A stretch of DNA of 30,785 nt from a virus. Below, in pieces: positions 1 through 30,785 of the stretch. The notes beneath the pieces were generated by a model. The model had not been told where the DNA came from, did no database searches, and worked only from the letters and a program-made list of their open reading frames with translations. The first letter of the stretch is position 1. Every line of letters starts with the position of its first letter. The DNA lies in IMG/VR virus record IMGVR_UViG_3300025711_000255, positions 1 to 30,785 of that record; one strand, given 5' to 3'. The position numbers were made by a program, and so were the translations under genes.

Positions 1-831
1 ATGGATAGAAAAATCCCTCAGCATTTACTTTCAGTCGTTGCAGATCACGTATCGTCAGTCGAAACCCATGCGAGTTTGAATAGCCTTTTTTTTTATGCAG
101 ACGCCCCAGGGGATGCACCTGACGGGTCGAAGCAGGTCAAAGCTCTTGAGTGGCTAAGAAGAATTAATAAAGAGTGTGCGGATCCGCTGTCTACACTCGG
201 TAAATTAATCGAGGGTTATATGGAAGCTGACACTCCCCAACCGACACCATCGCCATTTAATAAATTTTTTGATGTCAAAGACGAACCAACATTTAAAGAT
301 GTCGTTAATAAGGCATTAGGAAAATATGGTCTATCGTATGTAAATGGTGGTTTTATTACAGCCGGTGGCTCTAAACCATCTATCTCATTGCAAGAAGCAA
401 TACACGGAAGAGATATGCCTGCAATCGAACGCGAGTTTGATCGGGCAATGGAACATATCCATAAAGAACCCAAAGAATCCGTTTCAGCGGCATGCAATAT
501 AGTTGAATCAGTTTGTAAAATTTATATTGCTGATGAAGGTTTATCAATGCCAGCAAAACAAGATCTTCAAAGTGTCTGGAAGGTAGTGAAAGAGGATTTG
601 GGTATGAATCCTCAGACAATTGAAGACAACGACCTTCGTAAAATTTTAACTGGGCTTTTCTCAATTGTTGATGGTCTCGGTGCTTTTCGTACTCATGCCA
701 GTACTGCGCACGGTGCAGGTAGAAAGTCATATAAAGTTCTACCACGTCATGCACGTCTAGCTATTAATTCCGCTCATAGCCTAGTTCTATATATCCTTGA
801 AACTTGGGATGATCGAAAGAAGAAAAATTAA
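1..831 (+). CDS. Abortive-infection protein with C-terminal HEPN-like (Abi_C) domain
   Basis: A 276-residue protein. The C-terminal half, about residues 144-268, resembles the Abi_C abortive-infection domain. It includes helices around residues 159-176 and the motif GAFRTHASTAHGAG, in which R230 and H237 form the Rx6H pattern typical of HEPN ribonucleases. The N-terminal half has no fold I recognise beyond a YVNGGFI-type turn near residues 113-119. Related proteins kill or arrest phage-infected cells, by inference through RNA cleavage. The gene starts at the first base of the window, so its promoter cannot be judged. It converges on the reverse transcriptase gene and the two stop codons overlap (828-831), which leaves no room for a terminator. 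It could be the toxic effector of the neighbouring RT system or an independent defence gene. Confidence 0.8.
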   Translation: MDRKIPQHLLSVVADHVSSVETHASLNSLFFYADAPGDAPDGSKQVKALEWLRRINKECADPLSTLGKLIEGYMEADTPQPTPSPFNKFFDVKDEPTFKDVVNKALGKYGLSYVNGGFITAGGSKPSISLQEAIHGRDMPAIEREFDRAMEHIHKEPKESVSAACNIVESVCKIYIADEGLSMPAKQDLQSVWKVVKEDLGMNPQTIEDNDLRKILTGLFSIVDGLGAFRTHASTAHGAGRKSYKVLPRHARLAINSAHSLVLYILETWDDRKKKN

Positions 832-1598
832 TCTTTTCTTGGAAAATGTAAAAGTGCTTGGTTCGAGTTAACAGATCGAACATAAGCGGCTATGCCCTCA
901 CACTCGTGTTCATTTTCAGATTGTGCATACGCTTGAATAAACTGCACCATTCTTTCAGGTGCAACCCTAAGATGGTGGTGAGATAACTCAAGATTAAAGA
1001 CTGCCAATTGCTTTGATGGTCGCTGAGTTTTATTTTTATTAATTTTATATTTTGACTTCTCAAGCGCGATACAAAATAAATCAAAAGATTCAGTAATACT
1101 ATTCAAGTTATTACTTGAAAAAATTATATCATCCATATAAACCGATACTAAAACATCGCCCCTTTTGATTATTAAATCAAGCGCTCGACCTGCAAATGAA
1201 TTATTAAGGCATAGTGAAGCTAAAATTGGTGACTGAGGGTAACCATATGGTATTGAAAATTTCTTTTCTTTTCGATTAGCTAATCTAACAGTTGAGGCCT
1301 TAGCAATTAGTCTGGCTTTTTCGTATGGAATAATTGTTTTTAATTCTCTTGTCACTCGACTTTGTGAGGTAGATTCAAAAAAGTTACTTATATCAACTAG
1401 TGAGAAATATTCATTTTCAATATGAATTCTTGCAGATGAAACATGACCTCCATTCTTTAAGTGATAAAAATAATCTGGAGACTTCCATTTACTTCTAAGA
1501 ATTTTATTCAGCTTTTTTCCAAAAATGGACATTTCCTTAGTAGGAACATGTACCCATCTATCCTTTTTTACTTCGAATTTATGTTTCCACATTTCCAT
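828..1598 (-). CDS. Small reverse transcriptase, retron-like or defence RT
   Basis: A 256-residue RNA-directed DNA polymerase. Motif A is SLVDISNFFES with D69. Motif B is IPYGYPQSPILASL at about 117-129, the RT PQS signature. Motif C is VSVYMDDIIFSS with D156 and D157. A following stretch, KYKINKNKTQRPSKQLAVF, fits motif D, so the catalytic triad is intact. SARIH at 56-60 sits where retron RTs carry NAxxH. The C-terminus has VFN where retrons have VTG. The protein is shorter than usual retron RTs (about 300 or more residues) and YMDD is not the common retron YADD. The class is therefore uncertain: a divergent retron, or one of the unknown-group defence RTs. No good ribosome-binding site precedes the ATG, and a 56-codon ORF overlaps the start, so translational coupling is possible. 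Base composition is much more AT-rich than the phage structural genes, consistent with imported cargo. Confidence 0.88.
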   Translation of the reverse strand: MEMWKHKFEVKKDRWVHVPTKEMSIFGKKLNKILRSKWKSPDYFYHLKNGGHVSSARIHIENEYFSLVDISNFFESTSQSRVTRELKTIIPYEKARLIAKASTVRLANRKEKKFSIPYGYPQSPILASLCLNNSFAGRALDLIIKRGDVLVSVYMDDIIFSSNNLNSITESFDLFCIALEKSKYKINKNKTQRPSKQLAVFNLELSHHHLRVAPERMVQFIQAYAQSENEHECEGIAAYVRSVNSNQALLHFPRKD

Positions 1599-1749
1599 TA
1601 CGATTACAAAATCCGTTTAAACGGTAGTGTAGGACTACGTGAAGAAGGCTATAAAAGTTCACAATGAAATCATTAAGCTCATTGAGACTTTCAATGATTG
1701 CTTTCACAATCAGAACCTTCCCCACTAAGCCAAGAGTGTTATTAGACAT
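1579..1749 (-). CDS. Possible 56-residue protein between the structured RNA and the RT
   Basis: An open frame starts at ATG 1749, runs 56 codons, and stops 20 bases inside the RT gene (TAA at 1581-1579). The product is helical in character. Its hydrophobic and amphipathic core from residue 7 to 41 includes GLVGKVLIVKAIIESLNELN and FIVNFYSLLHVVLHY. Only a weak purine run (AGAGAGAAC) precedes the ATG. It lies directly after the 3' arm of the structured RNA and overlaps the RT start, as a translationally coupled partner would. I recognise no family. It may be a chance ORF, although 56 codons without a stop in AT-rich DNA is uncommon. Confidence 0.4.
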   Translation of the reverse strand: MSNNTLGLVGKVLIVKAIIESLNELNDFIVNFYSLLHVVLHYRLNGFCNRNGNVET

Positions 1750-1766
1750 TCTTGTTCTCTCTATAC

Positions 1767-1967
1767 ATTCCTGACGTTTCTTAGCGCAAGCGCATAGCCT
1801 AAACTAAATAACCCGGAGACCCCTTAAGAGGCCATCCGCAACCTTCGGCAACTTCGAGTGACGCTACGCCGCGTAACGCAGCGTAAAGCGACGAAAAGTA
1901 GCCTTACGGCAACCGTAATACGGCGAGTGTACAGAGAGGCCAGGTCTCCCCGGCTAACGTCAGGAAT
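1767..1967 (-). ncRNA. Candidate retron-like msr-msd or defence-RT template RNA
   Basis: Reading the minus strand towards the RT, the element opens with ATTCCTGACGTT (1967-1956). It closes with the exact reverse complement AACGTCAGGAAT (1778-1767), a perfect 12-bp terminal stem. Directly after the 5' arm comes TTAGCC; retron msr RNAs carry TTAGC with the branching guanosine at this place. Inside are a second nested pair, GGAGACC with GGTCTCC (1949-1943 and 1821-1815); a hairpin TTACGG-TTG-CCGTAA (1918-1904); and a branched stem pairing 1890-1881 with 1869-1862 around GCG-TTA-CGC. An 8-base direct repeat (AGAGGCCA on the plus strand) occurs at 1827-1834 and 1935-1942. No open frame fills the region, and it looks richer in GC than the flanking RT gene. 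The strand is inferred from its position upstream of the RT. Confidence 0.65.
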
Positions 1968-1995
1968 TAAAGAATACACCTAGAGAATGATTTTA

Positions 1996-2301
1996 TTAAA
2001 GAGAATTTCGCTCACCATTTTGTTCAGGTATTCCATTGAGCAACGATAGTTGTTTTTCCCAATGATTGTATGCGGCTTGCCACGCCTCACTTTCATTTGG
2101 AAAGGGCTTATCCGCAACTGGCAGCCATTCCAGCTTCCCGTTCTCAACCATCTTAAACCGCACATCCCAGAACTCGCCGCGCGGCCAAAGCACATATCTG
2201 TTGTGTGGCCCCCAAGACTCATTCCAGATCGCTTGCTCAGTGAGTTTTTCACCTCGCGACATAAACAGAAAAAGTGCGCCATTGATTGAAATCCGCTTCA
2301 T
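1996..2301 (-). CDS. SOS-controlled 101-residue protein of unknown function
   Basis: The chosen start is ATG 2301, which has a GAGGA ribosome-binding site 7 bases upstream; the frame is open further upstream but only through the promoter. The 101-residue product is rich in tryptophan: IWNESWGPHNRY, WPRGEFWDVRFK, LEWLPVADKPFP and SEAWQAAYNHWEK. It has no signal peptide or membrane segment. I do not recognise the family, and it is not DinI. A perfect LexA box lies 27 bases upstream of the start, so expression should rise on DNA damage. The stop codon is 29 bases before the structured RNA of the RT locus, on the same strand. Read-through could therefore link SOS induction to that RNA. A role in prophage induction or defence is possible but unproven. 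Confidence 0.7.
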   Translation of the reverse strand: MKRISINGALFLFMSRGEKLTEQAIWNESWGPHNRYVLWPRGEFWDVRFKMVENGKLEWLPVADKPFPNESEAWQAAYNHWEKQLSLLNGIPEQNGERNSL

Positions 2302-2326
2302 TTGAACGTCCTCGCCTACGAATAAT

Positions 2327-2355
2327 ACTGTATATAATAACAGTATTTCTGTTAA
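2327..2355 (-). promoter_or_regulatory. LexA box and sigma70 promoter for the 101-residue gene
   Basis: CTGTATATAATAACAG at 2328-2343 matches the LexA consensus CTGT-N8-ACAG exactly and extends to a 20-bp near-palindrome (2326-2345). On the minus strand, TTAACA (2355-2350) and TACAGT (2332-2327), 17 bases apart, can serve as -35 and -10. LexA would cover the -10 and spacer, a typical repressing position. Confidence 0.85.
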
Positions 2356-2442
2356 CGTACTTTTCAGTCTCACACATTGCACAAACCCTCTCCCACACCC
2401 TGCCGTGCTTGGCTTCGTCGTATCTCAGCGTTCACCATCAGA

Positions 2443-2532
2443 GATCCATATGTGATCCGCAGACTGAAGAAAAACGCATAATTATATTAAATTTCAATTA
2501 CATACATTTTCATCGGGATCCATTTGAGATCC
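2443..2532. repeat. Pair of GATCCATWTGWGATCC direct repeats
   Basis: GATCCATATGTGATCC (2443-2458) and GATCCATTTGAGATCC (2517-2532) differ at two positions. Each is an imperfect dyad, and each is followed within a few bases by a purine-rich ACTGAA. They may be binding sites for an unidentified DNA-binding protein. Nothing else was recognised in 2383-2490. Confidence 0.4.
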
Positions 2533-2875
2533 AGAAAACTGAAATACACTGAAATTCATTTCACTATTTTCATTTGCCGAACTCCGGCAGAAAGCCAGGA
2601 GCGGCGCGCTCTGGCGCATCAGTTTGTAGAAAAATAAAACTGAAAAATTTTTATGATGCAAAACCCGCAGGCGGGTGCGGTGTAGCGCCGTTTTTGTCGG
2701 TGAGACGTTTATTTTGCAGGGCTGTGGCTGCGCCTGCGCCACACTGTGCGGGTGATCCATTTAAGGGTAATCGTCGAATGGTTGCGCCGGTGCGGCGCTC
2801 TGAAGGCGTTCTGTGCGGTCTGGAGACAGAGAAAGAAAGCCACTGAATTAGCGTTTTTTTGGAGATGATTCCCAA
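2494..2875 (-). pseudogene. Frameshifted phage-type ORF, possibly Ash-like
   Basis: Two overlapping minus-strand frames appear to be parts of one reading frame. The upstream part (2875 to 2651) includes RPHRTPSERRTGATIRR and DKNGATPHPPAGFAS and ends at a TAA. The downstream part continues in the next frame with KNFSVLFFYKLMRQSAP and SANENSEMNFSVFQFSGS to 2494. Removing one T at the TAA joins them into a continuous protein. From memory, similar strings occur in small phage and satellite proteins, some named Ash, but I cannot confirm this. The composition (many Arg, Pro, Ala) and the weak TTG start argue for a non-coding or dead gene. The opposite strand also shows an ORF here (2574-2846) that I consider a shadow. 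Confidence 0.3.
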
Positions 2876-3028
2876 TTAATGACAGCTGACTCTTTCACTG
2901 CGAGTTCTTCGGCGTTAACGCTGCTCAGCGCAATGGCGCAGCTTTTGACGCTAAAAAAGCAATCATTTGCAGTCGAGGGGTGTTTGTTAAAAGGATTCAA
3001 TTGTTGCGAGACTGTGAATACTGAAAAC

Positions 3029-3058
3029 AGAAAAGCCGCCAGTGGTTAACCTGGCGGC
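3029..3058 (-). terminator. Rho-independent terminator of the DinQ-like mRNA
   Basis: On the minus strand, GCCGCCAG (3058-3051), an 8-base loop and CTGGCGGC (3042-3035) form a perfect 8-bp GC-rich stem followed by TTTTCTGTTTT. It lies 17 bases after the toxin stop codon. Confidence 0.9.
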
Positions 3059-3074
3059 CCGTTCTACGTCACCA

Positions 3075-3158
3075 CTATGGTAAGAAATAGCGGATCAATT
3101 CCAGCACAGCAATTGCTGCCTTAAGAATGACTAATACCGTATCAATTACAGCTTTCAT
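3075..3158 (-). CDS. dinQ-like: DinQ-like type I toxin, 27-residue membrane peptide
   Basis: A 27-codon ORF with a strong AAGGAG ribosome-binding site 7 bases before the ATG. The peptide is one hydrophobic helix: MKAVIDTV, then VLVILKAAIAVLELIRYFLP. It resembles E. coli DinQ (27 residues), a single-span inner-membrane toxin that depolarises cells, and shares the LELIR segment and overall pattern. The surrounding RNA architecture is also that of dinQ/agrB: a long 5' leader, a hairpin over the ribosome-binding site, an upstream antitoxin-binding site, a neighbouring antisense RNA, and a terminator just downstream. E. coli dinQ is SOS-regulated, but I see no LexA box at this promoter. The locus probably stabilises the prophage or acts on phage-infected cells; that role is inference. 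Confidence 0.85.
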   Translation of the reverse strand: MKAVIDTVLVILKAAIAVLELIRYFLP

Positions 3159-3164
3159 CCGTTT

Positions 3165-3179
3165 GCTCCTTAGAGGAGC
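3165..3179 (-). promoter_or_regulatory. Hairpin sequestering the toxin ribosome-binding site
   Basis: GCTCCT-CTA-AGGAGC is a perfect 6-bp stem with a 3-base loop. Its 3' arm is the ribosome-binding site itself, 7 bases from the ATG. Translation should be off unless ribosomes load upstream. Confidence 0.85.
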
Positions 3180-3230
3180 GCGATAAACCAACCTTTACCT
3201 ATGGGATGCCTGTCCGGCTGGCCTTCAATT

Positions 3231-3262
3231 GTTAGTTGATGAGAGTCGCGCTTTAGCTAAGG
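3231..3262 (-). promoter_or_regulatory. Antitoxin-binding site in the toxin leader
   Basis: A 32-base block whose inverted copy lies at 3567-3598 with only two mismatches, one of which would be a G-U pair in RNA. Transcripts of both copies from the minus strand are complementary. The site ends 72 bases upstream of the toxin ATG, the place of a ribosome standby site in tisB/istR and dinQ/agrB. Confidence 0.85.
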
Positions 3263-3322
3263 TGTCGAATCAGCACCACCTGTTTTCGACCAGGACTTTC
3301 ATATTGATGTTGTAGGCTCATT

Positions 3323-3378
3323 GCCAGCAACATGAAGTTGCCAAATTAAGGCCAGCAACATGAAGTTGCCAAATTAAG
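3323..3378. repeat. Two perfect 28-bp tandem repeats in the toxin leader
   Basis: Units 3323-3350 and 3351-3378 are identical, and a third begins at 3379 for six bases (GCCAGC). Each unit contains GCAAC-ATGAA-GTTGC, a 5-bp hairpin, so the leader RNA carries two identical small hairpins. Two abutting units do not make a CRISPR array. Confidence 0.9.
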
Positions 3379-3452
3379 GCCAGCGCCAAAATTTAGCTTA
3401 TCCCACACACGCTTTACGTATGAAGACTCTCATCTAGAAACTAACGGGGATG

Positions 3453-3476
3453 ATTATAAATTCATTTACCGAGAAA
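3453..3476 (-). promoter_or_regulatory. Promoter of the DinQ-like mRNA
   Basis: A consensus -10 TATAAT lies on the minus strand at 3458-3453. Seven bases later is G at 3445, the predicted start. Only a weak -35 is seen (TTGTAT, 18 bases upstream). No LexA box overlaps it. Confidence 0.65.
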
Positions 3477-3490
3477 ATACAAAGGCTAAA

Positions 3491-3598
3491 AAGCACAAAA
3501 CCCAGCTTTCGCTGGGTTTTGCTCCAGCTGGTGAGGCTGGTTTATAAGTCGCTGTAAGGTTGGTGACCTTAGCAAAAGCACGACTCTCATCAACTAAC
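3491..3598 (-). ncRNA. agrB-like: AgrB-like antisense antitoxin RNA
   Basis: The predicted RNA is about 105 nt. A sigma70-type promoter just upstream places its first base at 3598, exactly where the 32-base block complementary to the toxin leader begins, and a strong terminator ends it at about 3497-3491. Pairing with 3231-3262 of the toxin mRNA would block the standby site and promote RNase cleavage, as AgrB does for DinQ in E. coli. It is encoded on the same strand as the toxin, so it acts in trans. Its 5' sequence is nearly repeated at the 5' end of the toxin mRNA itself. Confidence 0.75.
3497..3520. terminator. Bidirectional terminator ending the antitoxin RNA
   Basis: AAAACCCAGC-TTTC-GCTGGGTTTT is a perfect inverted repeat with a 4-base loop and T-runs on both strands. 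On the minus strand it closes the AgrB-like RNA. It may also stop late-operon read-through before the toxin gene. Confidence 0.9.
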
Positions 3599-3604
3599 GA
3601 ATCC

Positions 3605-3633
3605 AGTTTAATACTGTAAAGCTCAAATCTCAA
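3605..3633 (-). promoter_or_regulatory. Promoter of the AgrB-like RNA
   Basis: Minus-strand TTGAGA (3633-3628), a 17-base spacer and TAAACT (3610-3605) put the start at G3598. An inverted repeat CTTAAGC/GCTTAAG (3648-3654, 3672-3678) lies just upstream, near the end of the late operon. Confidence 0.7.
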
Positions 3634-3689
3634 CCACTGCACTGTATCTTAAGCCCATCCCGGCTCTACTTGCTTAAGCATTTAAAATT

Positions 3690-5369
3690 TTATGTGCCAA
3701 TAACTGGGGAATACTTGGCTTTGAGAGCTGCTGCCCTTATTCCACATTGCGCTATAGTTGCACTGTTGGTTGGCTGGTCTGTAGAGGGGTGCGTATGGCT
3801 GGCCAGTTGTGTCGCCAGCTGCTGCACCAGTGCAACGGTGTCCAGCATCAGCTGCGCCACGTTGATTTTCTCTGAACCAATCCACACCACCGGCGCGATA
3901 ATCTCCTGACGCGTTCCGGCAACGCTTTGCCTCAGCTGGCCAATCTTCTCAACCAGTTCCTTTCCTACGGTGATCGCGGCTTTACCTGTGATGTCAGATT
4001 CAGCGTTACCGCCCACTGTAATCAGCTGATCGCCCTTAACACCCGTGGTGAAACTTCCCGTTGTGACCTGCTGAATAGCACCGGCCAGCAGCGTGGCAGT
4101 GCCAATCACGGTAGTTTTGTCGGCGGCCTTCACCGTCGTTTCGCGGCTGACCAGCTCACGCGTTTCACTGTCGGCCTTCACCTCGCGCGCCATAGAGGTT
4201 TCCCGAATAACCTGATCGGTTTTTCGCTCCCAGTCACCCGATTGCGTAACGCGCTGTGATACCTCTTCGCGCTGCTGCTGTAGCTGCTCGCCCGGCTTCA
4301 CGTCCGGCAGGCTGGTGCCGTCCGGCACGGTCTGACGCACAAACGGCTTGTCGGGACGCCCACCGTTAAATCCGACCTCAACCAGCGTGCCTTCAGGCGG
4401 AAACTGGAACATGCCGGAGTCATTACCGGCCATCGGCACGGGCAGCGGTACGGCAGGATAAACCGGCGTGGTGCCGTCCGGCTTGCCGTCGGCGTCCAGC
4501 AATTGAAGATCAACGGCGTAGCGCGGTCTGAACGGGTCGGCAAAGTTACCGCTACTCACTGCTTCGCTGGGTGCCACTACGCGCGCAAACTTTGGCAGAT
4601 GCAGGCCGCTTGCCAGCTCCGGGTACTGACTTTCAATCTGACGCTGAATGGGCGTCTTCTGCAACGCCTGCCCGGTTGTGCGGTTGCGCGGCGTCCAGGT
4701 GATGGTCATGGTGTCGTTATTCAGCTGGACTTTCGTCACCCGCTGGCCGTTCAGTTCAACGCCGGGCCGCACGGTCTGGATGAGTGGCACAATCATCGAA
4801 TTGCCACCCGCCGCGCCCTGGCTGAATTCCGCCGGAACGTTTACGGGCTTACCTGCAAACAGGGATTTCTCCGCCCCGCCAACATAAACGCCGCCGTCCG
4901 GCAGCTGATACCAGACGTAATCGTTAATACCGAAGGCTTTGCCCAAATTGCCCAGCAGCTGGAAGCCGGTGCCGCTGTGCGTAAAGTGTGGGATCGGCTT
5001 ATCGCTGTAAGCGGCATCCGGCACGCTGAAAGTGAGTCCACTGTTTTCTTCCAGCCAGGCGGCAATCTGGCGCAGCGTGGGATGCTGAAAAGAGCATGGC
5101 CAGTTGCGATCAAACACGCCGCACACCTCACGCACAAACAGGCGCTGAAAGCCGCTTTCCGCTGGCTGCGAGCGCTCAACGTAGCCGGTAAACCAGCGCA
5201 GAACCAGCGAGGGGTAGCCCACGTCGATGCGCACCATTTTACCGGTATAATCGGTCTGGGTCTGTGCGGTAATAAAGCCCCGGCCACAGCTGTTAAGCTC
5301 CAGCACCAGACTGGCATCGGCCAGATGTACCTCATCGGTTGAGAGATAGAGACGTGTTAAAGGTTTCAT
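3690..5369 (-). CDS. Baseplate hub-spike fusion protein (gpD/gpV type)
   Basis: 559 residues. The N-terminal half is a hub-like region (YLSTDEVHLADASLVLEL, WFTGYVERSQP, HPTLRQIAAWLEENSGL) comparable to gpD/gp27 hubs. The middle (about 280-350) is a gpV-like OB-fold stretch with VPLPVPMAGNDSGMFQFPP and EGTLVEVGFNGGRPDKPFV. After it come repetitive beta-rich segments with ETxV-type turns, as in a triple-stranded spike. SHTHPSTDQP near the C-terminus resembles the HxH metal site at spike tips. In P2 the hub and spike are separate proteins; here they are joined, as I recall for HP1/K139-type phages. It is the last gene of the late operon and ends beside the antitoxin promoter region. Confidence 0.8.
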   Translation of the reverse strand: MKPLTRLYLSTDEVHLADASLVLELNSCGRGFITAQTQTDYTGKMVRIDVGYPSLVLRWFTGYVERSQPAESGFQRLFVREVCGVFDRNWPCSFQHPTLRQIAAWLEENSGLTFSVPDAAYSDKPIPHFTHSGTGFQLLGNLGKAFGINDYVWYQLPDGGVYVGGAEKSLFAGKPVNVPAEFSQGAAGGNSMIVPLIQTVRPGVELNGQRVTKVQLNNDTMTITWTPRNRTTGQALQKTPIQRQIESQYPELASGLHLPKFARVVAPSEAVSSGNFADPFRPRYAVDLQLLDADGKPDGTTPVYPAVPLPVPMAGNDSGMFQFPPEGTLVEVGFNGGRPDKPFVRQTVPDGTSLPDVKPGEQLQQQREEVSQRVTQSGDWERKTDQVIRETSMAREVKADSETRELVSRETTVKAADKTTVIGTATLLAGAIQQVTTGSFTTGVKGDQLITVGGNAESDITGKAAITVGKELVEKIGQLRQSVAGTRQEIIAPVVWIGSEKINVAQLMLDTVALVQQLATQLASHTHPSTDQPTNSATIAQCGIRAAALKAKYSPVIGT

Positions 5370-5371
5370 CG

Positions 5372-5914
5372 TTATTCCAGTGCATCGTTGACCGGCTTAA
5401 GCACCCTGCGCTCAAACCACGTCATTTTCTCTTCGCTTTCGCCTGCTGCGTTTCCACCGCCAGCCGTTGCGCCGCCGGTCTGCTTGGTGGCCGTGGTTTT
5501 TCCGCTGGCCCGTGCTTCCCGCTTTTCCTGCACGCTGACGTGCTCGGTGAGCGTGAACGTCACCAGCCAGGCCATTTTGCCTTCCTGCTGCGGGGCATCA
5601 ACGTTGCCGGTAAACGTCGCTTCACGAAAGCTCACGGCGCGCGCGACCTCATGCGCGACGCGGTATTTCTGACGCACTCCGCTGGCATCCGCTGCCGAGG
5701 CCAGCTCAAAAATACGCTTAAGCAATGCGGTATTACTGAAGCCGATTTCGCCCGAAATGCGCAGCTCCTTGCCCTTGACGCCCTGCTCTGCCTTCGTGGT
5801 AGCACTGGTCTGCCCGGACTGGTCTTTGTCCAAAATCTGCATAGATACCGTAACCCGCATATTTTTAAGCGGGATGCCTTCACCGTTAAGCGCCAGCGTC
5901 GGGTTCGAACTCAT
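5372..5914 (-). CDS. Putative baseplate protein of HP1/K139-type phages
   Basis: 180 residues. It begins MSSNPTLALNGEGIPLKNMR and has a beta-rich body up to about residue 130, a low-complexity Thr/Gly/Ala linker (GKTTATKQTGGATAGGGN) and a helical tail (MTWFERRVLKPVNDALE). The stop is 2 bases from the hub-spike start and the ATG lies inside the previous gene, so translation is coupled. Position next to the hub suggests a baseplate or tube-end role comparable to gpU/gpX. That is inferred from order, since I see no diagnostic motif. Confidence 0.7.
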   Translation of the reverse strand: MSSNPTLALNGEGIPLKNMRVTVSMQILDKDQSGQTSATTKAEQGVKGKELRISGEIGFSNTALLKRIFELASAADASGVRQKYRVAHEVARAVSFREATFTGNVDAPQQEGKMAWLVTFTLTEHVSVQEKREARASGKTTATKQTGGATAGGGNAAGESEEKMTWFERRVLKPVNDALE

Positions 5915-6611
5915 GGATCATGCTCCTTATTCCTTCAAGATTGTCCCCGACCAGCATCATGGCCGCCGTATAAACGGCAGAAGGCTGCGGGATGTCCTTT
6001 AGCAGCTGCACCAGGGTATTGGCCAAAGCGCCCTGCCCGGTAAAGACCCATGCCCGCGCACTTTTCCCCTGAAGCTCGCCCAGGCCTGCGGCTATGTCTG
6101 CCAGCATGGCATCACGTTTTTGCCCGAACGCGCTTAACTGCTGCTTTACCTGCTCAAGGCCAACAGCGGCTCCGGCATCATCCTGCGCGCGGCGTATTGC
6201 AGCGGCGGCCAGCGCCGTGCGGCTTGTTGGCACAGAAAGCGGTACGGATGGCGGCATTGCGCTGGAACCTCGCGCGGGGATCTGCATTTTATCCAGCGCC
6301 AGCGTGGCTGATGACATGGCCAGCCGCTTGGCCTGTGTAAACGCCGGCGCCGGAAATACATCAGCCAGCCCGACCAGTGCAGACATAAAGTTTGCGTGCG
6401 TCTGGCCAGACACCATGAAAATAATCACCTCGGCCTGACCGCTCATTCCTGCAAGCTTTGCCGCCAGCCAGCTGATGGCATTTACCGGACTCAGGTATGC
6501 GCCATTTTCTGTCTGCTGGCCAAGCCCGTACACCCACGGATGCGCGGGAATAATGGAACAATCAGCCGCCGCTACGGCGTCGGAAAAAGCCAGCCGGGCC
6601 TCACGCCACAC
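5886..6611 (-). CDS. Conserved tail-region protein of unknown function
   Basis: 242 residues from GTG 6611, which has GGAGG six bases upstream and overlaps the previous stop. The frame extends to ATG 6644 without a comparable site. The product has an N-terminal globular part (WREARLAFSDAVAAAD, HPWVYGLGQQTENGAYL, a hydrophobic QAEVIIFMVSG strand), an Ala-rich helical middle with coiled-coil character (about 140-190), and a C-terminal helical part. Its place between the fibre chaperone and the baseplate protein matches an ORF of similar size in HP1/K139 genomes. It is likely structural or an assembly factor. I recognise no enzyme motif. Confidence 0.7.
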   Translation of the reverse strand: MWREARLAFSDAVAAADCSIIPAHPWVYGLGQQTENGAYLSPVNAISWLAAKLAGMSGQAEVIIFMVSGQTHANFMSALVGLADVFPAPAFTQAKRLAMSSATLALDKMQIPARGSSAMPPSVPLSVPTSRTALAAAAIRRAQDDAGAAVGLEQVKQQLSAFGQKRDAMLADIAAGLGELQGKSARAWVFTGQGALANTLVQLLKDIPQPSAVYTAAMMLVGDNLEGIRSMIHEFEPDAGA

Positions 6612-7059
6612 CTGGCACCTCCGGCCATACGGGCTTACTTGCATCAACGCGGTTCAGCAATACACGATAGGTTTTCCATGCCTGCAACATGGCCATTTCG
6701 GCATCCGTGGCCATTCCCAGATCAACCGCGTCCTGCAGGGGTGCGATAGCTGCCGACGCTTCAGCAAGTCGTTGCTGTTTAATCAACTCTGGTTCATTTA
6801 CTGAATCAGTAATTTGATTGGTAACCCATTTGCGCCCTGACCAGAGATAATCCGGCCCCGGTGAAAGCGTGATTTTTCCGTAATCACCGTTAAGCGCCTT
6901 GAGGTAAATTTCATGGCCTGCGCTGTCACCCGGCATTGCTGTGAAGGGGATAAAATCAGCGCCGTTAATACTTATATCCACATCCACAGAAATACCCGTG
7001 TCTACGCTTCTTGGCTTTTTAACATCAACATTAATTTTTACGTCTGGTACTTCTGTCAT
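6601..7059 (-). CDS. Tail fibre assembly chaperone
   Basis: A tail fibre assembly (Caudo_TAP-like) protein of about 152 residues. The C-terminal half carries the family pattern: helices with AEASAAIAPLQDAVDLGMAT and EMAMLQAWKTYRVLLNRVD, ending in PVWPEVPG. The N-terminal part has GKITLSPGPDYLWSGRKW. Such chaperones fold and trimerise the distal fibre. The start is ATG 7059, overlapping the fibre stop (TGATG); an adjacent ATG at 7062 is possible. It follows the fibre gene directly, as expected for a fibre-chaperone pair, and overlaps the next gene by about 11 bases. Confidence 0.85.
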   Translation of the reverse strand: MTEVPDVKINVDVKKPRSVDTGISVDVDISINGADFIPFTAMPGDSAGHEIYLKALNGDYGKITLSPGPDYLWSGRKWVTNQITDSVNEPELIKQQRLAEASAAIAPLQDAVDLGMATDAEMAMLQAWKTYRVLLNRVDASKPVWPEVPGVA

Positions 7060-8726
7060 CATGCCACCCTCTGCCACAGCGATACGCGGTGCGCATCGTT
7101 AGTTGTTCTCATGGCTCCACAGCATCGCCATGCGCCCGGCAGGCTCCACCCCACGTGACTGCCGTCAGCCGTTGACGGGAAAAGATTTCCTCCCGAAACC
7201 ACCGTGTTGAAATCCACATTTCCGGTGTTGCTCCACGCCATAACGAACGTGCCGATCGTGTTTTCGTTCTGCCCTCTCGGCAGATAGTTACCATCTACCC
7301 AACCGGACGTGACGCGGTTAACCTGCGCGTCATTCGCTTTATTCCATGCGTCGTTTGCCCTGTTTAAGACGTTCTGAATATTCTGACTGATGGCATCCCA
7401 CAGCCATTGTCCATTAGCATTCCATCGGGTTCCCCATATATTGCCGTCCGACGCCATCCATGCGCCTTTGTCGCCAACGCGAAGGTCTCCATTAACCCGG
7501 GTTGGCCCCAGTGAAACCTCTCCGCTATTCGCGTTGACGGTAATTGGCCGCGCGTCATCCCATGAACCATCAGGATCGTTTTCCTTTGTTTTCAGCAGAT
7601 AAAAGTTGCTTCCATCAAAACGAAAAATGAATGACCTTTTAGCCTGCCTAAGCCTCAGCGCATCCACATAGGTTGAAGTCAGCGGCCCGGTCATCGTGTC
7701 GCCATTTTTTGCGACGCGGTTACTGGCATTTTCATTTGCCTGCTGCGCTGCATCCAGCGACTTCTTATCGGCTGTATCAGCTTCCTGCTTGCTGTAAACG
7801 CTCAGCGATTCACGTGATTTCGCTTTATCGTTTAAGTCAGCCAGATTTTTATCCTTGCGCACAAAATCACTGTTCGCCTGCTGATCGCTCAGGCTCCCTT
7901 TAGGACGCAGATCGGTTATTACCCCCGCCGAATCAATGCTGGCCAGCGGGAATACGTAGTGTTTCACCCCGTTCTGCTCATAGCCGGTTAAGTCGTCGGC
8001 AACGGTGACGACACTCTGCACACTCCAGACGCTGGTCAGCGCGCCGCTCCAGCACACGTCCAGCCAGACTTTTACCGGCTTTACGCCCACGGTAATATTC
8101 TGGTTCGCGTCCAGCTGCGCGCGCAGCCCGCCCACGTAACCCGCACCGCGTGTAACGTAATACTGACTGCCAGATTTGCCGACCAGCCAGCCGTCACCAA
8201 AAAACGCGCCGGGGCCGTAGATATCTGTGTTTTCCAGCCGCTGGCGCTCGTCCATTCCCGCCATGCGGGCCGTGAAATCAATCTGCCACGTTTCCGCCGG
8301 TGTGCTGATGCCGGTTTCCTGCTGCGCGCCGCTGTATTCCATCAGGAAAGAGCGGGTAAGCACGTTCCCCTGCTGGCCGTCTTTGGTCTTCAGTTTCTGC
8401 TGCTCTGGTGCGTGCACAATCATGGCCAGCGTGCCGCTGGCTTTGTTCACAAGGCCAATCCAGTTGAATGTGAAATCACCCACGTCAGCACCCAGCACGG
8501 CGGAGTGCACCACCGCATTGTCATTCACCACACCTTTACGGTTCACCGGCTGACGGTGCAAAATCTGCGCCGCCGGGGGAATGCCTTCACTGCGGTCAAT
8601 CGGTGCATTCGGGTCTAATCCCGGCACGTTTGCGAAAATAAATTCATCCAGTAAAACCGGTTCGCCACTTTCAGCCTGGCGTGCTTTCCACTGCTCAAAA
8701 GCCGTGGTGATAACGGTCTGTGACAT
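7059..8726 (-). CDS. Tail fibre protein (receptor-binding)
   Basis: 555 residues. The N-terminal ~160 residues match the baseplate-attachment domain of P2-type tail-collar fibres: an AFEQWKARQA start, DEFIFANVPGLDP, and NDNAVVHSAVLGADVGDFTFN. The middle is repetitive and ends in a helical stretch with AKNGDTMTGPLTST, a motif common in fibre shafts. The C-terminal 150 residues contain GNIWGTRWNANGQWLWDAIS and YLPRGQNENTIGTFVMAWSN and should form the host-binding tip. It lies between tail protein I and its chaperone. Fibre tips recombine often, so host range cannot be read from the sequence. Confidence 0.9.
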   Translation of the reverse strand: MSQTVITTAFEQWKARQAESGEPVLLDEFIFANVPGLDPNAPIDRSEGIPPAAQILHRQPVNRKGVVNDNAVVHSAVLGADVGDFTFNWIGLVNKASGTLAMIVHAPEQQKLKTKDGQQGNVLTRSFLMEYSGAQQETGISTPAETWQIDFTARMAGMDERQRLENTDIYGPGAFFGDGWLVGKSGSQYYVTRGAGYVGGLRAQLDANQNITVGVKPVKVWLDVCWSGALTSVWSVQSVVTVADDLTGYEQNGVKHYVFPLASIDSAGVITDLRPKGSLSDQQANSDFVRKDKNLADLNDKAKSRESLSVYSKQEADTADKKSLDAAQQANENASNRVAKNGDTMTGPLTSTYVDALRLRQAKRSFIFRFDGSNFYLLKTKENDPDGSWDDARPITVNANSGEVSLGPTRVNGDLRVGDKGAWMASDGNIWGTRWNANGQWLWDAISQNIQNVLNRANDAWNKANDAQVNRVTSGWVDGNYLPRGQNENTIGTFVMAWSNTGNVDFNTVVSGGNLFPSTADGSHVGWSLPGAWRCCGAMRTTNDAHRVSLWQRVA

Positions 8727-8728
8727 AA

Positions 8729-9322
8729 CTACTCCTTAATACTCGCGCTAAACGTTGCGCTGCCGGTTTCCGTACTGGCCAGTTGCGCCGGATATACCAC
8801 GTATTCGCCCTGGTCCCATCCGGCCCGGATATGAAAATGCTCTGACGTAATGACTTCATACTGATAGCGGCGGCAGGTTCTGCCGTACTGCCGGATTATC
8901 TGGATCAGCAACTGCGCGTTATCGGCCATCTGGCTGTCAGTCACGCGAACAATAATCACGTCCCAGTCGATGTCTGGCTGGCGCTCCAGCAACTCAACAT
9001 ACCCGATACCCAGCCGCTCAAAGATGCTGATAAACCCCGCCACCGAACCGGCATCCCGTGCGTTAATGAAGGCATAAGCCACCCGCTTGCGGTACAGCGC
9101 CAGCGGTTCACCGTTGAAGCGGGTAATATCGCGGTCATAGGCCAGCAGGTTCAGCAGCGGTTCAGCGCATGTCAGCGGATCGAACTGGCTCACCGGCCAC
9201 GTTACCCAGCCGTAAACCAGCGCCCAGAATTTCCGCGCCGCTTTCAGCAGCTTTTCCGGCTCACCCTTTTTCATCCACGTTGGCAGGCTCAGCCCGGCCA
9301 GCTTTTTCATGAAATCAGTCAT
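8729..9322 (-). CDS. I: Tail protein I (baseplate wedge-tip)
   Basis: 197 residues from ATG 9322; an upstream TTG at 9328 is less likely. It matches the P2 gpI family: LLNLLAYDRDITRFNGEPLA followed by LYRKRVAYAFINARDAG, then an alpha/beta part with ERLGIGYVELLE. In P2, gpI works with gpJ at the baseplate edge where fibres attach. It overlaps the end of J and precedes the fibre gene, the canonical J-I-fibre order. Confidence 0.9.
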   Translation of the reverse strand: MTDFMKKLAGLSLPTWMKKGEPEKLLKAARKFWALVYGWVTWPVSQFDPLTCAEPLLNLLAYDRDITRFNGEPLALYRKRVAYAFINARDAGSVAGFISIFERLGIGYVELLERQPDIDWDVIIVRVTDSQMADNAQLLIQIIRQYGRTCRRYQYEVITSEHFHIRAGWDQGEYVVYPAQLASTETGSATFSASIKE

Positions 9323-10499
9323 GTTCAATGCTCACATTCAGACTCTTCAGGCGCGGCACGCTTAATTCGCTCACAATGTCCGCCAGGGAAAAGGCGATGG
9401 AATCCACCTCCGGGAAGGTTTTATGAATTTCCCGCCCGAGGTTTGAGAACGAAAAGCGCCCGTATGGCCACGTTTTCCTGACGGTGTAATCCGCGTTTTC
9501 CCTGAAGGCACAGCGGATAAGATTTCCGGCGTTTCTCTTCAGCAGCGCCTGATTCTCCTGCGTCATGTTGTCCGGGTCTTTCAGATACAGCACCACGTTC
9601 AGATCGTGCTGCGTTTCCGGCATGCCGAAGCACTGCATATCGTCACCGTGGCCGTGGTGGCCCTGCGTGTTGATGTAGTCATTCACCGCCGTAATAAACG
9701 GCCCGGATGCCACACCCGAATCCAGAAGCAGATACGCGTTTGCCGTTCCCGGCCCGCGCGGTGCGTCATGCAGGAAGAAAATGCGGTCAATGCTCAGCCC
9801 CACTACCCCGGCGATCATTGAGCGGTACACCGCGTCGGTGTGATAGTTGCCGACCAGGTTAAATTGATTGCGGCAGCGCTCGCGCAGCTCGTCGTCACTT
9901 TCTTCATCTGCTCCCGGCACCGTCAGCCAGTCTTCTTCGCTTTCAACGTGCGTGATACCGGACACGGCCACCGGCAGGATGCGGAAATACCCCGGCGCAA
10001 GGTTGTACGCGGCCCCGGCCTGTGTTGCCCTGACCGGCACCAGTGCGCTGCCCACGCCTGACTCAATCGTAAAATCACCCGTCGTGACCAGCTCGTAAAC
10101 CACGCCGTTGATGCGCTCGGTCAGAACCCGCGTGCCTGCCGTCACCACCACCTCAGCACCGGCGCTTTCTTTCCAGAACCGGATCACGCCCTCCGCACGG
10201 CTCGCCGGTTTGGCGGTCACGTTCACCGCCCATGCCAGCAGGCGCAGCAGCTTGCCGCTGGCGGTGGCCACAAACATATTGGCCAGCACGGTGTTCACCA
10301 GCACATCGACCAGCCACAGCACCGGCGCGGTAATAATAGCCGTAACCAGCCGCCAGAATGGCGACATGCGGGATGTGTTGGTGATAAGCCCCTCTTCAGC
10401 TGCAATCGCGGTGAACTTCGCGCGCAGCTCCGCATCCGTCACCGGCATCCCGCTGGCCTTCACCACCTCCGTAAAATCAACCTGCGGCTTTTCCGTCAT
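9315..10499 (-). CDS. J: Baseplate J-like wedge protein
   Basis: 394 residues of the Baseplate_J family. Visible hallmarks are AEGVIRFWKESAGAEVVVTA, GTRVLTERINGVVYELVTTG, VPVRATQAGAAYNLAPG and GADEESDDELRERCRNQF. The C-terminal half holds the structural repeat region with GFMP-like turns. In P2-type baseplates six copies form the wedges that join hub and fibres. Start and stop overlap both neighbours by a few bases, typical of the tightly coupled late operon. Confidence 0.92.
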   Translation of the reverse strand: MTEKPQVDFTEVVKASGMPVTDAELRAKFTAIAAEEGLITNTSRMSPFWRLVTAIITAPVLWLVDVLVNTVLANMFVATASGKLLRLLAWAVNVTAKPASRAEGVIRFWKESAGAEVVVTAGTRVLTERINGVVYELVTTGDFTIESGVGSALVPVRATQAGAAYNLAPGYFRILPVAVSGITHVESEEDWLTVPGADEESDDELRERCRNQFNLVGNYHTDAVYRSMIAGVVGLSIDRIFFLHDAPRGPGTANAYLLLDSGVASGPFITAVNDYINTQGHHGHGDDMQCFGMPETQHDLNVVLYLKDPDNMTQENQALLKRNAGNLIRCAFRENADYTVRKTWPYGRFSFSNLGREIHKTFPEVDSIAFSLADIVSELSVPRLKSLNVSIEHD

Positions 10500-10825
10500 A
10501 TATCCACTCCGTAAGAAATAGCGCCGAACTCATACGTGCTGGCCGTCACCCAGAGGCGGGAAAGCGTTTCCTCGGTCAGCTCAATGGTGCCGGGGATAAT
10601 CCGCTCATCGTCCTCAATCAGCAGCTCAAGACGCGTCAGAATATCGGCGCGCAATGTCGGGCTTCTCTCTGCGATCATTTCGGTCAGCAGGCCGGATTCA
10701 AGAATGGCGTGCGCAATATCCTGCTGAATACTTTTGCGGTTATTACACGTCACGGGTTCATTACCCGTATTTAAAACAAAGTCGCCATTCTCAATAAGCA
10801 GGTCGATATAAAGTAATTCACTCAT
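10496..10825 (-). CDS. Baseplate W-like protein (DUF2590-type)
   Basis: 109 residues from ATG 10825, with GGAG 8 bases upstream and an ATGA overlap with the tape measure stop; codons further upstream lack a better site. The protein starts MSELLYIDLLIENGDFVLNT and contains SIQQDIAHAILESGLLTEMI and a terminal beta strand. Its size, its position before J and the DIAHAI segment fit the gp25/gpW-like wedge proteins of HP1-type phages (DUF2590, from memory). Confidence 0.8.
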   Translation of the reverse strand: MSELLYIDLLIENGDFVLNTGNEPVTCNNRKSIQQDIAHAILESGLLTEMIAERSPTLRADILTRLELLIEDDERIIPGTIELTEETLSRLWVTASTYEFGAISYGVDI

Positions 10826-12795
10826 CCGGCAAGCTCCTGCCACTCGGTTAATTGCTGCGGCGTCATTCCGTTCGCCATATTAATTTCCACCTTATCAATC
10901 CGGCGGCTGTTATCCGTAACGGCGCGGCTGTTGCTGTTGATGGTTTTACTCACGCCGCCGGAATCAATACCTTTAAGCTGTCCGCCGGTAGATAAGTTAT
11001 TTTCCATTACCGGTGGCGTCGGCACGGGTGCGCCCAGCTCGGCAATATCAATGCCGGGAATTTTATTCAGCTTTGAAATAATCCAGTTCAGCGAACTCAG
11101 CGCCGTGGATTTAATGCTGTCCCAAAGGTTTGCAAACAGTTTCATAATCCCGGAAGCCATGCCGCCTAACGTCGCCGTAACGGAAAAACCGGACAGCAGC
11201 GCGACAAAACTATTCCAGCCGTCTTTGATGGACGCCCACGCCTGGCCAAACACCCCAGCCATGTATTCAATCGCCGCCGTCACCACCTGAAAGGCTGCGG
11301 TATCCATTACCGCCGCTTTCACCGCGTCCCAGTGAGAAATCAGCAGGTAGCAACCCGCACCCAGTAGCGCAATCGCGCCGACGATCAGCAGGATGGGCCA
11401 GCTCATAAAGTTAATGGCCGTCCCGGTCAGCATGGCCGCCATGCGTACCGCCAGCAGGACGCCGCGCAGCGTGCGCATGACAGTGGCATATGCCAGCGTG
11501 GCCTTCTGCGCCAGCCACAGCGCCCCGGTGTACAGCTTTGTCACCAGCAGCAGACCGCGCCAGATGGCCGTCAGCCCGACCATCACGAAGCCGCCCACGC
11601 CCATCACGATATTGGCCAGCGCACCGGCTCCGGCAAAACTCAGCACCGCCAGCGCAACATAACCCACCACGCGCGCGATGTTCGGGAACATCTGCATCCA
11701 GCGGGCAAACGTCTGCCCCATATCCGCCAGGCGGTTCAGCAGCGGATACAGCACCGGGATAAGCGTCATCCCGATCACGCGCCGGATGGCCGTCAGGATT
11801 TCAATGAACCTGTCCCACGGCTTTACCATCTTCGCGGCCATTTCCTGCGTGCGCTTAAGCCCGTCGCTCCCGCCCAGCTCGGTAATGTTGCGCTGTAGCG
11901 TGCCGACGTTGCCCCACAGCTGCTTGACCACCGCCGAACTGTCGCCGAACGCGTCATCAAGCGCCTTCTGCGCCTCCACGTTTCCGGCGATGCTGTCGCC
12001 GTATTTGCCCTGGAGTTTGGTCAGGATCTCCGGCATAGACAGCATCTGGCCAGCTGAATTTTTAAAGCTCAGCCCCAGTTTTTTGGCGCCGTCTTCGGCT
12101 CCGGTCAGAAAGCCTTCGTACGCGCCGGACGCCTCTGAACCCAGCGTGCGCTGTAGCTCACCCATCACGGCCAGCTGCTCATTCAGCCCGACGCCGTAGT
12201 TTGTGCCGACGCCGCGCGCGCCTTCCATCAGGTCTTTAACCAGCCCCATTTCCACGCCGAAGCGCTGGCGCATAAACGCCATTTTGTCGGCCAGCTGCTC
12301 GGCAAACTGCACCTTGCCCAGCCTGTCCGCTTCTTCCCTGAAGTTGCCAAACATCTGGCCCAGAAACTCCGCCGACTCCGCCGCCGAACTGCCTACCGCC
12401 GCCGCCATCAGGTTGGCCACCTGCGTGACTTTGGGCAGCTCGGTGCCGGTAAGTCCGCCAATGGCCGCGTTAATGCTGGACGTTGACTGAACGAACTCCA
12501 CCGCGCTTTTGCCGTAGGTCATGGCGAAGGTGTTCGCGTCCTTCTCCACCTGCTTCAGCGCTGAACTGTCAATGCCGCGCGCTGACTGCTCCTGAAGCGC
12601 GTCGTACATTTCGATGGCCGGGCCAAGCGCGCCCTTGATTGCCTGCCCGACGCCCCAGAGCGCCGCACCGCCCACGGCAACGCGCTGGAATGAGGCGCGG
12701 GATTTATCCGCAAACTCCGTCACGCCTGCCTGCGCCTGTCGCAGTGGCCGCGTCACTTTGTCGATCAGCGCTAACGTAAATTCCAGCTGCCTCAT
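10822..12795 (-). CDS. Tail tape measure protein
   Basis: 657 residues. The N-terminus (LEFTLALIDKVTRPLRQAQA) and the following region (DALQEQSARGIDSSALKQ, then GVGLNEQLAVMGELQRTLGS) match the phage TP901-type tape measure core. The middle third has long hydrophobic helices (VGYVALAVLSFAGAGALANI, ILLIVGAIALLGAGCYLL), which fit membrane passage of the ejected tape protein. The C-terminus is a linker plus a short helix. Its length should set tail length. The ATG overlaps the stop of the frameshifted chaperone frame (ATGA), as in other tailed phages. Confidence 0.95.
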   Translation of the reverse strand: MRQLEFTLALIDKVTRPLRQAQAGVTEFADKSRASFQRVAVGGAALWGVGQAIKGALGPAIEMYDALQEQSARGIDSSALKQVEKDANTFAMTYGKSAVEFVQSTSSINAAIGGLTGTELPKVTQVANLMAAAVGSSAAESAEFLGQMFGNFREEADRLGKVQFAEQLADKMAFMRQRFGVEMGLVKDLMEGARGVGTNYGVGLNEQLAVMGELQRTLGSEASGAYEGFLTGAEDGAKKLGLSFKNSAGQMLSMPEILTKLQGKYGDSIAGNVEAQKALDDAFGDSSAVVKQLWGNVGTLQRNITELGGSDGLKRTQEMAAKMVKPWDRFIEILTAIRRVIGMTLIPVLYPLLNRLADMGQTFARWMQMFPNIARVVGYVALAVLSFAGAGALANIVMGVGGFVMVGLTAIWRGLLLVTKLYTGALWLAQKATLAYATVMRTLRGVLLAVRMAAMLTGTAINFMSWPILLIVGAIALLGAGCYLLISHWDAVKAAVMDTAAFQVVTAAIEYMAGVFGQAWASIKDGWNSFVALLSGFSVTATLGGMASGIMKLFANLWDSIKSTALSSLNWIISKLNKIPGIDIAELGAPVPTPPVMENNLSTGGQLKGIDSGGVSKTINSNSRAVTDNSRRIDKVEINMANGMTPQQLTEWQELAG

Positions 12796-13246
12796 TCGCT
12801 TCCCTTAAGTGCCAGCGCGATGCCGTTGGCGACGGCAACGCGCTGGTTTTCCCAGTAACGGTTATCAAGCCACAACGCGGCGGAAAGGCTGTCTAAACTG
12901 TCTTCCTCCCCGGGAAGCCAGCGACGGCGTAAAATTGAATACTGTTCGAGTCCGTTTGAATCGATATTACGAACCCGATCGGTTAGTTTTTTACGGTGAT
13001 TTCCAGTTCCGGCGTATATTCATCCAGAACCTTACCCACAATCTGCAATGCCGCACCGGGGCGCTCCAGCAGCTCTGTCAGCGCTTCCTTTGTTTCCGGC
13101 GTGACGATGCGCACCAGAAAGTTATGCGCCGGGGAAACTTTATTTCCCATCGTGATTTCGTTGATATATTTGTTATACGCGGTGACGTTAGGGGAAAAAG
13201 AAACGTCTTTACCCGCAATTTTCATTTCAATTAATTTTTCACTCAT
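12792..13246 (-). CDS. Tail assembly chaperone, -1 frameshift product (gpE-E' type)
   Basis: The short chaperone (12983-13246) ends GTA AAA AAC TAA. A -1 slip on A AAA AAC (12992-12986) continues into an open frame of 64 more codons (LTDRVRNIDSNGLEQYSIL, then RRRWLPGEEDS and NRYWENQRVAVANGIALAL). That frame stops at 12794-12792, overlapping the tape measure ATG. The result is a fusion of about 151 residues, the counterpart of lambda gpG-T and P2 E+E'. The extension contains no ribosome-binding site and ATG of its own, so it is explained only by frameshifting. Confidence 0.85.
12983..13246 (-). CDS. E: Tail assembly chaperone, short form (gpE-like)
   Basis: 87 residues beginning MSEKLIEMKIAGKDVSFSP, with NKYINEITMGNKVSPAHNFL and a helix TPETKEALTELLERPG. 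It sits directly upstream of the tape measure gene, the usual place of tail chaperones that coat the tape measure during tail assembly. The start overlaps the Rz1-like gene by 8 bases. Most ribosomes should end here; some shift frame to make the longer form. Confidence 0.85.
   Translation of the reverse strand: MSEKLIEMKIAGKDVSFSPNVTAYNKYINEITMGNKVSPAHNFLVRIVTPETKEALTELLERPGAALQIVGKVLDEYTPELEITVKN
12986..12992 (-). promoter_or_regulatory. Programmed -1 ribosomal frameshift site
   Basis: The heptamer A AAA AAC is in the correct phase of the chaperone frame and three bases before its stop. Right after it, AACC-GATCG-GGTT can form a small hairpin that may stimulate slipping. This is the classic X XXY YYZ signal. 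Confidence 0.85.
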
Positions 13247-13532
13247 GGTTCTTTTTCTCTCTTAATATAATTTCATCAACAATAAGATTGTGGCGAGCCG
13301 CACAGGCTGAATAAAGCTCAACCCACGTTGTTAATAATTCCGCTGCTGCTCTGCCGTTGGTTCCCTGTAATCGTGGAAGATTAACCGGGCATTTAGTTTT
13401 TAAATTTTCCTGAAAGGGTACGCTCTGCGTTTTCACTGGCTTCGTTGTACATCCGGAAATAATCGCCAGAAAGACAGTCATTAGTAAAAACGGGCTTATC
13501 CAGTTCAGCGCGCAAACCTGCCGGGATCGCAC
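13239..13532 (-). CDS. Rz1-like: Rz1-like outer-membrane spanin lipoprotein
   Basis: 97 residues starting at GTG 13532, chosen because GGAGGAG lies just upstream. A signal peptide with basic start (RSR) and hydrophobic core (FLLMTVFLAII) ends in the lipobox ISGC, with C28 as the lipidated residue. The mature part is short (CPVNLPRLQG, then a helical LLTTWVELYSACAARHN). Its start is embedded out of frame in the Rz-like gene, the hallmark nested Rz/Rz1 arrangement. It should pair with the inner-membrane partner to fuse membranes at lysis. Confidence 0.85.
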   Translation of the reverse strand: MRSRQVCALNWISPFLLMTVFLAIISGCTTKPVKTQSVPFQENLKTKCPVNLPRLQGTNGRAAAELLTTWVELYSACAARHNLIVDEIILREKKNHE

Positions 13533-13737
13533 CTTTTAACTCCTCCAGTTTTACCTCAAGCGCTCTGGCCGATTCGCTGGCCACACCCTGCAACTCACTG
13601 CGCGCCTTATCGGCGGCCAGCCCGGCGGCACGTTCGGCCACCAGTTCCACGCTGTCGCGCTGCCAGTTCGCGCCCGTCCAGCCTGCCCAGAACGCCAGCG
13701 CCAGACCGGCAATCGCAAACAGAATCTGTCTGCCCAT
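13393..13737 (-). CDS. Rz-like: Rz-like inner-membrane spanin
   Basis: 114 residues with one N-terminal membrane segment (ILFAIAGLALAFWAGW, about residues 5-20) and a periplasmic helical region rich in Ala, Glu and Arg (VELVAERAAGLAADKARSEL to about 75) that suits a coiled coil. It is next to the endolysin and overlaps Rz1 out of frame, which identifies the i-spanin. The C-terminal ~35 residues lie over the Rz1 start. The ATG touches the endolysin stop. Confidence 0.85.
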   Translation of the reverse strand: MGRQILFAIAGLALAFWAGWTGANWQRDSVELVAERAAGLAADKARSELQGVASESARALEVKLEELKGAIPAGLRAELDKPVFTNDCLSGDYFRMYNEASENAERTLSGKFKN

Positions 13738-14078
13738 CAGCGCACCCCGTTATGCTCCAGGCTGAAGTGATTACCGTCCGGGTTCTTTTTAAAGCGCCCG
13801 CCCCAGCTGCCGCCCAGCGATTCCCAGTATTCACCCAGCGCCTGATAATCCTCGGTGCGGGTTTTATACTGGCCGTTAACAAAGAGGTTAAAATCCACCG
13901 CCAGCCGCTGCGTGTGCAGGCTGTTGCTGATGCCGCTGCCCTTCTTTGCATTCAGCGCCGCCTGCTCCGGCGTGCGGTAAGCCTCGCCAAACGTCAGACG
14001 CATGCCGTTGTCCTGCGCGAAGGTGATCAGCTGCGCAATCAGCGCGGTAAAAAGCTGCTGTTTTTCCGATAGCGTCAC
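13737..14078 (-). CDS. Endolysin, M15-family peptidoglycan peptidase
   Basis: 113 residues. The motifs SLHTQRLAVDFNLF (H55, D62) and GNHFSLEH (H104) give the zinc-binding triad of M15 peptidases, which as phage endolysins cut the L-Ala-D-Glu or D-Ala bond of cell-wall peptides. GEAYRTPEQA is the usual preceding segment. HP1 and P2 use muramidase-type lysozymes, so this enzyme type is a replacement within the cassette. There is no signal peptide, so release should depend on the adjacent holin, with which it overlaps by 4 bases. Confidence 0.92.
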   Translation of the reverse strand: MTLSEKQQLFTALIAQLITFAQDNGMRLTFGEAYRTPEQAALNAKKGSGISNSLHTQRLAVDFNLFVNGQYKTRTEDYQALGEYWESLGGSWGGRFKKNPDGNHFSLEHNGVR

Positions 14079-14365
14079 TCTTTTGTCTCCCGTTTATCGC
14101 CACCTAACCGGCGGCGCAGCCATAATTCACAGAACTGATACCCCAGAATCCCCAGCCCCGCGCCCAGCCCGTTGATGGCCACCGGCGAAATATCCGGGAA
14201 CTGAATCAGCGCCGCCCCTGCCGCCGTGGAAATGGCGGAACCGAGGATTACGCGCCCGATAACCAGACGCGGCGTGATTTTTTCATTGCTGGCCAGCACC
14301 TTCCCCAGTGCAATCAGCGCCCCCATCACAAGCAGGGTATAAAGGCTTTTTTCGTGCTCCTGCAT
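14075..14365 (-). CDS. Holin (LydA / holin 3 superfamily type)
   Basis: 96 residues with three hydrophobic segments (about 8-25, 34-52 with VIGRVILGSAISTAAGAAL, and 62-82 with AINGLGAGLGILGYQFCELW) and a charged C-terminus (RRRLGGDKRETKE). Placement directly before the endolysin and the topology fit a class I holin of the LydA type. It opens the inner membrane at a set time to release the endolysin. It starts 10 bases after the tail tube stop. Confidence 0.88.
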   Translation of the reverse strand: MQEHEKSLYTLLVMGALIALGKVLASNEKITPRLVIGRVILGSAISTAAGAALIQFPDISPVAINGLGAGLGILGYQFCELWLRRRLGGDKRETKE

Positions 14366-14375
14366 TACTGCTCCC

Positions 14376-14831
14376 TTAGCTGATAAGGCTTTCCGTTGCC
14401 GACGACTCCAGATACGGCACGCCGTTGATGTTGATGAATTTCGGGCTGGTGACGAAGTACTTCACCTTGTGCGTGGTCAGCGCGCCGCCCTTCGGATCGA
14501 TGTCCAGAATGTTGCTGATAATCAGCTTGCAGCCGAACGCCTCGACCTTGACCTCTTCGCTGCCCACCTTCGCGTAAAACAGGAAATCGACCACATCAAT
14601 GCCGCGCCATGAACCCGCCGCTCGGGCTTTCGCCGTCAGCTGCTGGAACACCTTGCTGCTGAGTTCAATCTCACCTTCTCCAGCCACGTCACCGGCGGTG
14701 AAACCATCCGGCACGCCGCGCGTTGATGCGGCGGCGGTGTTATCCGTGACATCGAGAGAGATTTTCTCAACGTGGAGCATTTCCCCGTCAATGTTCACGT
14801 CGAACGACTGGCCGCTGATACGCTGGCTCAT
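14376..14831 (-). CDS. Tail tube protein (DUF2597-type)
   Basis: 151 residues. The pattern MSQRISGQSFDVNIDGEMLH, then EKISLDVTDNTAAASTRGVP and GALTTHKVKYFVTSPKFINI matches the tube proteins of HP1/K139-type phages rather than P2 gpFII. Hexamer rings of this protein form the inner tube that crosses the envelope. It immediately follows the sheath gene, with a 4-base overlap. Confidence 0.88.
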   Translation of the reverse strand: MSQRISGQSFDVNIDGEMLHVEKISLDVTDNTAAASTRGVPDGFTAGDVAGEGEIELSSKVFQQLTAKARAAGSWRGIDVVDFLFYAKVGSEEVKVEAFGCKLIISNILDIDPKGGALTTHKVKYFVTSPKFININGVPYLESSATESLIS

Positions 14832-15961
14832 GCTGCTACCTCGCTTTTGTTGATGCTGGTATCAAGCACCAGCCCCACGGTAATTTCTTTCGGTGATTCA
14901 ACGGGGCGCATCACGATATAAATTTCCACCTTGCTGGCCGTCTTCCAGCTGACGGTGACGTCACCGTCCAGCGGCGTTTTCACCTCGCCGGGAAAACGAA
15001 TGCCGTTAATCTGGACGGACTGCGACATTTCGCGCAGCGGCTTCGCAAAGTTCTGCTGCGTCGCGGCAATGCTGCCCGGCGTGGTATTCATCGAGCGATC
15101 GGCAATACGGGCAATGGCCAGCAGGCGTACGCGGCGCGCCACCTTGTCGGCAATGCGCAGATACTCAATCACCTGATAATCACCGCCCTCCACGTCCAGC
15201 GTGCGCCCGTCAGCCCAGTAAAAGCCGTCGTAATCCGGGTACCACATCGGCACGCTGTAGCGCAGCTTCTCCAGCGCCTGAAGCGTGGCCAGATCAAGCG
15301 GCTCGCCAGCGCCATCAACCGGCAAATCATCGCGGCCCATATCCAGCAACGCGCCGGATTTCACGCGCGCCGGGCTATCGGCAATGGTGACGGCACGACT
15401 GCACAGGCGACCAGCCAGCACGCCCGGCTCATTCCCCCACAGGCGCGGCACCAGCTGCACCGCGCTGGCCGCAATGCCGTTCTGAAGCGCGGCCAGACGC
15501 GTGACGTAATCCGCCCAGGTTTCTTCCCCTTCCGGCTCTGCCACGGCCAGAATGAACCACACCCAGCGCCCGTATTTAGCCAGCAGCGTGTTGCGAAGCG
15601 TGGCGGCAGCGTTAATCTGCGCCTTGTCGGTAACGTCGATGCACACCACAGCGCCTTCAACCGACGCGGCCAGCTGCGATTTTTCAACGGCTTCCACCCA
15701 TGCCAGCGGCTCAGCGTCTTCAGACAGCAACCAGACGTAAGCAGACCAGTTCTGACCGCCGTTATTCATCGCGGCGATCACCTGGCTTTTTAGCTCAGAA
15801 TCATCCGCACCCAGCAGCACATCAAAATCCGTCTGCGTGTTAACCGGCAGCACCTTGCCGGTGTTTTTCTTTCCCTTACCGACAAAGAGCACCGTGCGCT
15901 CAATGTCAGCCGTTTCGCCCTGAAGCTGGTTTAACTGATTAATCGTGACGTTTGGCCACAT
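14828..15961 (-). CDS. Contractile tail sheath protein (DUF2586-type)
   Basis: 377 residues. It starts MWPNVTINQLNQLQGETADI and includes RTVLFVGKGKKNTGKVLPVN and, in the C-terminal domain, GEVKTPLDGDVTVSWKTASKVEIYI, the conserved beta-rich end of sheath subunits. The type matches HP1 ORF23 from memory and differs from P2 gpFI. Its presence shows a myovirus-type contractile tail. Confidence 0.9.
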   Translation of the reverse strand: MWPNVTINQLNQLQGETADIERTVLFVGKGKKNTGKVLPVNTQTDFDVLLGADDSELKSQVIAAMNNGGQNWSAYVWLLSEDAEPLAWVEAVEKSQLAASVEGAVVCIDVTDKAQINAAATLRNTLLAKYGRWVWFILAVAEPEGEETWADYVTRLAALQNGIAASAVQLVPRLWGNEPGVLAGRLCSRAVTIADSPARVKSGALLDMGRDDLPVDGAGEPLDLATLQALEKLRYSVPMWYPDYDGFYWADGRTLDVEGGDYQVIEYLRIADKVARRVRLLAIARIADRSMNTTPGSIAATQQNFAKPLREMSQSVQINGIRFPGEVKTPLDGDVTVSWKTASKVEIYIVMRPVESPKEITVGLVLDTSINKSEVAA

Positions 15962-15978
15962 ACCCTTCCCCTGATTTA

Positions 15979-16665
15979 TTAAGCGTTAACGTCCCAGCCG
16001 TAGCCGATGGCCTGCAGCTGGCGCGCCAGCGCCTTATTGAAGTCTTCAGTACTCATGCCGACAAACGGACGCGCAGGCAGGTCAATCGACCAGGCTGTTT
16101 TAACCGGCCTGCCGCTCAGCTTGCGGATAAGCAGCCCCGCCTGCGCAAAACCCAGCGTTTCGGTAATTTCCTTAAACGGCGGCTTTCGCCAGCGTTTTCC
16201 CTTCTTCACCCTGTAGCCCAGCTTGCGCAGCCGTTTGGCCTGCTTCAGCGTGGCCATTTTTCCCGCCGGTGCCGGTCTGCTGACGCTGCGCGCCCGGACG
16301 GTTGTTTTCATGCCTTCCTGCTGCGCGTAGCCGATAACGCCCGCTGGCACCGGGTTCTGCCCGTTACGGTAGCCACCGCCCTGAAGGTAGAGGCGCACCG
16401 CCTCAATCTCGGGCATTTCCCGGATGTGCAGCAGGTTAGGCAGGTTTCGCAGCATCTTGCCTCTGCGCCGCGTTTTGCGCCCCTGCCACGGCGTCCCGTC
16501 CGGTGACTGTTGATTGCGCACGTTACGCTTCGCCGCCGGTATCACGCCGTACTTAGCGAGACGCCAGATAAGCCGCTGCCGCTTTTTCTTTGGCAACTCC
16601 AGTTCGGCCAGCGCCTTGCGCAGTTCACGCAGCTGCGAGCGGTCGAGCTCTGCCCCGATAATCAC
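15979..16665 (-). CDS. S: Virion morphogenesis / tail completion protein (gpS-like)
   Basis: 228 residues, strongly basic. It contains KKKRQRLIWRLAKYGVIPAA and DGTPWQGRKTRRRGKMLRNL, the signature of the phage virion morphogenesis (P2 gpS) family, and ends RPFVGMSTEDFNKALARQLQ. P2 gpS takes part in finishing the tail for joining to the head. It overlaps the gpR-like gene by 4 bases. Confidence 0.9.
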   Translation of the reverse strand: MIIGAELDRSQLRELRKALAELELPKKKRQRLIWRLAKYGVIPAAKRNVRNQQSPDGTPWQGRKTRRRGKMLRNLPNLLHIREMPEIEAVRLYLQGGGYRNGQNPVPAGVIGYAQQEGMKTTVRARSVSRPAPAGKMATLKQAKRLRKLGYRVKKGKRWRKPPFKEITETLGFAQAGLLIRKLSGRPVKTAWSIDLPARPFVGMSTEDFNKALARQLQAIGYGWDVNA

Positions 16666-17171
16666 TCCGCTACTCCCGGCACATCACCGCCCGGCGCGTA
16701 AACCAGTGCGCTCAGTGCCGTCCAGATTTCCGGGTCAGCCAGACGATAACGCGCGCCCTGATAGGGAACTGGCCCGCTGTCATCCGGCACAATGACCAGT
16801 GATTCCGCCATTGGCACCGTTACCGTGACGATGGCGTTTTCTTCGTCAATCAGCTCAATGTCCCAGTCCGGATCGGCGCTGGTGATGCCAATCTGGCTGA
16901 ACAGCTCACGCTCGGCGCTGTCCTCTGCCAGCCAGACCTCAATCAGCGCCATCAGCAGACGCGGATCGCACTCGCGAAACGGGAAGCGCTCCCACATCAG
17001 TTCCGCGTCGTAGCGGATGACAGAAAGCCTCACCTGCCCCAGCCCCAGCTCCTTAGCCGCCGGGACGGTTTTGAGGCCGGTCATTTCACTGCTGAAGGAC
17101 AGCATGGCGCGCGGCGGCACGCTGGATTTAATGAAACTGGTCAGCGAATCCAGCTGGCTTTGATAGCTCAC
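16662..17171 (-). CDS. R: Tail completion protein (gpR-like)
   Basis: 169 residues. Position between L and S, size, and segments LDSLTSFIKSSVPPRAMLSF and LLMALIEVWLAEDSAERELF fit the P2 gpR-type tail completion proteins. I assign it mainly by order. Overlap of 4 bases with both neighbours shows tight coupling. Confidence 0.75.
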   Translation of the reverse strand: MSYQSQLDSLTSFIKSSVPPRAMLSFSSEMTGLKTVPAAKELGLGQVRLSVIRYDAELMWERFPFRECDPRLLMALIEVWLAEDSAERELFSQIGITSADPDWDIELIDEENAIVTVTVPMAESLVIVPDDSGPVPYQGARYRLADPEIWTALSALVYAPGGDVPGVAE

Positions 17172-17623
17172 TTCACCACCCTCACCGTTGCGCGCTTCAG
17201 CCCTTTAATCTGGCGAATCACCATCGCCGCTTCCGTCAGCAATCCCTTGCGCGTTTCTTCGCTCTCCTGTCCTGGATGCGAATCGCGGCGGCCAACCGAC
17301 GCAAACTCACCCAGCAGGTCAGCTTTTGCCCTGGCATACACCGCTTTTTTGTACTGCGCCGTCAGCTGATTTTTTCCGCCGAGGCTCACGCCCGGCACGT
17401 CAGCGGCGGTCTGGTGCCCGGCCTGCCGGTGCCTGCTCTGCACACTGGCAAGCTGGCTGTTAACTTCGGCGGCGGCATTCAGCAGCGCTTCGCCCACCGT
17501 TTCGGCGTCAACGTCTGCCGGTATGCTGCGGCCCTGCTGAAAATCCGCCAGATTCATGTCTGGCCAGAAACCGTCGTTAACCAGCGGACTGTCCTGAAAC
17601 TCAATTGGCTTGCCACTGAACAT
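17168..17623 (-). CDS. L: Head completion protein (gpL)
   Basis: 151 residues from ATG 17623 (MFSGKPIEFQDSPLVNDGFW); the frame is open upstream to 17701 but without a ribosome-binding site. The N-terminal pattern with WPDMNLADFQQGRSIPAD and the C-terminal RKGLLTEAAMVIRQIKGLKR match the phage GpL family. The protein plugs or finishes the portal after DNA packaging. Confidence 0.88.
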   Translation of the reverse strand: MFSGKPIEFQDSPLVNDGFWPDMNLADFQQGRSIPADVDAETVGEALLNAAAEVNSQLASVQSRHRQAGHQTAADVPGVSLGGKNQLTAQYKKAVYARAKADLLGEFASVGRRDSHPGQESEETRKGLLTEAAMVIRQIKGLKRATVRVVK

Positions 17624-17718
17624 AAAATTTTCCGTAAAAAGGTGGGCTGACCGGAATCCGCGGCGCATTACACAACGTGTTCTGCCCTCATCCGCGCCCA
17701 CCCGGCTTGCGGTAGTCG

Positions 17719-18417
17719 TTACTGGCTTTGAAGGGTGCGAATACGCGCCGCAATATTTTTGCGCATCGTGCCAACGCCAGCTTTGGGGGACTTCGCCTCG
17801 GCGGCCGCCAGCAGCCGGTCAGCGTTTGACAGCGTCTCGACGCTATCAATCGCCGCCGCCCGCGCCTGTCCCTGATCATCACGGAGCATCAGCATCCCCG
17901 CGAATTTGAACCACTTGGACACAATCTCTTCGTGTAATGGCCAGCGCTGCGTCACGTTCTCAAACGTGCGCGAGAAATACGGTTCAAGGTCTTCACCCGC
18001 CTGGCTTGCCTGAACGGCCCATGCCAGCATCTGATCGGCAACGAAAGCCGGGAAACGTGACCGAATGAATCCCGGGGTATCCTGCTGCTGTTCGATGGCG
18101 ATATCAGCCCAATCCAGCGCCTGATCGTATTCGCCCACGTCAAACAACCAGACCACGCACAAGGCAAACACCGGGTTGGCGTATACCCTGCCCAGCTCCA
18201 GATAGCTCTGCGCAGTCGGAAGCCACTTTGGTAATAGCATGTTGCGCTTTATTTCCACGCGTTCAGACGTCTGCATACCGTGCAGGGATTCAACGTCCAC
18301 GCTGATTTCCTGTAATTGCAGATGCAGGCTGGCTGTCGTGTTGACCTCTTCAAGCCGTGCCTGCTGCTGCTGCATCGCCTTTCGCTGGCTGTGTCGCTGT
18401 GCGGGTGAAAGACTCAT
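17719..18417 (-). CDS. M: Terminase small subunit (gpM)
   Basis: 232 residues of the P2 small terminase family: MSLSPAQRHSQRKAMQQQQA, then a coiled N-terminus and KRNMLLPKWLPTAQSYLELG, and FALCVVWLFDVGEYDQALDW. The small subunit recognises cos DNA and hands it to the ATPase gpP encoded on the opposite strand. It starts 2 bases after the capsid stop. Confidence 0.92.
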   Translation of the reverse strand: MSLSPAQRHSQRKAMQQQQARLEEVNTTASLHLQLQEISVDVESLHGMQTSERVEIKRNMLLPKWLPTAQSYLELGRVYANPVFALCVVWLFDVGEYDQALDWADIAIEQQQDTPGFIRSRFPAFVADQMLAWAVQASQAGEDLEPYFSRTFENVTQRWPLHEEIVSKWFKFAGMLMLRDDQGQARAAAIDSVETLSNADRLLAAAEAKSPKAGVGTMRKNIAARIRTLQSQ

Positions 18418-18419
18418 AA

Positions 18420-19439
18420 TCAGCCCTCTGCTGGTTCGGTCACTTTGCCGATGGTCACGGCAGATTCGTCAATGGCCGCGTACAGCTCCGGCACTTCAAC
18501 GGCGTAACCTTCATTGCGCAGGTACTTGTTTTCGTACTGCTTGCGGTCCTCAACAAACTCCGCCTTACGCTGACGGGTGTTGCGCTGCGTGTAGATATGC
18601 AGGTTAGAAAGCGGCGTCACCACCATGCGCTTGCCCGGCATAAATGGCGGAATGATGGCAGTGCGCCCGGCAATGGTGCTGCCCAGCATCTGCGCGGCAA
18701 TTTTCTCGGTTGGCTTATCAGCCTTCTGGTACAGGCGGTATTGCTCTGCTGCCACCAGGTCAGCACCAACCAGAACCACCAGACGCGGATCGTTGCGGAA
18801 CTGTGCCGGAATCTTGGTGTTGATCAGGTCAGAAGCCATCGCATCGAGCGAGTGGTAATCACCTGCATCGTCCAGGGTGACCGGGTCGTCCATAATCTGA
18901 ACACCGTCTTTGAACGCTCCCATGCGGGCATGCCAGCCGATGTTGACGTCTTCGCCATTCGGGTTCGCATTCGGGTCGGTAGTCGCTGCAACGGACTTAC
19001 CGTTAAAGCCAATACGCAACATATCCAGCGCAAACGCCTGATTGGAGAAGGTCTGCACCATCTGGAAGAATTCATCTTCGTCCCCGGCGTTGGCCCACAT
19101 AGACAGCAGATCCCAGCGCAGCGCGGCACAGGAATCGGTTTCGACCAGCTTGTACTCATTGCCGTCCACGCCGACACGCTTAGAAAAGCGCCCGTCGGCC
19201 ACGCGCCCGGTGTGCAGTGCTGACGCGCCCACCGAAACTACCTGGCCACTCAGCTGGTCAACGTCTGCGACTGTGATCATGCTGAGGAACTCAACAGACT
19301 CCAGCAGCGCCGCGCGCAGGCTGGTTTCTTGTGGGTCACTCAGCTTGAATGCGCGTGAAGGATTAGTGACGCCATAGTTTTCCGCCAGACCTTTGGCGTA
19401 AGCGTCAATAAACATCACTGCGCGTTGGTTTAATTGCAT
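18420..19439 (-). CDS. N: Major capsid protein (gpN)
   Basis: 339 residues of the P2-type HK97-fold capsid family. It opens MQLNQRAVMFIDAYAKGLAE and contains ALRWDLLSMWANAGDEDEFF, NGEDVNIGWHARMGAFKDG, RLVVLVGADLVAAEQYRLYQ and the C-terminal YEVP-type segment NEGYAVEVPELYAAIDESAV. P2 gpN loses its N-terminus to the gpO protease; the ~30-residue helical start here is compatible. It lies directly downstream of the scaffold gene. Confidence 0.95.
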   Translation of the reverse strand: MQLNQRAVMFIDAYAKGLAENYGVTNPSRAFKLSDPQETSLRAALLESVEFLSMITVADVDQLSGQVVSVGASALHTGRVADGRFSKRVGVDGNEYKLVETDSCAALRWDLLSMWANAGDEDEFFQMVQTFSNQAFALDMLRIGFNGKSVAATTDPNANPNGEDVNIGWHARMGAFKDGVQIMDDPVTLDDAGDYHSLDAMASDLINTKIPAQFRNDPRLVVLVGADLVAAEQYRLYQKADKPTEKIAAQMLGSTIAGRTAIIPPFMPGKRMVVTPLSNLHIYTQRNTRQRKAEFVEDRKQYENKYLRNEGYAVEVPELYAAIDESAVTIGKVTEPAEG

Positions 19440-19491
19440 AAATCATCCTCTCGCAATTACGCGAATTAGTACTTCCCCGGCAGACGCGGAA

Positions 19492-20304
19492 TTAAATAAA
19501 CTTGAACTTGCGACCTTTAGGATTATCGCCGCGATGGTGCTTAGGCAACTGGGTGATTTTGTTATCCAGCTTGCCAAAGTTTTTAATCACTGCGCCGATG
19601 TTGTCACGCAACGTTGCAAATTCCTGCGTATCCACAACATCCGCAATGGCTTCAACATCTTCCTGCGTTGATGCCAGTTGTGATTCAATCGCTGAAACGC
19701 GCGTTTCAATATTATTTAACGCTTCGGCCAGCGCCTGAAGTTTGTCATCTGCCAGCGGTTCAACCGTAGTGGTTTCTTCTTCGGCGAATTTCTTCGGCTT
19801 AATTCCAAACAGCTTCTGCCATTCTTTCATCTCTGTTTCCTGTTTAACTTTTCCGTCCCGGCCAAACTTATAGCGATAGCTGCCGGACTTAATATTTTTG
19901 CGCGTACTGAAGCGCATTCGTGTGGTGCCTACGCTCGCAGGTGAATCCGTTGCGCCCAGCCCCTCAAGATAGGAACGCCCCGTGCCGCGAAAGTCTCCGT
20001 CTTCAGTCAGTTCAACCGAAAAGTAAATAAGCTGATCGCGTTTGTTGGCTTCAATCAGGCTCAGGTTAGGAACGATTTTTGCGTACAGCCTTACCAGCCC
20101 GTCCTCTCCTTCCTGCCACATAACTTCTTTTACGCTGCCGCCATTTCCGTAATCGCGTTCATGCTCCGGCCAAATAAGTGCAGCGTATAATTCAGGGTTA
20201 TATGTTTCAGCAGCATCAATTAACCACTCTCGCCTTAATTCCCTGCGGTCTACCGTGTCCCCCTCGGTGGCAATACACAACCAGTCAGTGCTCAGCTGTG
20301 ACAT
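19492..20304 (-). CDS. O: Capsid scaffold and maturation protease (gpO)
   Basis: 270 residues from ATG 20304 (MSQLSTDWLCIATEGDTVDR), behind a GGAGGG site. A further in-frame ATG at 20337 has no site. The N-terminal half is the gpO serine protease domain (DAAETYNPELYAALIWPEHE, LIYFSVELTEDGDFRGTG). The C-terminal half is helical scaffold (ADDKLQALAEALNNIETRVS to about 240). It directs shell assembly, cuts capsid proteins and itself, and is the first gene of the leftward late operon. Confidence 0.92.
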   Translation of the reverse strand: MSQLSTDWLCIATEGDTVDRRELRREWLIDAAETYNPELYAALIWPEHERDYGNGGSVKEVMWQEGEDGLVRLYAKIVPNLSLIEANKRDQLIYFSVELTEDGDFRGTGRSYLEGLGATDSPASVGTTRMRFSTRKNIKSGSYRYKFGRDGKVKQETEMKEWQKLFGIKPKKFAEEETTTVEPLADDKLQALAEALNNIETRVSAIESQLASTQEDVEAIADVVDTQEFATLRDNIGAVIKNFGKLDNKITQLPKHHRGDNPKGRKFKFI

Positions 20305-20490
20305 ATATTTTTTCGCCCTCCGTAACAGCAGGGCCATTATTCACAAATAAAACGCCCTGCGCACCCAGCTAAATTCCAATACATTCGGATAACGTTAATT
20401 AGTCGAAGTCATGCGAATCGAAGCGGAATTTTTATTTTCATCACGGCGGCATAATGGCCACCAGACAAATAAACAAATGAAAAAGGACTG
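20305..20490. promoter_or_regulatory. Divergent late promoter region
   Basis: Both late units leave from this 186-bp gap. Rightward, CATAAT (20450-20455) is a good -10 for terminase, and no consensus -35 is present, as expected for an Ogr-activated promoter. About 30-60 bases upstream lie repeated CGAA elements: TTCG 20384-20387, and CGAA 20404-20407, 20414-20417 and 20419-20422, with the direct repeat TCGAAG at 20403-20408 and 20418-20423. They are candidates for the Ogr-binding sites. I did not find the P2 TGT-N12-ACA motif. Confidence 0.5.
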
Positions 20491-22275
20491 ATGGCAAAAT
20501 ACAGTGAAGAATTACGCGGCGTTGCGCGCGCCCTGTATTTAAGGCGATACACGCCAAAGGAAATCGCCAGTGAATTAAATCTGCCAAACGCGCGGATTAT
20601 TTACTATTGGGCTGAAAAAGAAGGCTGGGCCAACATGCTCAGCCATGAAAGTACAGAGGACGCGATTGAGCGCCGCATCCAGCTGCTGACCAAACGCGAC
20701 GGCAAAACAGAGCTTGAGCTGAAAGAACTGGAACAGCTGATCACGCACTCGGTGAAACTGCGCGCGCAGCAGAACAAGCACAAAGAGAAGATGGCCGCCG
20801 CGCGGCCTGATACATCCGGCGACGGCGGAAACTATGCCAATAACGAAGGCAGCGACACGCCACGCGGCAAGCGCAAGTACAACAAAAACGATATTTCCGG
20901 GCTTAGCGCTGACGATCTCAACGTTTGGGCTGAAGAACACCTGTTTGGCTACCAGATGCATCTGCGCATCAACATTGGCCAGCAGGTGCGCAACATCCTT
21001 AAAAGCCGCCAGATAGGCGCGACCTGGTATTTTGCGTTTGAGGCGTTTGAAAATGCCGTGCTGACTGGCGATCCGCAGATTTTCTTATCCGCATCGCGCG
21101 CGCAGGCGGAGGTGTTCCGCTCTTACATCGTGAACATTGCCCAGGAATATTTCGGCATCACGCTGACCGGCAACCCTATCCGCCTGAGTAACGGCGCGGA
21201 GCTGCGTTTCCTTTCCACCAACAAAAATACCGCGCAGTCATACAGCGGCCACCTGTATTGCGACGAATATTTCTGGGTACCGAATTTCGCCAGGCTTAAC
21301 GAAGTCGCATCGGCAATGGCCACGCACGACAAATGGCGCACCACCTACTTTTCCACGCCGTCTGCCAAAACGCATCAGGCCTACCCGTTCTGGACGGGCG
21401 AAGAATGGAAGCGCGGCAGCAAGAAGCGCGACGCCGTTGATTTTCCCACGTTCGATGCGATGCGCGACGGCGGCCGCCTGTGTGCCGATGGCCAGTGGCG
21501 CTACGTCATCACGATGGAAGACGCGATTGCCGGTGGCTTCAATCTGGCCAGCATTGAAAAGCTGCGCAACCGCTACAGCAAAGACACCTTCAACATGCTC
21601 TATATGTGCGTGTTCGTGGACAGCAAAGATGCGGTTTTCAGCTTTTCCGACCTGGAGAAGTGCGCCACTGACGTGTCGCTCTGGCAGGATCACGACCCGA
21701 AAGCGCGCCGCCCGTTTGGCGAACGTCCGGTATGGGGCGGCTACGACCCGGCACGCTCCGGCGACCTGTCCACGTTTGTGATTCTGGCGCCGCCGGTGCT
21801 GGCCGGTGAAAAATTCCGCGTGCTGGCGATCATCAACTGGCGGGGCATGAACTTTCGCCATCAGGCGAGCGAAATCAAAAAGCTGTTTAGCCGCTACAAC
21901 TTCACTTATCTCGGCGTTGACGTGACCGGCATTGGCCAGGGTGTTTACGACAACATCCACCCCTTTGCCATGCGCGTGCTGAAACCCATTCGCTACGACC
22001 TGAACACAAAAAATCGTCTGGTGCTGAAAGCCGTGGACGTGGTGGAAAGTGGTCGCATCGAATGGGATCAGGAACTGAAGGAGGTTCCGGCCTCGTTTAT
22101 GTCTATCCGACGCGCCGTGACGAAAGCAGGCGGCGCGGTGACCTTTGTTGCTGACCGTACAGCGGAAACCGGCCACGCCGAAGCCGCCTGGGCGATTATG
22201 CACGGATTAGACAATGAGCCGCTTAACTACGAACACAAACCAACATCCAAATGGAAGTTTCAGAAGGCAGCATGA
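20491..22275 (+). CDS. P: Terminase large subunit (gpP), ATPase and nuclease
   Basis: 594 residues. A small HTH-like segment at 17-40 (YTPKEIASELNLPNARIIYY) is followed by the ATPase with Walker-A-like SRQIGATW (172-179) and Walker B LYCDE (255-259). The C-terminal nuclease domain has acidic residues in GGYDPARSGDLSTFV and FTYLGVDVTGIGQG. It packages DNA and cuts cos. AAAGGA precedes the ATG. Its stop overlaps the portal ATG (ATGA). Confidence 0.95.
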   Translation: MAKYSEELRGVARALYLRRYTPKEIASELNLPNARIIYYWAEKEGWANMLSHESTEDAIERRIQLLTKRDGKTELELKELEQLITHSVKLRAQQNKHKEKMAAARPDTSGDGGNYANNEGSDTPRGKRKYNKNDISGLSADDLNVWAEEHLFGYQMHLRINIGQQVRNILKSRQIGATWYFAFEAFENAVLTGDPQIFLSASRAQAEVFRSYIVNIAQEYFGITLTGNPIRLSNGAELRFLSTNKNTAQSYSGHLYCDEYFWVPNFARLNEVASAMATHDKWRTTYFSTPSAKTHQAYPFWTGEEWKRGSKKRDAVDFPTFDAMRDGGRLCADGQWRYVITMEDAIAGGFNLASIEKLRNRYSKDTFNMLYMCVFVDSKDAVFSFSDLEKCATDVSLWQDHDPKARRPFGERPVWGGYDPARSGDLSTFVILAPPVLAGEKFRVLAIINWRGMNFRHQASEIKKLFSRYNFTYLGVDVTGIGQGVYDNIHPFAMRVLKPIRYDLNTKNRLVLKAVDVVESGRIEWDQELKEVPASFMSIRRAVTKAGGAVTFVADRTAETGHAEAAWAIMHGLDNEPLNYEHKPTSKWKFQKAA

Positions 22276-23303
22276 AAAAACGATATAAGCAACGCGCCAG
22301 CGGCGCACAGCAGGAAGCAGGCAAGCGCAAAATGTCGGTGCTGCGCTTCGGCAAACCTGAACCCGTTCTGACCACCGGCACCGATTATCGCGACGTCTGG
22401 TACGACAACGACTACGACCACTACAGCCTGCCCATTGACCGGCTGGCGCTGGCGCAGCTGATTAACCTCAATGGCCAGCACGGCGGCATCCTTCACGCAC
22501 GCAAAAACATGGTGTTGTCGAATTACCTCGGCGGCGGCCTGTCGCATGACAACCTTGAAGCCGGTGCAATGGATTTTCTGACGTTCGGCGATCTGGCCAT
22601 CGTGAAAATTCGCAATGGCTGGGGCGACGTGATCGCGCTCGAACCCATGCCGGGCCTGTACATGCGCCGCCGTCGCAGCGGGGAATTTGTCGTCTTACAG
22701 CAGGGTGAGCCGCTGGTTTATGAAGAAGAAGACGTAATTTTTATCAAGATGTATGACCCGCAGCAGCAAATTTACGGCCTGCCGGACTACATCGGCGGCA
22801 TTCACTCCGCCCTGCTTAACAGCGAAGCGGTGATTTTTCGCCGTCGCTACTACCACAACGGCGCGCACACCGGCGGAATTCTCTATACCACTGACCCGAA
22901 CATGACCGACGAGGTCGAGGAAGAAATTGAGGCGCAGCTGGCCAACAGCAAAGGGATCGGTAACTTCAGCACTATTCTGGTGAATATCCCCGGCGGCGAT
23001 AAGGAAGGCGTGCAGTTCATTCAGATGGGTGACATTGGCGCGAAGGATGAATTTGCCAACGTGAAAAATATTAGTGCGCAGGACGTTCTTAACGCTCACC
23101 GCTTCCCTGCCGGACTGGCTGGCATCATCCCGCAAAACGCTGGCGGTCTCGGCGACCCGGAGAAGATTGAAGCGACCTATAAGAAAAACGAAGTGTTACC
23201 GTTGCAGCGACGCCTGATGCAGGCGGTCAACGGTGATCCGGACGTGCCGGAACACCTGTACCTAAAATTTGACCAAGAATCAACGAACAAGGATGCGGTG
23301 TAA
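22272..23303 (+). CDS. Q: Portal protein (gpQ)
   Basis: 343 residues from ATG 22272, which overlaps the terminase stop (ATGA) and has AAGG upstream. The family pattern is clear: NDYDHYSLPIDRLALAQLIN, HARKNMVLSNYLGGGLS, YEEEDVIFIKMYDPQQQIYG and PAGLAGIIPQNAGGLGDPEK. Twelve copies form the portal ring through which DNA enters and leaves. It ends immediately before the late activator gene. Confidence 0.95.
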   Translation: MKKRYKQRASGAQQEAGKRKMSVLRFGKPEPVLTTGTDYRDVWYDNDYDHYSLPIDRLALAQLINLNGQHGGILHARKNMVLSNYLGGGLSHDNLEAGAMDFLTFGDLAIVKIRNGWGDVIALEPMPGLYMRRRRSGEFVVLQQGEPLVYEEEDVIFIKMYDPQQQIYGLPDYIGGIHSALLNSEAVIFRRRYYHNGAHTGGILYTTDPNMTDEVEEEIEAQLANSKGIGNFSTILVNIPGGDKEGVQFIQMGDIGAKDEFANVKNISAQDVLNAHRFPAGLAGIIPQNAGGLGDPEKIEATYKKNEVLPLQRRLMQAVNGDPDVPEHLYLKFDQESTNKDAV

Positions 23304-23353
23304 TGCTAAAACGTATAAAATCCAGGCATAACTTTCATGCCGGAGCCGCAAAT

Positions 23354-23614
23354 ATGCGCGTGTTAAAAATTGAGTGCCCAGAGTGCGGTTCTAAAGCTGT
23401 TATCCGTAAAACCAACCGTAAACATCGTGATATCGCTGACATCTATTGTGCCTGCGCAGACGTTGAGTGTGGTCATACTTTTGTTATGAACCTTACTTTT
23501 TCCCACACTATCAGCCCTAGCGCCAAAACCGGCGACTTGCTAATTCAGCAGGTGATTAGCGGCATGTCAGACGCTCAAAAGCAGCTAACACTTAAGCTAC
23601 TCCAGGCCTCTTAA
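23354..23614 (+). CDS. ogr: Ogr/Delta-type zinc-finger late activator
   Basis: 86 residues from ATG 23354 (MRVLKIECPECGSKAVIRKT), with GGAG 8 bases upstream. An alternative ATG at 23303 overlaps the portal stop (TAATG), has AAGGA upstream and would add 17 residues. CPEC and CACADVECGH give the Cys-rich zinc site of the Ogr/Delta family, and AVIRKTNRKHRDIAD is the conserved stretch between. Ogr proteins bind upstream of late promoters and contact RNA polymerase alpha. Here the gene is cotranscribed with terminase and portal, giving positive feedback. Its stop overlaps that of the facing SOS-type gene. Confidence 0.88.
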   Translation: MRVLKIECPECGSKAVIRKTNRKHRDIADIYCACADVECGHTFVMNLTFSHTISPSAKTGDLLIQQVISGMSDAQKQLTLKLLQAS

Positions 23615-23808
23615 TTTGATCGCCCCTCGTCAGTAGGGGCTGTTATTCTTGCCTCGCTTTTCATATCACTAAGCAAATCTTCAGTCAGTTCGCCCAACCA
23701 TTCGTCTAATAATGCTCTGCGCTCTCCCTGAGCTTGTGAAAAAATCAGCAATTTAACAATAAAATCAATCCGTTCAACTTTTACTATCTGACCTAGCGAA
23801 GCAGACAT
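23611..23808 (-). CDS. LexA-controlled 65-residue protein, candidate antirepressor
   Basis: 65 residues (MSASLGQIVKVERIDFIVKL, then LIFSQAQGERRALLDEWLGE and LTEDLLSDMKSEARI). The start is fixed by GGAGG five bases before the ATG, and a perfect LexA box lies 24 bases further up. The protein is small, acidic-helical and not DinI or full-length Tum. I recognise no family. It is a separate SOS-driven unit beside ogr. Because the CI repressor here resembles that of 186, which is inactivated by the SOS-induced Tum protein and not by self-cleavage, an antirepressor role is the simplest hypothesis. Confidence 0.75.
   Translation of the reverse strand: MSASLGQIVKVERIDFIVKLLIFSQAQGERRALLDEWLGELTEDLLSDMKSEARITAPTDEGRSN
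23621..23650 (+). terminator. Terminator after the portal-ogr unit
   Basis: GCCCCT (23622-23627), a 7-base loop and AGGGGC (23635-23640) are followed by TGTTATTCTT. It lies just past the ogr stop, inside the 3' end of the facing small gene. Confidence 0.6.
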
Positions 23809-23831
23809 TTACACCTCCCTTACGCAAAACA

Positions 23832-23860
23832 CTGTATACGCATACAGTATAATATCTCTT
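23832..23860 (-). promoter_or_regulatory. LexA box and promoter of the 65-residue gene
   Basis: CTGTATACGCATACAG (23832-23847) is an exact CTGT-N8-ACAG and a full palindrome except for its centre. A minus-strand TATACT, a good -10, begins at 23853 and overlaps the box edge, so LexA should block initiation. Confidence 0.88.
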
Positions 23861-23919
23861 ATCAAATATGAACCTTTTTTTGGGATTCATCCGCTATAAA
23901 CATGTTTAAATACTGGGCA

Positions 23920-25962
23920 TTAGCCTGACGACCAACCCGGCCAGCATTCAAATTCGTTGAGATCAACAACGTCTATTAACCGCTCCGCTTGGTATTTCAC
24001 GGTGCCATGCCCTCTAAATGAGATGCCGCTCCCCTTAAGCAACAGTGAAATTTCCTCCTCACTCCCCTCAAACCCTCTCGCTTTTAGTTCCAGCTCTAAC
24101 CGTCGGCGCTCCGGCCCCGTACAGTTATTGACAGAACTCCAAGGGGCGGCGATGCCGCCAGAAAAACCAGCCTCCGCTGGCGCTTCGGCCAATTTAGCGA
24201 CCTTTTCCCACTTAACCAGACGCGTATAAAATTCAGAATTAGGCACGCGAGGAGAATAGATACCGCTGACGCGTTGTACGTCCTCAGCGTATTCATTACC
24301 CATTTCAGTGAGTTCATAGCAAAGACGGATCAGCAAATCTTCGCGAGCGACCAGCGGCCCACCCTGGAGCATGGTGTAAGACGCCCAGCAGCTTGCAACG
24401 GATGCCGCAGCCAGTGCCGCATCCATTTTTGTGTCGGGAAGCCTTGTTTCCCCGAGCCGACGCAGTTCACGCCAGACAGTGACCGGCGCACCTCCAATTT
24501 GCTGGAACTGACGAATGCGCCAGCGTGAAGCCCACGCAGAAACGGCTTTTGCCATTTCACGCATGTTTTCGCCGGTCTCATCGTCTTTCTCGCCTTCCAG
24601 CGCAAAGCCGTCGATATTTTTTGAGATGTATTTAGCGATATAGCCTGTAGCACTGCCTTTTTCGGGATCAATGGCTTCAACGTGGAAGCGCGCTTTACGC
24701 GATTCGTCTGTGTTCATCTCGTGCGCATCTTCTTCGCGAGCGTAACGCGCCATGATGTCGCACACCCGCTGTACGTTTTCAGGCAGCATAAACAGCAGCA
24801 TGTGCCAGTGTGGCGTCCCATCATGGTGCGGTTCTACAACACGGAAGCCAAAAACGTGAATGCCTTCACGGGACAGTGCAGCGCGGATTTTTGACCAAAC
24901 TTTGCAGAGGTAACGCTGGGTGTCTTTCGGGCTTGAGCCATTCCATTGCGTGACAAAGCCACCTTTGCTGTAAACCGCATGAAACCTGGATGGCGCAGTC
25001 ATTGTAAAAAACTGCCCGACGCAGCCTGTTTCCTCTGCCACATCCTCAAAGCCGCGCATTCGGGTCATCAGCTCCCGGCGGCGTATCGCGGGATTTGCAT
25101 TACTCCGGCTGACCATTTCATCCAGCGCGATACGATCACCGGTTTCTTTATTTATCAGGTCGTGACGCTTGAAAAATTCTCGGTTTCTTTTCTTCTGCTC
25201 AACCCATTCCGCCAGCGTACCGCGCGAGACGTAAGCGGAGGCTGCTTTCTGCACTTGCCCCACTGCGATGGCCATGTGTTCACGTTGCAGATCGCGCATT
25301 TGCTTCAGTCTGCCCCGCCACCATTCTGGTGCCATCATGCGAAGCAGGCCAGACTGCGCTTTACGCATTTCAAGCACGCATTTACCGGACTGATATTCAG
25401 TCCAGTAAGGCGGGATAGTGCCGGTTAATGCGGATAGCTCAGCGATAAAGCGATAGGCAATCAGCATGATTGCCGCTTCTTCGGTATCGTCTGGCAGGGA
25501 AATAGCGGAGGTAAAATCAGCCAGGCTTTGCGCCATAAACACGCCAACCTTATAGGCAAGATCGCGGATGCTCTGCCTGTCCAGCGTGGCCAGTTTTTCC
25601 AGCTGCTTAATGAACGGTAGTTCATGCGCAGCGGTGGCCGGAAGGCTGTAGCGATATTTGACAAGTTGCAGGCGTGGCAATACGTTCTGGCCAATAGTTT
25701 TACGCAGAAACGCATTGGCACGACGACGACCTTCATTACCTGCCAGCAATTTTTGGTAGCGGTCACCAAAATAGCCAGCCAGATAGTCTGGCATGTCATG
25801 CAGGTACTGGCTACGCCAGTTATGGTCTTCGGGGTTTGCATTCCAGAGACGACGCTCTGAAAGGGACATGTCAGCCGGTGCAGACATGCCAAAAAAATCA
25901 CGCCGCTGTTGATTGACGGCGTGATATTCACCTTGCAGCAGATCAGCACAGTGCTCAGACAT
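23920..25962 (-). CDS. A: Replication initiator A (HUH endonuclease, rolling circle)
   Basis: 680 residues of the phage GPA family. Visible motifs are motif I GQFFTMTAPSRFH (about 316-328), the metal-binding HUH-like PHHDGTPHWHMLLF with H385 and H387, and the tyrosine motif GYIAKYISKN with Y441 and Y445, matching the two active tyrosines (450 and 454) of P2 A. It nicks one strand at the origin, stays covalently bound and drives rolling-circle replication. The P2 origin lies within its A gene; I could not locate the nick site here. The ATG overlaps the previous gene by 8 bases. Confidence 0.95.
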   Translation of the reverse strand: MSEHCADLLQGEYHAVNQQRRDFFGMSAPADMSLSERRLWNANPEDHNWRSQYLHDMPDYLAGYFGDRYQKLLAGNEGRRRANAFLRKTIGQNVLPRLQLVKYRYSLPATAAHELPFIKQLEKLATLDRQSIRDLAYKVGVFMAQSLADFTSAISLPDDTEEAAIMLIAYRFIAELSALTGTIPPYWTEYQSGKCVLEMRKAQSGLLRMMAPEWWRGRLKQMRDLQREHMAIAVGQVQKAASAYVSRGTLAEWVEQKKRNREFFKRHDLINKETGDRIALDEMVSRSNANPAIRRRELMTRMRGFEDVAEETGCVGQFFTMTAPSRFHAVYSKGGFVTQWNGSSPKDTQRYLCKVWSKIRAALSREGIHVFGFRVVEPHHDGTPHWHMLLFMLPENVQRVCDIMARYAREEDAHEMNTDESRKARFHVEAIDPEKGSATGYIAKYISKNIDGFALEGEKDDETGENMREMAKAVSAWASRWRIRQFQQIGGAPVTVWRELRRLGETRLPDTKMDAALAAASVASCWASYTMLQGGPLVAREDLLIRLCYELTEMGNEYAEDVQRVSGIYSPRVPNSEFYTRLVKWEKVAKLAEAPAEAGFSGGIAAPWSSVNNCTGPERRRLELELKARGFEGSEEEISLLLKGSGISFRGHGTVKYQAERLIDVVDLNEFECWPGWSSG

Positions 25963-26272
25963 TCTTAGCCTGTAACCGATTCAGTTCATCAAGGGCGATT
26001 TGTGCCAGTTCAGCAATGCGGCGGGTTTCACTGACATAGCTGACAATGGTATTCATCTGGCCGCGCAGCACCTGACGCCCAACGTTGTCAGAGACCAGAT
26101 CGCGCACCAGTAACACCTGGCTGGCGTAAATTGCCATCGTCAGCGGCTGTTGCTCACGACGGCCATCAATCATTACCCAGCCCAGCTTTTCCAGTACAAG
26201 CTGATACTCTTTGCCCGGTTTTACTGGCGTAAATGCACGCACGGAGTAAACCCCGTCAATCTGCACTCTCAT
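25955..26272 (-). CDS. Early-region protein, DUF5405-like
   Basis: 105 residues: MRVQIDGVYSVRAF, a beta part with EYQLVLEKLGWVMIDGRR, and helices PLTMAIYASQVLLVRDLVSD and RRIAELAQIALDELNRL. From memory this layout resembles DUF5405, a family found just before gene A in P2-type phages; the function is unknown. ATGA overlap with the upstream gene and an 8-base overlap with A indicate coupled expression with replication. Confidence 0.72.
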   Translation of the reverse strand: MRVQIDGVYSVRAFTPVKPGKEYQLVLEKLGWVMIDGRREQQPLTMAIYASQVLLVRDLVSDNVGRQVLRGQMNTIVSYVSETRRIAELAQIALDELNRLQAKNV

Positions 26273-26565
26273 AATGCGTAACCGAAATAGAGGTAGTTGC
26301 GCGCATCGCTGGGATTTACCGCCTTAATTGACAGAACAACCCAATTACCGCCATCAGGTATCACATCAGACACCGGCAGAATATGAGTGATCACCGCTGC
26401 CCACTCGCGCCCGGTGTAACTGCCTTGTGCATATTCAACCAGCGAAAGCACATCACCGACTTTATAGGCGCGATCGTTGTTACGCAGCTCAGCTTTTTTA
26501 GTGCCATCTAACACGGCATTGAAATACGGCGGGGCAATTTTGATGTGATGTTCTTTTACTGCCAC
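26269..26565 (-). CDS. ASCH/PUA-like small protein (DUF3850-type)
   Basis: 98 residues. KEHHIKIAPPYFNAVLDGTK, then KAELRNNDRAYKVGDVLSLV and VIPDGGNWVVLSIK match the DUF3850 group of the ASCH (PUA-like) superfamily, which suggests nucleic-acid binding. The start is a GTG (26565) overlapping the upstream gene's stop region; no in-frame ATG is near. Its role in phage replication or host takeover is unknown. Confidence 0.82.
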   Translation of the reverse strand: MAVKEHHIKIAPPYFNAVLDGTKKAELRNNDRAYKVGDVLSLVEYAQGSYTGREWAAVITHILPVSDVIPDGGNWVVLSIKAVNPSDARNYLYFGYAL

Positions 26566-26798
26566 AGCGCACCGCCTTTGCTGTCGATGGCTTCAGCTTC
26601 CTGGCGGATTAGTTCAACAATCTCAGCAGCGGATAGCCCTTTATTTGCCGCATGAGTCGCCAGACGATCAAGACGGCCAGACAGTTTCGTGGCCACATCC
26701 TTACCACCTTCAATCCGCGCCTCGGTGCAAAGCTCCTGCATCAGCTCTACACTGCCGGCCGATTTATTTGGTAAGTCCTCACGGGTCATTTTCATCAT
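26556..26798 (-). CDS. Small early protein, DUF2732-like
   Basis: 80 residues from ATG 26798, with GGAGA directly upstream (an in-frame ATG at 26795 is equally possible). The helical segment CTEARIEGGKDVATKLSGRL, then LATHAANKGLSAAEIVELIR resembles the DUF2732 family of P2-type early regions, from memory. The function is unknown. It overlaps the next gene by 10 bases. Confidence 0.75.
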   Translation of the reverse strand: MMKMTREDLPNKSAGSVELMQELCTEARIEGGKDVATKLSGRLDRLATHAANKGLSAAEIVELIRQEAEAIDSKGGALWQ

Positions 26799-26869
26799 GT
26801 TTCTCCATTTCAAGACGCACGAATCCCCGGCCACCTGAGTGGAAGCCGCAAAATCGTGCGTTTTGAGGT

Positions 26870-27301
26870 TTAGTGGTGAAGGAAAGAAGCGTTCAGTAAT
26901 ACAGAGCGGAAACCGCTTTTCTGTGACTGTGATTTGTTAGGCGCTGGTAACTGATGAAGCTCAAACGTGTTGCTCCACCATGAACGAATCAATGCAACCA
27001 CTGGCGAGGCGCTGACAAAACCCGCAGCAAAATACAATGAGCGAATCGCGCTTAATGCTTCTATTTGCGCCACCTTATTTTCGGCTTCGCGATAAGCACG
27101 ACACCAGAATGCAGTGCATGCTGACAGCCATTGAATTGAATCCTGAAGCTGGATCGTGTCGTTGAAAATGAAAGTACGAAGCGCAACCGATTTACCATCG
27201 TCATCACACTTTTCAATAAAGAAATTAGCGTATTCAGCACTTATGCCCCAGTCGCGAAAATCTGCCAGCAGTCCTTTCTTTTCTACAGCAATGGTATTCA
27301 T
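26870..27301 (-). CDS. Hypothetical early-region protein
   Basis: 143 residues with a clear AAGGAG site 6 bases before ATG 27301. The product has ADFRDWGISAEYANFFIEKC, helices QDSIQWLSACTAFWCRAYRE and ENKVAQIEALSAIRSLYFAA, and an aromatic-rich SPVVALIRSWWSNTF. There is no membrane signal that I trust and no known motif. It starts 9 bases after the preceding gene, in operon with it. Confidence 0.7.
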   Translation of the reverse strand: MNTIAVEKKGLLADFRDWGISAEYANFFIEKCDDDGKSVALRTFIFNDTIQLQDSIQWLSACTAFWCRAYREAENKVAQIEALSAIRSLYFAAGFVSASPVVALIRSWWSNTFELHQLPAPNKSQSQKSGFRSVLLNASFLHH

Positions 27302-27310
27302 GCAAGCTCC

Positions 27311-27703
27311 TTAATTGGCACGATTGGCCACTTGATCGCGCAGCTGCTGCCGCGCCTGAATTAGTTCATGTGCAGGCGTACCCGGCACCGTTGGAACTGA
27401 ACGCGCACAGTGAAGGGCGGACGCCGAAGGTTGTTTTTCTTGCTGAAATGCCATCGAACCCAGCCCTTTAAACATTTCGACCATGCATTTAAGACGTTGC
27501 AGACCGCGCTTAATCTGATGCAACTCGCGATCTGAAAATTGCCCCCACGAATAACGACAGTGACGAGACTTAAGGCCAGCTGCATGCAATATGACGCCGC
27601 GCTGATGTTCGCTTAGCCGCTCCCAGATTTTGTGCGCCTGCGTGGTATGGCCAGAAACCATCTGACGGAGAATGGCCACCCAGCGCTCATCGCTTGCTTT
27701 CAA
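27311..27703 (-). CDS. Hypothetical early-region protein with TTG start
   Basis: 130 residues beginning at TTG 27703, supported by GGGGAGAG upstream. The N-terminal half (DERWVAILRQMVSGHTTQAH, then KIWERLSEHQRGVILHAAGL) is helical and resembles small proteins of P2-type replication regions, though I cannot name the family with confidence. The C-terminal half is Pro/Gln-rich. It overlaps the Fil-like gene by 17 bases, which suggests translational coupling. Confidence 0.7.
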   Translation of the reverse strand: MKASDERWVAILRQMVSGHTTQAHKIWERLSEHQRGVILHAAGLKSRHCRYSWGQFSDRELHQIKRGLQRLKCMVEMFKGLGSMAFQQEKQPSASALHCARSVPTVPGTPAHELIQARQQLRDQVANRAN

Positions 27704-27839
27704 TTTTCTCTCCCCGATTTCTGGTAGTTAAACCCGGATTCCATCTGCGACCATTTGGCAGTTGAATCCAGCCATGTCCAAAACTTGGTAACTGAGGGGG
27801 CTTAGCCTGATTTTTTAGATATCGCACAAAACAAATCAT
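27687..27839 (-). CDS. fil-like: Fil-like cell-filamentation peptide
   Basis: A 50-residue ORF with GAGG 5 bases before the ATG. It begins MICFVRYLKNQAKPPQLPSF and carries GHGWIQLPNGRRWNPG. The GHGW-x3-P-x-GRRW-x-P pattern resembles the phage filamentation (Fil) family known from coliphage 186, where expression blocks cell division after induction. The position early in the leftward operon, after CII, fits. Confidence 0.7.
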   Translation of the reverse strand: MICFVRYLKNQAKPPQLPSFGHGWIQLPNGRRWNPGLTTRNRGEKIESKR

Positions 27840-27925
27840 GAACACCTCGCATTAGTACCGGCTTATATACATGTCCGGCGCATGGTAATCTGGAGTCTCT
27901 ACACAGCCAGAAATAAGGAAATTCA

Positions 27926-28168
27926 ATGAGTAATAAACAAGTCCCGATTATCATCCCCGCAGAACTTGAATACGTTTTACATAATCATTTGGCCTGCCTT
28001 CGCTTCCATTACCACCTGAAAGATCAGGCTCCGCTGCCTACGGCTGGGGAATTATTTACCGGTCTGACTGTTGAACAGGCAAAGGACACAATTGAGTTCC
28101 TTCAGATGTATATCGAGCGCGAAACGCTTGCTCAGGGACTACCGCAGCAGGATCAATTCCCTCACTAA
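27926..28168 (+). CDS. Rightward 80-residue ORF inside the leftward early operon
   Basis: 80 residues (MSNKQVPIIIPAELEYVLHN, then FTGLTVEQAKDTIEFLQMYI). AAGGAA precedes the ATG at good spacing, and codon choice is normal for the phage. No family recognised. It is transcribed against the early operon, diverges from the Fil-like gene, and its 3' end overlaps the facing ORF 28056-28244 by 113 bases. In the prophage, when the early promoter is off, it could be expressed as a lysogeny gene. No strong promoter is visible in 27840-27925. Confidence 0.6.
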   Translation: MSNKQVPIIIPAELEYVLHNHLACLRFHYHLKDQAPLPTAGELFTGLTVEQAKDTIEFLQMYIERETLAQGLPQQDQFPH

Positions 28169-28244
28169 GCAACTCACCATTTTTTGAATATCCACGGCGA
28201 AACGCATGGAAATCTGTTTCGCCGCTTTCATTTACTTCTCTCAT
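28056..28244 (-). CDS. Small protein translationally coupled to CII
   Basis: 62 residues starting 7 bases after the CII stop. GAGGTGA, which includes the CII stop TGA, serves as its ribosome-binding site, a strong sign of coupling. The product (MREVNESGETDFHAFRRGYS, then GIDPAAVVPEQAFRARYTS) is not a family I recognise. The larger open frame extends upstream into CII, but this ATG is far better placed. It conflicts with the opposite-strand ORF 27926-28168 over 113 bases; both may be real. Confidence 0.65.
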   Translation of the reverse strand: MREVNESGETDFHAFRRGYSKNGELLSEGIDPAAVVPEQAFRARYTSEGTQLCPLPVQQSDR

Positions 28245-28251
28245 ATTCACC

Positions 28252-28758
28252 TCACGCAACGATGCCGGGCATTGAGGCGCTGACCACATCAACAGCAGCG
28301 GCAAGTACCGGCATGGTTTGGAAACGACTCTCAACGGAATAGACGAGTAAAGACAGACTGCGAATTGCATCGCTTGCCTTGTCCAGAATCTGATTGCGGC
28401 GCGCAACGGTCATCTTCTCCGTTGAAACCGCTTCACCGGCGATGGCACCAACACTGGCCACTGCGGTTAATGCACAAAACTGCATGTTTTCGGGTTTAAC
28501 ATTGTTCACTGGCACAGAAGGCTGGCAATTAATCTGGCGCAGCATGCCGTCCAAAATGGTTGCATCTTCGGTGTGGTCAGTGATTGCAAGCAGCTCAATC
28601 AGCGTTAACTGGTGTGACTGCTCAGGGTTCAGCTTGTTGCGGAGAGTTGCAGGCTGCATCCCTACTGCTTTGGCCACATCAGTGATGTTGTGCGCCAGCG
28701 TAAAGGCCCGGCAAGCATCATCAAGATAATTGCGTACAGAAACTTTGTAATCGTACAT
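28252..28758 (-). CDS. cII: CII-type regulatory protein (CP76 family)
   Basis: 168 residues from ATG 28758; a GTG at 28767 would add three. YDYKVSVRNYLDDACRAFTL, the HTH-like DVAKAVGMQPATLRNKLNPE and SHQLTLIELLAITDHT match the CP76 (186 CII) family. In 186, CII is a transcription activator that helps establish lysogeny by turning on CI synthesis. It follows the Cox-like gene in the early operon, the same order as apl-cII in 186. Confidence 0.88.
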   Translation of the reverse strand: MYDYKVSVRNYLDDACRAFTLAHNITDVAKAVGMQPATLRNKLNPEQSHQLTLIELLAITDHTEDATILDGMLRQINCQPSVPVNNVKPENMQFCALTAVASVGAIAGEAVSTEKMTVARRNQILDKASDAIRSLSLLVYSVESRFQTMPVLAAAVDVVSASMPGIVA

Positions 28759-28788
28759 GTTTCGCACTCTACGAATTGATAGCCTTAA

Positions 28789-29010
28789 TTACGCATTAAG
28801 CGAAACATGGCATTCGCTCAATGCCATTACGGTTAAAGCGGCCATATTCACCTCAACAAGCCCCTTTTTTTGGGCACCTTTGGGCTTGATTGGTAACTTC
28901 CCGTATGAAATCAGGTTCTCAGCAGTGCTTTTAGACATGCCTGTGCGGCGGCAGTACTCTTCTAGCGGGATGTAGGGATCGGGTATCACGATTGTAATGT
29001 TGGGTCGCAT
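28789..29010 (-). CDS. cox: Cox/Apl-type excisionase and early regulator
   Basis: 73 residues from ATG 29010, with AAGGAG 8 bases upstream; the frame continues upstream but without a site. DPYIPLEEYCRRTGMSKSTA followed by ENLISYGKLPIKPKG is a winged-helix excisionase reading head typical of Cox/Apl. Such proteins bend DNA at attP to drive excision and repress the lysogenic promoter. It is the first gene of the leftward early operon, as in P2 and 186. Confidence 0.88.
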   Translation of the reverse strand: MRPNITIVIPDPYIPLEEYCRRTGMSKSTAENLISYGKLPIKPKGAQKKGLVEVNMAALTVMALSECHVSLNA

Positions 29011-29038
29011 AATGCAAACTCCTTCGTTTATCGAAAGT

Positions 29039-29066
29039 GCCAATATCCATCAATATTGGCCAATAT
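29039..29066. promoter_or_regulatory. Operator cluster of GCCAATAT half-sites
   Basis: GCCAATAT (29039-29046), its complement ATATTGGC (29053-29060) and another GCCAATAT (29059-29066) give a perfect 8-bp inverted repeat with a 6-base spacer, followed by the perfect palindrome ATATTGGCCAATAT. They lie between the early promoter and cox. Probable binding sites for CI or the Cox protein. Confidence 0.7.
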
Positions 29067-29088
29067 CTTTTTTGAAAACCACAAGCGC

Positions 29089-29117
29089 ACTCTATGTTTC
29101 AAAAAGCTACATGTCAA
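29089..29117 (-). promoter_or_regulatory. Leftward early lytic promoter
   Basis: A consensus -35 TTGACA (29117-29112), a 17-base spacer and TAGAGT (29094-29089) lie on the minus strand. Transcription would start near 29082 and pass the operator cluster into cox. No clear rightward promoter for the repressor gene was found in this gap. Confidence 0.75.
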
Positions 29118-29164
29118 CATCAATTTGCTTTTTGCAACTTGCAGTGGCGCAAATAGGGCTTTGA

Positions 29165-29746
29165 ATGAGCAAATTTCAAGTAGACATGGACACTGATAGC
29201 GCTCCAATTCTCGACAGAGTTTTAGAGGCATACGGGTTCAGCCAAAAAATCATGCTTGCAGAGCACTTAGGTATGGCGTCTAGCAGCCTCGCTGGTCGCT
29301 ATAGACGTGGGGGTTTTCCTGCTGACATTGTCGTTAGATGCGTTGCCGATACGGGGATTAATCTTGAATGGTTAGCGACAGGTAAGGGACGTAAATACGA
29401 CGATCAACAACTGGATGCATCAACCATAGCTCGCAAAAAGTTGATTGACGGCCAGCTCTTCGATGCTGGCTATATTATGATTGACAAAACAATGATATTG
29501 GCACCAAAAACAGAACCACTTCGCCCCGTTCTAATTGTTGACGAACAATCTCAGTATTTGATTGAAATGGGATTCACAGAGGTTTACGACGGCGAATGGC
29601 TTGTTGAGATCGAAGGTAAAATCAGCATTAGAACATTAACGCGCATACCCATTAAGAAAGTTCGCGTTAGCGGTGTAGGAATGGCTTTCGATTGTGGTCT
29701 TGATGATATATCTGTATTAGGCCGCGTAACCCTGACGATTAGATAA
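29165..29746 (+). CDS. cI: CI-type lysogeny repressor (186 family)
   Basis: 193 residues, almost the length of 186 CI. The N-terminal HTH (VLEAYGFSQKIMLAEHLGMA, SSSLAGRYRRGGFP) and CVADTGINLEWLATGKG match the phage CI repressor family. The C-terminal domain (KVRVSGVGMAFDCGLDDISV) is the oligomerisation type and shows no Ser-Lys protease motif of LexA/lambda CI. It should keep the early promoter off. Because it is not self-cleaving, SOS induction needs an antirepressor. The stop is 1 base from the integrase ATG, so both are cotranscribed. Confidence 0.9.
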   Translation: MSKFQVDMDTDSAPILDRVLEAYGFSQKIMLAEHLGMASSSLAGRYRRGGFPADIVVRCVADTGINLEWLATGKGRKYDDQQLDASTIARKKLIDGQLFDAGYIMIDKTMILAPKTEPLRPVLIVDEQSQYLIEMGFTEVYDGEWLVEIEGKISIRTLTRIPIKKVRVSGVGMAFDCGLDDISVLGRVTLTIR

Positions 29747-29747
29747 T

Positions 29748-30785
29748 ATGGCACCAAGAAAACTAAGTGACGGGCAATGGTTAGCCGATTTCTATAGCGT
29801 TAACCGCAGTGACGGAAAACAAGGTAAACGCATACGAAAAAAGTTTGCTACTAAAGGCGAAGCACTTGCGTTTGAAAACTATACGTTACAAAAAGTAGAT
29901 GACTCGCCTTGGCTCGGCGAAAAAAAAGAAATAAGAAAGCTAACTGATTTGGTTCATCTCTGGTTTGAGAGGCATGGCATTACTTTGCGTGATGGTGAGA
30001 AACGCAAGAGTTCAATGCTATGGGCTGCGGAATGCATGGGTTCCCCTACCGCCAATGAATTTAGCGCCCAATTATTTACTGCATATCGGGCTAAAAGGCT
30101 TGATGGCCAATTTGCAAGAACGAAACGTATCGCTAAAGTTTCACCTCGAACAATGAATTTAGAACACGCCTACTTTTTGGCTGTGTTTAATGAATTGAAG
30201 CGTTTGGGAGAATGGTCAGCACCTAACCCACTGGAAAGCGTTAGACAATTCCGTACTGATGAAAGTGAGATGGCTTATCTAACTGACGAACAGATAGATT
30301 TGCTCTTGGCTGAATGTCGAAACAGTAGCGCGAAGGATTTGGAATTAATCGCCAAAATATGCCTCGCCACTGGCGCTCGATGGGGAGAAGCTGAAAAACT
30401 CAGACGCAGCCAAGTTTCTGCGGGAAAAATTACGTTTATTAAAACTAAAGGCAAACGTAATCGTAGTATCCCAATAGATCCTGAGTTGAGCAGTGAATTA
30501 CCTAAAAAGAATGGTGAATTATTTACACCATGCTATTACGCATTCCGCTCTGCACTTGAAAGGGCTGGAATAGAACTTCCAGCTGGCCAATTAACTCACG
30601 TATTAAGACATACGTTTGCTAGCCACTTTATGATGAATGGCGGGAATATATTAGTACTGCAAAAAATTCTCGGTCATACCGACATAAAAATGACAATGAG
30701 GTATGCCCATTTTGCACCCAACCATCTTGAAGAAGCTTTAAGGCTCAACCCTCTAAAGTGTCGCAAAAGTGTCGCAGGAGGTTAA
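29748..30785 (+). CDS. int: Tyrosine-recombinase integrase (P2 type)
   Basis: 345 residues. The N-terminal arm-binding part (APRKLSDGQWLADFYSVNRS, then RIRKKFATKGEALAFENY) is followed by a core-binding domain and the catalytic domain: R211 in ATGARWGEAEKLRR, Lys in the IKTKGKRNRSIP strand, H284-x-x-R287 in LTHVLRHTFASHF, H310 in KILGHTD, and nucleophile Y319 in MRYAHFAP. It inserts and excises the prophage together with Cox. The gene ends at the last base of the window, so the attachment site, normally just beyond int, is not included. Confidence 0.96.
   Translation: MAPRKLSDGQWLADFYSVNRSDGKQGKRIRKKFATKGEALAFENYTLQKVDDSPWLGEKKEIRKLTDLVHLWFERHGITLRDGEKRKSSMLWAAECMGSPTANEFSAQLFTAYRAKRLDGQFARTKRIAKVSPRTMNLEHAYFLAVFNELKRLGEWSAPNPLESVRQFRTDESEMAYLTDEQIDLLLAECRNSSAKDLELIAKICLATGARWGEAEKLRRSQVSAGKITFIKTKGKRNRSIPIDPELSSELPKKNGELFTPCYYAFRSALERAGIELPAGQLTHVLRHTFASHFMMNGGNILVLQKILGHTDIKMTMRYAHFAPNHLEEALRLNPLKCRKSVAGG

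Follow-up and report, generated by a model that had tools for sequence, protein, structure and literature searches.

A probable TumA antirepressor gene lacking a DinI partner, beside ogr in a virus with a 186-type CI repressor

Known Tum systems and the locus studied here

Among the closest described systems, the Tum protein of phage 186 is a LexA-controlled product of 146 aa, in which the N-terminal half is joined to a DinI domain at the C-terminal end. By binding its repressor, Tum keeps it away from the operators (PMC3121763). The two parts, tumA and tumB, are fused in 186 and lie side by side in PSP3 and Fels-2. In PSP3, the annotation of the small separate tumA gene behind a LexA box reads “similar to 5' end 186 tum; UV induction of prophage,” and the antirepressor activity resides in this upstream tum gene according to a personal communication cited in PMC3121763. 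The Fels-2 tumA–dinI region has one near match in E. coli HS, in a P2-like prophage which is taken to be DuoHS. DuoHS lysogens carrying delta-tum or lexA(Ind-) are not induced (PMC12055606), the deleted tum locus being unnamed in the main text of that study. GfoA and GftA of Gifsy, compared here by description, are likewise small LexA-controlled antirepressors which act in trans and whose repressors are not RecA-cleavable (PMC3121763); however, their target is a repressor resembling the lambda CI N-terminal part, of a different kind from the 186-type CI.

The locus considered here belongs to a window of 30,785 nucleotides, the whole of the IMG/VR virus record IMGVR_UViG_3300025711_000255, which represents a 186/P2-like phage. 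It contains a 65-codon open reading frame (ORF) which is best explained as tumA, the antirepressor module of a Tum system without its usual DinI partner, whose product would be made during the SOS response, bind CI, and induce the prophage. The probability of this reading is estimated at about 0.85, and the present analysis brings to it the homology, the LexA box, the co-occurrence with CI, and the absence of DinI detailed below.

The tumA gene and its signals

The features at and around the gene are as follows.

23611–23808, minus strand: tumA homologue, 65 aa (ORF with ATG, phrog_698 match at E 9e-7, family alignment, AF2 model)
23812–23819, minus strand: ribosome-binding site GGGAGGTG (from the sequence, GGGAGG being kept in relatives)
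23830–23849, minus strand: LexA box TACTGTATGCGTATACAGTG, with a 5' end 41 bases ahead of the tumA ATG, at the same place in 17 relatives
23303–23614, plus strand: ogr late activator, convergent with tumA (Ogr_Delta, 1.6e-19)
23622–23640, plus strand: GC-rich hairpin downstream of ogr, inside the last tumA codons (APxxEGRS tail), present in 11/11 compared loci
23920–25962, minus strand: replication gene A, preceding tumA, an order shared with 186, Fels-2, and PSP3 (Phage_GPA, 1.7e-106, and synteny)

A sequence-only reading of this DNA had pointed to a small gene of 65 residues, to its excellent ribosome-binding site, and to its location beside ogr, all of which are borne out: the minus-strand ORF runs from an ATG at 23808 to 23611, GGGAGGTG precedes it, and tumA and ogr overlap tail to tail by 4 bases. 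The ORF is a real gene, as judged from its homologues in 17 loci, where the intact ORF, the ribosome-binding site, and the LexA box are all kept, from purifying selection (median dN/dS about 0.11, an approximate value since many dS are saturated), and from a confident predicted fold. The AF2 model (pLDDT 88.9) is a helical hairpin, with helices 5–23 and 28–56. Comparison of this hairpin with BFVD and PDB structures gave nothing significant, as expected for a two-helix fold. The GC-rich hairpin lying within the end of the gene is possibly the ogr terminator. Within 22251–23614, the ogr gene itself directly follows the portal gene Q, whereas it comes after the tail gene D in 186 and PSP3.

The LexA box had been called perfect, which holds for its CTGT-N8-ACAG core (23832–23847) and for its inner arms, CTGTAT and ATACAG; the full 20-mer matches the E. 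coli consensus at 16/20 positions. The bare core pattern is found twice in the window where 0.36 would be expected, and 6 of 100 shuffled sequences reach this count, so the pattern is not significant by itself. The tumA box stands above chance because it is conserved: it starts 40–42 bases ahead of the start codon in 17/17 closest relatives, and a LexA box is also found upstream of tum in Fels-2, SopEPhi, PSP3, and 186. A predicted LexA-controlled promoter thus lies directly upstream of tumA, as in the Tum/TumA family.

A divergent member of the TumA family

The ORF had been described as showing no similarity to Tum and as perhaps founding a new antirepressor family. A homology search with the 65 residues shows otherwise. 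Among the PHROGs profiles, the window protein matches phrog_698 (E 9e-7), a family that also contains Fels-2 TumA (STM2728, 6e-38) and that 186 Tum matches with its N-terminal half (2.4e-5, positions 7–44 on 7–44). The same half of Tum matches phrog_8554 (1.4e-11) and phrog_1993 (1e-22), the latter including PSP3 TumA, and all three matches are colinear and gap-free. The function of phrog_698 is listed as unknown in PHROGs. No match to the window protein was obtained with Pfam, NCBIfam, or PADLOC, and PDB sequence searches with TumA returned nothing significant.

The link between the window protein and 186 Tum runs through the Fels-2-type and PHROG profiles, because pairwise BLASTP to 186 Tum gave no match from either the window protein or Fels-2 TumA, and because the window-type profile by itself gives a weak score with 186 Tum, which 2 of 1000 shuffles equal. 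The window-type and Fels-2-type profiles match each other at E 2.6e-11, and the joint profile matches the 186 Tum N-terminus with P 3.5e-4 (single comparison), above all 1000 column shuffles. PSP3 TumA gave no direct profile match with the window family; like the window gene, it is a separate small gene preceded by a LexA box, but it is followed by tumB, and its annotation refers to UV induction. The order gene A, LexA box, tumA is common to the window, Fels-2, SopEPhi, PSP3, and 186. These profile matches place the window protein in the known TumA family, as a divergent branch that lacks DinI.

Among its closest described counterparts, Fels-2 TumA and the near copy in the E. coli HS prophage share with it the phrog_698 assignment, the place after gene A, the LexA box, and a 186-type CI. 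The window protein and Fels-2 TumA have about 27% identity; the latter is followed by the DinI-like TumB and does not overlap ogr, whereas the window gene overlaps ogr and has no DinI neighbor. 186 Tum is likewise LexA-controlled and associated with a 186-type CI, and its N-terminal 45 residues or so match the same profiles. Its AF2 model is weak (pLDDT 57), with helices 7–22 and 28–48 ahead of the DinI fold, in the same order as in the window protein.

Loss of the DinI half

The lack of similarity to DinI noted earlier was correct. No DinI match was found for the window protein, which is not a member of the DinI family (PF06183), and no DinI gene was found in the window with PF06183 or with our own DinI profile. 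With a DinI domain neither C-terminal nor adjacent, the locus has neither the fused arrangement of 186 Tum nor the TumA plus TumB arrangement. A DinI gene is lacking at 17/17 window-type loci. At the 88 Fels-2-type loci, one lies downstream in 61 and none in 27, these counts referring to retrieved loci, with a sampling that leans toward the best matches, and not to frequencies. Loci that have lost DinI thus keep the antirepressor half.

Remnants of dinI are still seen behind tumA in three Fels-2-type loci (L203, L207, and L210), as would be expected if the window gene were itself a decayed, non-working remnant of a tum operon after loss of the DinI half. This is hardly credible given the dN/dS of about 0.11 and the conservation, in 17 loci, of an unbroken reading frame with its ribosome-binding site and its LexA box. 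Phage genes under LexA control code for DinI homologues but also for other functions, and the protein could be an SOS-induced accessory factor, for example a modulator of RecA or of cell division, rather than a switch. Such a role is very unlikely: the protein matches neither DinI nor any other named family, its homology is to the half of Tum that acts as antirepressor, and the window has no DinI-like gene and just one further LexA-box-like site, which lies in its accessory left end.

The CI repressor and the proposed mechanism

The lysogeny region of the window includes three further genes.

29165–29746, plus strand: 186-type CI repressor, the presumed target of TumA (PF07022 and PF16452; PDB 2FJR)
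28789–29043, minus strand: Apl/Cox-like regulator, divergent from CI (phrog_575, 2.3e-29)
28252–28767, minus strand: CII (Phage_CP76, 2.8e-45)

The window CI was rightly read as being of the non-cleavable 186 type: it matches PF16452 (1.8e-30) and the 186 CI structure (PDB 2FJR, 4.9e-37), and no LexA-like protease domain was found in it by domain search. Co-occurrence of the homologues with such a repressor, which had been proposed as a check, is also observed. PF16452 is present in 12/15 window-type records, the three others ending 1.6–3.8 kb upstream of tumA. CI is found in 20 of the 22 loci with more than 6.6 kb of sequence upstream of tumA, and the two exceptions are disrupted prophages of Fels-2 type, where ORF reading indicates an apparent Mu-like element in one (L031) and host genes in the other (L037). 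The 186-type CI therefore accompanies tumA wherever the upstream sequence suffices, except in these two disrupted prophages.

In the proposed mechanism, LexA bound to its box would keep tumA off in the lysogen. Upon DNA damage, activated RecA would trigger the self-cleavage of LexA, and the 65-residue helical-hairpin protein would be made. TumA would then bind the non-cleavable CI and keep it off its operators, the lytic promoter would fire, and the prophage would be induced. CI binding and antirepression by the window protein are attributed to it by homology with its relatives. The Tum-like induction switch suggested from the sequence is thus likely right as a mechanism, given the LexA box, the 186-type CI, and the homology to Tum; its novelty as a family is not retained.

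Divergence of TumA and of CI

A distance-matrix test for coevolution of TumA with CI gave no correlation inside the subfamilies: r is 0.05–0.11 within each of them, for both CI domains. TumA distances instead track those of CII and of the replication and portal genes (r 0.44–0.95). The divergence of TumA is thus unlinked to that of CI, unlike what a dedicated CI binder might show, which counts against the preferred explanation.

These data could mean that TumA causes induction by acting on something other than CI, such as CII or a host factor on which lysogeny depends. TumA distances correlate with CII at r 0.77 within the Fels-2 type and 0.71 within the window type, and the partial correlation with CII is 0.41 within the Fels-2 type; moreover, an identical TumA can be found with CI proteins of 31% identity. 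However, the replication and portal genes show this correlation as well, and controlling for them abolishes the one with CII in the window type, so that it was set aside as a sign of another target. The CII of 186 acts at the establishment of lysogeny and not at its maintenance, and exchange of CI genes between phages would break the correlation whatever TumA binds. In 186, CI is bound by Tum and thereby kept from its operators (PMC3121763). A non-CI target is considered improbable, although somewhat less so than an accessory role.

Exchange of CI is indeed suggested by individual loci. TumA is identical (62/62 residues) in three of them (L029, L235, and L261), and the CI of L261, which reads like 186 CI, is only 31% identical to those of the other two, as if immunity had been exchanged while the antirepressor stayed constant. 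Between Fels-2 and the E. coli HS prophage, identity is 97% in TumA, 100% in TumB, and 48% in CI. The conserved CI residues lie partly in the DNA-binding domain and partly near the C-terminus, the latter ones being G-x-W-L ... F-x-C-x-x-D-D-I. With CI exchanged and TumA constant, TumA most likely recognizes a conserved feature of the CI fold, not one immunity type. Loss of inducibility in some phages that pair a constant TumA with a differing CI is another possible outcome. TumA as CI antirepressor might even have a broad range: the near-invariant small protein would disarm CI repressors from several immunity groups, with identities as low as about 31%, co-resident heteroimmune prophages would also be released upon SOS, and the DinI half would be dispensable. 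This extension is tentatively held, at slightly less than even odds.

Implications for related phages

The family has no Pfam or NCBIfam model and is of unknown function in PHROGs, which leaves many phages without a named induction switch; phrog_698 can provisionally be labeled TumA. The DinI-less phages split two activities that are fused in 186 Tum, and their putative 65-residue antirepressor is a convenient subject for structural studies. Given the uncoupling of TumA from CI, it can be asked whether one antirepressor opens several immunities, a question that bears on the joint induction of co-resident prophages. If TumA does have a broad range, SOS induction of one 186-like prophage would release the heteroimmune ones residing with it.

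Other features of the window and of its relatives

The left end of the window carries, within 1996–2345 on the minus strand, the second LexA-like box, TACTGTATATAATAACAGTA (2326–2345), which matches 17/20 consensus positions. In the same interval it is directly followed by a 101-aa ORF (phrog_17759, function unknown). This ORF leads into a retron-like unit (828–1985, minus strand), and the arrangement is possibly SOS-controlled. In this unit, a reverse transcriptase (RVT_1 5.5e-17; PADLOC RT_VI 3.2e-25; St85-like 1.2e-20, below cut-off) lies behind a strongly structured RNA at about 1760–1985, with complementary end arms (z -3.5). The protein encoded at 1–831 (plus strand) carries an Abi_C domain (8.5e-20) and is classed by PADLOC as AbiJ-like (6e-17). 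Of the relatives retrieved, a 30.8-kb circular “plasmid” of Pantoea dispersa (L001, NZ_CP109855.1) looks like a whole phage relative, with int, CI, capsid, and tail genes.
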